This document shows positions 1 through 64,000 of a DNA stretch of 64,000 bases, piece after piece (the first letter of the stretch is position 1; each line of letters starts with the position of its first letter). The notes beneath the pieces were generated by a model. The model worked only from the letters and a program-made list of their open reading frames with translations. It had not been told where the DNA came from and did not search any database. Origin of the DNA: Haloglycomyces albus DSM 45210 (GTDB taxonomy: Bacteria > Actinomycetota > Actinomycetes > Mycobacteriales > Micromonosporaceae); the NCBI RefSeq assembly GCF_000527155.1, contig NZ_AZUQ01000001.1, forward strand, positions 1,110,554 to 1,174,553, written 5' to 3'. The translations under genes and the position numbers were made by a program.

Positions 1-243
1 CTCTATCTGGAGCCGGTCGACGCTATCGGTGATGTCGAGGGTCGTGCTAATCAGGCGTTCACGGTCAAACTTGAGATCTCGGTGAGCGTCAGTATCAGAG
101 TGGGCCACATTCCAAGTGCCCCACTCAAGTTCCGTCAGATCTTCGATTTCGCCGCCTATCAGCAGCTCGAAATGATCGATATCCTTCTTTTCATCCTGAA
201 TAGGGCCGAGTGATTTTCCTATGGGAATAATGATCCTCGCCAT
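1..243 (-). CDS. hypothetical protein, C-terminus outside window
   Basis: Only the first 81 codons are present; the frame runs off the left edge without a stop. The ATG at 243 follows a strong ribosome binding site (GGAAGGAGG, about 6 bases upstream), so the start is well supported. The visible protein is acidic, begins MARIIIPIGKSLGPI, and shows no signal peptide or membrane segment. It lies 33 bases downstream of a small ESX-like gene on the same strand and is probably the third gene of that operon, which suggests a role connected with those small helical proteins. I do not recognise the family. Confidence 0.6.
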   Translation of the reverse strand, partial: MARIIIPIGKSLGPIQDEKKDIDHFELLIGGEIEDLTELEWGTWNVAHSDTDAHRDLKFDRERLISTTLDITDSVDRLQIE

Positions 244-276
244 CGAGCGACCTCCTTCCGAGCGATTATATTCGCT

Positions 277-531
277 CTATATTGTGTCCCTGTATTGTTC
301 TATTACCGTAATGGTTTGACTTATTACCGCACTAGCAGATTCGGTTTCCTGTTGACAACGGGTAAAGTTGCCAGATGCTTCGGGAGCTTCAGCGCCGCTG
401 GAACCTTCTGACAGCGCCGAAAGGGCACCTTGAAACTGTTCGTAGGCGGAGCCTGCCGCACTCATTGCACCTTGGAACTGTTGCAGCTGTTCGATGGCAT
501 TTTCCAGATCGAGCTTTACTGTAAAAGTCAC
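277..531 (-). CDS. small helical ESX-like protein
   Basis: An 84-residue protein starting at a GTG (529-531) with an AAGGAAGTGAG-type ribosome binding site upstream. It is predicted to be almost all helix, with Gln/Ala/Ser-rich repeats (LQQFQGAMSAAGSAYEQFQGALSAL) and no Trp-x-Gly motif. Size and composition resemble the WXG100/ESX-type and related small coiled-coil proteins that actinobacteria place in type VII secretion or toxin loci. It sits 19 bases after a similar gene and before the edge gene, in the same direction, so the three are likely co-transcribed. The assignment to that superfamily rests on size, helicity and context, not on a diagnostic motif. Confidence 0.6.
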   Translation of the reverse strand: MTFTVKLDLENAIEQLQQFQGAMSAAGSAYEQFQGALSALSEGSSGAEAPEASGNFTRCQQETESASAVISQTITVIEQYRDTI

Positions 532-550
532 CGGGGAGAACTCACTTCCT

Positions 551-808
551 TTAAATAGAGCTATTGAACTCTTCGCCTCTCGTATTGCCCTCCTGAAGAG
601 TTCGGGCGGCCTCCTCGAGTTGTTCGAACGCCGTCTGATACATAGAGATCTGTTCGCCGGGCAGTGGGTTGCTCGTCTCCTGGGTCGCAGCGCTCACCGC
701 GTTCATGGCTTCCTCGATCTTTGAGCGCACGCCTTCCAACATGCCGCTCGCCTCGTTCGAGTACTCCATTCCCTGCTGGACTTGATTCTTGACATCGCCA
801 ATTGACAT
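551..808 (-). CDS. small helical ESX-like protein, first gene of operon
   Basis: An 85-residue acidic, helical protein (MSIGDVKNQVQQGMEYSNEA) of the size of WXG100/ESX proteins but without a WxG turn; the middle has a Pro-Leu-Pro-Gly break that could separate two helices. ATG start at 808 with an AAGG/AGGAAG purine stretch upstream. It heads a tight minus-strand group of three genes (19- and 33-base gaps). Known actinobacterial pairs of this kind are secreted by, or act as helpers of, ESX systems; no secretion ATPase is adjacent here. GC content is clearly lower than in the rest of the window, consistent with accessory DNA. Confidence 0.6.
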   Translation of the reverse strand: MSIGDVKNQVQQGMEYSNEASGMLEGVRSKIEEAMNAVSAATQETSNPLPGEQISMYQTAFEQLEEAARTLQEGNTRGEEFNSSI

Positions 809-1124
809 AGTGAAACCTTGCTTCCTGTCATAACGCGTGGGTTACTTACAATTAGTAGCGTAGCGAGCGCACACAACCGCAAAGTGACTGGGGCTATTGA
901 TATTCAATACCGGAGGTGGAATTTAAATAGAAGTCCTGCCAGACACTCTCGCCCCTATAAGAGCCCAGACTCCGAGACGATTAGAACGATATTGTGGAGC
1001 GATTGCGCCGTGTAAGACCACGCTAGGGTGATACTTTGATTGGTGCCCAAGGGTTCACGAAGATAAGTCCAGCGTGGCTCTTTTAGATTACCGCCAGCGG
1101 TTTTACCGATAGAAGCGTTGCATT
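809..1124. other. intergenic region, no gene seen
   Basis: About 316 bases between the start of the small-protein operon and the stop of the DUF1963-like gene. It is AT-rich compared with the window. It presumably contains the promoter of the leftward operon, but I could not pick out a convincing -35/-10 pair, hairpin or repeat. Confidence 0.5.
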
Positions 1125-2168
1125 CTAATACATCTCATACCGTGGTGAATGCGTGGCGCTACTGGGACAGTAGAAGACTTGAAATTGATACCAACGGCCA
1201 ATAACCACCTGAGGTGGATTCCCAACGTGTTCAGGTGCACCGTCTTCATCACGGCGCCTCCACGTGCAATCGTTTCCGTTGCTTTCCGCAGAATCAACTG
1301 TAATCAACGGCTGCATTGGCGAGTCGCAGGTATGACAATCTATCGGATACGGATCGATGGCTCCCCACTCTCCACCGTGGCCGAAGAGTTTCCAACCGGG
1401 AGCACTTGCGAATGCGTCAATGTAAGAGAACTCGTCCATCGCTGCTTTGTCGATGTAAGTGTCAATCTGCGTCGATAGGTCCGGTTGGTTGGCTTCAAGT
1501 TCACGGTCATCAGGGTATTCGGTGACTTCCTCAGGTTCGAGGACACATGGTTCGGGCACATAGTTATCTAGGCCAACAAGGCTGGGAAGCGGTGGCGATT
1601 CGATACTGGAGTTGATTACGGTGGAGTCACGCCAGATCAATAGCGGTGCCGGATTATAAGGCGGGTGGATATCGGTGTGATCGTATGGGCACCATAGTAG
1701 CTGCAGAAGGTCATACTGATCGGGAAACGGAAGATCAAGAACATCACTGCGATACACCTGTAGCACCGGCAGCAACGGAGTTGCACCGTGGTGCTGGTAG
1801 TTCGCCATGGAATATCGTTCTTTGACAACCTCAAGACGCGGGATTGCCCAATCCGACGGAATATCCTCTCCGGCCGCGACCTTCGCATCGCGTTCAGCTA
1901 GGACCGCTCGTCGTGCATATACAAGATCCAATGGTTCCTCGAAGTTAAATTCTTGATGAGAAGGAAACTGAAAGGTGGGGTGCGATTCGCCCCCACATAG
2001 TGGCCACGGTTCGTCGCTCGGCCACAGGAGCGGTCCGCCAATAGACGACTCCTGTTGTTGAGGCGAGCCGTTGCGGGGATGAAGTCGTATTGCTGATCGT
2101 GCCAGTCTTTTGAGCTCTGGGAACGGCACAGTAAAATCATGTGGACGGCTCGGGGTGGAGTAGACCAT
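1125..2168 (-). CDS. DUF1963/YwqG-like protein
   Basis: A 347-residue soluble protein with features of the DUF1963 (YwqG) group found widely in actinomycetes: an early segment GGPLLWPSDEPWP, a central PVLQVYRSDVLDLPFPDQYDLLQLLWCP, then APGWKLFGHGGEWGAIDPYP followed by a CHTC-type cysteine pair and PLITVDS, and a final GRWYQFQVFYCP. The family has no established biochemical role; members often act as SMI1/immunity-like or regulatory accessory proteins near secretion and toxin loci. The ATG at 2168 follows AAAGGA. The gene is transcribed toward the small ESX-like operon and is divergent from the next gene. Base composition is AT-rich relative to neighbours to the right. Family call fairly good, function unknown. 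Confidence 0.65.
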   Translation of the reverse strand: MVYSTPSRPHDFTVPFPELKRLARSAIRLHPRNGSPQQQESSIGGPLLWPSDEPWPLCGGESHPTFQFPSHQEFNFEEPLDLVYARRAVLAERDAKVAAGEDIPSDWAIPRLEVVKERYSMANYQHHGATPLLPVLQVYRSDVLDLPFPDQYDLLQLLWCPYDHTDIHPPYNPAPLLIWRDSTVINSSIESPPLPSLVGLDNYVPEPCVLEPEEVTEYPDDRELEANQPDLSTQIDTYIDKAAMDEFSYIDAFASAPGWKLFGHGGEWGAIDPYPIDCHTCDSPMQPLITVDSAESNGNDCTWRRRDEDGAPEHVGNPPQVVIGRWYQFQVFYCPSSATHSPRYEMY

Positions 2169-2389
2169 CGGATTATCCTTTCAGCAGGGTGACAACTCAT
2201 TCCATTGTCTGTGCTCCCTGTGACATCAAAAGAGTCGGCATAAGCGACTTTGAGACCCGAGCCCATATTGGATTTTCCACAAGATCGCCTCATCCTGCCG
2301 CTCAGGTAGTTTCAGGCGTACTACACTAGAATTCGCAGAAATCTTCATATTGCAGAACTCTAAACTGATCATCTTAACGTGCTTCCCCG

Positions 2390-3091
2390 GTGAAAGTGAG
2401 ACTCGTGCCCGACCTTGAAAAACAAATCCGCGCCGTCACCTCCCGCTACAACTGGCAAGACTATCCATGCCCACACGGATGGCGTCAACCCGATCTAGGT
2501 AACCAATTGGCCGAAGCAGCACTCGGTCGCAAGGACCTCGGTCAAGTTATCAGCGTCCAAGGCTCGATATCGGAAATAACGGTACCGGCGTGCGCCGTCG
2601 TCATGTCGCTACTGCGAAACAATCTCTTCACCACGAACTACTATCTCTACGGTCTCGTGGATGAACTTTTGGGTTGTTGTTGGACTATACCGAACCGGGC
2701 GGAGCTAAGCGCGGACGACTACATGCGCGTATACCGCCTCGATGAGCCAATCTTCCATATCATCTGCATGGAGATCCCGACGATTCTCCACCATTTGAAA
2801 ACCATGCATATGAACCAAAGGCTCAATGACAATTTGATTTATACCGTAGAGAACCTCTGCGAGCGCTATCCGACGCTACTACCGGAGTTGCGAACTGCTC
2901 GCGACAGTTGCCCTGCGGATTGGCATCCATTGTTTGACGAACGTATCAACGAGCTATACCGGTTGTACCGCGAATATCCAACTGAACGGGAGGACGATCC
3001 TGCCCGATTTCTGGAATGGATTTTCCCTGATGACCCGATCAGCACCGATGACTGGCCGACTCGCGCACGCAAAGCCGGAATCGATATCTAA
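2390..3091 (+). CDS. hypothetical protein, possibly helical repeat
   Basis: A 233-residue protein with no family I recognise. It looks mostly helical (segments VPACAVVMSLLRNNLF, LYGLVDELLG, RVYRLDEPIFHIICMEIPTILHHL), recalling small HEAT-like proteins used as immunity partners, but no repeat is regular enough to be sure. The first GTG at 2390 lacks a good ribosome binding site; the GTG at 2405 is an alternative. It is divergent from the DUF1963-like gene and shares its low GC, so both probably belong to the same accessory patch. No membrane segment or signal peptide. Confidence 0.5.
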   Translation: MKVRLVPDLEKQIRAVTSRYNWQDYPCPHGWRQPDLGNQLAEAALGRKDLGQVISVQGSISEITVPACAVVMSLLRNNLFTTNYYLYGLVDELLGCCWTIPNRAELSADDYMRVYRLDEPIFHIICMEIPTILHHLKTMHMNQRLNDNLIYTVENLCERYPTLLPELRTARDSCPADWHPLFDERINELYRLYREYPTEREDDPARFLEWIFPDDPISTDDWPTRARKAGIDI

Positions 3092-3163
3092 TGCCACAGT
3101 CCTGCTGCTGGCGTCGGGTGCTTACGTTCGGCGGTGACAGCCGTCCATTGGACGCGTTGAAAA

Positions 3164-3204
3164 GCGATGCCGCGCATCCTGTCTGGAGGGATACGCGGCA
3201 TCGC
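3164..3204 (-). terminator. terminator after the hexosaminidase gene
   Basis: Perfect 11-bp inverted repeat GCGATGCCGCG (3164-3174) / CGCGGCATCGC (3194-3204) with a 19-base loop. On the minus strand it is followed by TTTT, fitting termination of the leftward GH20 gene; it may also stop transcription from the convergent gene ending at 3091. Confidence 0.65.
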
Positions 3205-3276
3205 TCACTGCACCGGTAGGTTTTGGTTTTGTTCAGCATCGTCTTTTCGCTGCCCCACAAGGGCAACGTAGACGGA

Positions 3277-4941
3277 TTACTCGTCGGCGGTGTAGACGAA
3301 CTTTTCTTCGTCCATCTCCATCGCTACATACGTCCGGTCCCAGCGACGGCGCACTCCCGTGCCGCCCTGCTGCCACGGCAACGGACCGTCCAACGGCCGA
3401 TGGTTGACCCCCTGCGCCTCCAGGCGCTCGATGTAGCCTTCGGCGATTCGCTCCGACACCGGGTCGGCTTGGCGGACCTCCATTTCCGACCAGGCTGCAT
3501 CGGAGAACGCGGCCAAGCGCGGGAACAGAGCGTACTCCACATCCCGTGGCGTAGGCAGATACTCGGCCCACAGCTGGCACTGCGCACCGTAAATCTGGCT
3601 GCCGTCCAGTCCTTCCGGTACCGGGTCCCATTTCTCGATCTTGCCGACACTGGTCTGCCCGTGAATCCGCAAGGGCTCGTTCGTGTCTTCCGATTCGTAG
3701 TGGTCGAGGTAGGCGTACGGTTCCGGCGCGACGATCGCGTCATAACCCTTGTCGGCGGCGCGAACGGCATAACCTTCGTTGCGCCACACCGTCACTATCG
3801 TGTCATTGGGAGCACCGGCTCCCAACACTTCGTCCCAACCGGCGATCCGGCGGCCGTGCTTGGCCAGCTGTTCCCCGAACGCTTGGGCGAACCAGCCTTG
3901 CACCTGACGCAGGTCGTCGTAGCCGTGCCGGGACATGATCTCGGCGGCATTGGACGACTTCTCCCACTGTTCCAGCGGCACCTCGTCTCCACCGATGTGA
4001 ATGACCGGCGAGTCGAATACGTCGGTGACGACGGCGAAGACGTCTTCGCTGAATTTCAGAGTCTCCTCGGTCGGCTCCAGTACCTCGAAGAAGACCCCGA
4101 AGGTAGTGGCGACCGGCTGCTTTTCGGCCAGGCCGAGTTCCGGGTACGCGGCCAGTGCCGCGCGAGTGTGGCCGGGCATGTTGATTTCGGGAACCACGGT
4201 AATGTGGCGTTGCCGCGCGTACGCCACGATCTCGCGCAGGTCGTCGAGCGTGTAGTAACCGCCGTGCGGGGTCCCGTCGCCGGGCCCCTCCAACAGCGCG
4301 TGTCCCGTAACGGTCTCGCTGCGCCAGGCCGATACCTCGCGCAGTTTGGGGCGGCTGGGGATGTCGATGCGCCAGCCCTGATCGTCGGTCAAATGCAACT
4401 GCACCACGTTCATCCGGTGCAGCCAAGCCTGATCGATCAGATCGAGGATGAAGGCCTTCGGCTGGAAATGACGTACGGTATCGATCATCATTCCACGCCA
4501 CCGCAGACGCGGTTGGTCTTCAATGCTCACGAACGGAATGGTCGCCGCGGTCGTACCGCCGCCTCGGCGGAAGGCGTCACTGGGCAGCAATTGCTTGAAC
4601 GTCGCGACGGCACGCGACAGTGCGGCGGGAGTCGCCCCCTGCAACACCACGCCGTCGGAGTCGACGGTCAGTTCATAGCGTTCCTGAGCGACCTCGGCGA
4701 TCTCCGAGGCGTCCAGGTCAGCGTCCGATGAGAGGACGACCGACCGACCGTTGCCGGATTTCTGCTCCACCACGGGCAGGTAATGCCCGGTTCCGGAAAA
4801 AAGCCTCTGCGACAGCAGTACCGCTAGGTCACGGTCTCGCTGCTGAGAGGCGACGATTTCAGTGAGATCGGAAACGGCCAATTGCCCGTCAGCCTCGCGC
4901 ATCTTCTGAGGCTGTGGGATGAGGCAAATGCGGCGGCGCAT
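3277..4941 (-). CDS. beta-N-acetylhexosaminidase, GH20
   Basis: A 554-residue glycoside hydrolase family 20 enzyme that removes terminal beta-linked N-acetylglucosamine/galactosamine, probably from chitin or cell-wall oligosaccharides. An N-terminal GH20b-like domain (about 5-140) precedes the (beta/alpha)8 catalytic domain starting at LRWRGMMIDTVRHF. The catalytic Asp-Glu pair is D319-E320 in HIGGDE; other family signatures are HLTDDQGWR and VVPEINMPGH. There is no signal peptide, so it should act in the cytoplasm on imported oligosaccharides, although no transporter is adjacent. The gene stands alone, ends in a hairpin terminator, and shows normal GC. Confidence 0.95.
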   Translation of the reverse strand: MRRRICLIPQPQKMREADGQLAVSDLTEIVASQQRDRDLAVLLSQRLFSGTGHYLPVVEQKSGNGRSVVLSSDADLDASEIAEVAQERYELTVDSDGVVLQGATPAALSRAVATFKQLLPSDAFRRGGGTTAATIPFVSIEDQPRLRWRGMMIDTVRHFQPKAFILDLIDQAWLHRMNVVQLHLTDDQGWRIDIPSRPKLREVSAWRSETVTGHALLEGPGDGTPHGGYYTLDDLREIVAYARQRHITVVPEINMPGHTRAALAAYPELGLAEKQPVATTFGVFFEVLEPTEETLKFSEDVFAVVTDVFDSPVIHIGGDEVPLEQWEKSSNAAEIMSRHGYDDLRQVQGWFAQAFGEQLAKHGRRIAGWDEVLGAGAPNDTIVTVWRNEGYAVRAADKGYDAIVAPEPYAYLDHYESEDTNEPLRIHGQTSVGKIEKWDPVPEGLDGSQIYGAQCQLWAEYLPTPRDVEYALFPRLAAFSDAAWSEMEVRQADPVSERIAEGYIERLEAQGVNHRPLDGPLPWQQGGTGVRRRWDRTYVAMEMDEEKFVYTADE

Positions 4942-5046
4942 CGGGGGCTCCTAGCGGATAGACAGAATTTTTTTAGTGTACTTTCTTTAGCATAACTCTG
5001 TCCACCCACTCAGCTGTAGACGGTCGGACGCCCGGGCGTCCAGTCC

Positions 5047-6063
5047 CTATCCGCGATCGGTCTCGTCGTAAAACTCCCCCATGATCTCCTCAAGCAGATC
5101 TTCCATTCCGACCAGACCTACGACCTGGTAATCCGCCCCGGTCACCAGGGCCAGCTGCGCGTGTTGGCGCTTCATCAACGCCACCGCCGCCGACACGGTC
5201 ATATCGGTCGGCGTCAACAAGGGAGCCACCGCCAAGTCACGCGCGGTGGTGCCGTGCGAGGCCAAAACCGCCTGACGTACGTGCACCAGACCGACCGGGC
5301 GATTGTCGAGCCCGACGACCACCAGGCGCGAGCGCCCCGTCTCGCGGGAACGCCGTTCCACCTCCGGCGCGGTTGCCTGGACCGACACGGTGACCACGTT
5401 GTTCCATGGCACGGCCACTTCTCCGACGGTGCGTTCCTGCACTTCGATGGCATGGGTGAGGATGTCGCGTTCGGGTTCTTCCAGGAGTCCCGCTTCTGCC
5501 GAGGTACTGAGGAGATAGCGCAGTTCCTGCGGTGAGTGGGCTTGTGCTTTCTCGTCGGCGGGTTCGACCTTCATGAGGCGCAGCAATCCGTTGGCCATGG
5601 CGTTGAGGGCGACGATGATGGGTTTGGCCAGGATGATGAAGCCTCGGAAGGGCCAGATGAGAATGGTCGCCGAGCTTTCCGGGTGGCTGATGGCCCAGGA
5701 TTTGGGCATCATTTCGCCCAGCACCATATGAAGGAAGACCACGATGATCAAGGCGATGGTGAAGGCGACGGGGTGCGCGGCGGCTCTGAGGCCGACCTCG
5801 TGCAAGGGAGGTTCGATGAGTTTGGCGATGGCGGGTTCGGCGAGCGCACCCAGTCCGACGGTGCAGGCGGTGATGCCGAGTTGCGCCCCGGCCAGCATGA
5901 TGGACAGGTTTCTGGTGGCGTCGAGGGCGTTACGTGACGTCCGGGTTCCGATTTGTTCCAGGCGGTGGCTGCGGGAGGCGACGAGCGCGAACTCCGCCGC
6001 TACGAAGAAGGCGTTGAAGATGAGCAGGGCCACCGACACCACCAGTGCCGTTGTCGTGGTCAT
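5047..6063 (-). CDS. CNNM/HlyC-CorC type membrane protein (short paralog)
   Basis: A 338-residue protein with an N-terminal DUF21/CNNM transmembrane domain (about 1-185; helices near 5-27, 55-80, 95-120 and a proline-containing MPKSWAISHPES segment) followed by a CBS-domain pair (about 205-330, e.g. LVVVGLDNRPVGLVHVRQAVL). It lacks the C-terminal CorC/HlyC domain carried by its neighbour. Members of the family are linked to Mg2+/Co2+ efflux or tolerance. Its start overlaps the stop of the upstream paralog by four bases, implying translational coupling and possibly a heteromeric transporter. The older hemolysin label for this family is not supported by function. Confidence 0.9.
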   Translation of the reverse strand: MTTTTALVVSVALLIFNAFFVAAEFALVASRSHRLEQIGTRTSRNALDATRNLSIMLAGAQLGITACTVGLGALAEPAIAKLIEPPLHEVGLRAAAHPVAFTIALIIVVFLHMVLGEMMPKSWAISHPESSATILIWPFRGFIILAKPIIVALNAMANGLLRLMKVEPADEKAQAHSPQELRYLLSTSAEAGLLEEPERDILTHAIEVQERTVGEVAVPWNNVVTVSVQATAPEVERRSRETGRSRLVVVGLDNRPVGLVHVRQAVLASHGTTARDLAVAPLLTPTDMTVSAAVALMKRQHAQLALVTGADYQVVGLVGMEDLLEEIMGEFYDETDRG

Positions 6064-7412
6064 GAGCTCTCCTCTCGCTCGTCGGCCTCGAGCGGTCGCA
6101 GTTCGACGGCCTGAGGTACGTGGCGTCCGATGGAGATGACGATCAACTCGGCCCGCATCGGCTGCGCGTCCTCACTTTCGACGGGAACGGTGACGGCGTC
6201 GTCTTTATACGGTATGCGTCCGAGGTGAGCCATGACGAGGCCGCCGATGGTTTCGTAGTGGGGACTGTCGGGGAGTTTGATTCCGGTGGCGTCGGCGATT
6301 TCGTCGATACGCCAGCGTCCGGGAATGATCCAGGCTCCACCGCGCAGTGCGACCGGGCCGGCTTCGTAGCGGTCTTGTTCATCGCGGATGTCGCCGACGA
6401 GTTCTTCGGCAAGGTCTTCCCAGGTGATGATGCCGTCGAAGCCGCCGTATTCGTCGACGACGCACACCATTTGGCGGTGTTGGTGGCGCATGTTGTCGAG
6501 CACTTGCGGCAGCGGTAGCGAGCCGGGCACGAGCAGGGCGGGGTCGGCGACGGCCACGGCGGGCGTCGAGGCGCGTTGTTCGCGGTCGACTCCGACGATG
6601 TCGGCCAGTCCGATCACGCCGCGTACGTCGTCGACGTCGTTTCCCACGATGGGGAAACGGGAGTGTCCGGTGTGCAGGGCGGTGACGGCGTCGGCGACGG
6701 TGGCGTCGGCGGGGAGGGTTTCCACTTCGACGCGTGGTGTGGAGGCCTGTTCGGCGGTGATGTCGCTGAAGTCCAGTCCCCGGTCGAGTAGTTGGGACAG
6801 TTCGGCTCCCAGGGTTCCCTCGTCGCGCGAGTGGTCGATGATGTGGTGGAGGTCTTCGGTGGTGGCGGTGTGTTCGAGTTCTTCGACCGGATGAATCCCG
6901 ATCATACGCAGCATTTTCGTGGAAGCGGCGTCGAAGAAGCGAATCAGGGGGCCGAACACGGCGAGGTAGACCTGGGTGGGGCGCGACAGCCAGAGCGCCA
7001 GGCTTTCGGTGCGGGCGATGGCGAGGTTCTTGGGTCCGAGTTCCCCGATGATCATTTGGATGGCGTTGGCCAGCAGGAAGGAGAGGACCACCCCGACGGT
7101 CGTGCCGACGGCGGCGGGGACTCCGGCGAGACCGAAGACGTTGGCCAGTCCGCGTCCCAGGTACGGTTCGGCGAAGAAGCCGACGAACAGCGCGGTGACG
7201 GTGATGCCCAGTTGGGCGCCGGACAGGGCGAAGGAGAGTTTGGAAACGATGTGGAGGGCCCGTTTGGCCTGTGGAGCACGGGACGGATCGTTGTCGTGAA
7301 TGTCGTGCAGTCTGGTTCGATCGACCGCGGTGTAAGCGAATTCCAGGGCAACGAAGAACCCGGTGGCGGCCGTGACGGCGAGGATAATGGCGAGCCCGAA
7401 CAGTATTAGCAC
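6060..7412 (-). CDS. CNNM/HlyC-CorC type membrane protein (long paralog)
   Basis: A 450-residue protein with the full architecture: DUF21/CNNM membrane domain (about 1-190), CBS pair (about 215-340, with VVDEYGGFDGIITWEDLAEE), and a C-terminal CorC/HlyC domain (about 360-445, WIIPGRWRIDEIADATG). The family exports or senses divalent cations, with nucleotide binding in the CBS pair. It is the first gene of a coupled pair with a shorter paralog, 81 bases downstream of hspR on the same strand. Whether it belongs to the heat-shock transcript is unclear; I saw no strong hairpin between them. Confidence 0.92.
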   Translation of the reverse strand: MLILFGLAIILAVTAATGFFVALEFAYTAVDRTRLHDIHDNDPSRAPQAKRALHIVSKLSFALSGAQLGITVTALFVGFFAEPYLGRGLANVFGLAGVPAAVGTTVGVVLSFLLANAIQMIIGELGPKNLAIARTESLALWLSRPTQVYLAVFGPLIRFFDAASTKMLRMIGIHPVEELEHTATTEDLHHIIDHSRDEGTLGAELSQLLDRGLDFSDITAEQASTPRVEVETLPADATVADAVTALHTGHSRFPIVGNDVDDVRGVIGLADIVGVDREQRASTPAVAVADPALLVPGSLPLPQVLDNMRHQHRQMVCVVDEYGGFDGIITWEDLAEELVGDIRDEQDRYEAGPVALRGGAWIIPGRWRIDEIADATGIKLPDSPHYETIGGLVMAHLGRIPYKDDAVTVPVESEDAQPMRAELIVISIGRHVPQAVELRPLEADEREESS

Positions 7413-7493
7413 GTCGCCTGCGCTTTCGGAAGGATACGTCTCACGCCACGAGTATAAGGCCCGTTCGGGGACCGTCGCACTCGTCGGTGGTCT

Positions 7494-7952
7494 CTAGCGC
7501 TGTTTGGGTCTCCATACCGCGATCTCGCGGGTTTGGCGCACGGCGACCTGTTTTCCGAACATACTCGCCATGGCGTGGACTTCGGCGAGTTCGGCCTGGG
7601 CTTGGCGGAGTTTGTCGACCAGGGTCGCCGTTTGCGACTGGGCATTGCTCAACTCGCGTTGCAGGTCGAGAATGCGTTTGATGCCGGCGAGGTTGATGCC
7701 TTCGTCTTGGCTGAGGCGTTGTACCTCGCGTAGTTCGCGGACGTCGCGAGCGGAGTAGCGTCGTGCTCCGCCGGGGGTGCGGCCCGCTTCGACGAGGCCG
7801 ATCTGGTCGTATTGGCGTAGGGTTTGCGGGTGCATCCCGGCCATGTCCGCCGCAGCGGAGATGGTGAGGATTTTGGCTTCGAAGTCGGCGTCGTCTTCCG
7901 AGACTGTAAACCGTATGACAGTGCGCCGTTTTCCCCGTCCTGGCGTTGCCAC
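7494..7952 (-). CDS. hspR: heat-shock repressor HspR, MerR family
   Basis: A 152-residue MerR-family regulator. After about 27 extra N-terminal residues comes the winged helix typical of HspR (ISAAADMAGMHPQTLRQYDQ, then GGARRYSARDVRELREVQRL and DEGINLAGIKRILDLQ), a coiled coil, and a basic tail ending WRPKQR. HspR represses the dnaK operon by binding HAIR inverted repeats, with DnaK as co-repressor. It is the last gene of dnaK-grpE-dnaJ-hspR here, the standard actinobacterial order. GTG start at 7952 with AAGGGGGAG upstream. A matching operator is seen at the dnaK promoter. Confidence 0.95.
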   Translation of the reverse strand: MATPGRGKRRTVIRFTVSEDDADFEAKILTISAAADMAGMHPQTLRQYDQIGLVEAGRTPGGARRYSARDVRELREVQRLSQDEGINLAGIKRILDLQRELSNAQSQTATLVDKLRQAQAELAEVHAMASMFGKQVAVRQTREIAVWRPKQR

Positions 7953-8036
7953 AGGCTCTCCCCCTTTCCCCGGTCACCGTTGCCGGGCTTGACGCCCTCG
8001 CCGACCGATTTATTCCCTATCGGCCGCCCCGGGCGG

Positions 8037-9161
8037 TCAGTGCGCGGTGAATTGTTGTAGTTTACTGCGATCGGTCGGAGGTTCAACAGACGCATATTTT
8101 TCCAGAGCCTCCTTGGCTTCGGAACCGAGCTTCGTCGGAACGTCTACGTCGACGGTCACCATCAGGTCGCCTTTGCCGGGTACGCCACGTCCTTTGACGC
8201 GCAGCACTCGGCCCGAGGGGGTTCCGGCGGGAACGCGCATGGTCACCGTTTCGTCGAGGGTCGGTACCGAGATCTTCGCACCCAGAGCCGCTTCGGTGTA
8301 GGTCACCGGTAGACGAAGGGTCAGGTTGTTACCGTCGCGCCCGAAGATGGCGTGGGAACGCACGTGCACGTCGACCATGAGGTCGCCGGTGGGTCCGCCG
8401 CGTTCGCCCGGGGCGCCGCGTCCGGCCAGCCGGATGGTTTGTCCGTCGCGCACTCCGGCGGGAATCCGCACGGTGATGACGCGGTCCTTGGTTACCGCGC
8501 CCGAACCGCCGCATTCGGGGCACGGATTGGGTACGACCGATCCGCTTCCGCCGCAATCGGGACAGGTTTGCTGGAACGAAAAGCCGCCCTGATTGACCGT
8601 GATCATTCCGCCGCCGTGGCAAAGCCGGCAGGTTTCGGGGCTGGTACCGGGTGCCGCACCCGAGCCGTGGCAGGTGTCGCAGACCCCGGGAGCCCGCATC
8701 CGCAGGTCGTGGGTGGTTCCCTTGACCGCGTCGGTGAAGTCGATGGACATGTGGGTGCGCAGGTCGTGTCCCGGTTTGGGGCCGCGACGACCGCGTCCGC
8801 CGCCCATACCGCCGAAGAGATTACCGAAGATGTCTCCGAAGTCTCCACTGGTGGAACCTTGGGAGAAGACGTCGTCCATGTTGAAGCCGCCGGTGGAGCC
8901 GCCCATACCGCCGAATCCACCGCGCCCGGACTTCATCAGTTGGATCTCGTCGTATTCGGCGCGTTGTTTTTCGTCGTGCAGGACCGAATAGGCCTCCGAT
9001 ATCGCCTTGAAGCGGTCTTCGGCCTCGGGCGAATCGTTGTTGTCGGGGTGATACTGGCGGGCCAGTTTCCGATACGCCTTGTCGATGTCCTTCTTGGAGG
9101 CGTCGGAGGGCACCCCAAGCTCGGCATAGAAGTCTTTTTCAAGCCAATCCTGCGATGCCAT
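8037..9161 (-). CDS. dnaJ: chaperone DnaJ
   Basis: A 374-residue type I Hsp40. The J domain (about 9-72) carries the essential HPD at 38-40, which stimulates DnaK ATPase. A Gly-rich linker follows (FGGMGG repeats), then a zinc domain with four CxxCxGxG-type motifs (CDTCHGSG, CRLCHGGG, CPDCGGSG, CPECGGSG) and the C-terminal substrate-binding domain ending before a short tail. This is the DnaJ1 type normally encoded between grpE and hspR. A strong hairpin lies between grpE and this gene, which may set the relative level of DnaJ. Confidence 0.97.
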   Translation of the reverse strand: MASQDWLEKDFYAELGVPSDASKKDIDKAYRKLARQYHPDNNDSPEAEDRFKAISEAYSVLHDEKQRAEYDEIQLMKSGRGGFGGMGGSTGGFNMDDVFSQGSTSGDFGDIFGNLFGGMGGGRGRRGPKPGHDLRTHMSIDFTDAVKGTTHDLRMRAPGVCDTCHGSGAAPGTSPETCRLCHGGGMITVNQGGFSFQQTCPDCGGSGSVVPNPCPECGGSGAVTKDRVITVRIPAGVRDGQTIRLAGRGAPGERGGPTGDLMVDVHVRSHAIFGRDGNNLTLRLPVTYTEAALGAKISVPTLDETVTMRVPAGTPSGRVLRVKGRGVPGKGDLMVTVDVDVPTKLGSEAKEALEKYASVEPPTDRSKLQQFTAH

Positions 9162-9204
9162 GGACTCTCCTTAGCGCTGTGATTGAATGCGATTGTCGGG
9201 CCCA

Positions 9205-9240
9205 CCTTGGAGTGAGGCCGTATGCGGCCTCACTCCAAGG
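9205..9240 (-). terminator. 16-bp hairpin between grpE and dnaJ
   Basis: Perfect inverted repeat of 16 bp (9205-9220 with 9225-9240) and a four-base loop, placed in the gap between the stop of grpE and the start of dnaJ. No T-run follows on the minus strand, so it may act as a partial terminator, a transcript-stability or processing element rather than a full stop. It is the most stable hairpin inside the heat-shock operon. Confidence 0.7.
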
Positions 9241-9252
9241 TTTCGGGACGTA

Positions 9253-9962
9253 TTACTTCGACTCGTCGTCGGAACCGGATTCCCGGTCGGCCTCGTCGTT
9301 AGCGGAGCCTTCCGGAGGCTCGGCGACGGCGACCATGGCCGGTCGAATCAACCGTTCCCCCATGCGGTAGCCACGACGCATGACGTCAATGCAGGTGGGA
9401 CCGTCTACGGTCGCATCCTCCATGTGCGCCACCGCCTCGTGAATCGTGGGGTCGAACTCGTCGCCCTTCTCCCCGAACGATTCCAACCCCTGCTTCTCCA
9501 AAGCCGAGGTGAGGCTGTCGGCCACGGCGGCGAACGGACCGGTCAGATCCCCGTGTTCCCGGGCCCGGTCCAGGTCGTCGAGGACGGGCAGCAGGGTGTT
9601 GAGCAGGTTGCTCACCGCCAGTTCGGCGGCACGGCTCTTATCGCGCTCCACCCGTTTGCGGTAGTTCTGGAATTCGGCGGTAATGCGCCGCACGTCGGCG
9701 GTGCGCTCTTCCACCGTCCGTTCCAGAACCTTCATGGAGTCGTCCGCGGCGGCGTCGGCGTTGTCGGCGGCCGCCAGGATGTCGTCCACCGTCAGGCCGT
9801 CCTCGTCCGTTTCCTCGGATTCGCCCGACTTGTCGGTCGAGGCCTTCTCCGCGGCGGCGGACTCGTCGGGAGTGGAATCGGCGGCGGATTCCTCCGCCTG
9901 CGATTCCGTCCCTTCGCCGTCGGCCGCCTCGGAGTTCGGCTCGTCTTTTCGCTCGTCGCTCA

Positions 9963-9963
<1 letters not shown>
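9253..9963 (-). CDS. grpE: nucleotide exchange factor GrpE
   Basis: A 236-residue GrpE. The first 70 or so residues are an unusually long, highly acidic, Asp/Glu/Ser/Ala-rich tail; the conserved part starts near VLERTVEERTADVRRITAEFQNYRKR (coiled coil) and continues to the beta domain with the signature GYRMGERLIRPAMVAVAEPP. It catalyses ADP release from DnaK. The GTG start (9961-9963) overlaps the dnaK stop by one base (TAGTG), indicating translational coupling. The C-terminal tail is also acidic. Confidence 0.96.
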
Positions 9964-11816
<1,853 letters not shown>

Positions 11817-11909
11817 GTTCTTCTCCTGACTTCTAAATGTCGCTTTATTCGTTCCAAGTGACCCCCAGGGCGCAATGAGAGTGTCATGGTCGGGTGACCG
11901 CTGGAATTT

Positions 11910-11954
11910 CGACCGGCATCGCCGGTCGGTCCCTCCAGAAGCTCTCACGCTTCT
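11910..11954 (-). other. two hairpins in the dnaK leader
   Basis: CGACCGGC (11910-11917) / GCCGGTCG (11921-11928) with a three-base loop, and AGAAGC (11937-11942) / GCTTCT (11949-11954) with a six-base loop. They stand back to back in the untranslated leader between the inferred transcription start and the dnaK ribosome binding site. Neither covers the ribosome binding site directly. Confidence 0.5.
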
Positions 11955-12001
11955 GTATTTACGCTCGGGTTCCACTCCCAATCCCGGACCACAACAGAGA
12001 C

Positions 12002-12053
12002 GGCCCGTCATCTCAAAACTTGAGTCCGCTAGACTCAATATTGATGACGGGCC
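12002..12053 (-). repeat. large palindrome enclosing the HspR operator
   Basis: Arms GGCCCGTCATC (12002-12012) and GATGACGGGCC (12043-12053), perfect over 11 bp, enclose the HAIR-type operator almost concentrically. The right arm touches the -10 hexamer of the dnaK promoter. It could be a second protein-binding dyad or a cruciform/terminator-like structure. Confidence 0.75.
12019..12039 (-). promoter_or_regulatory. HAIR operator for HspR at dnaK promoter
   Basis: CTTGAGT-N7-ACTCAAT matches the known HspR-associated inverted repeat CTTGAGT-N7-ACTCAAG at 13 of 14 defined positions. It overlaps the -10 region and the expected transcription start of dnaK, where a bound repressor would block initiation. 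hspR itself is the fourth gene of the operon, giving autoregulation. Confidence 0.9.
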
Positions 12054-12066
12054 GAGCTACTGTCAA
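12038..12066 (-). promoter_or_regulatory. dnaK operon promoter
   Basis: On the minus strand TTGACA (12061-12066) and CAATAT (12038-12043) are separated by 17 bases, a good match for a housekeeping sigma-factor promoter. The predicted start lies near 12030, inside the HAIR operator. Confidence 0.75.
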
Positions 12067-12095
12067 GATTTTTGGGTAATTGTGATTAAGCAGAC

Positions 12096-12122
12096 AAAGT
12101 TGAGCTGCGTTGGCTCAACTTT
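12096..12122 (-). promoter_or_regulatory. second HAIR-like inverted repeat
   Basis: AAAGTTGAGC (12096-12105) and GCTCAACTTT (12113-12122) are perfect 10-bp arms with a seven-base spacer. The core GTTGAGC-N7-GCTCAAC has the same geometry as HAIR with changes at the outer positions. It lies about 30 bases upstream of the -35 hexamer, and its right end overlaps the last codon/stop of the upstream gene. It could be an auxiliary HspR site or a hairpin ending that gene. Confidence 0.6.
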
Positions 12123-12744
12123 ACTCTTCGGGGTTCGCGCCGTGATGGCAGTCGGTCAAAATCCCGTTGGCCAGTTCCCAGGCGTCACACGGCCAGGACG
12201 AACCGCAGGCCGCACAGTCGACGCCCAACAACTGTTCCGGGAGATGGTCCCGCCACAGGCGTGCGGCCAGTTCCCAGCCCATGACCTCGGCAACGCCGGA
12301 CGGTGCTTCCAGGGGCGGCGGCCGTTCGGGCGAATACAGGCTGTCGACGCGCCGCCGTCGGGTACGGCGCTGCTCGGTCGGAACCCGGGTGCGAACGGTG
12401 GTCTGTTCCGCCGACCTCCGTTGCGTGACGGGCCTGCTGAGGCGCACCTCCGTGCGCCGAATCGATTCACGGTCGTGGCGAGCCACGGTCTCATCGCCTC
12501 CTCGCTGGGCCGATGGCTTGAGAGAAACAGTCGTGGCTATTTCGGTCGTATCGTCGTCGACGGCCACGTCGCTGACAGATGTGTTCTGGATTGACACTGC
12601 ATCCAACCAACCTTCAATGGTCTGCCCTTTCTCGATACGTATGCGTCCTGTCCACAACGGAAACGTGGAGGCACGGGCCGACGGCCCGATCGCAACGCAC
12701 GAGATTTCGTACGATGATTCACCCTTAGTCTGATAACGATTCAA
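12121..12744 (-). CDS. hypothetical protein with C-terminal Cys motif
   Basis: A protein of up to 207 residues whose start is uncertain (the first start is a TTG without a good ribosome binding site). The middle (about 75-135) is Arg/Thr-rich and probably disordered. The conserved part seems to be the last 60 residues: WRDHLPEQLLGVDCAACGSSWPCDAWELA, with a CxxC plus a third Cys that could bind a metal. Related tails occur in uncharacterised actinomycete proteins; function unknown. It is upstream of dnaK on the same strand but separated by the dnaK promoter. Confidence 0.6.
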   Translation of the reverse strand: MNRYQTKGESSYEISCVAIGPSARASTFPLWTGRIRIEKGQTIEGWLDAVSIQNTSVSDVAVDDDTTEIATTVSLKPSAQRGGDETVARHDRESIRRTEVRLSRPVTQRRSAEQTTVRTRVPTEQRRTRRRRVDSLYSPERPPPLEAPSGVAEVMGWELAARLWRDHLPEQLLGVDCAACGSSWPCDAWELANGILTDCHHGANPEE

Positions 12745-12926
12745 TTACGTTCTTGGTCACGGCTGAGCCGAGTCCGTCACGGTTTTTCGGGCCGGGCACG
12801 TCGTACGTATGACTCTCGCCTGGACACGAGTGGTGCGCATACCCCGCAGTGGTATCGAATGTGAGCTGGGCGGTGAGGCCGAACTGTGAGGTGGCGCGAG
12901 GGAACGGCCGTGACAATATTCCCATT

Positions 12927-13526
12927 ATGAAGAAACTGAAGATTTCCGCCGTCGTTCTGGGTTTCCTCGGCGCACTCGCCATGGCCGGAACCGCCTCCGC
13001 GCACGCCTCGCTCACCGAGGCCAACCCCGCCGACGGGGACGAACTCGACACCGCGCCCGACGCCGTCAGCCTGACGTTCAACGAGGAACTCGACGCCGAC
13101 AACTCCGACATCGCCGTCGTCGACCCCGATGAAGAAGTCCTGGAACTGGCCCCCGCCGAAGTGGACGACGGCACCATCACCCAGCCGATGGAATACACCA
13201 CCGCCGGCACCTACACCGTCAGCTACCGCATCCTCTCCGCTGACGGACACAACGTCGAAGGCAACCTCAGCTTCACCGTCGACGAGGTTCCCACCGCGAC
13301 GACCGAGGAAGACGCCACCGACGGCACCGACGACGAGACCGCCGACGAGTCGAACGCCGACGACAACGTCGAGGAGACCGCCGACGCCACGGACGAATCC
13401 GCCCACGACGACGGCCAAGACGACGAAAGCGGCAACTTCACCAAGATGCTACTGGTCCTCCTCGGGGCCGCCACCGTCGTGGCGATCGTGATCGTGTTCG
13501 TCAAATCCACCGGGAAGCAGAAGTAA
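12927..13526 (+). CDS. copC: CopC-domain copper-binding protein, membrane anchored
   Basis: A 199-residue secreted protein. A signal peptide (1-25, ending ASA) would leave His26 as the mature N-terminus, as needed for the Cu(II) site of CopC proteins. The CopC domain (about 26-125) has HASLTEANPADG and later SADGHNVEG with a second histidine. A long Asp/Glu/Thr-rich stalk follows (about 128-170), then one transmembrane helix and a short basic end (KSTGKQK). The frame is open upstream, but the ATG at 12927 gives the signal peptide. No CopD-type partner is adjacent, so it may act as a periplasm-side copper buffer. Confidence 0.9.
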   Translation: MKKLKISAVVLGFLGALAMAGTASAHASLTEANPADGDELDTAPDAVSLTFNEELDADNSDIAVVDPDEEVLELAPAEVDDGTITQPMEYTTAGTYTVSYRILSADGHNVEGNLSFTVDEVPTATTEEDATDGTDDETADESNADDNVEETADATDESAHDDGQDDESGNFTKMLLVLLGAATVVAIVIVFVKSTGKQK

Positions 13527-13557
13527 CACCGTCCATCGAATCGACCGTCGCTCACGA

Positions 13558-13590
13558 CACTGTGAGGCACCGCAGGAGTGCGTCACAGTG
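13558..13590 (+). terminator. hairpin downstream of copC
   Basis: CACTGTGA (13558-13565) pairs with TCACAGTG (13583-13590); inside, GCAC/GTGC adds four more pairs after a single mismatch, leaving a seven-base loop. No T-run follows. It lies between copC and the next gene and may be a weak terminator or an operator. Confidence 0.5.
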
Positions 13591-13613
13591 CGGCGACGTA
13601 ATAACGTACTGAC

Positions 13614-13985
13614 GTGATCGACTGGCTTTACTACTGCGCCCTCGGCGTCACCGGAATCCTCACCGTCTGGTTTCTGGTCGACACCGCCCGCTGGGCCCGA
13701 CCCGGATTGGCGCACGCCATCGGCATCGGCGTCCTGGAAATCGCCCTGCTGGCAGTGATCATCGGTGGATTCACGCAAGTGCCCTCCGCCCCCGGCGACG
13801 GTAAGGCCCTCTTCTTCAGTTACCTGGTCGTCGCCGCGCTGACACCGGTCGCGGCCTTCCTGTGGGGACGCATCGACCGGAGTCGCTGGGGCATCGGCAC
13901 CGTCGCCATCGCCCCGGTCGTCGTCGCCGCCCTGCTCCTGCGCTGCGACCAAATGTGGGAGATGAGCATCAATGTCGTCACCTGA
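13614..13985 (+). CDS. small four-helix membrane protein
   Basis: A 123-residue protein with about four transmembrane helices (near 5-22, 36-53, 65-84 and 95-112) and little outside the membrane. GTG start at 13614 with no obvious ribosome binding site. It overlaps the next gene by 14 bases, so the two are co-transcribed and probably work together. Similar pairs of small integral membrane proteins are common and uncharacterised in actinomycetes. I see no catalytic or transport motif. Confidence 0.7.
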   Translation: MIDWLYYCALGVTGILTVWFLVDTARWARPGLAHAIGIGVLEIALLAVIIGGFTQVPSAPGDGKALFFSYLVVAALTPVAAFLWGRIDRSRWGIGTVAIAPVVVAALLLRCDQMWEMSINVVT

Positions 13986-14391
13986 CCGCACCACCACGCC
14001 CCACCCACAGCTGGCCTCCGGGCCGGGGCGACTCATCGCACTGGTCTACGTCGTCTTCGCCGTCTCCGCCGGAGTCCGTGCCGTCTACCAACTGGCCGTC
14101 AAATTCACCGACGCCCCACTGAGCTACTCACTGTCGGCACTCGCCGCCGCCGTCTACATCATCGCCGCCGTCGCCATCGTTCGCGGACGACGGACGCTCG
14201 CCCAAATCGCCGTCGGCATCGAACTCGTCGGAGTCATCGCGGTCGGTGCCGTCAGCTACCTCGTCCCCGACTGGTTTCCCGAAGCCTCGGTCTGGTCGCA
14301 CTTCGGCTCCGGATACGGCTTCGTACCGCTCATCCTCCCCATCGGCGGGCAGATATACCTCTGGCACTTTCGCCGCAAACAGGTCAGCTGA
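13972..14391 (+). CDS. small four-helix membrane protein
   Basis: A 139-residue membrane protein: a Pro/Thr-rich cytoplasmic start, then helices near 20-40, 53-73, 78-98 and 112-130, ending in a basic WHFRRKQVS. The pattern (GRLIALVYVVFAVSAGVRAVYQL ... GFVPLILPIGGQIYLW) is that of a widely conserved actinobacterial integral membrane protein of unknown role. Its start lies within the end of the preceding gene and its end overlaps the convergent coiled-coil gene by eight bases. Confidence 0.75.
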   Translation: MSSPDRTTTPHPQLASGPGRLIALVYVVFAVSAGVRAVYQLAVKFTDAPLSYSLSALAAAVYIIAAVAIVRGRRTLAQIAVGIELVGVIAVGAVSYLVPDWFPEASVWSHFGSGYGFVPLILPIGGQIYLWHFRRKQVS

Positions 14392-14998
14392 ACGCGGCGT
14401 AAACGGCGACCACCAGCGTCGATGCCGCGATCGCCCAGCCGAGGCGGGGATTCTTCTCCAGCTTCTCGCCCTCTCCCAGACGAGGACGGGACGTCACACC
14501 AATAGCCAGCCAACCGGCAATGAAGCCGGCCAAGGGGAACGCCACCAGGATTCCCAAAAGCAGGAGGAGGCTCACCAGCCCGTCCCCGGTCCACGAACGA
14601 ATCACGGCCAGCTGAACCACCAGAAAAACCAGCGCCACAACGCCGTACACCACGGCATTGCGCTCGTCGCTGCGCCAACGCGGAAGCAGACGCGGACGAT
14701 GGGCCAGATACTTCGCCTCCTCCAGAGCCTCAGTGGCCCTCCGCATGTCCGTCTCCACGATCGCCAGATCGTCCCTCGGAGGCGGCACGGGACGCTCCGC
14801 CTCCGCCGACACGCGCGCCGCCTGACGCAAGGCCTCGGCCGTACCCAGCGACTCCTCCGCCGCCACCGCCACGTCCCTAGAACGTTCCGCCTGATCATCA
14901 CGCTGGCGATGTGCGGCCTCCACCCGATCGGTATGTTCCCGCCGCGTACCGTCGAGACGCTGCACAATCAGGCGATAACTATCATCGACGCTGCTCAC
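14384..14998 (-). CDS. coiled-coil membrane protein coupled to FtsK-like ATPase
   Basis: A 204-residue protein with a charged, helical, coiled-coil N-terminal half (about 1-105, rich in Glu/Arg/Ala) and a C-terminal half with three hydrophobic segments (near 116-133, 140-165 and 186-203). GTG start at 14998; the first four bases overlap the end of the upstream FtsK-like ATPase, so the two are translationally coupled. The arrangement suggests a membrane anchor or regulator for that ATPase. I do not recognise the family. Confidence 0.75.
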   Translation of the reverse strand: MSSVDDSYRLIVQRLDGTRREHTDRVEAAHRQRDDQAERSRDVAVAAEESLGTAEALRQAARVSAEAERPVPPPRDDLAIVETDMRRATEALEEAKYLAHRPRLLPRWRSDERNAVVYGVVALVFLVVQLAVIRSWTGDGLVSLLLLLGILVAFPLAGFIAGWLAIGVTSRPRLGEGEKLEKNPRLGWAIAASTLVVAVYAAFS

Positions 14999-17412
14999 AA
15001 TGGATTCCTCTCGCTATCGTCGGCCTCGAGCTGACTGGGCGGCTGTGGAACCGAATCATCCTCGGCCCGAGTAAACGGCACGATCAACCGTCCCGCATGG
15101 TCATCGGAATGCCGGTCGATCAGCAAGGCACGCCCCTCACGTGGAGCCCAGTGCTGAAACTGTTGCCCGAAATGCCCGGCGATCTCGCTGCCGGGAATGT
15201 TCCCCACCAGATTCACCGCGCAATCCTCGCGCCCCGACGCACCACCGACATCGTCCAGATACCGCCGGAACACCCGCCACCAGCCGAGCAGATGAATCCC
15301 ACGTTCGGGCCCGCGCCGCATCAGATCCCGCAACGCGGCCAATTGCTTACGGTCCCAGCTCACCGCGTCGGCACCGAAGACGGCGACGAGCTGATCGTCG
15401 TGCGGGTCATCAATGAACTCCCGCCAACGATCTCCGTCCCAACGCTCCACGTTCCCGGGTACCCGCGCGCGACCGGTCACGTCCACCACCGCAATCCGCT
15501 GCCGCTCGGCCACCGCGGCGACAACCGCCTCCAAGGTCTCGCCGAGCTTCACGTCCGAGCCGAGGAGGGCGAGATTGCGGCCCGGAGCGCCGGTGATGTC
15601 GGGAGCGGCCACACTCAAACCGATGTCGACGTGTCGTCCCAAGGGGAAACGTCGGCCCGCGCGCTCGCCGGGCAGAGTATCCGACAGATGGATGGGTTTA
15701 TAGCCGTAGAACACTCGCGGCGGACGGGAGTCGTCGTACTGTTCGTTCAAGCGTTGTCGCAGGGTCTTCATTCGCTCGTCGTCGGAGTTGGGGAACCGCA
15801 CGACGCGGTCGGCGCCTTTGACGCCCCCGTCGGTGTTGACGACCACCTGACCGAGCCCGATGCCCTGCGCGGCGGTGTTGTCCGGCTCCAGGATCGTGCG
15901 GGCCCCCGGCAGGGCAATACGCATGGGGAACTGGCCGAAGATGGAATCCTTCTTGGCCCAGAGAGATTCGATGCCCGCCAAGGTCTGCGAGGCGAGAACC
16001 AGGTGCACACCGTAGGAACGCCCCTTGCGGGCGATGGTCTCCAAAAGCGCGACGGCCTGTTGCGCGACGCGGTCATTGCCCGCCAGCAGTACTTGAAACT
16101 CGTCGGCCACACACACGATGCGGGGATAGGCTTCGTACTGCCGTAGCCCGGCGAACCCGGATACACCGTGACGTTTCATGACTTGGCTGCGGCGCACCAT
16201 TTCCTCCGACAACGCCGACAGGACCGCCAGCCCGTATTCGCGGTCCGATTCCACCCCGACCGCTCGGGCGTGCGGGATGTAGCTGTCGTCGTGTCCGGTG
16301 GGGATGAATTCGCTGAATGACACGCCTTCCTTGAAGTCCAGCAGGAACAACGCCAGGTCGGACGGACGGTAATGTGACGCGAGTCCATAGAGGACGTCAA
16401 GCAGGAAGACCGTCTTACCGCCTCCCGTTCGTCCTCCGATCAGCCAGTGCGGGGTGAGGTCGTCGAAGTTCAGATACACGTCGCCGGTCATGTCGCGACC
16501 GATACGAACCTCCAGCCCCTGCGCGGGGTCGAGGCGCTCCGGCTGCGGGGGAATCAAATCGGCGAAGGTCAACAGGCCGGCCGCCTTAATGCGATCGGCC
16601 AAGCGCTGCGCCTCGGAGCGTACGTAATCGGTGGAGGGAACCGGATTCGGTGTGACGGGCACGGCGTGAACCTCGGCGGTCGTCCAGGCCTCTCCCGGCG
16701 GATTGGACACCCGCAGACACTCCCCGTCGCATTCCAGACGGGTGGAGTGGGGCAGTTCGGGATACCCGGCGGCAACGATGCTCACACCGTGTTCGCGGCC
16801 CGAGCGGGCCAGAGCCTCCAGGCGCGACAACTGCGTGCGTGGCACCTCGCCGGTGGACGCCACCGCCAATATCAGTCGGTCCGCACGTTTTCCGCTGATA
16901 CGGTCGGCCACGTGCCGCTCAGCGGCCTCCAAAATCGACCCCAACGAAGCGACGTCCGTACCGACCTGTTCGATCGCCCCGACCTCCCGTAGAGCGGTCA
17001 AGGGCGCGAAAGTGGAGCCCAAGGTGGCGATGTCGACGCCGAGGACACGCACATCCCCCGGCTGCGACCGGTCGAGCACGTGCAGGAGGACGTCGCGCAC
17101 CACCGCCGCGACGCCGTCGTCTCTGGCGTCCCGATCCAAGGCCAGATGTCCGTGAGACCCGAAGGGAATCAAGGCGGGAATACTCGATCCGCTGTGCGCT
17201 CGGAACGTTCCGACGGGGAGACGATGCGGGTCGGATTTCAGTCTCTCTACTATGGATTCCGCTTCCCGCGCCAAGCGGTCCTCGTCTTCCACCAAACGTG
17301 GTTCGACGGGAACGGACCGGTGATTCGACAGGTTGTCCAGCGCCTTCAGTCGGTCCGGTATGACACTGAAGGCTCCGAGGGCGTGACTCAGGTGAGCGCG
17401 AAGACTCGGCAC
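14995..17412 (-). CDS. FtsK/SpoIIIE-type ATPase without membrane domain
   Basis: An 805-residue P-loop ATPase of the FtsK/SpoIIIE/EccC group. Residues 1-290 form a separate N-terminal region with its own Rossmann-like fold (VRVLGVDIATLGS ... RLILAVAST). The motor follows: Walker A GGRTGGGKT at 326-334, LLDFKEG, Walker B IVCVADE at 432-438, and HLVLASQT. A further region (about 590-805) may be a degenerate second ATPase-like module. There are no transmembrane helices and no FtsK gamma domain, so this is not the division translocase. GTG start at 17412 after GAGAGG. The coupled downstream coiled-coil membrane protein probably anchors it. Substrate (DNA or protein) unknown. Confidence 0.85.
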   Translation of the reverse strand: MPSLRAHLSHALGAFSVIPDRLKALDNLSNHRSVPVEPRLVEDEDRLAREAESIVERLKSDPHRLPVGTFRAHSGSSIPALIPFGSHGHLALDRDARDDGVAAVVRDVLLHVLDRSQPGDVRVLGVDIATLGSTFAPLTALREVGAIEQVGTDVASLGSILEAAERHVADRISGKRADRLILAVASTGEVPRTQLSRLEALARSGREHGVSIVAAGYPELPHSTRLECDGECLRVSNPPGEAWTTAEVHAVPVTPNPVPSTDYVRSEAQRLADRIKAAGLLTFADLIPPQPERLDPAQGLEVRIGRDMTGDVYLNFDDLTPHWLIGGRTGGGKTVFLLDVLYGLASHYRPSDLALFLLDFKEGVSFSEFIPTGHDDSYIPHARAVGVESDREYGLAVLSALSEEMVRRSQVMKRHGVSGFAGLRQYEAYPRIVCVADEFQVLLAGNDRVAQQAVALLETIARKGRSYGVHLVLASQTLAGIESLWAKKDSIFGQFPMRIALPGARTILEPDNTAAQGIGLGQVVVNTDGGVKGADRVVRFPNSDDERMKTLRQRLNEQYDDSRPPRVFYGYKPIHLSDTLPGERAGRRFPLGRHVDIGLSVAAPDITGAPGRNLALLGSDVKLGETLEAVVAAVAERQRIAVVDVTGRARVPGNVERWDGDRWREFIDDPHDDQLVAVFGADAVSWDRKQLAALRDLMRRGPERGIHLLGWWRVFRRYLDDVGGASGREDCAVNLVGNIPGSEIAGHFGQQFQHWAPREGRALLIDRHSDDHAGRLIVPFTRAEDDSVPQPPSQLEADDSERNPL

Positions 17413-17693
17413 AGCGGCGTTTCCTCTCGTCGGTCGTCAACTATAGAATAGTGTGTCGGCCTTGTGGCGGTAAACTAAGCCACTATCGAAACAAGACCGC
17501 AACCAAGACGGGGATTCAGATGTTTCTGACACTGAGACTCGAGCCCCGTCGCCCCTAGACGACAGCGATACCCTCAACATGGGAGAGACGGTCCCGTCGA
17601 TCACGGGAACCACGCACTCCGACGCTCGCGATCGCCCGTCGCGCGCCCATTCCCTCACGATTGCCCACACCATGCCAACAAAGGATCTCAGTA

Positions 17694-18335
17694 ATGCGAG
17701 TGCTCATCGACCTGACCCTGTCGTTTCCGCCGATCATCTTCACCGTCGGCATGGGGGTGCTGCTCGTCTATTGGGTCTTGGTATTGCTGGGCGTTTTCGA
17801 CATCGACGCCATCGGCCCCTCGAACTCCGCAGGAAGCGACGGGTTTCCCTCGTCGCTGGGTTTCGGAATCGTTCCGACCCCCATCATCGTCAGCCTGTGG
17901 ATATTGATCGCGTGGCTCGTCACTCTCTTGGGGTCGATGTGGCTGCGTCCGTCCAGCGGAACCGCTCTGTGGTCGGCCGTCGCCGGTTCGGCCGTGCTGT
18001 TGGCCGGGTTGGGACTCGGTATTTTGATCACCAAGCTGGTAGCCCTGCCGCTGTCCGAGATCTTTCTCAATCCGCCGTTGATCGCGCGGCATGATTTGGT
18101 GGGACGCAATTGCATCGTCACGACCGAATCGGTCTCCACCGTTTTCGGGCAGGGCGAAATCCCCGACGACGGGGGCACGTCTCACGCGGTCAACATCCGC
18201 CGCACGGAACACGAGCCTTCGCATGTCCGCGACGAACAGTTCAAACGCGGTGCCACCGTAGTCATTTTCGACTACGACGAGGCGTCCGATACCTTCTCGG
18301 TGATACCAGCGGAGGTCGGATTAGTCGGTGTTTGA
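17694..18335 (+). CDS. YqiJ/DUF1449-like membrane protein with OB-fold
   Basis: A 213-residue protein with three N-terminal hydrophobic segments (about 8-30, 62-82 and 95-122) and a C-terminal NfeD-like OB-fold (DLVGRNCIVTTESVS ... GATVVIFDYDEASDTFSVIPAE). This is the YqiJ pattern, which normally accompanies the flotillin-like YqiK and is tied to membrane-domain organisation. The ATG at 17694 follows AAGGA at suitable spacing and is preferred over an upstream TTG. No flotillin gene is adjacent; the convergent TetR gene overlaps its end by 15 bases. Confidence 0.8.
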   Translation: MRVLIDLTLSFPPIIFTVGMGVLLVYWVLVLLGVFDIDAIGPSNSAGSDGFPSSLGFGIVPTPIIVSLWILIAWLVTLLGSMWLRPSSGTALWSAVAGSAVLLAGLGLGILITKLVALPLSEIFLNPPLIARHDLVGRNCIVTTESVSTVFGQGEIPDDGGTSHAVNIRRTEHEPSHVRDEQFKRGATVVIFDYDEASDTFSVIPAEVGLVGV

Positions 18336-18935
18336 GCCGTATCCGTGCAGGAGGGCGGACAACGTCGCCTCCTTCAACAGCGTGACGATGTCCCGGGCGG
18401 AAACCTGTTCGCCCACCGCCTGGTAAGGAGTGGAGTTCATCAGACCGAACGCTCCGTGCGCGAGCACGCGGGCTTCCTCCGGTTTCATCCCGATATGCAG
18501 ATCCACCAGGACGTTCACCCACTGTTCCACGTATTCGCGCTGAAGTTTACGGACTTCCCGGCGCGTGGATTCGGGCAAGCGGTCCAATTCCTGGAGGTGC
18601 ACGATGATGATTTCGGGTGATTCGACGGCAAAGGAGACGTGGTAGTCCACCAGGGCCTCCAAGGTCTGACGCGGATCTCGATCCGCCGTGGAGACGCACC
18701 GCTTACCGCCGTCCAGCATGCGTTCGCTGACCGGTACCAACGCTTCGGCCAGCATCTGTTCCTTGCCGTCCTTGAAGTGGTGGTACAGAGCGGGACCGGT
18801 AATGTTCGCCGCGGCACCGATGTCGTCCATCGACACCCCGTAGTATCCGTGCTGAGCGAACAGTCGCACCGCCACGTCAAGTATTTCGCGCCGGCGACGA
18901 GACCCGTTGCGGCGACCGATACGATCCTCTTCCAT
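18321..18935 (-). CDS. TetR-family transcriptional regulator
   Basis: A 204-residue TetR-type repressor. The N-terminal helix-turn-helix (about 14-60) reads REILDVAVRLFAQHGYYGVSMDDIGAAANITGPALYHHFKDGK, in the standard family register. The C-terminal ligand domain (VDYHVSFAVESPEIIIVHLQELDRLP) resembles regulators of fatty-acid or CoA-ester metabolism, but the ligand cannot be assigned. It is convergent with the YqiJ-like gene and has no divergent neighbour close by, so its target is not evident from context. Confidence 0.9.
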   Translation of the reverse strand: MEEDRIGRRNGSRRRREILDVAVRLFAQHGYYGVSMDDIGAAANITGPALYHHFKDGKEQMLAEALVPVSERMLDGGKRCVSTADRDPRQTLEALVDYHVSFAVESPEIIIVHLQELDRLPESTRREVRKLQREYVEQWVNVLVDLHIGMKPEEARVLAHGAFGLMNSTPYQAVGEQVSARDIVTLLKEATLSALLHGYGSNTD

Positions 18936-19086
18936 TCAGTACAGACTACCCGTTTCAACCTTTGAGAGAATGCCACGGTCACGATGCCGGTGCTGGCAGA
19001 GACGCACACGAGGGGTCAATGTCGGTGACTCCATCCACCAACCCGGGATGTGAACAGTATTTGCGTTACCGCATTACCATGGACGG

Positions 19087-19356
19087 ATGAGCATCACATG
19101 TCCCAAATGCACCGGCGCCATGCGCCAGATCGAACGCAACGGTATCGTCATCGACCTCTGTGTGGAGTGCCGCGGTATTTTTCTCGACCGGGGAGAACTC
19201 GAGCACCTGCTGGACAACGAACAGAAGGCTCAAGGGTTCGCACCCGAACCGGTCGACATGGGCAAAGACGACTTCAAGGACAAGGGCAAGGACAAGAAGC
19301 GTAAGAAGAAGAGCTCAAAACGCGAAGGAGTTCTCGACTGGATTCTCGACTTCTAA
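19087..19356 (+). CDS. zinc-ribbon (zf-TFIIB) protein
   Basis: An 89-residue protein with an N-terminal TFIIB-type zinc ribbon: CPKC at 5-8 and CVEC at 25-28 followed by RGIFLDRGELEHLL, a common bacterial signature. The second half is very Lys/Asp-rich (KGKDKKRKKKSSKREG) and ends in a short hydrophobic WILDF. The family is widespread but of unknown function; nucleic-acid binding is plausible from the basic tail. It is a single-gene unit closed by a strong hairpin terminator. Confidence 0.88.
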   Translation: MSITCPKCTGAMRQIERNGIVIDLCVECRGIFLDRGELEHLLDNEQKAQGFAPEPVDMGKDDFKDKGKDKKRKKKSSKREGVLDWILDF

Positions 19357-19412
19357 AAATATCCCCGGTCGCGCACAAGTGCGTTCTTGCTCGTGCGCGA
19401 CCGGGGATATTT
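19357..19412 (+). terminator. strong bidirectional terminator
   Basis: Perfect 20-bp inverted repeat (19357-19376 with 19393-19412) and a 16-base loop directly after the zinc-ribbon gene. A/T ends flank both arms, so it can end transcription from either side, including the convergent VOC gene at 19525. Confidence 0.85.
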
Positions 19413-19524
19413 CGTTCAATACGGATCCAACTACGGTCTCAGCGTAGCCACGCCCGACCGACTCCATCTCTGGCGCAGTCTCAGCGATTGGTCGGACGCG
19501 CCCGTGATCGCTGCCGAATACGGT

Positions 19525-19908
19525 CTAGGACGACACCGCGGACCAGTTATTGCGGCACAGGCAGAAGGGATGACCGACCGGGTCGGTGTACACCTTCCAG
19601 CCAAAGCCGCTGTCTGCGACGAAACTCTTATGGAACGTCGCACCGAGATCGATCACACGACGATGCTCCGGCTCAAACTCATCGACTTCAAAGTCAATGT
19701 GGAACTGTTTGGGGTGCTCATCATCGGGCCAGCTGGGGCGATGGTATTCGTCCACGCGATAGAACGCCAGCTCCATGTCCCCAATCCGGATGCTGGCCCA
19801 AAAGTCGTCACTGCGCTCGACGATCTCGAAGCCGGTCACCTTGGAATAGAAGGTCGCCAGCTTCATCGGGTCCGGGCAGTCGATGATGAAATCGGTCAAT
19901 TGCAACAT
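19525..19908 (-). CDS. VOC-family (glyoxalase-like) protein
   Basis: A 127-residue protein of the vicinal-oxygen-chelate fold. It starts at the ATG at 19908 (MLQLTDFIIDCPDP); the frame is open upstream but only this start gives the usual length. Two beta-alpha-beta-beta-beta modules are evident: KLATFYSKVTGFEIVER ... and ... FHIDFEVDEFEPEHRRVIDLGA with a closing DPVGHPFCLCR. Such proteins act as glyoxalases, dioxygenases or resistance proteins; the substrate cannot be told. It stands alone and is convergent with the zinc-ribbon gene. Confidence 0.85.
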   Translation of the reverse strand: MLQLTDFIIDCPDPMKLATFYSKVTGFEIVERSDDFWASIRIGDMELAFYRVDEYHRPSWPDDEHPKQFHIDFEVDEFEPEHRRVIDLGATFHKSFVADSGFGWKVYTDPVGHPFCLCRNNWSAVSS

Positions 19909-20105
19909 ACGTCGATCGTGGCACGGGCACGGCGGAGCCGCAATTGATTTTTCAGCGGCGCAACGAACCCGATTCCACGTTCCCCCAACGTATAAAACCC
20001 GTGCGACACTAAGAACCGGAGCAACACGATCCAGCACATTGATACGCGCAACGCCGTCCTCGAAATCATGAACATCGGCACCTCAAGCGAGGTTCAATAT
20101 AGACC

Positions 20106-20672
20106 GTGCGAGAACGCAAGCAGCCAAAAAGGAGTCACCTAACGAATGACGGGACGATTGACGTGACAACCAAAACGAACCCCACCGCGATCAACCCGGC
20201 CGCGTGGCTACTCATCGTGTGGTCGGCAGCGTTCGGTGGACTCAGCGTTATCTGGGCCTCCGGCGGAACCTGGCTAGTGGATAAAGTATCCCCCGGACTA
20301 CAGCAAATGGCGGACGACCCCGTCTGGTGGTTCATCCTCCTTCTGTGGGGCACAGCGGTAGTCAAGTTCGGATACGGAGTCTGGGCGCTCGCGATCACGA
20401 GGCCCTGGGGACGAGTCTTCCCGCGTTGGCTTCTTCTGTTCGGCGGTTGGACGGTCGGCCCACTGACGCTGGCCTATGGTTCTGTGCAGTTCGCACTGGC
20501 CTATCCCGTCTATATCGGTAAAACGGAATATCCGGACGCCCCTGACCCCGAGACGCTCTGGTGGTATGTCTTCGTCTGGGACCCGATTTGGATTGTCGGA
20601 GGTGCGTTGACGATCGCCGCGGTTGTCACCTATCAACTTCAGAGCCGCCGGAAAACCGAGCCCGAACAATAA
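20106..20672 (+). CDS. DUF3995-like membrane protein
   Basis: A protein of up to 188 residues with four transmembrane helices (about 33-52, 73-96, 107-132 and 152-172). The pattern FGGLSVIWASGGTWLVDKV and WALAITRPWGRVFPRWLLLFGGW resembles DUF3995 integral membrane proteins. Start is uncertain: GTG at 20106 is used here, but a GTG at 20163 would remove a basic, poorly conserved leader. Function unknown. It ends just before the composite repeat at 20.7 kb. Confidence 0.7.
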   Translation: MRERKQPKRSHLTNDGTIDVTTKTNPTAINPAAWLLIVWSAAFGGLSVIWASGGTWLVDKVSPGLQQMADDPVWWFILLLWGTAVVKFGYGVWALAITRPWGRVFPRWLLLFGGWTVGPLTLAYGSVQFALAYPVYIGKTEYPDAPDPETLWWYVFVWDPIWIVGGALTIAAVVTYQLQSRRKTEPEQ

Positions 20673-20717
20673 GCGGCGCGAAGCGCGTTATGCCCCAGTA
20701 GACCTGTCTGCGCTGCC

Positions 20718-21027
20718 AAAAGAGCGCTGCCATCACTCCATCCCCAGGGACGAGCCAACCGGCGAGCCGCTAACAACGCGCCATAGGCGCGTGTGCAGCG
20801 GCGGTAGAGCTGACTGTGTCTCCTAAAGAGCTCAACCGCCGCACAGGTCCCACGGATATACCAACTGGCGAGCTTCGAACGAAGTGGAGAAGCGGTAGAG
20901 CTGGAGAAGAGCTCAGGTTGTTCCAGGTGCTGCAGATTTGCGCGAGGAGGATTCGTCGCGACCTTCAGGTCGTGAGAATCCCCCACAGCGTAAATATGGA
21001 GTGCCTGGGGCAAGCTGAGCGGTCACC
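20718..21027 (+). repeat. composite repeat, copy A
   Basis: Copy A of a modular repeat. Module X (20718-20812) ends in GCGGTAGAGCTG and holds a GC hairpin (ACGCGCC-ATA-GGCGCGT). A diverged second X-like module follows, again ending in GCGGTAGAGCT. Module Y (20892-21027, 136 bp) differs from copy B (39534-39669) at about five positions by eye. Module Y contains a nested hairpin (GGATTC/GAATCC outside CGACC-TGAA-GGTCG). Its last bases supply the TGA stop of the mscS-like gene on the other strand. Confidence 0.85.
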
Positions 21028-22198
21028 TAAAATCGTTAGAGGCGCTGGCGTCGATCTCTTGCGCTCGGCCGGATCCGCGCGCGGCGGGTACTTCCAGAGC
21101 CGGGGCCTCGTCGCCCATCCAGTAGTCTCCGCTGGTCTCGTAGGTGTTGATGTGCATGCGGGGAATACACGTCGGGTGCTCTTCGACGATCCAACGAATG
21201 ATGTGTTCGCGTGTCTCGCAGCGCAGGTCCCATTGGTTGGAGGGGCTGTCGGCCGACACCAGGATCCGCAGCTGCATGTACGGGCCGACCGAGTGTAGGA
21301 CGATGATGCCGCATTTTCGTCCGTCCCACTTAGGGTTGTCCTCCAGGAATCGGCGCAGTTCGACTCGGGCGTCGTCCACCGGCAGGCGCCAGTCCACGTC
21401 CATCCGGATGGTTCCCAGAACCTGGGGATTGTTGCGTGTCCAGTTGACGTAGCTGTTTTCTTTGAAGTGTTGGCTGGGAAGCACGAGGCGGCGTTCGTCC
21501 CAGATCCGGACGACGACGTATGACAGCGTGATCTCCTCGACCGTTCCCCATTCACCTTGGATGACCACGACGTCTTGGAGCCGCAACGCGTCGCCGAAGG
21601 CCAGTGAGAGGCCCGCGAAGACGTTCGACAGCATCGTCTGGGCCGCCAGCGCGGCGACGACACCGGCAAGACCGGCACCGGCCAGCAGCGACGTTCCCAG
21701 AACTTTCAGGGATTCGACGTTCATCAGGATGATCCCGGCCGCTACCAGCCAGATGGCCGACGACAGCAGGCGGTATACGACGGTGATCTGAGTGCGTCGC
21801 TTGCGTCCGTTGATGTCACCTTGTTGTAGTGAACCCCAACGGCGCTGTACGGGGGCACGCATGACCGAGAGGAGATTGGAGATAAGCCAGGCACCACAGG
21901 CGACGGTGACGAACAGGAGGATGTTCGCCAGTCGGGGATTCCATCCTTCGGCGGTACCGTCGTCGGCCAGGGAGTAGCCCCAGCCTTCCTTGTGTTTCTG
22001 CACCGCCAGGAGGATCTGGACACCGCCGGTGGCCGCCAGGACCTGGGCAGGACGAAGCGCCTTGGCGATCACCAGGGACCGAGTTTCCGAGTGGTGTCGG
22101 TGCAAAAGCCACTTGATGATCAACCGAAGCAGGCTGACCACAACGGCGGAACCGATTGCGACGACGACAATCCACATCCAAGGTTCTATCGTGGGCAT
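21023..22198 (-). CDS. MscS-family mechanosensitive channel
   Basis: A 391-residue membrane protein. Four hydrophobic segments (about 8-28, 88-112, 142-162 and 168-195) precede the MscS pore and beta domain: the pore helix region SLLAGAGLAGVVAALAAQTMLSNVFAGLSLAF and then GDALRLQDVVVIQGEWGTVEEITLSYVVVR are characteristic. The C-terminal alpha/beta region (about 270-350) is followed by a short variable tail. It releases solutes on hypo-osmotic shock. The TGA stop lies inside the composite repeat, so the extreme C-terminus (SNDFR) may have been set by that insertion. Confidence 0.92.
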   Translation of the reverse strand: MPTIEPWMWIVVVAIGSAVVVSLLRLIIKWLLHRHHSETRSLVIAKALRPAQVLAATGGVQILLAVQKHKEGWGYSLADDGTAEGWNPRLANILLFVTVACGAWLISNLLSVMRAPVQRRWGSLQQGDINGRKRRTQITVVYRLLSSAIWLVAAGIILMNVESLKVLGTSLLAGAGLAGVVAALAAQTMLSNVFAGLSLAFGDALRLQDVVVIQGEWGTVEEITLSYVVVRIWDERRLVLPSQHFKENSYVNWTRNNPQVLGTIRMDVDWRLPVDDARVELRRFLEDNPKWDGRKCGIIVLHSVGPYMQLRILVSADSPSNQWDLRCETREHIIRWIVEEHPTCIPRMHINTYETSGDYWMGDEAPALEVPAARGSGRAQEIDASASNDFR

Positions 22199-22215
22199 AA
22201 CTCCAGAATAGCGAC

Positions 22216-22246
22216 TGCGACCCGGTCGATACGAGACCGGGTCGCA
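22216..22246 (-). terminator. terminator-like hairpin after glmS
   Basis: Perfect 12-bp inverted repeat TGCGACCCGGTC (22216-22227) / GACCGGGTCGCA (22235-22246) with a seven-base loop between glmS and the mscS-like gene. No T-run follows on the minus strand. Confidence 0.6.
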
Positions 22247-22276
22247 TTGACGTCTGAACTGTGAGGCTATGCGCTG

Positions 22277-24130
22277 CTATTCCACTGTGACTGATTTGGC
22301 GAGGTTGCGTGGCTGGTCAATGTCGTGCCCCAAGGCTCCGGCGTACTCCACGGCCAGGTATTGCAGGGGTATGGCCGTCAGGATGGGGGCCAACAAGGTC
22401 GGGGCCTGTGGTACGTAGACGGTGTGGTCGGCGTGCGAGGCGGTCACGTCGTCTCCCTCTTCGGCAATCGCGATCAGTTGCGCCCCACGCGCTTTGACTT
22501 CTTGCATATTGGAAATCATCTTATCGTGCAGGACCGAGCGACCGGCCGGAGACGGCACCAGTGCCACTACCGGTGTGCCGCTTTCAATAAGCGAAATCGG
22601 CCCGTGTTTGAGTTCACCGGCCGCGAAGCCTTCGGCATGGATGTAGGCCAGTTCCTTGAGTTTCAGGGCACCTTCCAGGGCGACGGGATAGCCGACGTGA
22701 CGCCCGATGAAGAGCACCCGCTGATGCGCGGCGATGTGCTGGGCAAGATTGCGTATGCTCTCGCCGTTGCCGACGACCGATTCGATCTTGTCGGGCATCG
22801 CCTTCAATGACTCGACGACCGCGGCGACTTCGTCGGAGTACATGACTCCGCGCCGTTGCGCGATGTGCAGCGCGACCACGTAACACGCGGCGGCCTGAGT
22901 GAGGAAGGCCTTGGTCGAGGCCACGGCGACCTCGATGCCCGCCCGGGTGTAGACGACCGCGTCGGACTCACGGGGAATGCTGGAGCCGACCGTATTGCTG
23001 ATCGACAGAATCCGAGCGTTTTGGGTGCGGGCGTGACGAACGGCCATCAGCGTATCCATCGTCTCGCCCGACTGCGAAATGGCCACGACCAGGGTGGAGC
23101 GGTCTAGAACGGGGTCGCGGTAGCGGAATTCGCTGGCCAGTTCCACTTCACAGGGAATGCGAGTCCAGTGTTCCAAGGCGTACTTGGTGACCAGTCCCGC
23201 GTGATACGACGTGCCGCAGGCGATGATGAAGACCTTGTTGATGTCACGGAATTCCTGTTCGGACAGACGTACTTCATCGAGTGCGATGTGGCCGTGCTGA
23301 TCGATACGACCGCGCAGCGTGTCGGCTACGGCGGTGGGTTGCTGGTGGATCTCCTTCATCATGAACGTGTCGTAGCCGTCCTTTTCGGCGGCGTTGATGT
23401 CCCAGTCGACCGAGTAGGGCTTGCCGTCCACGGCGGCACCATCGAGATCGTGGAGGGCGATTCCCTCGGGGGAGATGGTGACGATCTGGTCTTGACCCAA
23501 TTCGACCGCCTCGGACGTGTGCGAAATGAAGGCGGCGACGTCGGAGGCAAGGAAGTACTCCCCGTCGGCGACCCCGGCGACGAGCGGCGAATTACGCCGC
23601 GCCCCTACGATCACCTCGGGCTGGTCGGCGGCCACCGCCAGGAAGGTGAACGCTCCTTCCAGCCGTTGACAGAGGCGGCGCATGGCGGCGGTGAGGTCAC
23701 CGTCCTTGGCGTATTCCAATCCCAACAGGTGTGCGGCCACCTCGGTGTCGGTCTGCGAGTTGAATTCGACCCCGGTGTTGGTCAATTCGCTGCGCAGCTG
23801 ACTGAAATTCTCAATGATTCCATTGTGAACCAAACTGATGCGGCCGTCCTGCGACGTGTGCGGGTGGGCATTGTCGTCGGAGGGGACTCCGTGCGTGGCC
23901 CACCGGGTGTGACCGATCGCGGCCGTCGGTGTTGCCGCTCCCCGATCGGAGGCCTCCAATTCCGCCTCCAAATTAACCAATTTGCCGGACTTCTTCCACA
24001 CGTCGATCCCCGTCGGACCGGTCGCGGCGATGCCCGCCGAGTCGTAGCCGCGATATTCCAGACGACGCAATCCCTCCAGCGCGATGGACAGAGCGTCCTT
24101 GGGACCCGTGTAACCGATGATTCCGCACAT
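22277..24130 (-). CDS. glmS: glucosamine-fructose-6-phosphate aminotransferase
   Basis: A 617-residue GlmS, which makes glucosamine-6-phosphate from fructose-6-phosphate and glutamine for peptidoglycan. The N-terminal class II amidotransferase domain starts with the catalytic Cys2 (MCGIIGYTG) and includes RRLEYRGYDSAGIA and GHTRWATHG. Two SIS domains follow (CGTSYHAGL, SQSGETMDTL, and FIGRHVGYPVALEGALKLKE) ending in the invariant LAKSVTVE. It is monocistronic by appearance, with an AT-rich upstream region (24131-24283) and a hairpin downstream. Confidence 0.97.
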   Translation of the reverse strand: MCGIIGYTGPKDALSIALEGLRRLEYRGYDSAGIAATGPTGIDVWKKSGKLVNLEAELEASDRGAATPTAAIGHTRWATHGVPSDDNAHPHTSQDGRISLVHNGIIENFSQLRSELTNTGVEFNSQTDTEVAAHLLGLEYAKDGDLTAAMRRLCQRLEGAFTFLAVAADQPEVIVGARRNSPLVAGVADGEYFLASDVAAFISHTSEAVELGQDQIVTISPEGIALHDLDGAAVDGKPYSVDWDINAAEKDGYDTFMMKEIHQQPTAVADTLRGRIDQHGHIALDEVRLSEQEFRDINKVFIIACGTSYHAGLVTKYALEHWTRIPCEVELASEFRYRDPVLDRSTLVVAISQSGETMDTLMAVRHARTQNARILSISNTVGSSIPRESDAVVYTRAGIEVAVASTKAFLTQAAACYVVALHIAQRRGVMYSDEVAAVVESLKAMPDKIESVVGNGESIRNLAQHIAAHQRVLFIGRHVGYPVALEGALKLKELAYIHAEGFAAGELKHGPISLIESGTPVVALVPSPAGRSVLHDKMISNMQEVKARGAQLIAIAEEGDDVTASHADHTVYVPQAPTLLAPILTAIPLQYLAVEYAGALGHDIDQPRNLAKSVTVE

Positions 24131-24283
24131 GGTTTCAGCCTAACTAGTATCGATCAAATATTTTGCTCAATCCTACGTACTATAATCACGTATCATGTTC
24201 GATTGTGACGTACATAATATCAAGCAATCTATAGATCGATGAACTCAGTTATATCGTCTATCCGATACCGGGCAGTCGGTCCC

Positions 24284-26269
24284 TCAGCGGACGACCATGT
24301 GCCGCATCGTTCCGTCCTCCCCCGCATAACTGACCACGACTGATCCTCCGTTGGACCGCAATCGGGCACTGTGGCACCAGTCCGGTGCGGCACCTTCCGC
24401 GCTCAAGTCCATGTGTTCGGCCTCGCCGGAACGGATCTGCCACAGGGTGCACCGAGGTGAGTTCTGATTGTTGGACCGATCGGTGGCGACCACCGTGCTC
24501 CCGTCGGCGAGCGCGGTCACCCATCCGCGCGCCAGTTCCGTGTCGGTGGGGGTGAGCCCCATCGGCAGGCTTTCCTTCGACACGAGGCTGCCGGTGGTGG
24601 CTTCGAAGACGCGCACTCCCATCTCCGTGTTTCCCGACGGGCTGTTGTAGCACTCGGCGATCTGTATCGTCTGGTCGTCGCGTGTGGCGTGGTCGCCGTC
24701 TGCTTGGTTGTTGTCGGAGGCGGCCGCCATGGCCGCCGAGTGCTGTTCGAGGTTGTTGAGGTGAAGGGTACCGCCGCAGGCGGAGGTATGGGTGCTGCCG
24801 AAGTGCTGTTCATCGAGGCGCCATTGCAGAGTCCCGTCGGCGATGGAGACGGCCTCCAGCTGATGGCCGAAGCGGCGTGCGGAGTAGGGCCCGTCGGTGA
24901 CACGGACTTCGCGGCGAGCGTTGAGGACCACGTGGGTGGCGGTGGTGACGAAGTTGGTCTCGTCGACTCGGCGGTCCGGGTCGACCTGGTAATTCCAGTC
25001 CTGTTCGCCGCTGTCGGCCGCGATACCGAAGACGTATGAGGCGGCTTGGCGGCGGTCGGGGGCCGGGGCGCAGTCGGCCAGTGCGACGACGGTGTCTTTT
25101 TGTAGGGCGTAGTCCAGTCCCCGGCAGTTTTGGGCCAGGCTGCGTGACCATAGTTCTTGACCGCGGTCGTCCACTGCGGTGAGGTGAGTGGTTTCGGGGG
25201 AGGAATAGTCGGCGAATACGAAGGTGTCGGAGTCGTAGGCGGTGAGTTCGCCGGGGTCGTAGTCGAGCACGACTTCATTGCGCAGACTGCCGGTGGTCAT
25301 GTCGAGGGCTCTGACTCCGTACGTGTCGGCGTTGTCGATGCGACGTCCGGCCATGGCGACCTGGGTTTTGTCGGCGTTGAACACCGGCCCGGGGTTCATG
25401 ATCCAGTTCCAGCGCCGGTAGTACCAATGGGTATCGCCGGTCTCGGGGTTGATGAGGGTGAGGGCTTGTGGGGTACGGCCGTCGTCGGGGTCGTCGATGC
25501 GGAGGAGGCCGCTGGGGGTGGAGACGTATTCGTCGATGTCGGCGGAGAGGAAGTCGACCTCCGACATCGATCCAACCGAGGCCGGAGTGGGACTGGAGTT
25601 GTGCTGTTTTTCGGTGTTGGCGATTTCGGCCCATTGGTGCATGGCGGGGATGAGGGCGATGGAGGTGATTCCGACCGAGGCGAGGGCGATGGCTCCGACT
25701 TTGATTCGGGTGGGGCGTTCGGCGGGCATCCGGGCACCGCCGTAGCCGTCCACCACGAATTCCGCGAGCACGATCAGGCAGGAGCCGACGATTCCGAAGG
25801 CATAGGCCAGCATGGCGATGCCCTCCCGGTGGGTGATGAACGATCCGGGTCCCGCGGTGGGTATCGAGTGGTACACAAGCCAGCCGGAACCGGCTGCCAG
25901 CAGGGCCGTCAGGAGTCCCACGAGGATCACGCGCGCCCCTTGGTACGCCACGGCCGCCGAGATCGTGGTTCCTACGAGGAGGAAGGCGAGAACCACGCCG
26001 ATGACGGCTCCGGGTCCGCCGGTGCCGCCGCTGACCGTTTCGGTGAAGGTGGAGAACGCCAGGATGACCACCCAGGCGATGAGGGCGGTCATGCCGATGG
26101 CCCGCATGAGTTGGTAGGCGGTGATGCGACTGTGATTGGCGGCGGGTGGTTCGGAGTCGGTTTGTCGACTCTGGGCCAGGTTGCGCGTGGTGATGGGTGT
26201 GGGCCGTACGGGTGCGCGGCGGGCTCGGTCGTTGCGGCCGCCGTTTGAGGGCGAGGCGTTCTCGGACAT
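24284..26269 (-). CDS. membrane-anchored PQQ-like beta-propeller protein
   Basis: About 661 residues from the ATG at 26269 (MSENASPSNGG); a TTG at 26341 would add 24 residues. A disordered cytoplasmic leader is followed by about five transmembrane helices (roughly residues 50-205). The rest is an extracellular PQQ/WD40-like propeller with repeated strands such as TLINPETGDTHWYYRR, TAVDDRGQELWSR and VSIADGTLQWRLD. Such proteins are usually sensors or scaffolds without enzymatic activity. It stands alone between glmS and the glycosyltransferase genes, in the same direction as both. Confidence 0.75.
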   Translation of the reverse strand: MSENASPSNGGRNDRARRAPVRPTPITTRNLAQSRQTDSEPPAANHSRITAYQLMRAIGMTALIAWVVILAFSTFTETVSGGTGGPGAVIGVVLAFLLVGTTISAAVAYQGARVILVGLLTALLAAGSGWLVYHSIPTAGPGSFITHREGIAMLAYAFGIVGSCLIVLAEFVVDGYGGARMPAERPTRIKVGAIALASVGITSIALIPAMHQWAEIANTEKQHNSSPTPASVGSMSEVDFLSADIDEYVSTPSGLLRIDDPDDGRTPQALTLINPETGDTHWYYRRWNWIMNPGPVFNADKTQVAMAGRRIDNADTYGVRALDMTTGSLRNEVVLDYDPGELTAYDSDTFVFADYSSPETTHLTAVDDRGQELWSRSLAQNCRGLDYALQKDTVVALADCAPAPDRRQAASYVFGIAADSGEQDWNYQVDPDRRVDETNFVTTATHVVLNARREVRVTDGPYSARRFGHQLEAVSIADGTLQWRLDEQHFGSTHTSACGGTLHLNNLEQHSAAMAAASDNNQADGDHATRDDQTIQIAECYNSPSGNTEMGVRVFEATTGSLVSKESLPMGLTPTDTELARGWVTALADGSTVVATDRSNNQNSPRCTLWQIRSGEAEHMDLSAEGAAPDWCHSARLRSNGGSVVVSYAGEDGTMRHMVVR

Positions 26270-26382
26270 AACCCCGTTTGTACCGCTCGTAGAGTCCGGT
26301 ATTGCGAATTTACTCAAGTCCGGAGGCGTTTCTGTGACCAATGCCCGTGGTCACAAATAAGCTGAATATCAATCGTGTAATT

Positions 26383-27105
26383 TCAGGTATTCGACACTCG
26401 ACGGGTTCTCCGTACGCGTGGTTTCCGCATCCGCTCCCGCCCCAGAATCCAGACGGCCTGGACCCCGTCGCGCCACGAGATCTTCTTTCCGTCCGCCCGA
26501 CTGCGCGCCTTATAGGATATCGGCACTTCATAGGGGCGGATACCGCTGCGCAATACCTTCGCGGTCAGTTCGGCCTCCATGCCGAACCCCTGGGAGACGA
26601 CGGTCAAATCCAGATACAGCCGACGCGGCAACAGCTTATAACAGGTCTCCAGGTCGGAGAGGTACGAGTTGAACAGCATGTTGGCCGCCAGGGTGATTCC
26701 CTTATTGCCCAAGACGTACCAGAAACTGTAGGCCGAATGCGGGCCGAACGACCGCGAGCCGTAGACCACCGAGGCCTTACCGTGCAGTACCGGCCGTACG
26801 AGGCGCACCAGATCGGCGGCTTCATACTCCCCGTCGGCGTCGTATACGACTATGTACTCCCCCGACGCCGCCTTCGCCGCCGTGCGAATCGCCGCGCCCT
26901 TACCGCGATTGCCCTGATGACGCCGCAGCACCACCCGTTCGTCATCGCTCAGAGACTGCAGTAGCGCCCAACTGTGATCCCGCGACCCGTCATCGACGAC
27001 CACCACCTCGGTTTCGCAGGGGAAGTCCACCGCCAACAATTCCTTCAGTGCCCGCATCAGACGGTGCTGCTCATTGAATACAGGCACCAAAATGGACAAA
27101 TACAC
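26383..27105 (-). CDS. GT2 glycosyltransferase, polyprenyl-phosphate mannose synthase-like
   Basis: A 240-residue family 2 glycosyltransferase starting at a GTG. Motifs: LSILVPVFNEQHRL (nucleotide-binding start), EVVVVDDGSRDHS, GNRGKGAAIRTA, YDADGEYEAADL (DxD-like metal site) and GFGMEAELTAKVL. This is the pattern of dolichyl/polyprenyl-phosphate sugar synthases without the C-terminal membrane domain. It is divergent from a GT-C type membrane transferase, which would use the lipid-linked sugar such an enzyme makes; the pair may form one pathway. Confidence 0.9.
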   Translation of the reverse strand: MYLSILVPVFNEQHRLMRALKELLAVDFPCETEVVVVDDGSRDHSWALLQSLSDDERVVLRRHQGNRGKGAAIRTAAKAASGEYIVVYDADGEYEAADLVRLVRPVLHGKASVVYGSRSFGPHSAYSFWYVLGNKGITLAANMLFNSYLSDLETCYKLLPRRLYLDLTVVSQGFGMEAELTAKVLRSGIRPYEVPISYKARSRADGKKISWRDGVQAVWILGRERMRKPRVRRTRRVSNT

Positions 27106-27290
27106 GGCTCAAGCCTCTCCGAGTCGTCGAATATGTCGTTCACCTCACACTGTAGCGATGAAGCGTTCAATTGGAAATACCGCGAACGAGCGGCGTCACT
27201 CCCCGGCGACGCACCCCCTCACATCGGCAATTCAGGTGTGTCCGGTGGGGCTTAACATAGAACGTCACCGTTATCCGGTTCAATGGAACC

Positions 27291-29462
27291 GTGCTACTGA
27301 TGCTGTGGCCGATCGCGGGACTCCTGGTACTCGCTTGGGCCGTCCGACCGACTGACCGCAATCCGACAATCGCCCCGCTGCGTCTAGCAATCGTGCGCGC
27401 CGCACTCATCCTGGGAACCGTCGCCGTCGTCAGCGTGGAAACCCTCTCGATATTCCACGCCCTCAACACCGCGGGAATCGTCGGCATCTGGGCACTCACC
27501 ACCATCGGAATCGTACTCGCCGCCACAGCACGCTACCGACACGACACCGAACCGCTCGCCTCCCGCACCTGGCGGCGCGTCACCGCCACCGCAGCGGCCG
27601 CCACCACCGGACAATGGGCCACCGCAGGCATCATCGCCATCATCGGCCTCAGCGTGGCCCTCCTCGTCGTCATCGGCCACCCCAACAACTTCGACAGCCA
27701 GACCTACCACCTGCCCCGCATCGAACACTGGGTACAAAACGGCACCGTCGACCCCTTCGCCACCCGCATCCACCGTCAGATCGACATCGCCCCGGGAGCC
27801 GAATACCTCCTCACCCACCTACGCCTCATCAGCGGAGGCGACTCCGCCTACCTGGGCCTCCAATTCCTCGCCGGAGCCGGATGCCTCGCCGCCGCCTCCC
27901 GACTCACCGCGCAACTGGGCGGCAATCACCTCGCCCAGCTGGCCACCGTCTTCTTCCTCGCCACGACCCCCGAAGTCATCCTGCAGGCCTCCAGCACCCA
28001 AGTCGACCTGGTCACCGCCGCCTGGGTGGCCTCCGTCGCCACCATCGCCCTCAACGACCCCCTCCCCCGCCTCGCCGCCCGATCCCACGAATCCCAACTC
28101 GACGTGGTGTACCTGGGAATGGCCGTCGGACTCACCGCCCTCACCAAAACCTCCGGCCTCATCGCCGCCGGAGTGTTCTGCCTGTGGTGGCTCCTGCGCC
28201 GCCTCCACCGCCACCACGACCACGCCCCACCATGCCTGTGCCGCCGCGACAACGAATGCACCCGGTCGACCGAACGGCGCGGTGCGACAGCGATCCGCAC
28301 ACTCGCCGCGAGCGGCGCGGTCGTGCTCATCGCCTTCACCATCGTCGGCCCCTTCCTGGGACGCATGCAATCCACCTTCGGAAATCCCCTCGGACCCGAC
28401 GTCCTCACCTCCTCGATCGGAACCGGCGCCCACGACCCACGTCTGCTCAGCGTCAACCTCCTCAAAATCGCTCACACCGCACTCGACACGCCACTGCCGC
28501 CACTCTCGGATCTCGGATCGCAGGGAGTGGAAGGCTATGCCGATGCCATAGGGGTCGACGTCAACGACCCCGCCATCACCTTCCCGGGAACGGCCTTCCC
28601 CGTCGACGCCTGGTACCCCGACCAAGACCGGGCGGCCTTCCCCATCACCGGATACGCGGCGCTCGCCGGATTCGTCTACTGTCTCGTCCGAGCACGCGCC
28701 CGATCCCGACCGCGACCGGCACCGTCACGCACCGTCTACGCGCTGGCGATCGCCCTGATCGTCCTCGGTTTCGCCGCCACCGTGGCCTGGCAGCCCTGGA
28801 TCAACCGCCTGCTGCTGTTCATCGTCGTACTGGCGGCCCCGATGGCGGGGCTGCTGGCGGCGGCTCTGGTGGAGAAGGCCGCCGCCTTGAGTTCGACACT
28901 GCGACGACTGCGCGGACAACGAGGAGGTCAACGTCATCGCGTACGGCTCCACACCGTTGCCGTCTGGGGCGTCGTCGCGACGGTGTCCGGCTTGGCGGCT
29001 CTCGCCGGAATCCTCACCACCACCTACGGCTACCCGCATCGACTCGCCGGTTCGGGTTCGGTCCTGACCGTCTCGGAAACCGAAGAGCGCTTTCTGCGGC
29101 GAGCGGCCTGGCAGGCCCCGTACGAAAGCACCGCCGAAGCCGTGGCCGTATATCTCAATACCGACGCGCCGACCGCACACGTCGGACTGGTGCAGAGTAA
29201 CGACTCCTGGGAATACCCCTGGTGGTTCCTGCTGCGCGAGGAACTCGACGACCCCGATCGGCTACGCCTCCACGCACTCCAATCCGACATTCCCGATCAC
29301 TCCCCTGCCGCCGCCGAGGACATGGACGCCATCGTGTGCGCCGAAGATCTCGTCACCTGTCGGGACCTGGTGCCTCCCGGCTGGGATTGGAAACGGCACG
29401 GCATCGTCGCCTATGCCCTGCCGGGCTCCGACGAGGACGACGGTGAGACCTCGTCGGGCTGA
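27291..29462 (+). CDS. GT-C family membrane glycosyltransferase
   Basis: A 723-residue integral membrane protein with roughly 11-13 transmembrane helices and a hydrophilic C-terminal region. The first extracytoplasmic loop contains HPNNFDSQTYHLPRIEHWVQNG, with the acidic and histidine residues expected of GT-C enzymes (GT39/ArnT-like) that use polyprenyl-phosphate sugars. GTG start at 27291. Codon use is extremely GC-rich. A Cys/Arg-rich cytoplasmic loop near 300-330 is unusual. Likely glycosylates proteins or wall polymers with the product of the divergent GT2 enzyme. Confidence 0.85.
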   Translation: MLLMLWPIAGLLVLAWAVRPTDRNPTIAPLRLAIVRAALILGTVAVVSVETLSIFHALNTAGIVGIWALTTIGIVLAATARYRHDTEPLASRTWRRVTATAAAATTGQWATAGIIAIIGLSVALLVVIGHPNNFDSQTYHLPRIEHWVQNGTVDPFATRIHRQIDIAPGAEYLLTHLRLISGGDSAYLGLQFLAGAGCLAAASRLTAQLGGNHLAQLATVFFLATTPEVILQASSTQVDLVTAAWVASVATIALNDPLPRLAARSHESQLDVVYLGMAVGLTALTKTSGLIAAGVFCLWWLLRRLHRHHDHAPPCLCRRDNECTRSTERRGATAIRTLAASGAVVLIAFTIVGPFLGRMQSTFGNPLGPDVLTSSIGTGAHDPRLLSVNLLKIAHTALDTPLPPLSDLGSQGVEGYADAIGVDVNDPAITFPGTAFPVDAWYPDQDRAAFPITGYAALAGFVYCLVRARARSRPRPAPSRTVYALAIALIVLGFAATVAWQPWINRLLLFIVVLAAPMAGLLAAALVEKAAALSSTLRRLRGQRGGQRHRVRLHTVAVWGVVATVSGLAALAGILTTTYGYPHRLAGSGSVLTVSETEERFLRRAAWQAPYESTAEAVAVYLNTDAPTAHVGLVQSNDSWEYPWWFLLREELDDPDRLRLHALQSDIPDHSPAAAEDMDAIVCAEDLVTCRDLVPPGWDWKRHGIVAYALPGSDEDDGETSSG

Positions 29463-29512
29463 GCAGACCACTCCCGTACGAGTCCGCTACAGGTCCCGGC
29501 TAAGCTGGGGGC

Positions 29513-30088
29513 GTGTTGTTGAGTGACGGAGACATTGCGGAGGCTTTGAAGGACGGACGACTCGGGCTGGAGCCGTACGAACCCGAACTGATTCAGCCGT
29601 CCAGTATCGACGTACGCCTCGATCGTCGCTTTCGGGTCTTCAACAATCAGAAGTACACCCACATCGACCCCGCCGAACGCCAAGACGACCTGACCACCGA
29701 GGTCACCGTGGAGTCCGGCGAACCGTTCGTGCTGCACCCCGGCGAGTTCGTCCTCGCCTCCACCGTCGAGGTGGTCTCGGTGTCGGACTCCTTGGCCGCA
29801 CGGCTGGAAGGGAAATCCTCTCTGGGGCGCCTCGGCCTCCTCACCCACTCGACGGCCGGATTCATCGACCCCGGCTTTTCCGGTCACGTCACCCTGGAAC
29901 TGTCGAACGTGGCGAACCTACCCATGACTCTGTGGCCCGGAATGAAGATCGGCCAGCTGTGCGTCTTCCAACTGACCACCCCGGCGCAATACCCCTACGG
30001 CTCGGGGGCGAGCGGATCGCGTTACTGGGGACAGCGGGGACCGACCCCGTCGAAATCGTGGCAGAACTGGAAAACCTGGGAGATTTGA
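29513..30088 (+). CDS. dcd: dCTP deaminase, Dcd
   Basis: A 191-residue Dcd. It begins [12 protein letters not shown] (GTG start) and carries [36 protein letters not shown] and [13 protein letters not shown], with a C-terminal [11 protein letters not shown]. The sequence is very close to the mycobacterial type, which both deaminates dCTP and hydrolyses dUTP to dUMP; the same bifunctional activity is inferred. It lies 50 bases after the GT-C gene on the same strand and probably has its own promoter. Confidence 0.96.
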
Positions 30089-30211
30089 ACCGTCGGTTCC
30101 AACGGACACGGAACCGCTGAATACATACCCAGGACTCAACAAGTCGTGTAAAAGTGACGCGAATGCTCTGATTTCCGCATGACGTGGCCTTCTGTGTCTT
30201 AGTCTTCCGGT

Positions 30212-31003
30212 ATGGATATAAGCCAAAGTTTCCAGAACCTATTGGATGACGTCATCACGTTTATCCCGCGTGCCCTGGCTTTCCTGGTCATTCTGATCGT
30301 CGGCTGGTTCATTGCCCGCTGGATTGGAAAACTGGTCGGCAAAGGGCTCGCCAAGCTCAAACTCGACGTGGCGGCCAATAAATCCGGCCTGCGTCGTTTC
30401 ACCGGAAATTACGAGGTATCGCAGCTGTTGGGAATGCTGGTTTACTTCGCACTTTTCCTGGTAGTCCTGCAACTGTCGTTCGGCGTCTTTGGACCGAATC
30501 CGGTATCGACCCTGCTGAACGACCTGGTCGCCTGGCTGCCCATGCTGTTCGTGGCAATCATCATCACGGTGGTGGCCTTCGCCATCGCCAAGGCCGTCCA
30601 CGAACTCATCGCCGGAACCCTGAGCCACACCAGCTACGGACAGACCGTCGCCCGTGTGGTGCAGGCCGTCATCATCGTCGTGGGTGTCTTCGCCGCACTG
30701 GGTCAGGCGGGCATCGCCACCACCGTCACCACGCCTTTGTTGTGGACCGCTCTGGCCATCGTTGCCGGGGTCAGCATCGTCGGTATCGGCGGTGGACTCA
30801 TCCAGCCGATGAAGCAGCGTTGGGAAACGGTGCTGCGCACCGCCGAGCACACGGTGCGCAACGAGGGTGGCGCGAGTGGAGCGTCCTCCAGCACCGAGCA
30901 AATGGGGCGCGGCTACGAATCGACCCGCTACAGCAGCGGCACCAATGTGCAAAGCGAGTCCACACGCGCCGAGGAGTCGACACCTCCCGAATCGCGTTCG
31001 TAG
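30212..31003 (+). CDS. CmpX-like conserved TM-helix protein
   Basis: A 263-residue membrane protein with the conserved TM-helix repeat of CmpX/MscS-related proteins: five hydrophobic segments (about 20-38, 72-92, 108-130, 146-165 and 172-192), with the signature IPRALAFLVILIVGWFIARWIGK and a C-terminal PMKQRWE. It lacks the MscS beta domain. The last 50 residues are Ser/Thr/Glu-rich and disordered. CmpX-type proteins have been tied to envelope stress; the role here is inferred. A rho-independent terminator follows. Confidence 0.85.
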   Translation: MDISQSFQNLLDDVITFIPRALAFLVILIVGWFIARWIGKLVGKGLAKLKLDVAANKSGLRRFTGNYEVSQLLGMLVYFALFLVVLQLSFGVFGPNPVSTLLNDLVAWLPMLFVAIIITVVAFAIAKAVHELIAGTLSHTSYGQTVARVVQAVIIVVGVFAALGQAGIATTVTTPLLWTALAIVAGVSIVGIGGGLIQPMKQRWETVLRTAEHTVRNEGGASGASSSTEQMGRGYESTRYSSGTNVQSESTRAEESTPPESRS

Positions 31004-31039
31004 CACTCGGACCGTCACAACGATAATTCACCTTCCACC

Positions 31040-31071
31040 GAGGGGGCCGGCAGCGACCGGCCTCCTCTTTT
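31040..31071 (+). terminator. rho-independent terminator
   Basis: GAGGGGGCCGG (31040-31050) pairs with CCGGCCTCCTC (31057-31067) with one mismatch and a six-base loop, followed by TTTT. It ends the CmpX-like transcript. Confidence 0.8.
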
Positions 31072-31233
31072 GTCGCCGTGACGCCCCCGTTTTCCACCTT
31101 TTCGGGGACATTCCGCGTGTCTGCCCCTCTTAGCGGCCCTCAATGTTCTACTTTGACTCTCATCGGACATGTTTCCCCCGCCGATTCACATTTCGGATGA
31201 CATTTCCACGCCATCGACAGAAAAGAGCCATTC

Positions 31234-31494
31234 ATGCATTCGACCTTGGACACCGACACGGCGACTCCGGCACCCGCGACCGACGACCTTCCGCCCGTCT
31301 ACGGAACCGACGAATGGAACGAACTGGACGAGCACGTGCCGTCCCAATATCACAGTCTTCTGGTCCTCAACCCCGCCGAACAGCTGGTCGAGCTGGGCGG
31401 CCTCATACGCGAGGGCGCGCGCCCGGCCAACACCTCCGCTCCGCACCAGGTGGGAGTCGAAACGCGATCCGAGCTCATCACCATGTTGGTGTGA
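31234..31494 (+). CDS. small hypothetical protein
   Basis: An 86-residue acidic protein (MHSTLDTDTATPAPATDDLP) with a disordered first third and a short conserved-looking core QYHSLLVLNPAEQLVELGGLIREG. ATG start after an AAAAGAG stretch. No signal peptide, membrane segment or known motif. Two other frames are open over the same bases, but codon bias and the acidic composition favour this one. Function unknown. Confidence 0.5.
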   Translation: MHSTLDTDTATPAPATDDLPPVYGTDEWNELDEHVPSQYHSLLVLNPAEQLVELGGLIREGARPANTSAPHQVGVETRSELITMLV

Positions 31495-31562
31495 CGGATT
31501 CGGAAGCGCCGGCCCGACAGTGCGCTAGGAATTCGTCACCGACGGACTGCTAGTGTCGTTGA

Positions 31563-32444
31563 GTGGACGGATTTGACTCATTCGACGGTGACCCGCCGGA
31601 AGACCAGCCGGTTCTCGCACCCATGCATCCCGCCTGGGTCCGCTGGCTTCCTTGCAGCATCGAATTGTTCCGGGTAGTGCCACATTTGGATCCATTCCCC
31701 ATTTCCTGGTGGGACACGGTCCAGTCCCTCGACGACGTGGAAAAGCAAAACGACCCCACCGAACTGTGGTCACAACCCGTCTGGTGCGATCCCGGCGACA
31801 TCGAGGAATGGATTTCCACCAGTCAGCGCGACTTCGCACACCTCAATCCCACTATCGTCGAACAACAGGTCCGCGACGCCTACGACCATTCGATGGAACA
31901 GCGTTCCGAACGTATCCGCAGACTGAGCGATATGTGCGCCCGGATGGAGGTCCCCGTCCCGCACACTCGCCGCGACCTGCTGGAATTTCTCATCGTCATC
32001 GGACTGTACCGACGAGTGGAGGGCCCGGAAGGGGAATCCTGGGTGATTCCCCAGCTGTATCTCAACCCACTCGACATCTTGGCGCTGACCGGAATTGAAG
32101 CCATGGACGAAAGCGTCGAACAGCGCGCCGACTACCAGGAACTGACCGTCATCGCCCTCCGCAAACTGGGCCACATCGAATTCGAACAAGACGACAACGG
32201 CGAGTTTCAACTCCCGAACGAATCCGAGCAGATCACCACCTCCATCGACGACGTCTCCGCACACGCCGAGGTTCCCGAACCCGTCGTCCGGGGCGCGCTG
32301 CTGGAGTTGGCCGAAGGCGGTCGCATCAAGACCGACGTCGACCTCTACCGCATCCCGTTCCCCACCGAATTCGACCTCACCGTCTCCTCCGACCTGCTCC
32401 TCGACTACCCGAACGACTGGTTGGCACCGCCGGAACACCGCTAG
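31563..32444 (+). CDS. hypothetical protein with winged-helix-like segments
   Basis: A 293-residue acidic, soluble protein from a GTG start. It shows aromatic-rich N-terminal residues (HPAWVRWLPCSIELFRVV), an internal helical part (CARMEVPVPHTRRDLLEFLIVIGLYRR) that looks like a winged helix, and a second similar unit near 230-270. It may be a conserved actinobacterial protein of unknown function; I cannot name the family with certainty. It precedes the lone pstB gene but is separated from it by a likely PHO box, so they need not be co-transcribed. Confidence 0.65.
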   Translation: MDGFDSFDGDPPEDQPVLAPMHPAWVRWLPCSIELFRVVPHLDPFPISWWDTVQSLDDVEKQNDPTELWSQPVWCDPGDIEEWISTSQRDFAHLNPTIVEQQVRDAYDHSMEQRSERIRRLSDMCARMEVPVPHTRRDLLEFLIVIGLYRRVEGPEGESWVIPQLYLNPLDILALTGIEAMDESVEQRADYQELTVIALRKLGHIEFEQDDNGEFQLPNESEQITTSIDDVSAHAEVPEPVVRGALLELAEGGRIKTDVDLYRIPFPTEFDLTVSSDLLLDYPNDWLAPPEHR

Positions 32445-32475
32445 CCTCTAGACGCCCGACGACGTCACAAGAATT

Positions 32476-32508
32476 GTTCATTTTGCGTTTACTTCAATGA
32501 TCGTTACC
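32476..32508 (+). promoter_or_regulatory. putative PHO box upstream of pstB
   Basis: Two adjacent 11-base direct repeats, GTTCATTTTGC (32476-32486) and GTTTACTTCAA (32487-32497), with a looser third unit ending GTTACC (32498-32508). Spacing and the GTTCA/GTTTA starts fit the direct-repeat PHO boxes bound by PhoP in Streptomyces. The site lies about 70-100 bases before the pstB start. Confidence 0.6.
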
Positions 32509-32574
32509 GGCCACCTACAGCGGTTGCAATGAACCTGGAACGGCAGGAGATTCATTCGAAGTTTGGAGTCGCAC

Positions 32575-33429
32575 GTGAACACCTCATCGGCCACGGGCCA
32601 CAGGGTGATGCAACAGCCCACCACCGCCGCACCGGCCACCTCCCCGGTCAGCACACACACCATCGCGGAACTGGCGAACGTCGGCGTCCACTACGGCGAT
32701 GTACACGCCGTGCGCGGAGTCGACATCCCCATCGCACAAAACCGCATCACCGCCATGATCGGCCCGTCCGGTTGCGGTAAATCCACCGTCCTGCGCGCCA
32801 TCAACCGCATGAACGACCTCATTCCCGGAGCCCGGGTCACCGGTACGGTCACTTTCGACGGTCAAGACATCTACGGACCCAACGTCGACCCCATCGCGGT
32901 ACGCCGCCACATCGGAATGGTGTTCCAGAAGGCCAACCCCTTCCCGAAATCCATCTTCGACAACGTGGCCTACGGACTGCGGGTCAACAAAATGACCGAC
33001 AATCTCAACGAACGCGTCGAGAAGGCCCTGCGCGGCGCGGCCCTGTGGGACGAGGTAAAAGACAACCTCAAAAAGAGCGCCCTGGCTCTGTCCGGGGGAC
33101 AACAGCAGCGACTCTGCATCGCCCGCGCCATCGCGGTCGAGCCCGAGGTTCTCCTCATGGACGAACCCTGCTCCGCGCTCGACCCCATCGCCACGGCCAA
33201 AATCGAAGAGCTCATGAACGAACTGGTCAATGACTACACCATCGTCATCGTCACCCACAACATGCAGCAGGCCGCCCGCGTGTCCAACTCCACCGCCTTC
33301 TTCAGCGCCGAAATCGACGACGCCAACCAGCGCTTCGGCCACCTCGTGGAATTCAGCGAGACCAATAAACTCTTCTCCAACCCGTCCGACCCCCGCACCG
33401 CCGACTACATCTCCGGCCGCTTCGGCTAA
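32575..33429 (+). CDS. pstB: phosphate ABC transporter ATPase PstB
   Basis: About 284 residues from the GTG at 32575, chosen because TTGGAG sits six bases upstream; a TTG at 32563 is the alternative. PstB hallmarks: Walker [10 protein letters not shown], phosphate-type [20 protein letters not shown], signature LSGGQQQR, Walker [13 protein letters not shown] and the switch His in [11 protein letters not shown]. It energises high-affinity phosphate uptake with PstS, PstC and PstA. None of those is adjacent, which is unusual; a PHO-box-like site and a private terminator suggest it is expressed on its own under phosphate limitation. Confidence 0.95.
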
Positions 33430-33448
33430 CGACCACGTCGACTCCAAA

Positions 33449-33491
33449 CACTGAGGGCCCGCGTCACTCCTCCCGACGCGGGCCCTCAGTG
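33449..33491. terminator. bidirectional terminator between pstB and aldehyde dehydrogenase
   Basis: Perfect 17-bp inverted repeat (33449-33465 with 33475-33491) and a nine-base loop, located between two convergent genes. Confidence 0.85.
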
Positions 33492-33496
33492 CGTTC

Positions 33497-34951
33497 TCAG
33501 AAAACATCCGGCATGACCAGCACACGTTCGCTGGTGTAATCCTCAATCGCACTGCGTACGCCTTCACGCCCCACCCCGGAATTCTTCATTCCGCCGTACG
33601 GCATCTGATCGGCGCGGAACGACGGCACGTCCCCGACGATCACCCCGCCGACCTCCAGATCCCGATGCGCTCGCATGGCGGTGGCGATGTTGTCGGTAAA
33701 CACCCCGGCCTGCAGACCGAACTTGGAATCGTTGACCGCCGCCAGACCTTCAGTCAGGTTCGCAACCTCTTCCAGGATCAACACCGGTCCGAAAACCTCG
33801 TCACCCACCACCCTCGTTTCACGTGGAACATGGGTCAACACCGTGGGAGCCAGCTCCGCACCTGCCGGCTCATCTCCACCGATGAGGCACTCGGCACCCG
33901 CGGCGATCGCCTCCTGAACCCATTCGTGCACCCGATGCGCCGAACGCACGTCGATCAAGGGACCGACCTGGGTCGTGGGGTCGAACGGGTCACCGGTACG
34001 CAACGCCTTGACGGCGGTGACGAGTTTCTTCTTGACCTCTTCGAAGATCGGGGACTCCACGAACACTCGCTGAACCGAAATGCACGACTGTCCGGCCTGG
34101 TAGTTGCCGAAGGTCGCAATGCGTTCCACCGCCCAGTCGAGTTGGGAGTAGTCGGCGCACACCAATGCGGCCGCATTCCCGCCCAGCTCCAACGTCACGT
34201 GCTTGTCGGGTACGGCGTGTTGAATTTCGTGCCCGACGGGTACCGAACCGGTGAACGAGACCAATGGGAGTCGTGCGTCCGCGACCATACGTTTGGTCAG
34301 TTCCACCGAAGCGGGCAACACCGAAAAGGCCTCATGGGGCAGCTTCGTCTCGGAGAAAAACGACGCCAATTGCAGGGCCGCCAGTGGAGTGGACGGGGCC
34401 GGCTTGACGACGATGGGGCAGCCGGCCGCCAATGCCGGGGCGACCTTGTGGGCGACCAGATTGAGGGGAAAGTTGAACGGGGTGATTCCCAGGACCGGGC
34501 CACGGGGGAAACGCCGGGTATACGCGAGTCGCCCCAGGCCTGAGGCGTCGGTATCCAGACGTTGCACTTCCCCGGACATACGACGGACCTCTTCCGCCGC
34601 CCAGCGAAACGTGGACGCCGCTCGCGCAACTTCGATGCGAGACCACAGAATCGGTTTCCCCGATTCGGCACTGATCAGTTCAGCAAGCGTTTCGGCCTCT
34701 TCCTCAATGCGTCGACGCATGTACTCGAGCGCCGCGGCACGATCGTAAGCCGAGGTCGCGGCGAATTCCGGGGCGATCGAGTGGGCGGCACGTATCGCCG
34801 TTTCCACCTGCCCTTGGGTAGCCCAGGAGGTCGCTCCCACCGGAGCGTCGTTCCACGGATGGGTTACCAGGAACTCGTCCTCACCGTGCTGCGGACGACC
34901 TCCCACCCAAATTGGCGAGACTGGACGTTGACGTAGAGACATAGTCTTCAC
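33497..34951 (-). CDS. NAD(P)-dependent aldehyde dehydrogenase
   Basis: A 484-residue ALDH-superfamily enzyme that oxidises an aldehyde to an acid. Cofactor region: ITPFNFPLNL and VVKPAPSTPL; active-site Glu255 in LELGGNAA and nucleophile Cys290 in GQSCISVQR. The C-terminal PSFRADQMPYGGMKNSGVGREG is typical of the lactaldehyde / phosphonoacetaldehyde / non-phosphorylating GAPDH branch; the substrate is not certain. Start is either the GTG at 34951 or ATG at 34942. It forms a single-gene unit. Confidence 0.9.
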   Translation of the reverse strand: MKTMSLRQRPVSPIWVGGRPQHGEDEFLVTHPWNDAPVGATSWATQGQVETAIRAAHSIAPEFAATSAYDRAAALEYMRRRIEEEAETLAELISAESGKPILWSRIEVARAASTFRWAAEEVRRMSGEVQRLDTDASGLGRLAYTRRFPRGPVLGITPFNFPLNLVAHKVAPALAAGCPIVVKPAPSTPLAALQLASFFSETKLPHEAFSVLPASVELTKRMVADARLPLVSFTGSVPVGHEIQHAVPDKHVTLELGGNAAALVCADYSQLDWAVERIATFGNYQAGQSCISVQRVFVESPIFEEVKKKLVTAVKALRTGDPFDPTTQVGPLIDVRSAHRVHEWVQEAIAAGAECLIGGDEPAGAELAPTVLTHVPRETRVVGDEVFGPVLILEEVANLTEGLAAVNDSKFGLQAGVFTDNIATAMRAHRDLEVGGVIVGDVPSFRADQMPYGGMKNSGVGREGVRSAIEDYTSERVLVMPDVF

Positions 34952-35153
34952 TGTACGGCTTCAATGTTTTGCGTCGCACGGTTATAGACGGGCGAAACCG
35001 GGGTACCGCTCGCCTCTTTCCAATACGGCGAGAAATCGGGCGATTCAGACGAAACGCCTCGTTCAGGGGGATGTCGCGCTTGCTCTTTCGGTGGTCACCA
35101 CCTCGACGAACCCTCCCTACACGATGTGGCGCGGGCAAGGCATCATAGAAAGC

Positions 35154-35816
35154 ATGAGTGAACAACAAGCAGGAGCGGGCTACCCCCAGCAGCCCGCACA
35201 ATCGGGATACCCCGGTCAGCCCTATTCCGCCCCGCAGCAGGCTGGATACCCGACGCAGCAAGCGCCGTATCCGTACCAGGCTCAGGGGCCAAACGCCTTC
35301 GACAAGCTGGGTGTACCCATGCTGCCGGCCATTTTGGCTCTCTCAGCATTCGGTGCTCTCATTCTGACCGGTCTGTTGGCCGGAACCAGCGACGACATCT
35401 CCACGCCGTACGGATTCCTCGGTACCGGCATCGGCGGCGTACTGTCGGGATCGCTCTTCACCCTGATCATTCTGGTCGGACTGGCTCTCTTCACGCCGAA
35501 GAAGTACCTTCGTCTGTGGCAGTTCCTCTCGGTCGCGATCGCGGCGCTGTTCTTGGGCCGCTTCCTCTTCAACCTGATCACGGACAAGCCGGAAATGGAC
35601 GCCTCGTTCTACCTGAGCGCCTTCCTGCTTCTGATTTCCTACGGCCTCCTGGCCACCGCTGCCATCCTCGTTCCCAGCGATGAGCAGAAGGCCAATGCCG
35701 CTCCCGGCGTTCCGCAGGGTGGCATGCAGCAGGCTCAGGCCGCACAGCAGCAGATGGGTCAGCCGATGCAGCAGCAACAGCAGCAGTGGCAGCAACAGCA
35801 ACCGCCGCAGCAGTAA
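35154..35816 (+). CDS. Gln/Pro-rich four-helix membrane protein
   Basis: A 220-residue protein with a Tyr/Pro/Gln-rich N-terminus (GYPQQPAQSGYPGQPYSA), four transmembrane helices (about 53-76, 94-116, 124-145 and 157-178), and a Gln-rich C-terminus of mixed MQQ/WQQ repeats. Such low-complexity tails on both sides of a membrane domain are common in actinobacterial proteins of unknown function. The ATG at 35154 (MSEQQAG) is preferred over upstream starts. A 32-bp tandem array starts about 15 bases after its stop. Confidence 0.75.
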   Translation: MSEQQAGAGYPQQPAQSGYPGQPYSAPQQAGYPTQQAPYPYQAQGPNAFDKLGVPMLPAILALSAFGALILTGLLAGTSDDISTPYGFLGTGIGGVLSGSLFTLIILVGLALFTPKKYLRLWQFLSVAIAALFLGRFLFNLITDKPEMDASFYLSAFLLLISYGLLATAAILVPSDEQKANAAPGVPQGGMQQAQAAQQQMGQPMQQQQQQWQQQQPPQQ

Positions 35817-35833
35817 CGGCGACGGTTCGCTTG

Positions 35834-35971
35834 TTGGACGAGTAAGTCCGGAATGGCTCGCCGTGCTGGACGGGTAGACCGGAAAAACTCGCCGTGTTAG
35901 ACGGCGGAAACCGGAAAAACTCGCCGTGTTAGACGGCGGAAACCGGAAAAACTCGCCGTGTTAGACGGCTC
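35834..35971 (+). repeat. 31-32 bp tandem repeat array, copy 1
   Basis: Four units carrying CTCGCCGTG at 35857, 35888, 35920 and 35952 (spacing 31, 32, 32). The last three units are essentially identical; the first is diverged, and a partial fifth lies before it. The reverse complement is the same unit as in the array at 48.2 kb, with the diverged copies at the same end of the array. Lies between a plus-strand and a minus-strand gene end. Confidence 0.92.
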
Positions 35972-36003
35972 GAGCCTTCCGGAATTTCTGAATAGGGTGC
36001 GTT

Positions 36004-36031
36004 TCGGACAGGCCGTCGTCGGCCTGTCCGA
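36004..36031 (+). terminator. hairpin after tandem array
   Basis: Twelve-bp perfect stem TCGGACAGGCCG (36004-36015) / CGGCCTGTCCGA (36020-36031) with a four-base loop. No T-run follows; it probably limits transcription from the Gln/Pro-rich membrane protein gene. Confidence 0.55.
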
Positions 36032-36110
36032 ATGCTTGCGCGGAGTGGGGCACCGCCAGCGGACAGCGATTCCACGGTCCACTCTGGCAAAGCGCAGGTA
36101 AAATCTGCTT

Positions 36111-36145
36111 AAAAAAGGTGGTTGGAGTGCCTACTCCAACCACCT
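36111..36145 (-). terminator. terminator of the DUF3073 gene
   Basis: AGGTGGTTGGAGT (36116-36128) pairs perfectly with ACTCCAACCACCT (36133-36145) over a four-base loop; on the minus strand a run of six T follows. A textbook rho-independent terminator for leftward transcription. The stretch 36146-36426 between it and the DUF3073 stop holds nothing else I can identify. Confidence 0.88.
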
Positions 36146-36426
36146 GAAATTCTTTGGTGAATCATTATTGCATTATCGGTTGAGCCGGTCAGTGCAGTTC
36201 CGCAAAGTCACGAGGCGAACAGTCCGCCGATATGAACCGTCTACATTCGCATCCGTTGGTCCATCTCGTAACCCGCGTACCCAACCGTTACCGTTCGAGC
36301 GCGCGACACACCGGAATAATAGAGGTGTACCCGTACACGGATACCGTCGGCGCGAGTAATCGGGTCGCTGCGCAACCTTAGGCTTCCACAGGCGTGCGGA
36401 TGTCAACTTTTACGAACGCAGAGTGG

Positions 36427-36672
36427 TCAGTCTGGTGAACTTAAAGATTTCCGCCCTGGCGGGAGCCATTCTTCTTCACGGAGATCGTCGTCTTCTTCTA
36501 CGTTGTACCGCTCGGCGTAGATGGCATACGGGTCTTCTTCCCGCTGCTCATCGTCCTGCTTACCGCGACCACTGAGTTCACGCTCGAGTGCGCGCAGATC
36601 AGTGTTCGGTGAGTGGTACTTCAGCTTACGGGCAACTTTTGTCTGCTTAGCCTTAGCTCGGCCGCGCCCCAT
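36427..36672 (-). CDS. DUF3073 family protein
   Basis: An 81-residue protein with the DUF3073 signature: MGRGRAKAKQTKVARKLKYH at the start, SPNTDLRALERELSG, then an acidic second half (YAIYAERYNVEEDDDLREEE). The family is restricted to actinobacteria and has no known function. In Streptomyces it lies between purM and valine dehydrogenase near bldC; here it again neighbours vdh on the same strand, while purM is not seen. Closed by a strong terminator. Confidence 0.93.
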   Translation of the reverse strand: MGRGRAKAKQTKVARKLKYHSPNTDLRALERELSGRGKQDDEQREEDPYAIYAERYNVEEDDDLREEEWLPPGRKSLSSPD

Positions 36673-36876
36673 CTGGCTCGACCCCCTCGCACAGAAATCA
36701 TCGGGAAAGCCTTTCGGCTTCCCGGAACGCTTGCAATCTCTTCGTGGGTCCTACGGTACATGCTACTAGCGCTTGCATGCATCCCACCCCGGCGCTTTCG
36801 TTACCGAAATCCCGCCCCAGTGGGACATATTATGCAATACCTCACTTAAGGGCGGGAGCTCTTTTTCATTTCAACA

Positions 36877-37971
36877 TTATGAGAGCCGGATCCGACGCAA
36901 TCGCGCGATCGAGTCCATGCGTTCTTCGGCAAGCGTGTCAGCAGCGGCGACGGTTGTGGTTCCATCGCTTTCGGCGCGTTGCAAAACAGACGCGAGAGTA
37001 GTTCCAATGGCTTCGGTACGACGCTTGGCGCGATCAAAGTTGAACGCACCATAGTACTCGTCCGCGACCTGAATCACTCCGCCCGCATTGACCAGGTAGT
37101 CCGGGCAGTACAGCACTCCCGCTTCCCTGAGGTTGTGGGCGATTCCGAGGTCGTCGAGTTGGTTGTTGGCCGCGCCGCAGACGATATCGGCCTTGAGGTT
37201 CGATACGCTCTGCGCATTGATCACTCCCCCTAGGGCACACGGCGCATAGATGTGCAAACCCTGGTTCATGAGCATCTCATTGTCATGCACCCAATTCACA
37301 TGGGGCACATTGTCCTTCACCCACTTGTGGGCCGCCGGATTGACGTCTGTGGCATAGATGTCGGCGCCTGCTTCACTCAGGTGACCGATCAAGTGTTTAC
37401 CGACCTTACCGACCCCGGCGACTCCGACCTGCTTGCCGTAAAGATCGTCCGTACCGAATCGGTGCCGGGCCGCCGCTCGCATGGAGGTGAATACCCCGAG
37501 CGCGGTCAGAATCGACGAGTCCCCTGCTCCACCCGAATCGGGGCTGCGCCCGGTAACGTATTCGCTTTCCCGCGCCACAATGTCCATGTCCTGTACATAC
37601 GTTCCGACGTCGCAGGCGGTGATATAACGGCCGTGCAGGCTCTGCACGAAGCGACCATAGGCACGCAGAAGCGCCTCCGACTTGATTTCGGTCGGGTCGC
37701 CCCAGATAACGGCCTTTCCACCACCGAGGTCGAGGCCGGCAAGAGCGTTCTTATACGACATGCCTTCCGACAGGCGCAGCACATCGTCCAAGGCCTCTTC
37801 TTCCGAGGCGTAATTGTGAAACCGGGTTCCGCCGAGTCCGGGGCCGAGTGCGGTGGAGTGAACGGCGATGATGGCACGCAGGCCGGATTCCGGATCGTGG
37901 CAGAAGACGACCTGTTCATGCGCCCGTCCGCTTTCGCGGGGGTCGAATATTCCCATGATATTGAGCTCCAT
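36877..37971 (-). CDS. vdh: valine/leucine dehydrogenase
   Basis: A 364-residue branched-chain amino acid dehydrogenase that deaminates valine or leucine to the 2-oxo acid with NAD+. The N-terminal catalytic domain has GPGLGGTRFH, K74 in SYKNALAG and the catalytic Lys86 in DLGGGKAVI. The Rossmann domain shows VGVAGVGKVGKHL and ATDVNP, and later APCALGGVIN and VNAGGVIQVADEY. Position beside DUF3073 and bldC matches the Streptomyces vdh locus, which favours valine dehydrogenase. Two in-frame ATGs (37971, 37956) are possible. Confidence 0.93.
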   Translation of the reverse strand: MELNIMGIFDPRESGRAHEQVVFCHDPESGLRAIIAVHSTALGPGLGGTRFHNYASEEEALDDVLRLSEGMSYKNALAGLDLGGGKAVIWGDPTEIKSEALLRAYGRFVQSLHGRYITACDVGTYVQDMDIVARESEYVTGRSPDSGGAGDSSILTALGVFTSMRAAARHRFGTDDLYGKQVGVAGVGKVGKHLIGHLSEAGADIYATDVNPAAHKWVKDNVPHVNWVHDNEMLMNQGLHIYAPCALGGVINAQSVSNLKADIVCGAANNQLDDLGIAHNLREAGVLYCPDYLVNAGGVIQVADEYYGAFNFDRAKRRTEAIGTTLASVLQRAESDGTTTVAAADTLAEERMDSIARLRRIRLS

Positions 37972-38307
37972 TGCTGTACTGGGTTTGGTTTGACCAGTTG
38001 TTGTATCGCTTTCCCCGATGAGATATCGGACGGGTCAAGACCCGCTCGACATGATCTCATCGGCGATCGTCTCTGTGGTGGGAGACGGGTGAGACACGCG
38101 GTTGTGTCGTGGCATGACCTGTCAAAACAAACGGCGATGGCCTTCGGTTCGCCCCGAATTTCCTCACCGATTCCTTCTATTGGTCACACTCTTAAGTCTA
38201 AGCTCATTCGATTTTAAAGTTGCTGGTTGTCCCGGCACTTAGGAGATCCCGTCAAAACCGTTGCCTCCTCGGTTGTCCGAATTGGCGCAATGTGGCAGCA
38301 TTAAGCC
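37972..38307. other. divergent intergenic region
   Basis: About 336 bases between the divergent vdh and hypothetical genes. It should contain both promoters. I saw no strong palindrome, repeat or hidden gene; AT content rises near 38.2 kb. Confidence 0.5.
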
Positions 38308-39135
38308 GTGTTTACTCCTGTCGCAGGTTATTTCCGAGTCTATGAACCTGTCAGCGCCTTTTCCGATTCGGATTTTTGGCGGCAATACGTGGAAGACGGC
38401 CGTGGCGTACCAGTCTGGGACGGGCCGACCATGATTCGCGAAATGCTGTATTCGCGGGTGGGGTGGCCCTGGCGGGAAGTACCGGATTTCCCTCGAGAGG
38501 CGTACCTCCTCCCCGGCGACGAACCTCTGATCTGCCCCTGGAACCTGACCTACCGCACCGCCCATATGGCGGTCGAACTGTCGTCCATGCTTCCGGGGAC
38601 CTTGGGAGAGCGTCTGTTCCCTCCGGAATTCATCTCCTCCGCCTCCGATGTGGTCACTTCCGACGTCCACATCGACCGGCACGACACTCCCAGTGATTCA
38701 CATGAGCGAATCTCGATATGGACGGTCCCGATTCGCTGGCTGTCGGCGATGCGCGGAACGGACAAGAAATACTCCACTTCTCACCGAACACGCCATTTGC
38801 TCTACCGAGCACCGATTCGCGATGTCCGTGCCCGCCTCCACATCGCGATGTCCATCGCCAATGAACACGATTGGATCGATGAAGACCTTGCTGGCGCGAT
38901 CGACTCCACCCTGACCTGGTTGCGCGGATTCGACGACGCGTCAAAGGTCGAATTGGACTTCGGCGGGTTGACGACTCTCTGGACCGACCGACAACTGGCA
39001 GAGGACGACTCGGTGGACCTGACCTGGAAGGCTCTCGAAGAGGCCAACGACGGAAACACCTCGGGGGCCGAAAAACATCTGGAACGCCTCAACGCCCGCT
39101 TCCGTGAAATTCGCGCCAAGGAACGTCTGAACTAA
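38308..39135 (+). CDS. conserved hypothetical protein upstream of bldC
   Basis: A 275-residue protein without signal peptide or membrane helices. Recognisable stretches are FRVYEPVSAFSD at the start, WPWREVPDFPREAYLLPGDEPLICPWNL and a helical C-terminal half ending in charged residues. A protein of this size lies between vdh and bldC in Streptomyces, and the position here is the same; its biochemical role is unknown. GTG start at 38308. It is divergent from vdh and in line with bldC. Confidence 0.75.
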   Translation: MFTPVAGYFRVYEPVSAFSDSDFWRQYVEDGRGVPVWDGPTMIREMLYSRVGWPWREVPDFPREAYLLPGDEPLICPWNLTYRTAHMAVELSSMLPGTLGERLFPPEFISSASDVVTSDVHIDRHDTPSDSHERISIWTVPIRWLSAMRGTDKKYSTSHRTRHLLYRAPIRDVRARLHIAMSIANEHDWIDEDLAGAIDSTLTWLRGFDDASKVELDFGGLTTLWTDRQLAEDDSVDLTWKALEEANDGNTSGAEKHLERLNARFREIRAKERLN

Positions 39136-39152
39136 TACCTCTTCCGACCTCC

Positions 39153-39213
39153 CCTAACGGCACGAACGGAGGGCCGCCTCTCCTACTAGTAGGAAGGGCG
39201 GTTGACCGTTAGG
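39153..39213 (+). promoter_or_regulatory. nested palindrome upstream of bldC
   Basis: The 14-bp perfect palindrome TCCTACTAGTAGGA (39181-39194) is flanked by CCGCC/GGCGG and, outside these, by CCTAACGG (39153-39160) / CCGTTAGG (39206-39213). As RNA it forms a hairpin with internal loops that could end the preceding gene; as DNA it could be an operator for bldC, whose start is about 100 bases away. Confidence 0.65.
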
Positions 39214-39316
39214 AGGATAAAAACAACCATTTGCCCTATGTCGGACAAGCCAGACATCACAGACACTAGAGAGGAAATTTCGATTCAGTCATCGAGCGGG
39301 TACAGAGGAGATCAAC

Positions 39317-39538
39317 GTGACGATGCAAGCATCCGCGTCCAATGACAACCAAACCCTGCTATTGCCCTCCGAAGTCGCAGCTCTCTTCCGAGTCGACCCC
39401 AAAACCGTCACTCGATGGGCCAACTCCGGGCGAATCTCCGCCATCCGCACCCTAGGCGGACATCGGCGATTCCTCGAAAGCGAAATCATGGAAATCCTCG
39501 ATGGTGAGCGCGCCATGAAAATTCCTGTTCAACGGTGA
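39317..39538 (+). CDS. bldC: developmental regulator BldC
   Basis: A 73-residue MerR-like single-domain DNA-binding protein. The core LLLPSEVAALFRVDPKTVTRWANSGRISAIRTLGGHRRF is nearly identical to Streptomyces BldC, which delays entry into sporulation by binding cooperative direct repeats. GTG start at 39317 with AGAGGAG upstream. Neighbours (vdh and a hypothetical gene) match the known locus. The last residues (AMKIPVQR) differ from the usual end, and the TGA stop is supplied by a composite repeat that begins within the final codon. Confidence 0.95.
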   Translation: MTMQASASNDNQTLLLPSEVAALFRVDPKTVTRWANSGRISAIRTLGGHRRFLESEIMEILDGERAMKIPVQR

Positions 39539-39830
39539 CCGCTCAGCTTGCCCCAGGCACTCCACCTTTGCGCTGCGGGGGATTCTCACGACCTGAAGGT
39601 CGCGACGAATCCTCCTCGCGCAAATCTGAAGCACCTGGAACAACCTGAGCTCTTCTCCAGCTCTACCGCCGCTGCACACGCGCTTCGCGCGTTGTTAGCG
39701 GCTCGCCAGTTGGCTCGTCCCTAGGGATGGAGTGATGGCAGCGCTCTTTTAGGAGCACAGGTAGCTCTACCGCCACTGCACTCCGCGCCTGCGGCGCGTC
39801 GTTAGCGGCTCGCCGGTTGGTTTATTCGTA
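39534..39830 (-). repeat. composite repeat, copy B
   Basis: Inverted relative to copy A. Module Y is 39534-39669, module X 39658-39750, and a second X-like module about 39760-39830. The X hairpin here has a different loop (ACGCGC-TTC-GCGCGT, and CGCGCC-TGC-GGCGCG in the second unit) while the stem is kept. The element starts with GGTGA, which provides the bldC stop codon, exactly as in copy A. Confidence 0.85.
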
Positions 39831-39973
39831 GGAATAGTCTGGCGGTTGAGTTTGTCGTGGCGACGCAGGCATTTCTGCCTCAACGGTGCGTTTCGCGGTT
39901 CGAACTGGGGCTCTTGGGTTCGTCGTGGTGTGAGCTCGCAGGCCACTGCATTACATCCCCCGAAATTCCGATC

Positions 39974-40012
39974 AATGTGGGTCGCACCGATCCTTCGGTG
40001 TGGCCCACATTT
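39974..40012. terminator. terminator between repeat and SARP gene
   Basis: AATGTGGG (39974-39981) and CCCACATT (40004-40011) enclose CACCGA/TCGGTG with a four-base loop and small symmetric internal loops. Lies just beyond the stop of the leftward SARP gene, a suitable place for its terminator. Confidence 0.65.
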
Positions 40013-40031
40013 ATAGGTCCGGAATTGGACG

Positions 40032-42866
40032 TCATTTTAGATAATCGAGGGCTTCGACGAAAGCTCCACATTCTTCAGCCAGAATTTCCTTCGCCTCTTG
40101 ACCGGTCAGATCCATTTCAATGGCCTTCAACGCCCCCGCCGCCTCGCCGGCGATCATGGCGTCGCACTGATCCCCGGCCAGATCACGTGCTCTCACCAGC
40201 AAACCTTTCGCCGTGTCCGCCTCCCCGCGCATCAAAGCACGTCTCCCCATGCGGGTGAGCAGTCGCGACAGATCGCTCACCAGGTACAGATCTTCGGCAT
40301 GCTGCAGGGCCATACGGTCCAGACGTTCAGCCTCCGTCAACGCGTCCCGATCGTCGTGAACGCGGCTAAGAATATCGAGTGCCTGCAACGTCCCCCACAT
40401 ATCGCCACAGCCGGAAAAGCCGCGATGCGCCGCATCGGCGAACTTCACCGCGTCATCGAGAACGGAATCGCGCCACGCCGCGAGAGCATATTCGATGTTC
40501 CATGCCGCCGAGATCCACTCGTTCTGAACGGACATCGCATCTTCGAGCGAATGTGACGGTTCGTGGAATTGCCAACGTCCGGTCGCGGTTCGGGTGAGCG
40601 TGCGGTACCAATGCGCCATATCGACCCGGTCCGCCGAGCGATCATCGTCCGCAATGTCGGAGTGAAAAGGAGTGGACCGCTCGACGTCGCCGTGGTGTTC
40701 GTCCAGACGTAGCGACAAGGCTTCGTGCCACAGGCGTACCGCGGTCGCGTGGGCCGCGGATTCAAGATCCGCCTCGATCATATGGCGTGCATATCCATGT
40801 GCTTCGGTAATCCGTCCGGTGAGAACCCAGAACCACATCATCTCGAGAGCTGTACTGGCGGCCGTAGCGACATCGGTTACCAGCAGACGTTCCAACACCA
40901 GCCTGATGTTGGCGGATTCGTCCCGCAGCGACCGCAGCGCCGTTTCCTGGTGGCGACCTCGCAAGTCCGGGGCGACAGTGAGTACGTACGCCACGAAATA
41001 ATCGTTGACGGCCTTCACCGCACGGTGTGATGCCTCGGTGTCGTCCTGTTCACGAAGCACAAAGGCACGGATCGTCTGCAAAAGCCGGTAACGGGGACCA
41101 TGAGTTCCCTGGACGACGTATACCAACGACTGTTCCACCAGCCGGGTCAAGTCCTCATCCAGGTCGATGTCCAGGTCCTCGCACACCTCTTCCAGCGCCG
41201 CCAGTGTCATACCGTCGGCGGTGGAGGCCAAGCGTCCCAAGACCGTTCGTTGCGAGGACGTGGTCAAATCCCAGCTCCACGAGATCACGGCGTCCAAGGT
41301 CCTCTGCCGTGACGGGCGATCGTTCGAACGCGAACGCAGCAACCGGAAGCGGTCGTCCATGCGTCGCACCAGTTCGGACAGTCCGAGCACCCGTACTCGA
41401 GCGGCGGCGAGCTCGAGAGCCAATGGCAATCCATCCAGATGTTCGGCCACTCGAGTCAATTGCGACACGGTTTCCGGAGTGGGGCTGAGTTCGACACCGG
41501 TGGCCCGGATGCGATCGGCCAGAAGACGGAGAGCCGGGTAATGTCCCAGCTCCACCCCGCCCACAAGTTCGTCGGAGTTGGGGAAGTCGAGTGGATCGAC
41601 CACCACGACCTGTTCCGCCTGCAAGCCGAGAACGTCCCGACTCGTGGCGACAATGGCGACTTCACCGGCAATTCCCAGAATTTCGTGTACCGCCGCGGTG
41701 ACGGCGTCGCGGGCTTGCTCGCAGTTGTCCAGCACCAATAGTGAGCGCTTGGTGAGGAGAGCGCTCAGCAACCGATCACGTAGATTCGGCGGATTGTCGA
41801 GTGGCGATCCACCGGAGGCGGCGTCATCACGCACGCCCAGGTGTTCGGCCATCACTTCGTAGACCTGCGAGGCGTCAGTACCTCGAACCGTGGACAGGTC
41901 GATGAATTGAATTCCATCGTGGAAATCCGCCGATACCTCCCGAACCAGCTCCACCGCCGTCCTGGTTTTACCGACGCCGCCGGGACCGGTAAGGGTAACC
42001 AGACGGTGGCGTCGCAAGAACTTCCGGGCCCTCGAAAGCATCGCCTCACGCCCAACGAGGTCGGTGAGCGGCTCGGGAACCGTGGACACGCTCGCGGGTT
42101 GTTGCGATGTCGACGGCGCGGCGGGCAGGTTCTGTCGCAATATGTCCTGTTGCGCCTGTACCAGGTCGGGCCCCGGGTCCAGCCCAAGTTCGTCGCGTAG
42201 TCGTTCGCCGACCTCACTGAACACGTCGAGAGCTTCGGATTGACGACCCGCCTGATAGAGACTACGCATCAACAAGGCGTGCAGTCCCTCTCGCAGGGGA
42301 TGCCGTTGTGCCAGCGCGGTCAGTTCGGCGACGACCGAGCTGCCTTGTCCGTTCTCCACCCGCAGTGAGGCGCGTCTTTCGCGGGCGGAGAGATGCTTTT
42401 CCTCCAGGTCCGCGGCCGCGGCGAGCGCGAATCGTTCGTGGCGGAACTCTCCGAAGGGATCGCCCCGCCACAGACTGAGTGCGGTGGACAGGAACTCCTG
42501 TTGGGTTCGGCTGTCAGGGGCGGTATCGACGGTGCGCAGGCTGTGTTCGAAGAGGTGTGTGTCGATTTTTTTCGGATCGACGTTCAGGCGGTATCCGTAG
42601 TCCTGCCAGGTAATGAGATCGGCGGCGTTCTCCCCCGCATTGCGAAAGGCCTGGCGCAGTTGCGAGACCTTTGACCGCAGGGCCGATTCCACTTTGGCGG
42701 GTACCGCGTCTCCCCAGAGTGCGTCGGCGAGTCGGTCGGCCGACACCACTGCGTTGGGGTGGATGAGCAATACGGTGAGCAGGCAGCGAACCTTGGTTCC
42801 GGGGATGTCGACGGGTCGGTCGTGTTGATCGGTTACTTCAAGGGAGCCAAGCACACCAAATCGCAT
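40032..42866 (-). CDS. AfsR/SARP-type regulator with NB-ARC domain
   Basis: A 944-residue pathway regulator from the ATG at 42866 (MRFGVLGSLEV). Domains: OmpR-like winged helix (1-95), bacterial transcriptional activation domain (about 100-245, DTHLFEHSLRT ... GLDPGPDL), NB-ARC/STAND ATPase (Walker A GPGGVGKT at 294-301, LLVLDNCEQ, GLPLALELAAARV), and a TPR-like C-terminal half (about 640-944). Proteins of this type switch on secondary-metabolite or stress genes in response to phosphorylation or ligands. It is divergent from an FMN reductase and an MFS exporter, which are its likely targets. No biosynthetic cluster is visible. Confidence 0.92.
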   Translation of the reverse strand: MRFGVLGSLEVTDQHDRPVDIPGTKVRCLLTVLLIHPNAVVSADRLADALWGDAVPAKVESALRSKVSQLRQAFRNAGENAADLITWQDYGYRLNVDPKKIDTHLFEHSLRTVDTAPDSRTQQEFLSTALSLWRGDPFGEFRHERFALAAAADLEEKHLSARERRASLRVENGQGSSVVAELTALAQRHPLREGLHALLMRSLYQAGRQSEALDVFSEVGERLRDELGLDPGPDLVQAQQDILRQNLPAAPSTSQQPASVSTVPEPLTDLVGREAMLSRARKFLRRHRLVTLTGPGGVGKTRTAVELVREVSADFHDGIQFIDLSTVRGTDASQVYEVMAEHLGVRDDAASGGSPLDNPPNLRDRLLSALLTKRSLLVLDNCEQARDAVTAAVHEILGIAGEVAIVATSRDVLGLQAEQVVVVDPLDFPNSDELVGGVELGHYPALRLLADRIRATGVELSPTPETVSQLTRVAEHLDGLPLALELAAARVRVLGLSELVRRMDDRFRLLRSRSNDRPSRQRTLDAVISWSWDLTTSSQRTVLGRLASTADGMTLAALEEVCEDLDIDLDEDLTRLVEQSLVYVVQGTHGPRYRLLQTIRAFVLREQDDTEASHRAVKAVNDYFVAYVLTVAPDLRGRHQETALRSLRDESANIRLVLERLLVTDVATAASTALEMMWFWVLTGRITEAHGYARHMIEADLESAAHATAVRLWHEALSLRLDEHHGDVERSTPFHSDIADDDRSADRVDMAHWYRTLTRTATGRWQFHEPSHSLEDAMSVQNEWISAAWNIEYALAAWRDSVLDDAVKFADAAHRGFSGCGDMWGTLQALDILSRVHDDRDALTEAERLDRMALQHAEDLYLVSDLSRLLTRMGRRALMRGEADTAKGLLVRARDLAGDQCDAMIAGEAAGALKAIEMDLTGQEAKEILAEECGAFVEALDYLK

Positions 42867-43038
42867 AACACAAGGATACTTACGGTTTCCCAAAAGCGCA
42901 TCCCACTACTTTTATATCGACTTTTACCTGCTGTTTCGTCCGGGTTACGGCTGATTCCCGGTGACCGTAATCCGATCGGAAGGATTCCGTAAGCGCCTCC
43001 TCCCATGATGGGCACATCGCAACAAACGAGGAGGAAAA

Positions 43039-43617
43039 ATGAGCGACAACCTGAACCTGGCGATCATCATCGGCTCCACCCGCGACGGCCGTTTCGGCCC
43101 CTCCATCACCGAATGGTTCCGCGAGCAGGCGGAGCAGAACGACCGGTTCAATATCGACGTCATCGACCTGGTCGACTGCGAATTGCCGGACCAGTTGGTC
43201 GACAGCGAAGAGAACATTCCACGGGCGGTTTTGAACCTCTCCGAGCGTTTGGAGCGCGCCGACGCCTTCGTCATGGTCACTCCCGAATACAACCGGTCCT
43301 TCCCGGCCCCCCTGAAGACCGCCATCGACTGGTTCCACAGCGAATGGGCGGCCAAGCCGGTCAGCTTCGTCTCCTACGGAGGTATCTCCGGTGGTCTTCG
43401 CGGAGTCGAGCAGCTGCGTTTGGTCTTGGCCGAACTGCATGCCACGACGATTCGCGACACCGTCTGCTTCCCCAACTTCTGGGATTCCTTCGACGAATCG
43501 GGGACGTTGACCGACCCGGAGGGCCCCAACAAGGCCGCCCAGCACGTACTCAACAACCTGGCCTGGTGGGCGCAGGCACTCTCTCGGCAGCGTGCCGTCG
43601 AACCCTACGGGCAGTAA
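43039..43617 (+). CDS. NADPH-dependent FMN reductase
   Basis: A 192-residue flavodoxin-fold reductase. The FMN phosphate loop is GSTRDGRFGPSI at the N-terminus, and the family motif TPEYNRSFPAPLKTAIDW follows near residue 82. Such enzymes reduce flavins or quinones with NADPH. A very strong ribosome binding site (GAGGAGG) precedes the ATG. It is followed after 87 bases by an MFS exporter and is divergent from the SARP regulator; the pair looks like a detoxify-and-export unit. Confidence 0.92.
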   Translation: MSDNLNLAIIIGSTRDGRFGPSITEWFREQAEQNDRFNIDVIDLVDCELPDQLVDSEENIPRAVLNLSERLERADAFVMVTPEYNRSFPAPLKTAIDWFHSEWAAKPVSFVSYGGISGGLRGVEQLRLVLAELHATTIRDTVCFPNFWDSFDESGTLTDPEGPNKAAQHVLNNLAWWAQALSRQRAVEPYGQ

Positions 43618-43704
43618 ACCTCTCTCCGGAGTGGCCGCGTTTCCGACACCCGTCGCGGTCGCTCCTTTGATCTCCCAACCACTTCAACCGACTTAGGATC
43701 TCCC

Positions 43705-45183
43705 ATGCAAGGCTCTCAGAAGACATCACTGACCAAGAACCAACGGGTTCTCTTGACACTATTGTGCGGCGCGGCGTTTCTCATCGTGCTGGACACCGCC
43801 ACCGTCGTTACCGCTCTCCCTTCCATTCAGAGCGATCTCGGTTTCAGCGCCGGAGGGGTGCAATGGGTGGTCACCGGCTACTCATTGACCTTCGGAGGGC
43901 TGATGATGCTATGTGGTCGTCTCGCCGATCGATTCGGCGGGCGACGGATGTTTCTCATTGGGATGACGGCCTTCATCGTCACCTCCTGGTTCTGCGGTTT
44001 CGCGTGGTCCAGTGAAGTACTGGTCGTGTCCCGCTTCGCTCAGGGCGCCGCGGCGGCACTCACCATGCCGGCGGCATTGTCGGTGATCATGGCCAACTTC
44101 CCTGAAGGCGGACAGCGTAATAAAGCCCTCGGGGTCTGGTCCACCGTTGGCGGGTTGGGCGGTATCTCGGGGGCCGTCGTCGGCGGTCCCTTGACTGACG
44201 GCCCTGGCTGGTCCTGGATTTTCTACATGAACATACCTCTCGCTCTCCTTGTGGTGGTCCTGTCGTTTCGGTTCTTGGCGGCCGATCGAGGTAAGGCCGG
44301 TGGAGGCTCCTTCGATTTGAGTGGCGCGGCCACCATCACCTCCTCCCTCTTCCTACTGGTGTGGGCCATGTCGAATGTTCCCGAAAGCGGATGGCTGCAC
44401 CCGACTACGTTGGGCATGCTCGGGGGATCGATCGTTCTGTTCGCCCTTTTCCTCGCCGTGGAAAAGCGCGCGGCCTACCCGCTGGTTCCCCTGCGACTTT
44501 TTCGTAACGGGACTTTGAGCGGTGGAAACGTCGCTCTGTTCCTGGCGGGCATGCTGCAGGGAACCTGGTTCATCGTCACGCTGATGGCACAAGGAGTCCA
44601 CGGGTTCTCCGCCACTCAGTTCGGCCTGATCATGGTGGTTCCCGCTGGAGCGTCGATAGTGGGGGCCATGCTCGGCCAGAAGGTCACCACCGCCTTCGGC
44701 ACTAAGCGAGTGGTGATAGTGTCCACGCTTCTCACCGCCCTGGCGGTGATCCCGTTGCTCAGTGTTACCGCCGATGAATTCAACCTGTGGATCGTGTTGT
44801 CGGGAGCCGTGGTCATGGGCTTGGTCTTCGGGGTTGCGATGGTGTCGACATCGATCGCCGCCCTGACCGGTGTCGACGAGGCAGACAACGGCATCGCCTC
44901 CGGCATTGAGGAAAGCACCTTCATGATCGGATCCCCGGTGGGAATCGCCATCGCGGCTTCGGTGGCCGCCTGGGTGACGACCACGATCGCCCCGGCCTCG
45001 GCAACGCAAGGGGAAGCCTTGATCCAAGGGCATCGCACCGCCCTCGTCGTCTTGGTGGCCATCGGTCTGCTCGCTCCGTTGCTGTCCTGGATTCTCATGC
45101 GACGCGATACGAGCTCGTCGTCCGGTGAATCGGGACCGTCAGAACCAAAGGAAACCACTCTGGTGGGGCCGTCAGGGGAGTGA
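43705..45183 (+). CDS. MFS drug exporter, DHA2 (14-helix) type
   Basis: A 492-residue major-facilitator protein with about 14 helices. Motifs: LDTATVVTALPSIQSDLGFS in helix 1, the cytoplasmic GRLADRFGGRR motif A, and GGPLTDGPGWSWIFYMNIP (motif C/D1 of the EmrB/QacA group). A proton-driven exporter of small molecules is expected. It shares a transcript with the FMN reductase and is probably controlled by the divergent SARP-type regulator. A strong T-tailed terminator follows. The Ser/Glu-rich C-terminal tail is cytoplasmic. Confidence 0.93.
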   Translation: MQGSQKTSLTKNQRVLLTLLCGAAFLIVLDTATVVTALPSIQSDLGFSAGGVQWVVTGYSLTFGGLMMLCGRLADRFGGRRMFLIGMTAFIVTSWFCGFAWSSEVLVVSRFAQGAAAALTMPAALSVIMANFPEGGQRNKALGVWSTVGGLGGISGAVVGGPLTDGPGWSWIFYMNIPLALLVVVLSFRFLAADRGKAGGGSFDLSGAATITSSLFLLVWAMSNVPESGWLHPTTLGMLGGSIVLFALFLAVEKRAAYPLVPLRLFRNGTLSGGNVALFLAGMLQGTWFIVTLMAQGVHGFSATQFGLIMVVPAGASIVGAMLGQKVTTAFGTKRVVIVSTLLTALAVIPLLSVTADEFNLWIVLSGAVVMGLVFGVAMVSTSIAALTGVDEADNGIASGIEESTFMIGSPVGIAIAASVAAWVTTTIAPASATQGEALIQGHRTALVVLVAIGLLAPLLSWILMRRDTSSSSGESGPSEPKETTLVGPSGE

Positions 45184-45196
45184 CGGTCGGTTGGAG

Positions 45197-45240
45197 GGCC
45201 GCCGGACGGGTAGATGAGTACCCGTCCGGCGGCCGTTTTT
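45197..45240 (+). terminator. rho-independent terminator after MFS gene
   Basis: Perfect 16-bp inverted repeat (45197-45212 with 45219-45234), six-base loop, followed by GTTTTT. Confidence 0.92.
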
Positions 45241-45341
45241 CGCGTCTATCGTCGGGGCTCCGACGGTCGCGGACGAACATCTTGGCTTTTCCCGTGCCAT
45301 TGGGTACGATCTAGGCCGATTTTGTGGACACTTGTAACGTG

Positions 45342-45869
45342 ATGCGAATGCGGTCCTTGTCGATTTCAACGTTGGTCAGCGCGATAGTGCTTCTTTTCGC
45401 GTTGGGCGTCCCCCTGTTCAATAAGGCCATTAATCCGTCGCAGGACGTCGCCGGGGAGAGTTTCGAGCTGGGGCGGGTCGAATTCACCGCCCCGGAAACG
45501 GCTCTTCTGCGTCCGGGGCTTTTTCGCCCCGAGGCCGGTCAGATCGAACTGACCGTGGGGAGGGCGACGGTCAACGTCAATGCTGCGGGTCCATATCACT
45601 ACGATGCGGAATACCTGGCCGGGGAGGTGACTCGCCTGCTGGAAGCGCGTCCCGGGGTCAATATCACCGAAGCACGTGAATGTGTTGCCGCCAATGACGT
45701 CCAAGGCGCGGGCAGCAATTTCGTCATCGAGGACGGCACGGGGTTCATCTGCGCCTTCGTGGAAGACAACGTTCGATTCGAAGTCTCCGTTTCAGGCGAT
45801 ACACTCGACACTGCCACGGTCGTCCACATTGAAGAACTCATGGGCACACTCTCGGTGAAAGGCAGCTAG
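45342..45869 (+). CDS. secreted or anchored hypothetical protein
   Basis: About 175 residues from the ATG at 45342 (a second ATG follows at 45348). One N-terminal hydrophobic segment (LVSAIVLLFALGVPLF) serves as signal anchor, leaving an extracytoplasmic domain rich in beta strands with two cysteines (ARECVAAND and FICAFVED) that may form a disulfide. No family recognised. Its stop is directly followed by the TTG start of a PrsW-like intramembrane protease, so the two are co-translated; it could be that protease's substrate or regulator. Confidence 0.7.
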   Translation: MRMRSLSISTLVSAIVLLFALGVPLFNKAINPSQDVAGESFELGRVEFTAPETALLRPGLFRPEAGQIELTVGRATVNVNAAGPYHYDAEYLAGEVTRLLEARPGVNITEARECVAANDVQGAGSNFVIEDGTGFICAFVEDNVRFEVSVSGDTLDTATVVHIEELMGTLSVKGS

Positions 45870-46730
45870 TTGAAAGTCGATGTCACGTCTCCAGCACAAT
45901 GGACATTGGCATTCCTGGTGACGGCCTCGAGTATTCTTCTCACCTATTCGCTGCTGCCCAGCGCGTTGGCCTATCCCGTGGCCGGTGGAACCGCCATCGG
46001 CCTGTTCTCTCTCTTCGCGGTACCACTGTGGATTTTCTACCGCAAGATCCACAGTCGCGTCACCGTTCCCCCGTCCGCACTGGTACTCGGTCTGATATGG
46101 GGCGCTACGGTATCGGTCATGGCCAGTCTGTACGGTTCCGGCGCGGTTCGCGGCCTCCTGGCCGGCTCGGTCAATTCCGCCTGGGCCGAGCGATGGGTAC
46201 CGGTCTTGGGCGCTCCGGTCGTCGAAGAGTCCGTAAAAGCCGCCGGAGTGATTTTGGTGGCCACCATCGCCTATCCCCGTTTTCGCAGTGTCCTGGACGG
46301 ATTGCTGCTCGGCGCGTTCTGCGGAGCGGGGTTCCAGATCATCGAAGGCTTTGCCTATGCGATGTCAACGGTGGTGCTGCATCGCGCGGGGGACGACGTC
46401 GCACCCGTGATTTCGGTGTTCATCGTGCGGGGAATCCTCGCGGGTCTGTGGTCGCACGCGGTCTACACCGCCATTGTCGGGGCGGGGATAGCCTACGCTC
46501 TGCTCCACCAGAACGCGCGAGGGGCGCTGCTCGCGTGGGGCGCGTGGTTGTTCGCGGTCCTGTGCCACGCCTTGTGGAATTCTCCCTTCCTGCGCGATGG
46601 CGCCGGTTTGGGAGTGTGGGGCACTCTGAGCGGGGTCATCCTGAAAGGACTCCCCGCCGTCGTCGTGGTGGTCTGGCTGGCGCGGTGGCTGTTGCGCTGC
46701 ACCGACCACGCCACAGCCACCGCGCGATAG
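45870..46730 (+). CDS. PrsW-family intramembrane protease
   Basis: A 286-residue membrane protein with about eight helices and the PrsW/M82 motifs: EExxK as E119-E120-xx-K123 (APVVEESVKAAG), a second acidic helix GFQIIEGFAYA, and histidines in GLWSHAVYT and LCHALWN. PrsW cleaves anti-sigma factors within the membrane in Bacillus; the substrate here is unknown. The TTG start abuts the stop of the preceding anchored protein. The gene ends four bases from the stop of the convergent cystathionine beta-synthase gene. Confidence 0.87.
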   Translation: MKVDVTSPAQWTLAFLVTASSILLTYSLLPSALAYPVAGGTAIGLFSLFAVPLWIFYRKIHSRVTVPPSALVLGLIWGATVSVMASLYGSGAVRGLLAGSVNSAWAERWVPVLGAPVVEESVKAAGVILVATIAYPRFRSVLDGLLLGAFCGAGFQIIEGFAYAMSTVVLHRAGDDVAPVISVFIVRGILAGLWSHAVYTAIVGAGIAYALLHQNARGALLAWGAWLFAVLCHALWNSPFLRDGAGLGVWGTLSGVILKGLPAVVVVVWLARWLLRCTDHATATAR

Positions 46731-46734
46731 GCGA

Positions 46735-48120
46735 TTACTCGCCGCCGGGGCGTTGAATCTCCACGAATTCAAGGAGGTCCTGACGCGTCACGATACCGAC
46801 CGGTTTCCCTTCGGCCAGCACCATCAGGGCGTCGTGATCGTGGAACACCTGTACCGCGTGAGCCACGGAATCGCCCGCACCGATGGTTTCCAAGGGCCCG
46901 CCGATGAGTTTCTCCACCGGATCGTGCAGCGTCGCCTCACCGCGGAACAGCTGATCCATCAAGTCCCGTTCGGCTACCGCTCCCGCTACTTCGCCACTGG
47001 TCACCGGAGGTTCCGCTTGCAGCACCGGCAACTGGCTGACGGAGTATTCGCGCATGATGTCGATGGCTTCGCGGATCGTGTCGGTCGGGTGTAGGTGAAC
47101 CAGTTGAGGCAGGTCAAGGCGTTTGCGTTCGAGCACGTTCGCAACGGTCATATCGGCGCTGCCCGCGCTCATAAAGCCGTACGCGGTCATCCATTCGTCG
47201 GCGAATATCTTGGACAGGTAGCCTCGACCCCCGTCGGGCAGAAGCACGACGATGACGTCGTCCGGCTCGGCCCGACGCGCGACGTTCAAAGCACCCACCA
47301 CGGCCATTCCGGCCGATCCGCCGACGAGAAGCCCCTCCTCACGTGCGAGCCGACGGGTCATCTCGAAGGCCTCCGCATCGGTGACCTCTTCGATCTCGTC
47401 CGGCAAGGTCCGGTCGTAATTGTCCGGCCAGAAGTCCTCTCCGACCCCTTCTACAAGGTATGGGCGACCGCCTCCGCCGGAGTAAACCGATCCTTCCGGG
47501 TCGGCCCCGACGACGCGGACCCGATCATGGGATTTCTCTTTGAGGTACTTACCGGTACCGCTGATGGTTCCGCCGGTTCCGATTCCGGCGACGAAATGCG
47601 TCAAGCCTCCCTCGGTCTGCTCCCACAGCTCCGGTCCCGTCGAGTAATAGTGGCTTTCCGGGTTGAAGGGGTTCGAGTACTGGTCTGGTTTCCAGGCCCC
47701 TTCGATTTCGGTGACGAGACGATCGGATACCTGGTAATACGATCGTGGGTCCTCAGGAGCGACCGCTGTGGGACATACGACCACCTCGGCGCCGTAGGCG
47801 GCCAGCACATTGCGCTTGTCGGCCGACACCTTATCCGGGCACACGAATACACAGCGATATCCGCGCTGCTGGGCCACCATCGCCAAACCGACACCGGTGT
47901 TACCGCTGGTCGGTTCCACGATCGTCCCACCTGGACGGAGTTTCCCCTCCTTCTCGGCGGCATTGATCATGGCCACGGCAATGCGATCCTTCACTGAACC
48001 GCCGGGGTTGAGGTATTCCACTTTCGCCAGCACGGTAGCGTCGATACCCTCGGTAACCGAGTTCAACTTGACAAGTGGGGTGTGACCAATAAGGTCAAGG
48101 ACAGACTCAACGTATTGCAT
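46735..48120 (-). CDS. cystathionine beta-synthase
   Basis: A 461-residue PLP enzyme that joins homocysteine and serine. PLP Lys44 lies in YLNPGGSVKDR; EPTSGNTGVGLAM and GTGGTISGTGKYLK bind substrate and PLP phosphate. A pair of CBS domains fills the C-terminus (about 335-455, LPQLVHLHPTDTIREAIDIM and DALMVLAEGKPVGIVTRQDL), which separates this enzyme from plain cysteine synthase and suggests allosteric control. It starts at 48120 next to a tandem-repeat array shared with the divergent gnd gene. Confidence 0.93.
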   Translation of the reverse strand: MQYVESVLDLIGHTPLVKLNSVTEGIDATVLAKVEYLNPGGSVKDRIAVAMINAAEKEGKLRPGGTIVEPTSGNTGVGLAMVAQQRGYRCVFVCPDKVSADKRNVLAAYGAEVVVCPTAVAPEDPRSYYQVSDRLVTEIEGAWKPDQYSNPFNPESHYYSTGPELWEQTEGGLTHFVAGIGTGGTISGTGKYLKEKSHDRVRVVGADPEGSVYSGGGGRPYLVEGVGEDFWPDNYDRTLPDEIEEVTDAEAFEMTRRLAREEGLLVGGSAGMAVVGALNVARRAEPDDVIVVLLPDGGRGYLSKIFADEWMTAYGFMSAGSADMTVANVLERKRLDLPQLVHLHPTDTIREAIDIMREYSVSQLPVLQAEPPVTSGEVAGAVAERDLMDQLFRGEATLHDPVEKLIGGPLETIGAGDSVAHAVQVFHDHDALMVLAEGKPVGIVTRQDLLEFVEIQRPGGE

Positions 48121-48230
48121 ACCTTCAGATTAGAGGGCCGATCCGCCGAGGTCGCGTAGGCGTCGTAAGCCGCCACGTGTCGTACGTCGAAACCCACCGT
48201 ATGCTGGAAGACAGCGGCAACGACGCCCCG

Positions 48231-48387
48231 AGCCGTCTAGCACGGCGAGTTTTTCCGGTTTTCTCCGTCTAGCACGGCGAGTTTTTCCGGTTTTCTCCGT
48301 CTAGCACGGCGAGTTTTTCCGGTTTTACTCGTCCAGCACGGCGAGTCTTTCCGGATTCCGCCGTCGACACGGCGAATCTTTCCGGAT
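48231..48387 (+). repeat. 31-32 bp tandem repeat array, copy 2
   Basis: Five units carrying CACGGCGA at 48241, 48273, 48305, 48337 and 48368 (spacing 32, 32, 32, 31). The first three are identical or nearly so; the last two are diverged. Each unit contains CCGTCTAGCACGG, a short dyad. The array fills most of the gap between the divergent cystathionine beta-synthase and gnd genes. Confidence 0.93.
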
Positions 48388-48489
48388 CGCAGCACTCGCG
48401 GCGGCATGTTCATCCGGAGACTGCCGGTAGCCGAATCGACTACTCGACGATCCGAGCTCTCTCAACCATCCAGTGAGGACCATTTACTT

Positions 48490-49941
48490 ATGAGCGAATC
48501 GACTAACGCCCGCGCCGATATCGGCGTCATCGGTATGGCCGTCATGGGCTCCAACCTGGCGCGCAACTTCGCACACCACGGCTTTACCGTCGCCGTTTAT
48601 AACCGCAGCCCACAACGCACCCGCGACATGATCGCCGAGCACGGTTCGGAGGGGGACTTCGTTCCCGCCGAGACCTTGGAGGAGTTCGTGGGTTCCCTGA
48701 AGCGTCCGCGTAAAGCGATGTTGATGGTGAAGGCCGGCCGAGGCACCGACGCGGTCATCGAAGAACTCAAGCCGCTACTCGAGCCCGGCGATATGATCAT
48801 CGACGGTGGAAACGCACACTTCAGCGACACCATGGAGCGGGAAGCCGCCCTGCGCGAACACGATATTCACTTCGTGGGAACCGGTGTATCGGGTGGTGAA
48901 GAGGGCGCTCTCAAGGGGCCTTCCATCATGCCGGGCGGTTCAGTGGAGTCTTATGAGAGCCTGGGTCCGATTCTGGAAGCGGTGGCCGCCAAAGCACCCG
49001 ACGGCACGCCCTGCTGCGCCCATCTCGGCCCGGACGGAGCCGGTCACTTCGTCAAGATGGTCCACAATGGCATTGAGTACTCCGACATGCAGCTCATTGG
49101 TGAAGCCTACGACCTCATGCGGCGTGGTGCCGGGATGGAACCGACCGAGCTGGCCGACATCTTCTCAGAGTGGAACCAGGGCGAGCTCGACTCCTACCTG
49201 ATCGAAATCACGTCGGAAGTACTCGGTCACACCGACCCCGTCACGAAGCAACCGTTCATCGACATCGTCGTCGACCAGGCGGGGCAGAAGGGAACCGGAC
49301 GGTGGACCGTCCAGTCGGCCCTCGACCTCGGGGTGCCGGTGACCGGTATCGCGGAGGCCACCTTCGCCCGTGCCCTGTCCAGCGGCGTCCCGCAACGCGA
49401 AGGCCTCAAAGGCCTGCTCGACGGGCCCAATACCCAGACGGTCGACACCCCGAAGGAATTCGTCGAAGACATCCGTCAGGCTCTCTACGCCTCCAAGATC
49501 GTCGCCTACGCCCAAGGGTTCGACCAGATCCGGGCCGCCGGTAAGGAATACGGCTGGGACATCGACCTAGGGCTTCCCGCGGCACTGTGGCGTGCCGGTT
49601 GCATCATCCGCGCCAAGTTCCTCGACGACATCACCGCCGTCTGGAAGGCAGATCCGAATCTTCCGAGTCTGCTGGCCGCGCCACGGTTCGCCGACATCGT
49701 CAACCAGGCCTCCGAGTCGTGGCGTCGCGTGGTGGCCTTCGCCGTGACCGCCGGAATCCCGGTTCCCGGTTTCTCCGCCGCCTTGGCGTACTTCGACGGT
49801 CTACGTTCCAACCGCTTGCCTGCCGCACTCGTGCAGGGGCAGCGGGACTTCTTCGGAGCGCACACCTATCGGCGGGTCGACGCCGAGGGCGTCTTCCACA
49901 CCGACTGGTCCGGAGACCGCAGTGAGATCAAAATGGACTAA
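48490..49941 (+). CDS. gnd: 6-phosphogluconate dehydrogenase (decarboxylating)
   Basis: A 483-residue enzyme of the oxidative pentose phosphate pathway making ribulose-5-phosphate, CO2 and NADPH. Rossmann motif IGVIGMAVMGSNLARNFAHHG; substrate motifs GTGVSGGEEGALKGPSIMPGG and MVHNGIEYSDMQLI; C-terminal domain includes DQAGQKGTGRW and QGQRDFFGAHTYRRVD. The ATG at 48490 follows GAGGA; upstream in-frame starts would add unrelated residues. The upstream region is occupied by the 32-bp array. Confidence 0.97.
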   Translation: MSESTNARADIGVIGMAVMGSNLARNFAHHGFTVAVYNRSPQRTRDMIAEHGSEGDFVPAETLEEFVGSLKRPRKAMLMVKAGRGTDAVIEELKPLLEPGDMIIDGGNAHFSDTMEREAALREHDIHFVGTGVSGGEEGALKGPSIMPGGSVESYESLGPILEAVAAKAPDGTPCCAHLGPDGAGHFVKMVHNGIEYSDMQLIGEAYDLMRRGAGMEPTELADIFSEWNQGELDSYLIEITSEVLGHTDPVTKQPFIDIVVDQAGQKGTGRWTVQSALDLGVPVTGIAEATFARALSSGVPQREGLKGLLDGPNTQTVDTPKEFVEDIRQALYASKIVAYAQGFDQIRAAGKEYGWDIDLGLPAALWRAGCIIRAKFLDDITAVWKADPNLPSLLAAPRFADIVNQASESWRRVVAFAVTAGIPVPGFSAALAYFDGLRSNRLPAALVQGQRDFFGAHTYRRVDAEGVFHTDWSGDRSEIKMD

Positions 49942-49952
49942 CTGAGCTTCGT

Positions 49953-49987
49953 GAGTGCGGGGCGCGACTGCTCGTGTCCCGCCACTC
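49953..49987. terminator. weak hairpin between gnd and tsaD
   Basis: GAGTG plus CGGG (49953-49961 region) can pair with CCCG and CACTC (49978-49987) with one bulge, in the 56-base gap between convergent genes. A likely but imperfect terminator. Confidence 0.35.
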
Positions 49988-49997
49988 CGGTCGGTCG

Positions 49998-51059
49998 TCA
50001 GGCCGCGACGGCGTTGGCCACGATGATGTCGTCCACATCCAGCGAGGAACTGGTCGGGAAACCGATGTGGCTGTGCGGCACCCCTGCGGCCACGAGGTGC
50101 GAGCCCAGGGCCGCGACCATCGCGCCGTTGTCGGTGCACAGCCGGATCTTGGGATACCGCAGTCGAATCCCGGCCGCCTCGGTCCGGTCGTGTAGGAGGT
50201 CGCGCAGGCGCGAGTTCGCCGCCACGCCCCCGCCGAGCAGGACGGTGTCGATATCCATGTCCTGGGCGGCCATGACGGCTTTCTGGGTCAGCACGTCGCA
50301 CACGGCCTCCTGGAAGGACGCCGCGATGTCGTTGACCGGCACTTCCTGACCGGAAGCCTGGTGGGACTCCACCCAGCGGGCCACGGCGGTCTTCAGTCCG
50401 GAGAAGGAGAAGTCATAGCGGTGTTTGCGCATGTCTTTGGCGTTGGTCAGTCCGCGCGGGAAGGCGACCTTCGACGGATCACCCTGGCGCGCGGCCTTAT
50501 CGATAGCCGGTCCACCCGGGTAGGACAGTCCTAGGAGCCGGGCCACCTTGTCGAAGGCCTCACCGGCGGCGTCGTCGAGTGTTTCGCCGACATAGGAACT
50601 GTTCAGGGCGAGGTCGTCGACCCGAATGATATTGGAATGTCCGCCCGAGACCAGAAGGCCAAGAGCCGATCCCTCCAGGGGACCGTTTTCGACCGTGTCG
50701 ACCGCGATGTGGGAACTGAGGTGATTCACCCCGTACACCGGTACCCCCGTCGCCGCCGACAGGGCCTTCGCCGCTCCGACTCCCACCATCAGGGCTCCCG
50801 CCAAGCCCGGACCGGCGGTGACGGCGATTCCGTCGAGTTCGTTCAGGCTCACGTCCGCCGATTCCAAAGCACGACGCACGGTCGGAATCATCGCTTCCAG
50901 ATGGGCACGTGAGGCCACCTCCGGCACCACACCGCCGTAACGGGCGTGTTCGTCGACCGAGCTGGCCACTTCGTCGGCGAGCAGCTCGTGGCCACGCACA
51001 ATTCCGACCCCGGTCTCATCGCATGAGCTTTCGATGCCCATAATCAGCGGCCCACTCAT
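49998..51059 (-). CDS. tsaD: tRNA t6A transferase TsaD
   Basis: A 353-residue Kae1/TsaD ATPase that, with TsaB and TsaE, transfers threonylcarbamoyl to A37 of ANN-reading tRNAs. Motifs: [11 protein letters not shown] at the start, [16 protein letters not shown], the metal-binding [17 protein letters not shown] and [11 protein letters not shown]. The start overlaps the end of rimI by four bases. It is the last gene of the alr-hydrolase-tsaE-tsaB-rimI-tsaD run, an order common in actinobacteria. Confidence 0.97.
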
Positions 51060-51511
51060 TGTGCCTCCTCCAAATCCAAGCGCATAACGGCGGCGTCCTG
51101 TCCGGTCGCCTGATAGTAGTTCTTTCGTATGCCCACGCCTTCGAAACCGTAGGCGGCGTATAGCTTCTGAGCCGGTAGATTGTCGGTGGCGACTTCCAGA
51201 AGCACCGCTTCCCTCCCGTCGGCCCGGGCGGTCCGCAGCATGTCTTCCAGCAGAAGGCGACCTACTCCACCGCGCCGAACCTCGGGGCTCACGGCGATGT
51301 TGTTCACCCAGGCCTCTTCGCCGCCTTCATACATGGCGAGCCCGGCATAACCGACGATGTTTCCATCGGACACGGCGATACGGTAACGGAAACCGCACGC
51401 CAGTTCCGACCACAGCATGGGAGCGGTCCACGCGTCGGCACCGAAGATCTCGTTTTCCATCGCCACGATGTGGGGGATGTGCCACCAACGCAATCGTGCC
51501 AGGTGCGCCAT
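51056..51511 (-). CDS. rimI: ribosomal-protein-alanine acetyltransferase RimI
   Basis: A 151-residue GNAT acetyltransferase. The acetyl-CoA loop is [15 protein letters not shown], followed by [28 protein letters not shown], the standard RimI ending. It N-acetylates ribosomal protein S18 and possibly others. The ATG shares one base with the tsaB stop (TAATG) and the gene end overlaps tsaD by four bases, so the block is translationally coupled. Confidence 0.93.
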
Positions 51512-52173
51512 TACTTCTTTTGCTCCGACAGAAGCTTGGCGTCGGGGCGCCGCAAATACAGCGGGGTCATCTCGTCGGAGGGGGCGCGGTCGAGAATGCG
51601 ACGTCGGGCCACGGCCGCCAAGGTGGCGAGCGAGGGATAACGCGGTTCGTCGGCGACGTCCTGACGCAACCGGTCGGCGTACAACAACGCACCTTCGCCC
51701 ACCGCACGATCGGCTTTCAGCTCGGGGAGGGCCGATGCCTTCCCCACCTGGGGATCCGCGACCCGAACTCCATTGTCGTATTCGGCCCAGTAGATTTCCT
51801 TGCGCCGTGCGTCGGCCGCCACCAGTGTGCGCCCACTCGTCTCCGCGCCGATTCCGTCCAGGGAGCAGACCCCATACACGGGAACGTCCAGCGCGAAGGC
51901 CGTCGCCGCCGCGGTCACCATACCGACGCGCAGCCCGGTGAACGGCCCCGGACCGATTCCGGCGACGACCGCGTCCAGGTCACGGGGTCCGATCCCCGCT
52001 TCCTCCTGCGCCTGCTGAATCATGGGAGTGAGGTTCTCCACGTGGCCGTGTTTGTCCACCAGGCGGCGATGCGCTCGTACCGCGACGTTCGACGTTTGAT
52101 CGTCGTCGGCCGAGACATCGACGATGGCAGCCTGAACGGCACTGGTAGAGGTGTCCACGACGAGAGTCAGCAT
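51511..52173 (-). CDS. tsaB: t6A biosynthesis protein TsaB
   Basis: A 220-residue TsaB, the inactive Kae1 paralog that scaffolds TsaD and TsaE. It begins LTLVVDTSTSAVQAAI and has the hallmark GIGPGPFTGLRVGMVTA; the C-terminal half is short and basic. It overlaps tsaE by seven bases and rimI by one base, as expected for an operon of the t6A complex. Confidence 0.95.
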   Translation of the reverse strand: MLTLVVDTSTSAVQAAIVDVSADDDQTSNVAVRAHRRLVDKHGHVENLTPMIQQAQEEAGIGPRDLDAVVAGIGPGPFTGLRVGMVTAAATAFALDVPVYGVCSLDGIGAETSGRTLVAADARRKEIYWAEYDNGVRVADPQVGKASALPELKADRAVGEGALLYADRLRQDVADEPRYPSLATLAAVARRRILDRAPSDEMTPLYLRRPDAKLLSEQKK

Positions 52174-52652
52174 AAGGCTCCTACAGGTTCCACGATTTCT
52201 TTCAGGCGCTCGTTCCAGTCTCCCCCACGGGCGATAAGGCCGATCTCACGGCTATCGTCACTGTTACGTCGCAACGTCACTTCGAGGTGCGTCTCACCGA
52301 GGCGTTCGGCCAGACCGGCACCCCATTCCACCACCGTCACCGAGCGTTCGACATCGGTGTCGAGGTCCAGGTCGTCGAGTTCATCGAGACCTCCCAGGCG
52401 ATAGGCGTCCACGTGAATCAGGGGAAGCCGGCGACGTCCCGGCCGGTGACTGCGAGCGATGATGAACGTGGGGCTGGTGATCCGCCCGGAGACGTCCAGA
52501 CCTTCACCGATCCCCTGGGTCAGGGCGGTCTTTCCCGCTCCCAACGGCCCGGTGAGTATCACCAGGTCGCCCGCGCGCAGTACCTCGGCGAGGCGTGTGC
52601 CGAATTCGTGCGTGTCCTCAGCCGTCCTCATGGTCAGCTTCACAGTCGTCAC
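52167..52652 (-). CDS. tsaE: t6A biosynthesis ATPase TsaE
   Basis: A 161-residue P-loop ATPase with Walker A GPLGAGKT (35-42), ITSPTFIIARSH and the Asp/Tyr motif HVDAYRL of TsaE, which regulates the TsaB-TsaD complex. A GTG at 52652 is annotated; a GTG at 52643 has better ribosome-binding-site spacing (AGAGG) and may be the true start. It lies 70 bases downstream of the hydrolase gene, same strand. Confidence 0.95.
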   Translation of the reverse strand: MTTVKLTMRTAEDTHEFGTRLAEVLRAGDLVILTGPLGAGKTALTQGIGEGLDVSGRITSPTFIIARSHRPGRRRLPLIHVDAYRLGGLDELDDLDLDTDVERSVTVVEWGAGLAERLGETHLEVTLRRNSDDSREIGLIARGGDWNERLKEIVEPVGALC

Positions 52653-52722
52653 CTCTATCGTTCCGTCATCCCTGGTCGCCCGCGGGTGGCGAGACAGAGC
52701 CCGTTCGGCTGTGTCTCACCGG

Positions 52723-53880
52723 TCATACCCTCCCCGGAAACGGATTCCACCACCGATGACGCGTGCTTTTCACGGTCGATTCGGCGGGAGGGGACATCGT
52801 TCCGGTCCGCGAGCTCGACTTCTCTACTGATTTGTAGATTATCTCCAATAGTTTTTGTGAGATCTCGCGGGGTTGTTCCAACTGGGGATTGTGCCGCGCT
52901 GCTACAAATGCCGTCTCCGCCCGCGTGAGCACCTCGGCCATGTCCCGAGAACACTTGACCGGGGTCAGGGCGTCATCGGTTCCGGCCACGATCAATACGT
53001 CCCGTTCGGACAATAGCGGCAGGGTGCTGCGCCCATCGTGGTCAAGAATAGCGCGTATATAGCCGACGACCGTTTGAATCGGAGTGTCTCTGTTCATATG
53101 TTCGATCAGTGACACCAGAGACGGAGACGGGTTCGGTGCAAGGAACGCCTGTTTCCGCGCCGTCAACCACACCGAATCGCCCACCAGACGACGTGCCCGC
53201 TCGATCAACTGCGGTGTCCACCGACTGACCCGCTGCATCATCGGAAGCACGGTGCGCTTGATGCGCTGGACGATTCGCATGGGTTTGGTATCGACGTCAC
53301 GCAGCGGAGAGGCGGACGACGACACCAGAGCCACCGAATCCACTCGTTCCCACAGCCGTGGATAGCGCTCGGCGACTTCCTGGATCACCATTCCACCCAT
53401 GGAATGCCCGATCAGAACCAGACGCGAACGGGGCGCCACGCTGTCCACCACCCGCGACAGGGTGGAGGCCAGGTCCGCGATCGAGTACTCCACCTTCGGG
53501 AGCGCACCCGATAGGCCGTGACCCGGCTGGTCGTAAAACACGCACTGCACCGGCCACCCGTCCTTGATCCGCTCGGCGCAGGCCTGGCGCTGAAAGTAAA
53601 ACGTCGCCGAATTCTGAATGTAGCCGTGTAGGAACACCGCCGTCACGGGAGCCTCTTCCGATCCCACCGTCTCCACGTGCACCGAGACCCCGTCGTGGTT
53701 CGGCACCGACCGGATCGAATCGGTGGACGGCATCTCGAACGGTTCGTCGGCGTAAGGATCGTCGGAGCCCGCCTTGGCCCGACGCGCCAGGTACTTCGGT
53801 ACCGCAATCGTAGTGGCGACCCCGGCGGCAATGCCGCCGACCGCGGCCCCGGCCATTCCCAGCTTCTTCCATGACGCCAC
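52723..53880 (-). CDS. alpha/beta hydrolase, membrane-tethered
   Basis: A 385-residue alpha/beta-hydrolase. A hydrophobic segment near the N-terminus (GMAGAAVGGIAAGVATTIAV) is probably a membrane anchor or uncleaved signal. The fold starts at VTAVFLHGYIQNSATF; the nucleophile is Ser in IGHSMGG, with Asp in GTDDALTP and His in ARHNPQLEQP completing the triad. Substrate unknown, lipase/esterase or C-C hydrolase activity possible. Genes of this type sit between alr and tsaE in many actinobacteria, as here. Confidence 0.9.
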   Translation of the reverse strand: MASWKKLGMAGAAVGGIAAGVATTIAVPKYLARRAKAGSDDPYADEPFEMPSTDSIRSVPNHDGVSVHVETVGSEEAPVTAVFLHGYIQNSATFYFQRQACAERIKDGWPVQCVFYDQPGHGLSGALPKVEYSIADLASTLSRVVDSVAPRSRLVLIGHSMGGMVIQEVAERYPRLWERVDSVALVSSSASPLRDVDTKPMRIVQRIKRTVLPMMQRVSRWTPQLIERARRLVGDSVWLTARKQAFLAPNPSPSLVSLIEHMNRDTPIQTVVGYIRAILDHDGRSTLPLLSERDVLIVAGTDDALTPVKCSRDMAEVLTRAETAFVAARHNPQLEQPREISQKLLEIIYKSVEKSSSRTGTMSPPAESTVKSTRHRWWNPFPGRV

Positions 53881-53999
53881 GCGTGCTCCTCAATGTCGGT
53901 CTATCGTCATATCCGTCGTGCTGCCCGGCGCATCCGTATCGACTCAAGCGAACCTACAGGGCCCCAACGAGAGGCGGCGAGGTCATCGCCTCCGGCGTT

Positions 54000-55157
54000 T
54001 CAATCCACCCAACGACGCGGTACTCGGCTGCCGATTCCGGTGAAAATCTCATTGGCGATCGTCCCCGACCACCGCGCCCAATCGTCGGGGCCGGGTGCGT
54101 CGGTTCCCGCTCCGAAGAACACCACCGGATCCCCCGCGGCGACCGTGTCGTCCCCACAGTCCACCACGACCTGGTCCATCGAAACCCGACCGATGATCGG
54201 CCGCACCTTGTCACGCAAGAGTACGTGCGCCTGACCCGAGGACGAGCGTGGTATCCCGTCGGCATAGCCCAACGGCACCAAGGCGGTCGTGGTGTCCTGT
54301 GCCAACCGGTAGATATGGCCGTAGCCGACCCCGGCACCGCGAGGCACCCGCTTGACCAGAGATACATGGCTGCGCAATTCCATGGTGGGTCGGAAGTCCG
54401 CGTTGTGTCCAGACACCGGATTCGAACCGTACAGAGCGATTCCGGGCCGAACCATGTCGAAATGCGCGTCCGGGTGCACCAGAATCGCGGCCGAATTGGC
54501 GAAATGGCGCATTGGTATCGACAGACCCGCCGCGCCGGCCACCTCCCAGGCCCGTGCGAAAGCGCGCTTCTGGTGTGTGTTGGCGTCGACGTCGCCTTCC
54601 TCCGCCCGAGCAAAATGGCTCCACAACGCCACCGTCTCGATGTCTCCGGAATCGACGTAGCGCCGGAGCCGCTCGGCCATCCCCGGCCACTGCGACTCCA
54701 CGGCCCCACCTCGAGTGATTCCGGTGTCGACCTTCCAATGCACCCGCGCACGACGCCCTTCGACACGGGCCGCCTCCGCCACGGCCTCCAGCTGTTCGAT
54801 CCCGGCGACACTCACATCGACGTCCGCGGCAATCGCCTCTCGCAGCTGCTGGATCTGATGTGGAACGAAAAACACCGCCAGGATCGGAGTGTCCACGATC
54901 TTGGCGCGATGCCGCAGATCCAGCGCCTCCGCCAATGTGGCCACACCCAGCCAGTCGGCTCCCGCCGCGACCACATGTGCGGCGGTCCCCTCTAGGCCGT
55001 GACCGTACCCGTCGGCCTTCACCATGGCCATGTGTCGCACAGGCGCATGGCTCCGCAGAACCGAAAGATTATGCGCTAGATTGGCGGCGCTCAAACGCGC
55101 TTCCGCTATCCCCGCCATCCCAGCGTGCGGAGCAAGAAAACCGGTTTCACCAGACAT
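54000..55157 (-). CDS. alr: alanine racemase
   Basis: A 385-residue fold-III PLP enzyme producing D-alanine for peptidoglycan. PLP-binding Lys47 lies in MAMVKADGYGHG; the second catalytic residue is the Tyr in GVGYGHIY; also VDTGITRGGA and IGRVSMDQVVVD. ATG start at 55157. It heads the run leading through the hydrolase to the t6A genes, with a 119-base gap after it that could hold a further promoter. Confidence 0.96.
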   Translation of the reverse strand: MSGETGFLAPHAGMAGIAEARLSAANLAHNLSVLRSHAPVRHMAMVKADGYGHGLEGTAAHVVAAGADWLGVATLAEALDLRHRAKIVDTPILAVFFVPHQIQQLREAIAADVDVSVAGIEQLEAVAEAARVEGRRARVHWKVDTGITRGGAVESQWPGMAERLRRYVDSGDIETVALWSHFARAEEGDVDANTHQKRAFARAWEVAGAAGLSIPMRHFANSAAILVHPDAHFDMVRPGIALYGSNPVSGHNADFRPTMELRSHVSLVKRVPRGAGVGYGHIYRLAQDTTTALVPLGYADGIPRSSSGQAHVLLRDKVRPIIGRVSMDQVVVDCGDDTVAAGDPVVFFGAGTDAPGPDDWARWSGTIANEIFTGIGSRVPRRWVD

Positions 55158-55232
55158 GTCCTACAGACTACGCGGTCATCGCTGCGTATCGCCGAACCAA
55201 AGCACCGGATGTAAGGTAATCGAGCCAACGCC

Positions 55233-57659
55233 CTAGCGGGTCACCTGAAAGCTCGGCGACGTCCACGTCTCCCAGTCCGAAGCCGAATCCGGGTCACCGC
55301 CGGGACGAACGACCGAGAGACGCACCTGCCACTCGCCGACGCGCAACGACCGATCCACCACCTCCGCCAGATCGAGGATCAAGGTATCGTCCACCCCCGG
55401 CGAACGCGGCATGAATTCCTGCTCCAGCGAATCCACCACGGTACCCGTGTCCGCGTTGACGACCTCCACCAGCGACGTCCGCGTCTGATACGCGAGGAAC
55501 GCCTGCAGGCCCGGCAGGGGGTCGCCGCGTTGCAGAACCCGGTCACCCTTCCACGGCTCGGTCAGGTCCCCGTCATCGTCGGCCACCACCAGCCTCGGGT
55601 AGGTCTTATGATCCAGTATCGACAGTGAGTTGAAGTCGCCGAAATAACCCGAATACGGCAGGCGCCATTCCTCGGCACCGTCCGAAGCCACCACATAACC
55701 TCCGAAAACACTGTGATCGGGCATGTTCTCACCCGGCCGCCAGGTCACCTCCACCGACCGGCTCGCCCCGGCGTCCAGCTGAAGCGACTTCGGTTCGAAG
55801 GCGATATCCGGATCGACGGCGTTCCAGTCGATATCGCGAATATCGCCGTCGGTGGCCGCCGCCAATTGATGCTCCATATCCAGATCGAGCGCTTCGTCTC
55901 CAACATTGGACGCTTCGAACTCGAAGACCCGTTCACCCGTTCCGTCCCCGGTGCCCATCACCACGGGACGCAACACGACCGTGGCGTCGAGCGCGGCCGG
56001 TATATCGATCAGTCCAGCCCCGACGCGATGCACCGACTCCCACAAAGGGACCTCGGAGTTCTCCCGCCACGGCACCGGCGAAGCCGACGCACTCAAACGC
56101 CGCCGCACCTCGGCGGGATCCATCGACGGGTCCTCCCCCAACAACAGAGCCGCCGCGCCCGCCACATGTGGCGCCGACATGGACGTCCCCGACACAGACT
56201 TGTAATCGGCCTTGTCACGCACCCAGGTCGACCAAATACCGCCGCCCGGAGCGGCCACATCCGGCTTGGCGGAAAGATCGGGCGCCGGGCCGATGGAACT
56301 GAACGACGAAGCGAGACCGGCGTGCGGCAAATCGACCGCGACCGTGTCGTCGCCGAACTCAATACTCGGGTTCAACTCCAGGTCAATGAGATCGCGCAGG
56401 TAATCCCCCGCCTCTCCGGGAATCACCGCCCCGGGAACGTCCCCCTCGTCGACTCCGCCCGCGCTGAAGGGACCGTCGTTGTTGTTGTAGATAACGACGG
56501 CGCTCGCTCCTGCCGCGACGGCATTGTCGTACTTGTCGGCGAACGTGCAGTCACCGCGTTCCACCAGGGCCGCCGTATTGTCGGGGTCCGACAGTTCGAC
56601 CGCGTCACAGGCGCGTCCGAGAAATTCCAGGTCGTCACTGTGATAACCGATTTCAGGGGCCTTGGCTTCATCCAGTGGTCCCCAACCGATCTCCTTGTCG
56701 AAGGGTTGAGTCTGCGCGGAGCTCATCCGGGTCTCGCGGTTGTCCAGTGAGGCCACCGAAATCACGTTCTCGCCGACGCTGGGGGCGCCAAGGGAAAACG
56801 CTCCGGTCGTCCCGGCGTTTCCGGCGGAGGCGACCATAACGATCCCCTCGTCGACCATTTCCGACGCTGCTACCGCCGTCGGATATTCCGGCCATTGAAA
56901 GGCGTAGCCCAGTGACATGTTGACCACGTCCATACCGTCGTCGGCAGCCCGTTCCATGGCGTCCAGAATGATCTCCGAGCTGGTAGCGCCCTCGCATCCG
57001 AAGACGCGGTAGGCCCCCAGACCGACGTTGGGCGCCGCGCCCACTACCTCGCCGTTCGCACCGACGATCCCGGCCACGTGGGTGCCGTGTCCATTGCAGT
57101 CCATGGGGTCGCGATCCGGTTGGGGGCGACGGTCCCCTTTGTCCGAGCGATAATCGTCGCCGACGAAGTCATAACCGTGCGCGACACGGCATCCGTAACC
57201 GAAACAGCCGCCCAAATCGGGGTGTTCGTAATCGATGCCGGTGTCGATGACGCCGACCTTGACGTCCTCACCGGCGATCCCGCGACGGTGCGCTTCGGCC
57301 GCGCCGGTCGCGTCCACCGCTTGACCCATTTCCTCCCGCTGGGCCGACTCCTCCACCGCTTCCAGGCGTGGGACGGGGATCTCGATATCGGGCCAGACAC
57401 GTTCCACCGCCGAATTCCGTTCCAGGTGTCGCGCTTCGGCTTCGGTCGCGGATATCGAAACTCCGTCCCAGAGACGTCCGTATTCACGACGGACCTCCAC
57501 GTTGTCACCCTGCAAGAGGGACGGTTGAGAATCGCCGTTCCATTCCAGCAGCCAGACGCGTTCTCCGGCTTCCGGTTCCGTCGCCTCCGTTGCCGCAGCA
57601 GACGAAGCCGTTGCCGCCAGCACGGCGGCCAGCGTCATCGACAGTGCACGCCTCAACAC
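55233..57659 (-). CDS. secreted subtilisin-like serine protease
   Basis: About 808 residues from the GTG at 57659, which follows GGAAGG; a GTG at 57701 would add 14 residues before the signal peptide. Signal peptide 1-24, inhibitor-type prodomain to about 115, then the S8 catalytic domain with Asp139 (VIDTGID), His191 (NGHGTHVAG) and Ser493 (GTSMSAPHVAG). A protease-associated (PA) domain is inserted at about 305-445. The C-terminal part (515-808) has fibronectin-like and beta-sandwich segments. An extracellular degradative protease, strongly acidic. Single-gene unit. Confidence 0.93.
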   Translation of the reverse strand: MLRRALSMTLAAVLAATASSAAATEATEPEAGERVWLLEWNGDSQPSLLQGDNVEVRREYGRLWDGVSISATEAEARHLERNSAVERVWPDIEIPVPRLEAVEESAQREEMGQAVDATGAAEAHRRGIAGEDVKVGVIDTGIDYEHPDLGGCFGYGCRVAHGYDFVGDDYRSDKGDRRPQPDRDPMDCNGHGTHVAGIVGANGEVVGAAPNVGLGAYRVFGCEGATSSEIILDAMERAADDGMDVVNMSLGYAFQWPEYPTAVAASEMVDEGIVMVASAGNAGTTGAFSLGAPSVGENVISVASLDNRETRMSSAQTQPFDKEIGWGPLDEAKAPEIGYHSDDLEFLGRACDAVELSDPDNTAALVERGDCTFADKYDNAVAAGASAVVIYNNNDGPFSAGGVDEGDVPGAVIPGEAGDYLRDLIDLELNPSIEFGDDTVAVDLPHAGLASSFSSIGPAPDLSAKPDVAAPGGGIWSTWVRDKADYKSVSGTSMSAPHVAGAAALLLGEDPSMDPAEVRRRLSASASPVPWRENSEVPLWESVHRVGAGLIDIPAALDATVVLRPVVMGTGDGTGERVFEFEASNVGDEALDLDMEHQLAAATDGDIRDIDWNAVDPDIAFEPKSLQLDAGASRSVEVTWRPGENMPDHSVFGGYVVASDGAEEWRLPYSGYFGDFNSLSILDHKTYPRLVVADDDGDLTEPWKGDRVLQRGDPLPGLQAFLAYQTRTSLVEVVNADTGTVVDSLEQEFMPRSPGVDDTLILDLAEVVDRSLRVGEWQVRLSVVRPGGDPDSASDWETWTSPSFQVTR

Positions 57660-57846
57660 GATATAGCCGACCTTCCTGATAGGTAAACGGTGGAACCCCA
57701 CTGTGCAGTGTGGATTGCAGCCTATCCCTCAAATCAGCGGCGTGTTTGGGTTTTAGGAGACCGCAGATATTCGACACCAAAGAAAGTGACGTACCATCAT
57801 GTTCTGTCGTAGCCCCAATGCCCTGGACAACCCCGTGAGGATACTG

Positions 57847-58350
57847 ATGGATGACGCAGGTCTCTTGATCGCAATCGCCGCCATTGCGATTCTTGGTAGC
57901 ACAGGAGCAATAACAGCGTGGTGTGGCCATAGGACTTCTCAGCTATACGTCTTCGTCGTCGAACTGTTTATGCGCCACAGGCTGGGGATAAAGCGCTCCA
58001 AGGAACACGCAGACATCGTTGCGGTGCCCTTCTACGGCGGATTCGGGTTGATGTTCTCCCTCTTCCTGCTTCTCTATACTATTGAAGCGCTGGCTAGTGA
58101 GAAGCTTCCAACAGTCGTTATGGGTACAGTTGCCATGGGCCTGGTCATGCACATCTTCCTGACGATCCCGTTGTCGATCGTGATGGTAAAAACCGGCCGA
58201 CCCAAGTTCCTTATGCCACTTCGCATGAGAAAAAGCAGCCGTCAAGAGCCGAGGGACAATGTGTACTTAAGCTCAGCCGAGGTCGTCGCTCCTGCGAACA
58301 AGGCTTGCAAGACGGCTGCTTGCCTGCAAAGCGCGGCCATCGGGGTCTGA
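57847..58350 (+). CDS. hypothetical membrane protein
   Basis: About 167 residues from the ATG at 57847 (preceded by GAGG at good spacing). Three hydrophobic segments (about 5-27, 58-78 and 88-112) separated by basic loops, and a soluble C-terminal tail with two cysteines. No family recognised. GC content is much lower than the window average, marking the left end of an AT-rich patch that also holds vapBC and runs to the tRNA genes. Confidence 0.55.
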   Translation: MDDAGLLIAIAAIAILGSTGAITAWCGHRTSQLYVFVVELFMRHRLGIKRSKEHADIVAVPFYGGFGLMFSLFLLLYTIEALASEKLPTVVMGTVAMGLVMHIFLTIPLSIVMVKTGRPKFLMPLRMRKSSRQEPRDNVYLSSAEVVAPANKACKTAACLQSAAIGV

Positions 58351-58474
58351 TGCGTGTTTTACAGCCTTCTCTGGCCCCATCGTCGTGGATCTGAATGTTA
58401 GTAGAAGAACTCTCAGTTGGCAGACCGATATCATTGAAACCGGGTATCACACCAGATATTCCCCAGGAACTCAC

Positions 58475-58909
58475 CTACAAATCTGCAGGATAGAGCGTGA
58501 AGTGGTCGGCTCCCCAGATCGGCTTAAGTTCGCGAAAGTGGCGCACGTCCTTCGTTACGAGGGTAGTGGTGCGATAAGCATCAGCGAGGACGACAAGCGA
58601 GGCGTCTGCGACACCGACATAATCCCGGTCAATTTTCGAACGGCTGATGATCTCGTGGGCCGCTTGGTGGTCATCCCCTGTCCACGTTGCCAGGTCGAAG
58701 ACTCCAGCTGAGACGTATTCGGAGAATTTCAGGGCTGCCTCAGCGCCAAGCCGTTTGGCGAGCATATAGTCGGACTCCGCAACGATAAAGGGGGACAGCA
58801 CAAGAGTGTGCCTTGGATCAGACAACACCTCGCTGACCATCCTGTGGACCGGGTCATCCTCGTCAAATGCGGCGAGAATCCCGCTAGTGTCCAAAATCAA
58901 CGTTGCCAT
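58475..58909 (-). CDS. PIN-domain toxin, VapC type
   Basis: A 144-residue PIN-domain ribonuclease. The four conserved acidic residues are Asp7 (LILDTSGILAAF), Glu45 (VAESDYML), Asp102 (VADASLVVLA) and Asp121 (TKDVRHF). VapC toxins cleave tRNA or rRNA and are neutralised by VapB. The matching antitoxin gene is nine bases upstream on the same strand, and a palindromic operator precedes it. The pair lies in AT-richer DNA beside two tRNA genes. Confidence 0.93.
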   Translation of the reverse strand: MATLILDTSGILAAFDEDDPVHRMVSEVLSDPRHTLVLSPFIVAESDYMLAKRLGAEAALKFSEYVSAGVFDLATWTGDDHQAAHEIISRSKIDRDYVGVADASLVVLADAYRTTTLVTKDVRHFRELKPIWGADHFTLYPADL

Positions 58910-58918
58910 AGTCCATCC

Positions 58919-59146
58919 TTACTCGCCAAAACCCCTTTTGAGCTCGGCGTCAATTTCTTCAGCTGTCAACGGATCGCCGCTGTGGAAGCCACCAAACGGT
59001 GGGCGGGTTCGGCCTGAACGCCGGTCAGCCAGGATTTGAATCAGCTCCGCCAGAGTTGCAGCACCTTCATCTTTCGCCATGCGCTGCAACTGGTTTCGCA
59101 AACTCTTTGGCACCTTAATGGTGGTCATCTCTCTTAGCGTCATCAT
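58919..59146 (-). CDS. VapB-type antitoxin
   Basis: A 75-residue antitoxin with an N-terminal ribbon-helix-helix segment (TTIKVPKSLRNQLQRMAKDEG ... LAELIQILADRRSG), which would bind DNA, and a C-terminal tail (GDPLTAEEIDAELKRGFGE) that would occupy the VapC active site. The ATG at 59146 follows GGAAGG; a second ATG at 59128 is possible. The 18-bp operator at 59179-59196 fits autoregulation by the VapBC complex. Confidence 0.9.
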   Translation of the reverse strand: MMTLREMTTIKVPKSLRNQLQRMAKDEGAATLAELIQILADRRSGRTRPPFGGFHSGDPLTAEEIDAELKRGFGE

Positions 59147-59178
59147 TCTATAACCTTCCCCTCAGCCCCCGAGGCGGG

Positions 59179-59196
59179 GGTATACTCCAGTATACC
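59179..59196 (-). promoter_or_regulatory. VapBC operator palindrome
   Basis: GGTATACTCCAGTATACC: perfect eight-base arms around CC, about 33 bases before the antitoxin start. Its half-site contains TATACT, a good -10 hexamer, so a bound repressor would mask the promoter. Confidence 0.82.
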
Positions 59197-59212
59197 ATAT
59201 GTGATGTCATTC

Positions 59213-59264
59213 ACCATTCCCATTATGAACACGCCTGTTCTGTCGTGTTCATAATGGGAATGGT
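59213..59264. repeat. 21-bp perfect inverted repeat
   Basis: Arms 59213-59233 and 59244-59264 pair perfectly with a ten-base loop; CGTTTTGG follows on the plus strand. AT-rich and unlike other terminators in the window. It stands just upstream of the vapBC promoter and could be a terminator, a small mobile-element end or a regulatory structure. Confidence 0.85.
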
Positions 59265-59619
59265 CGTTTTGGACATGTGTTTAACACACATCGATTTGTA
59301 CCGACTGGCAATTTACCAGCGTAGCCCCTCATGGCCGAATGACAAGGCGTTCCACCAAGAAACCGAGACGCCAGTAAGACTGGCGTGTTCTAACTGGGGA
59401 GATACCGTCTTGGCCCATGCGGCATCGCAGAGCAAAACGTCACCTGCCGCATCGCCACTTGCGGCGATATTCTGACCAAGGCACTCTTCATGCATTGGCA
59501 TACTTGGGTTGCTTCGCATATGATTTCAGGTCTTTTACGTAGTTTTAACTGGAACGGCCTAGGACTGAGCCCCGCTAGACTCCGAAGAGCCACTATAAAC
59601 CAACCATCTAAAACACAAA
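59265..59619. other. AT-rich stretch without supported gene
   Basis: About 355 bases between the inverted repeat and the tRNA terminator. Short frames exist on both strands (for example 59313-59519 minus) but none has a convincing start or recognisable protein, so the stretch may be a decayed gene. Confidence 0.45.
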
Positions 59620-59651
59620 AAACTCGATGAACCTACGGTTTCATCGAGTTT
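59620..59651 (-). terminator. terminator of the tRNA unit
   Basis: AAACTCGATGAA (59620-59631) / TTCATCGAGTTT (59640-59651), 12 bp with an eight-base loop; on the minus strand a T-rich tail follows. Ends transcription of the tRNA genes. Confidence 0.82.
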
Positions 59652-59673
59652 CCAATGTCCTGAGACATCACAA

Positions 59674-59751
59674 TGGCGGTCTCGACGGGATTTGAACCCG
59701 CGACCTCCGCCTTGACAGGGCGGCGAGCACTCCATACTGCTCCACGAGACC
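59674..59751 (-). tRNA. tRNA-Asp (GTC)
   Basis: A complete cloverleaf on the minus strand: acceptor GGTCTCG/CGAGACC, D-arm GAGC/GCTC, anticodon arm CCGCC-CTGTCAA-GGCGG with anticodon GTC, T-arm GCGGG-TTCAAAT-CCCGT, discriminator G, and an encoded CCA (59674-59676). It follows tRNA-Glu on the same strand, about 170 bases downstream, and is closed by a terminator. Confidence 0.95.
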
Positions 59752-59921
59752 ATGTTCAATTGTGAAAATTCGCTGGGCGACTCACTTCTAAAACCTCAGA
59801 AGTGAAATCGTTTCTGCGACTTCTCATTTATACCAGATGTCTTTTTGAGCTCCGCACCGGGCTTGGCTTCGATGTGTCGAAGCATTTTCCATGCGAACCA
59901 AGCAAAAACACTTGATACCGT

Positions 59922-59993
59922 ACCCCCAACGGGATTCGAACCCGTGTTACTGCCTTGAAAGGGCAGCGTCCTAGGCCTCTAGACGATGGGGGC
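59922..59993 (-). tRNA. tRNA-Glu (TTC)
   Basis: Minus-strand cloverleaf: acceptor GCCCCCA/TGGGGGT, anticodon arm CTGCC-CTTTCAA-GGCAG with anticodon TTC, T-arm ACGGG-TTCGAAT-CCCGT, discriminator A, CCA not encoded. First gene of a two-tRNA unit. Confidence 0.95.
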
Positions 59994-60215
59994 CTGACTT
60001 TATCCGAGCCATCTACATGATCGGAAGCGCGCCACGCATACGGAACCCTTATTCGGTCCGCTGCGCTAACTGCGAAGCCTCAATAAGCATACGCGATCGT
60101 TCGTCGCTCGTCCACAGCGGGGTCAAGATGAGACCGCCATCTCAAGGCGATCGCGATACGGCAGTTCAAGGCGTCACAACCTCAATGACTCCTGCAGCGC
60201 TGCTAGCGTATTGGC

Positions 60216-61175
60216 ATGGACATCGGCTATCTGGGACCCAGCGGTACCTTCACCGAAGCGGCTTTGCACGACCTTCCCGACAGCGAACGGCATCACCCCG
60301 TCCCAATGGCATCCATTCCCGATGTTCTTGACGCACTCCACAACGGCGAGGTCGACGCCGGATTCGTTCCGCTCGAAAACAGTCACGAGGGAACCGTCAA
60401 TCCCACCCTGGACCGGCTTCTCCACGGCGATCCGGTCGTCATCACCGCCGAGGTGGACTATCCGGTGAGCTTCGTTCTGGCCACCGCCACACCGAACAAG
60501 ACGGTAGGCACCATCGCCTCGCACCCGCACGCACTGGCGCAAGTACGCGGATTTCTGCGTTCGTCCTTCCCCGAGGCACGCATCATCGAGACTCTATCGA
60601 CCGCGGCGGGTGCCGATGCGGTGCGGAAATCGGAAGCCGACGCCTGTGTCTGCGGTCCGCATACGACAGAGCAATCCGACCTGGTTATCCGCTACCACGA
60701 CATCGGTGACAACCCGAACGCCGCCACACGGTTCGTCTTGCTGCGACGCCCCACTCCCCCCGCAGAGCCCACCGGACACGACGTGACCTCTCTAGCGGTG
60801 TTCCTCCGGCACGACCAGGTCGGTGCCCTGGTCACGGTGCTACAGCAGTTTGCCGAGCGTGGTATCAACCTCACCAAGATCGAGTCACGCCCCACGGGGG
60901 AAGGCCTGGGGCACTACACCTTTCTGCTGGACTGCACCGGTCATCTCCACGACGCCCGAATCGGTGACGCCCTCGCTGGAATCAAGCGCTCCGGAGCCGG
61001 AGTGCGCTATCTGGGGTCCTACGAACGGCAATGGCTGGAAGTGCCGATCGGACCCTTGCCGGGCATGACCGACGCCGACTTCGCGGCCGCGTCAACCTGG
61101 CTCGAGCAACTGCGTGCCACTGGGCACGACGGCGATGACGGGCAGCAGAATTCAACCCCATCCCAGTTCGTGTAG
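60216..61175 (+). CDS. pheA: prephenate dehydratase
   Basis: A 319-residue enzyme converting prephenate to phenylpyruvate in phenylalanine synthesis. The catalytic domain begins DIGYLGPSGTFTEAAL and contains GFVPLENSHEGTVNPTLD and the catalytic Thr in the NAATRFVLL motif. An ACT domain follows (about 190-275, with NLTKIESRPTGEGLGHYTFLLD), the site of feedback control by phenylalanine. The C-terminal 30 residues are disordered. Its end overlaps the convergent zincin gene by 24 bases. Confidence 0.96.
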   Translation: MDIGYLGPSGTFTEAALHDLPDSERHHPVPMASIPDVLDALHNGEVDAGFVPLENSHEGTVNPTLDRLLHGDPVVITAEVDYPVSFVLATATPNKTVGTIASHPHALAQVRGFLRSSFPEARIIETLSTAAGADAVRKSEADACVCGPHTTEQSDLVIRYHDIGDNPNAATRFVLLRRPTPPAEPTGHDVTSLAVFLRHDQVGALVTVLQQFAERGINLTKIESRPTGEGLGHYTFLLDCTGHLHDARIGDALAGIKRSGAGVRYLGSYERQWLEVPIGPLPGMTDADFAAASTWLEQLRATGHDGDDGQQNSTPSQFV

Positions 61176-61493
61176 ATGAGCGTCGTCGATACCGAAGTGA
61201 TGCGCGATTTCATGGACCACGGTGGTGCGTATCTCGGCGATCATCGCCTCCCGATCGGACACCGCGCTCATATGCGGCCCTCGGAAGATCGTAATGGTGT
61301 CGGGCAGCACGGCCCCGTAGTCGCTACCGCGTTCGGTCAACGCGATTCCTTCGTACAGACCTAGGAGGCCCGGCTCGCCCGGCGGTGGTTCGTCCTCAAC
61401 GAGAATCACCACATTGTCCAGCAAGCCCATGAGCCGTTGGGGAATCGAATCCAGAGCGTCTCCGACGGCCTCTTCGAATTCCTCGGCTGTCAT
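61152..61493 (-). CDS. zincin-like metallopeptidase family protein
   Basis: A 113-residue protein from the ATG at 61493, preceded by a strong GGAGGTGGG site; upstream in-frame starts are not needed. The metal motif is H94-E95-xx-H98 in VVHEIAHHFGID, near the C-terminus, with an early VGDALDSIP and a central GLYEGIALTERG. Small actinobacterial metallopeptidase-family proteins of this pattern are common, often near pheA and serS; the substrate is unknown. Overlaps pheA convergently. Confidence 0.9.
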   Translation of the reverse strand: MTAEEFEEAVGDALDSIPQRLMGLLDNVVILVEDEPPPGEPGLLGLYEGIALTERGSDYGAVLPDTITIFRGPHMSAVSDREAMIAEIRTTVVHEIAHHFGIDDAHLHELGWG

Positions 61494-61743
61494 TTCGTAT
61501 CCCACCTCCCTAATGTGACAGCCCCGGCGATCGAGCTCCACCGTCGGCCGCTGTGGGAATGTCGCTCACCTGGAAACGACACGATCGGGGGTGAGTTTCC
61601 AGACATTGCGCGTTCCATTCCGCGCAATCGCGGCGCAAAACCGTTCAAACGGGCCACTAGCGGGGCAAATTCCCCATTGACCGCCTCCGTGAAAACACGA
61701 TCTGATGTGCAATCGCTCAGGGTTTGTGATTAAGATTCTCACT

Positions 61744-62583
61744 ATGCAGACTTTTGCTTCTGGCCTAGCCACACAACGAGGTGATTCACGCACGTATCTG
61801 ATGTGCCGACCGGAGTACTACACGGTCGAATACGCCATCAATCCCTGGATGGACACCAGTCAACCAGTCGATACCGCCAAGGCCCTCGAACAATGGGAAA
61901 ACCTGAAAGCCACCTACGAATCGCTGGGACACACGGTTGAGGAAATCAGTCCGGAACCCGGGCTCCTAGACATGGTGTTCTCGGCGAACGGCTCGTTCAC
62001 CGTCGAGGGACGGGTTTACGGTGCCAAATTCCGCCACCGTGAGCGGCAACCCGAAGCCGGGGCGTTCGACAAGTGGTACGGGGACCGGGGTGGATGGTTC
62101 TACACCGCTCCTCGTTTCATCAACGAAGGCGAGGGCGACTTCACCTATCTCGAGGGTTCGGGCTTGATCTTGGCCGGTTGGGGTTTCCGCACCGACCCGG
62201 CCGCACACGCCGAGGCCGGGGAGGTCCTGCGCCGTCCGGTCGTGTCCTTGCGGTTGGTCGACGAGCGCTACTACCACCTGGACACCGCCTTGGCCGTCCT
62301 CGACGACCACCGAATCGCCTATCTGCCAGAGGCGTTTTCACAGGATTCACAGGTCTTGTTGCGTCGTCTCTTCCCCGACGCCGTCATCGCGACCGAAGAG
62401 GACGCGGCCGCCTTTGGTCTGAACTTCGTGTCCGACGGACGCAATGTCGTGATCAATTCGGAGGCCGAGGCATTGGCCGATAAGCTGTCAGATGCCGGCT
62501 TCGAGGTCACCTCGGTCGATCTCTCGGAATTCAAGAAGGGCGGCGGATCAGTCAAGTGCTGCACCGCCGAACTACGGCCGTAG
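61744..62583 (+). CDS. dimethylarginine dimethylaminohydrolase-like enzyme
   Basis: A 279-residue amidinotransferase-fold enzyme from the ATG at 61744. Features: YLMCRPEYYTVEYAINPWM at the start, DMVFSANGSF, EGEGDFTYLEG, the catalytic His in YYHLDTALAVL and a nucleophilic Cys near the C-terminus in GGGSVKCCTAEL (residues 272/273). DDAH hydrolyses methylated arginines to citrulline; some relatives act as arginine or ornithine-forming enzymes, so the exact substrate is inferred. Single-gene unit with its own terminator. Confidence 0.88.
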   Translation: MQTFASGLATQRGDSRTYLMCRPEYYTVEYAINPWMDTSQPVDTAKALEQWENLKATYESLGHTVEEISPEPGLLDMVFSANGSFTVEGRVYGAKFRHRERQPEAGAFDKWYGDRGGWFYTAPRFINEGEGDFTYLEGSGLILAGWGFRTDPAAHAEAGEVLRRPVVSLRLVDERYYHLDTALAVLDDHRIAYLPEAFSQDSQVLLRRLFPDAVIATEEDAAAFGLNFVSDGRNVVINSEAEALADKLSDAGFEVTSVDLSEFKKGGGSVKCCTAELRP

Positions 62584-62601
62584 TTTCCACGTCACGTCAT
62601 G

Positions 62602-62630
62602 GCCCGTCCCGCACTCTGCGGGCGGGCTTT
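62602..62630 (+). terminator. terminator after DDAH-like gene
   Basis: GCCCG-T-CCCGCA (62602-62613) pairs with TGCGGGCGGGC (62617-62627) with one bulged T and a three-base loop, followed by TTT. May also serve the convergent gene ending at 62629. Confidence 0.72.
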
Positions 62631-63225
62631 AATCGTGTCTGGGGCCGTTGAGGGCTTCGGCGAGAGAGACGACGGTCTTGGTGCGACGAAGCGTTGCGGA
62701 GGAGTGGGAGCGTCGCGATGGAGCACGTTCCGGTCGACGTGCACTGAGCGGCATGGTTTCGCGCTGCGTGGGAATGACCGACTTCGGCAGCGGAATACAT
62801 TCGACCCCGGGGCGCCGGAATACGAGAGCCAAGTGGGCGTCGATTCGCCACATTCGTTTGGGGTGACTGGTGGGCAACCAGAAGTGGAAGTGTTCCCCGC
62901 CGGCGACGAAGCTCAGCTCCACTCCGGGGCGGTTCGGGATGGCCGACCAGCGCATCGATTCGATTTCGTTGACCGGGGCGTCCAGAACCGCCCGTACTCG
63001 ATTGAGCAGGCGCGATTGCCGGGTAATGACGAGTCGCCGTCCGGTCAACATGAGTATGTGTTCGCCAGAAGCGTAACCGCCGGAACCGATGAGCTGAGTA
63101 ACGAGTATCACTCGATCCTGAGGTGAAACGTTGAGGCGAAGATAGGGCAGGTGGCGTGTCAGTTGCGAAGAGACGATACCGGCTTCGGCAGAGGCGGCGA
63201 GCATGGTGCGCGAAAAGATGTCCAT
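62629..63225 (-). CDS. hypothetical protein with PH-like domain
   Basis: A 198-residue protein. The central part (about 30-140: RVILVTQLIGSG, HILMLTGRRLVITRQSRLLNRVRAVL, VELSFVAGGEHFHFWLPT) looks like the beta-rich bacterial PH-like fold. The C-terminal 50 residues are Arg/Ser-rich and probably disordered. No signal peptide or membrane helix. Family not firmly recognised and function unknown. The ATG at 63225 gives a compact start; the upstream gap to 63498 holds no other gene I can support. Confidence 0.6.
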   Translation of the reverse strand: MDIFSRTMLAASAEAGIVSSQLTRHLPYLRLNVSPQDRVILVTQLIGSGGYASGEHILMLTGRRLVITRQSRLLNRVRAVLDAPVNEIESMRWSAIPNRPGVELSFVAGGEHFHFWLPTSHPKRMWRIDAHLALVFRRPGVECIPLPKSVIPTQRETMPLSARRPERAPSRRSHSSATLRRTKTVVSLAEALNGPRHD

Positions 63226-63497
63226 GTGAATTATCCCCCAGAATTTCCGTGTGGTTCATCACTGCCTTTGGTATCTGTAACGGAAATTCGCATATGCACG
63301 TTACGGCTCTGAGTGAATAATTCACCAAGTCATCCAAACAGGTGAAGGAAGAGCGCCGCTCACAATGAAAAAATCACTGGGAAGCGTAATGTCTCGGGCG
63401 TCAGAGGTGTGAGCGTCTCTCCACCGGGATATCCATGACTCTCGCTCTCCACAGAAGCAGATTGCATGTGCAGATTTCGGTGTCGCCACCTTAACGG

Positions 63498-64000
63498 TCA
63501 TAACTCCGTCGTGGAGGTGGCGTCGGATTCGGACGTCGGCTCGTCCTCGTCTTCGTCGTCCACCACGGTCGCGTCATCGTCGTCGGCCTCGGACGGTTCG
63601 TCGTCTTCAGAGACCGGCCGTCGTTTCGGCTCAGTGTCTTCCGGGGGCTGCGGCATGCTTTCGGGCGGACGCGGCGCACTCTCGACGTCGTCGTCCTCGG
63701 ACGGTCGATCGATCTCCACTGACGTCAAGCGCAGTCGCGGACGATCGTCCTCCGCACTCTCGGCACGATCGTCGGGAGCATCCTCGGAGCCATCGCGCTC
63801 TTCGCGATCGGCTTCCAGTTCGGACGCCGTGACGGACGGGCGGGGCGGCCCCGGCGGCGTCGGCCGGTCTTGACGCTCGGGAAGAGAAAAATCGTTCGGC
63901 AACTCGGCCGGTCGCTGCGCGGTGGGAACCTCCTGGCCGTTTTCCACCTCGTGGAGAACGGCCAGGCCCGTGCCCGCGAAAGCGACCATCGTTCCCACGG
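63498..64000 (-). CDS. acidic membrane-anchored protein, N-terminus outside window
   Basis: The frame runs off the right edge; 167 codons are visible. The first residues (MVAFAGTGLAVLHEV) look like the end of a transmembrane segment, so the true start is probably beyond the window. The rest is extremely rich in Asp, Glu, Pro and Ser with no regular fold, as expected for a disordered extracytoplasmic tail. Function unknown. Confidence 0.6.
   Translation of the reverse strand, partial: VGTMVAFAGTGLAVLHEVENGQEVPTAQRPAELPNDFSLPERQDRPTPPGPPRPSVTASELEADREERDGSEDAPDDRAESAEDDRPRLRLTSVEIDRPSEDDDVESAPRPPESMPQPPEDTEPKRRPVSEDDEPSEADDDDATVVDDEDEDEPTSESDATSTTEL

Follow-up and report, generated by a model that had tools for sequence, protein, structure and literature searches.

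What kind of element is represented by two distant, inverted look-alike segments in the chromosome of Haloglycomyces albus DSM 45210? We analyzed a window of 64,000 nt, by which we mean the whole stretch of DNA under study (GCF_000527155.1, NZ_AZUQ01000001.1:1,110,554-1,174,553, forward strand), from a genome that consists of a single contig of 3.54 Mb. The first-pass annotation had described a modular unit, X-X-Y, at 20718-21027 and, inverted, at 39534-39830, with Y modules differing at about five positions by eye, a common junction and no transposase frame. Both loci are present at these positions. The Y modules are 96% identical over 136 nt, that is, they differ at about five positions, and the junction GCGGTAGAGCT precedes Y and separates the X modules. 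The open reading frames listed for both copies overlap each other on both strands and appear chance-like by eye, in agreement with the claim that no transposase frame is present.

The right boundary of the first copy is sharp, with the Y1 terminal palindrome of 136 nt (20892..21027, plus strand) closing on the fixed 3' end GAGCGGTCACC. A decayed outer X module (CCAGTAGACCTG...CGGCGAGC; 20695..20767, +, unit 1131445_1) already begins at about 20695, which makes the left coordinate, 20718, arbitrary. Between these lie an H1 hairpin segment of type b (CGGCGAGCCGCTAACAACGCGCCATAGGCGCGTGTGCAGCG; 20760..20800, +), an inner X module (GCGGTAGAGCTGACTGTG...CCAACTGGCGAGC; 20801..20873, +, unit 1131445_0) and an H1 hairpin segment of type a (TGGCGAGCTTCGAACGAAGT...; 20866..20891, +). 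The element end contains GGTGACC, read in the gene direction, and its TGA (21023..21025, minus strand) is the stop codon of a mechanosensitive-channel gene at 21023-22198 (-). On the minus strand, the second copy comprises a Y1 terminal palindrome (39534..39669), an H1 segment of type b (39670..39708), an inner X module (39701..39773, unit 1150087_0) and an outer H1 segment (39774..39815). A BldC-family gene of 71 amino acids (39323..39538, +) has as its stop codon the TGA inside the end of this copy.

The 136-bp Y module is present in approximately 55 copies genome-wide, two of which are weak (315390 and 1492584). This number was obtained from 66 matches of R2, a covariance model of the third Y type built from nine sequences, after removal of 12 that match an already counted palindrome on its opposite strand, plus one place (183273) that only BLAST detected. 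With separate pieces and opposite-strand palindrome matches included, the genome showed 69 matches to the 310-nt query, 44 to Y alone and 48 to X alone. The copy number is far beyond chance. The first-pass annotation would have been refuted by a genome with no further copies, in which the pair is explained by one recent segmental duplication. The 96% likeness in Y would suit such an event, but about 53 further copies were found elsewhere, the family of about 55 is spread across the genome beside different genes, and given the 69 matches to the full query we rejected this explanation, the probability of which we regard as negligible.

Nor is X-X-Y a fixed unit. Across the family, 0-3 recognisable internal X modules stand ahead of a fixed Y, and a fixed left module was not found. 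There are three Y types with the same flanks, Y1 (TTGTTCC...), Y2 (GGGGGCTGCTGAGG...) and Y3 (CACAGTGCGTTGAATAGTGG...), and at least three types of the H1 segment that precedes Y, which combine with all three Y types. Among 53 copies, we counted H1a-Y1 (14), H1b-Y1 (10), H1a-Y2 (8), H1c-Y1 (6), H1a-Y3 (6), H1b-Y3 (4), H1b-Y2 (2) and another H1 type with Y1 (3). Over 861 pairs of copies, likeness in Y correlated only weakly with likeness in the adjacent X module (Spearman 0.18), and the modules are thus shuffled among copies. The X modules are conserved as short words, namely GGTAGAGCT, AGAGCTC, GGACGAGCC and TGGCGAGC. The median best identity to another locus was 0.956 for Y (n=53), 0.873 for X0 (42), 0.812 for X1 (23) and 0.553 for X2 (7), some of the outer X2 units being chance anchors. 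Thus, conservation drops with distance from Y (X0 versus outer modules, p=0.0007). The two weak copies were left out of this decay analysis and of the target-duplication, terminal-inverted-repeat, stop-position and stub counts. A CRISPR array was rejected as a description of the family, since it is the modules that are conserved and the spacing between Y and the nearest GCGGTAGAGC word ranges from about 84 to 108.

Y is a long imperfect palindrome that forms one long stem of 43 pairs. The structure was analyzed in alignments of 29 (A2) and 9 (A3) of the 55 copies, picked to avoid near-identical rows and without copies that have rearranged or deleted arms, L034, L038, L043 and L085 among them. 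In the 29 Y1/Y2 sequences, 98.8% of the cells pair, and both sides are changed in 113 cells as compared to 38.6 +/- 4.1 after shuffling, a value reached in none of 500 shuffles. The covariation score was 0.309, as compared to 0.150 in the shuffled alignments (0/500 reached it) and 0.03-0.09 when the partners were slid by 1-3 columns. The number of pairs changed on both sides (14, reached by 62/500 shuffles) and of further pair types (35, reached by 93/500) was not clearly above that in the shuffles. The pairing of Y is kept by compensatory changes.

In a palindrome that acts only as double-stranded DNA, G.T and A.C mismatches should be equally common on one strand. The ratio of G.T to A.C columns was 18:3 for Y1/Y2 (p=0.0015) and 17:4 for Y3 (p=0.007), in a test that is tilted toward G.T as the structure was chosen on the X-to-Y strand, and in which symmetric internal mismatches were included to reduce this tilt. 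The calculated fold energy of Y was -79.6 kcal/mol for the X-to-Y strand and -57.9 kcal/mol for the other strand. Because the G.T columns outnumber the A.C columns, the X-to-Y strand is probably the folding one, either as RNA or as single-stranded DNA. No common RNA fold of the X modules was obtained: with RNAalifold, the 30 units of type a yielded no structure and the 22 of type b only a trivial one. A pseudoknot is apparent by eye in some X modules. Membership in a known structured RNA family was rejected, since Rfam models showed two tRNAs only in the window and the best match within the element scored 18.7 bits, as compared to a cut-off of 50. Visual inspection also revealed three copies, L085:1743-1879 (+), L034:1663-1798 (-) and L032:1639-1773 (-), in which all or part of the Y arms now form exact or nearly exact reverse complements, or in which the inner part has been inverted; template switching between the arms of a hairpin would be expected to leave such a pattern.

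The position of the copies relative to genes follows a rule on one side. Neighbours were called with a home-made, codon-usage-based gene caller without RNA genes, and the neighbours and their starts are therefore approximate. In 40/55 copies, the gene next to the 3' end of Y converges on it, so that the two 3' ends face each other, and the remaining 15 have no converging protein gene. On the left side no such rule was seen, with 27 neighbours opposed and 28 in the same direction. Of the two early guesses, a non-autonomous element and a family of structured 3-prime regions, each describes part of what we observed: a dispersed, coding-free and structured repeat, located mostly at gene 3' ends.

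To place the border more exactly, we used 52 copies, leaving aside the two weak ones and 1944406, the left neighbour of which lies outside the fetched stretch. A converging gene was present in 39 of these, and in 30 of the 39 its stop codon falls at -12 to +8 nt of the border. Random placement in the available room gave an expectation of 1.9, and none of 200,000 simulations exceeded 10. The stop distances in the other nine cases were -115, -63, 28, 34, 106, 119, 331, 452 and 524; in the 331-nt case (copy 1777336), the element stands 12 nt behind a tRNA-Met gene pointing at Y (L124:1452-1524; Y at L124:1537-1672). Hairpins with T-runs were seen by eye ahead of copies 2838313 and 1344712. Random placement with tolerance does not predict so sharp a peak at the stop codon, and selection at gene ends can contribute to it.

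In 13 cases, the gene ends on the element's own TGA, and the neighbours of the two window copies are among these. Eight of the 13 proteins were scanned with NCBIfam profiles: RecR (196/196), ManA (359/359), RlmB (240/240), RecN (562/563), ICDH (401/403), a nucleotide-sugar dehydrogenase (412/413) and BldC (49/49) are covered to or nearly to the profile end, and the eighth corresponds to half of a two-domain TrkA profile. Thus, with seven of the eight reaching or nearly reaching the end, the genes are not visibly truncated. With the origin taken from the dnaA gene (identified by its scanned domains) and the terminus assumed to lie opposite, the X-to-Y strand runs against the replication fork in 37/55 copies. 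Since the genes run with the fork at 119:93, the fork orientation of the copies is not independent of gene direction.

Several copies bear what may be traces of other arrivals. In 9/53 copies, a tail resembling YACCYACCAACCAAA is followed, within 110 nt downstream, by the 3' stub of another copy that points the same way, as compared to no opposite-orientation stub in 53. The stubs at 806235, 1996585 and 1098038 (a Y2-type stub behind Y1) differ from the end of the adjacent copy, which shows that not all stubs arose by slippage, although the exact 22-nt repeats behind 1488193 may have done so. Over 53 copies, there was no signal for a target duplication (permutation p=0.97) or for a terminal inverted repeat. 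An inverted Y end with at most 2 mismatches was present within 900 nt upstream in 13/53 copies; four of these are the ends of head-to-head partners and nine look like chance. Assignment of the family to the MITEs was rejected on the lack of terminal-repeat and duplication signals, and no parent insertion sequence was found by Y1_Tnp, RVT_1 or neighbour-protein similarity.

Six pairs of copies lie within 3 kb of each other, in each case in a head-to-head arrangement with outward-pointing Y ends (183273/186050, 1488193/1488769, 2083724/2084369, 2093046/2095338, 2178949/2180032 and 3407962/3410076). Between and beside them, only ordinary host genes (by eye) or X remains were found, and a composite transposon was therefore rejected. 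Two secreted proteins with 47% identity (L002:325-948, with LPMO_10 and CBM_5_12 domains, and L002:1899-2723) flank the Y copy at 3410076, and a gene may therefore have been duplicated locally beside this element.

One head-to-head pair is located inside a ribosomal protein operon, between rplR and rpsE (L131:2026-3004), where the L18-S5 gap measures 979-997 nt. The L18 protein beside the pair reaches the end of the Pfam model (116/116). S5 was found in the locus in 27/28 relatives, with the nearest start 12-190 nt behind the L18 stop in 26 of them and more than 1 kb away in one (L139); in relative L138, no S5 was found within the locus. Because L138 and L139 are also widely spaced, the L18-S5 locus is not a clean empty site, and insertions may have occurred at this junction more than once within the group. 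In one of these two wide spacings, a frame resembling a glycosidase was noticed by eye. A strong fold of the 80 nt that follow the L18 stop was obtained for 4/28 relatives, those with the widest spacing (L138, L139, L140 and L144; z -2.6 to -7.1), but not for the other 24 (z -1.5 to +2.4). Y may or may not have taken the place of an older hairpin behind L18 in this group.

We searched for the repeat and for a possible engine in other sequences. By blastn, Y was found in none of 80 relatives, which include no second genome of the genus and for each of which up to 10 candidates were scored, so that this is weak evidence of absence. The same applies to model R1, which matched only the own genome among 354 family genomes (nine candidates scored in each). 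Model R2 yielded nothing at E up to 1 in 8 relatives (150 candidates scored in each), and phage and plasmid records gave no match. The matches to an exact 20-base word, 6 of them in contigs of GTDB and 3 in viral ones, look like chance, and the R2 score did not exceed 16.5 bits at any of the six GTDB loci. The literature searched, with subscription journals outside its scope, contained no description of this repeat.

The Y1 transposase domain of the RAYT type (Y1_Tnp, PF01797) had no match in the genome, while the positive control matched in 6/14 genomes, and the reverse transcriptase domain (RVT_1, PF00078) likewise had none, with the positive control matching in 3/14 genomes. On these results we rejected membership among the REP/RAYT systems and among the retroelements (group II introns, retrons and SINE-like elements), respectively. 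Comparison of 148 neighbouring proteins revealed 12 alike pairs, for example thioredoxins and secreted hydrolases, none of which is a transposase by eye, some of the proteins having been profile-scanned. Since neither of the two domains is present in the genome, the engine has been lost, belongs to another family (Y2, DDE and tyrosine recombinases lay outside the genome search) or was never of the Y1 or reverse transcriptase kind.

The family was compared with known repeats. REP sequences mobilized by RAYTs are strand-specific imperfect hairpins with a GTAG-like foot and are mostly extragenic. Y is much longer and preceded by arrays of X, no RAYT-type Y1_Tnp is encoded in the genome, and the conserved GGTAG before Y, which may be compared with the REP foot, is separated from the stem. 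The mycobacterial MIRUs are actinobacterial interspersed repeats whose ends overlap stop codons, with small frames in register with the neighbour genes; the stop-codon overlap is alike, whereas the present repeats place a long hairpin antisense to the gene. The attC sites of integrons, which also lie just behind stop codons, are imperfect, variable palindromes whose ends are conserved, and they carry the boxes R'' (RYYYAAC) and R' (GTTRRRY). By eye, no such boxes are present at the ends in alignment A1, and the repeats are dispersed beside chromosomal genes rather than arranged in a cassette array.

The first-pass annotation knew no named repeat with this layout, yet a similar modular build is known from the BOX elements of Streptococcus pneumoniae (PMC3049150). 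These have a variable number of middle modules and more than 100 copies, are structured if transcribed, almost lacking outside a limited set of species, enriched between convergent genes and read as parasitic (PMC3049150). Judged by description rather than by sequence, BOX is the closest known kind, both families being modular, variable in the middle, lineage-restricted and structured. However, BOX elements are reported to have terminal inverted repeats and to cause target duplications, and have outer modules on both sides (boxA and boxC), in contrast to the one bounded end, the lack of a terminal-repeat or target-duplication signal and the tight tie to the stop codon observed here. The same paper also describes SPRITEs, hairpin repeats near gene 3' ends with an 18-bp terminator-like stem and a U-rich tract (PMC3049150). 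Y shares with them the hairpin and its location, but has a stem of 43 pairs and, in the two window copies, no U-tract behind it, for which reason it was also rejected as an intrinsic terminator.

With a probability of about 0.6, we propose that the approximately 55 interspersed, modular and non-coding repeats have spread as non-autonomous, one-ended, BOX-like mobile elements anchored at gene ends. What can be read directly from the sequence is their dispersal beside many genes, the fixed 3' end, the variable and decaying 5' side and the covarying Y hairpin with strand-biased wobbles, together with a strong preference of the Y 3' end for lying against the stop of an opposing gene and, at a number of these sites, stubs left by further copies. 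From this pattern we infer the mobility of the family. Each move would proceed via a single-stranded X-to-Y intermediate folded at Y, with the machinery supplied in trans, and the 3' tail (YACCYACCAACCAAA) would join at or just behind a gene end. Later arrivals would insert into the terminal part of a Y already in place, so that its 3' stub remains downstream and the old X modules upstream. As the first hairpin that follows the stop, the Y of a resident copy may in addition act as a terminator or 3' end for the opposing gene, and gene conversion among old copies could account for part of the spread.

A rival view is that the copies are mainly host elements, kept as terminators or mRNA 3' structures of the genes they abut and spread and homogenised by gene conversion instead of transposition. 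The 30/39 stop codons at -12 to +8 nt, which make Y the first hairpin behind the stop, are consistent with such a role, as are the strong covariation in Y and the strong fold behind the L18 stop in four of the 28 relatives. Intrinsic terminators of actinobacteria may be free of U-tracts. The scans for U-tract terminators, however, gave none in 20500-21400 and two sites in 39200-40200 that fall outside the element, and the strand that apparently folds, X-to-Y, is antisense to the gene. Furthermore, 15/55 copies face no converging protein gene, and the 13 element-supplied stop codons look like insertion into gene ends. We consider a mainly host-borne role rather unlikely.

Two other readings also assume movement and differ in the intermediate. 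An RNA running from X to Y might have been copied by target-primed reverse transcription in the manner of a SINE, its CACC/AACC/AAA tail annealing to GGT-rich gene ends. The fixed 3' end with an A- and C-rich tail, the variable 5' side, the RNA-like wobble asymmetry and the nine same-orientation stubs against none in the opposite orientation would suit this route, which is nevertheless doubtful with no RVT_1 domain in the genome, X modules without a common RNA fold and no promoter-like site around the two window copies, where one promoter type was scanned. Movement as single-stranded DNA by a hairpin-recognising HUH enzyme (REP/RAYT, IS200/IS605 or IS91-like) would explain the strand-biased hairpin, the GGTAG conserved before Y, the one-ended copies and the lack of target duplications; it is improbable in view of the missing Y1 transposase, a result that concerns the Y1 family only and not the IS91-type Y2 enzymes, and of a Y several times the length of a REP.

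Returning to the non-autonomous, one-ended elements that we favour, a more far-reaching and speculative possibility is that they represent a new kind of bacterial mobile element directed to the ends of transcription units. Such an element would move as a one-ended single strand folded into the Y palindrome and be joined in a fixed antisense orientation at stop codons or behind terminators and tRNA ends, where its own in-frame TGA would often keep the host proteins intact and reinsertion at its own end would build an X array that records the arrivals.

Small structured repeats at gene ends are usually ascribed to tolerance of insertions, whereas here the border coincides with the stop codon with a precision well above that predicted for random placement in the free intergenic space (30/39 versus 1.9), and 13 genes, including the conserved recR, recN, manA and icd, end on a stop codon supplied by the repeat. 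We regard the family as a modular interspersed repeat with an unusual anchoring rule. If the insertion is targeted, this would be a benign targeting rule that is not tied to a single locus; if selection is responsible, many genes of a single lineage would have acquired these repeats as their 3' ends.
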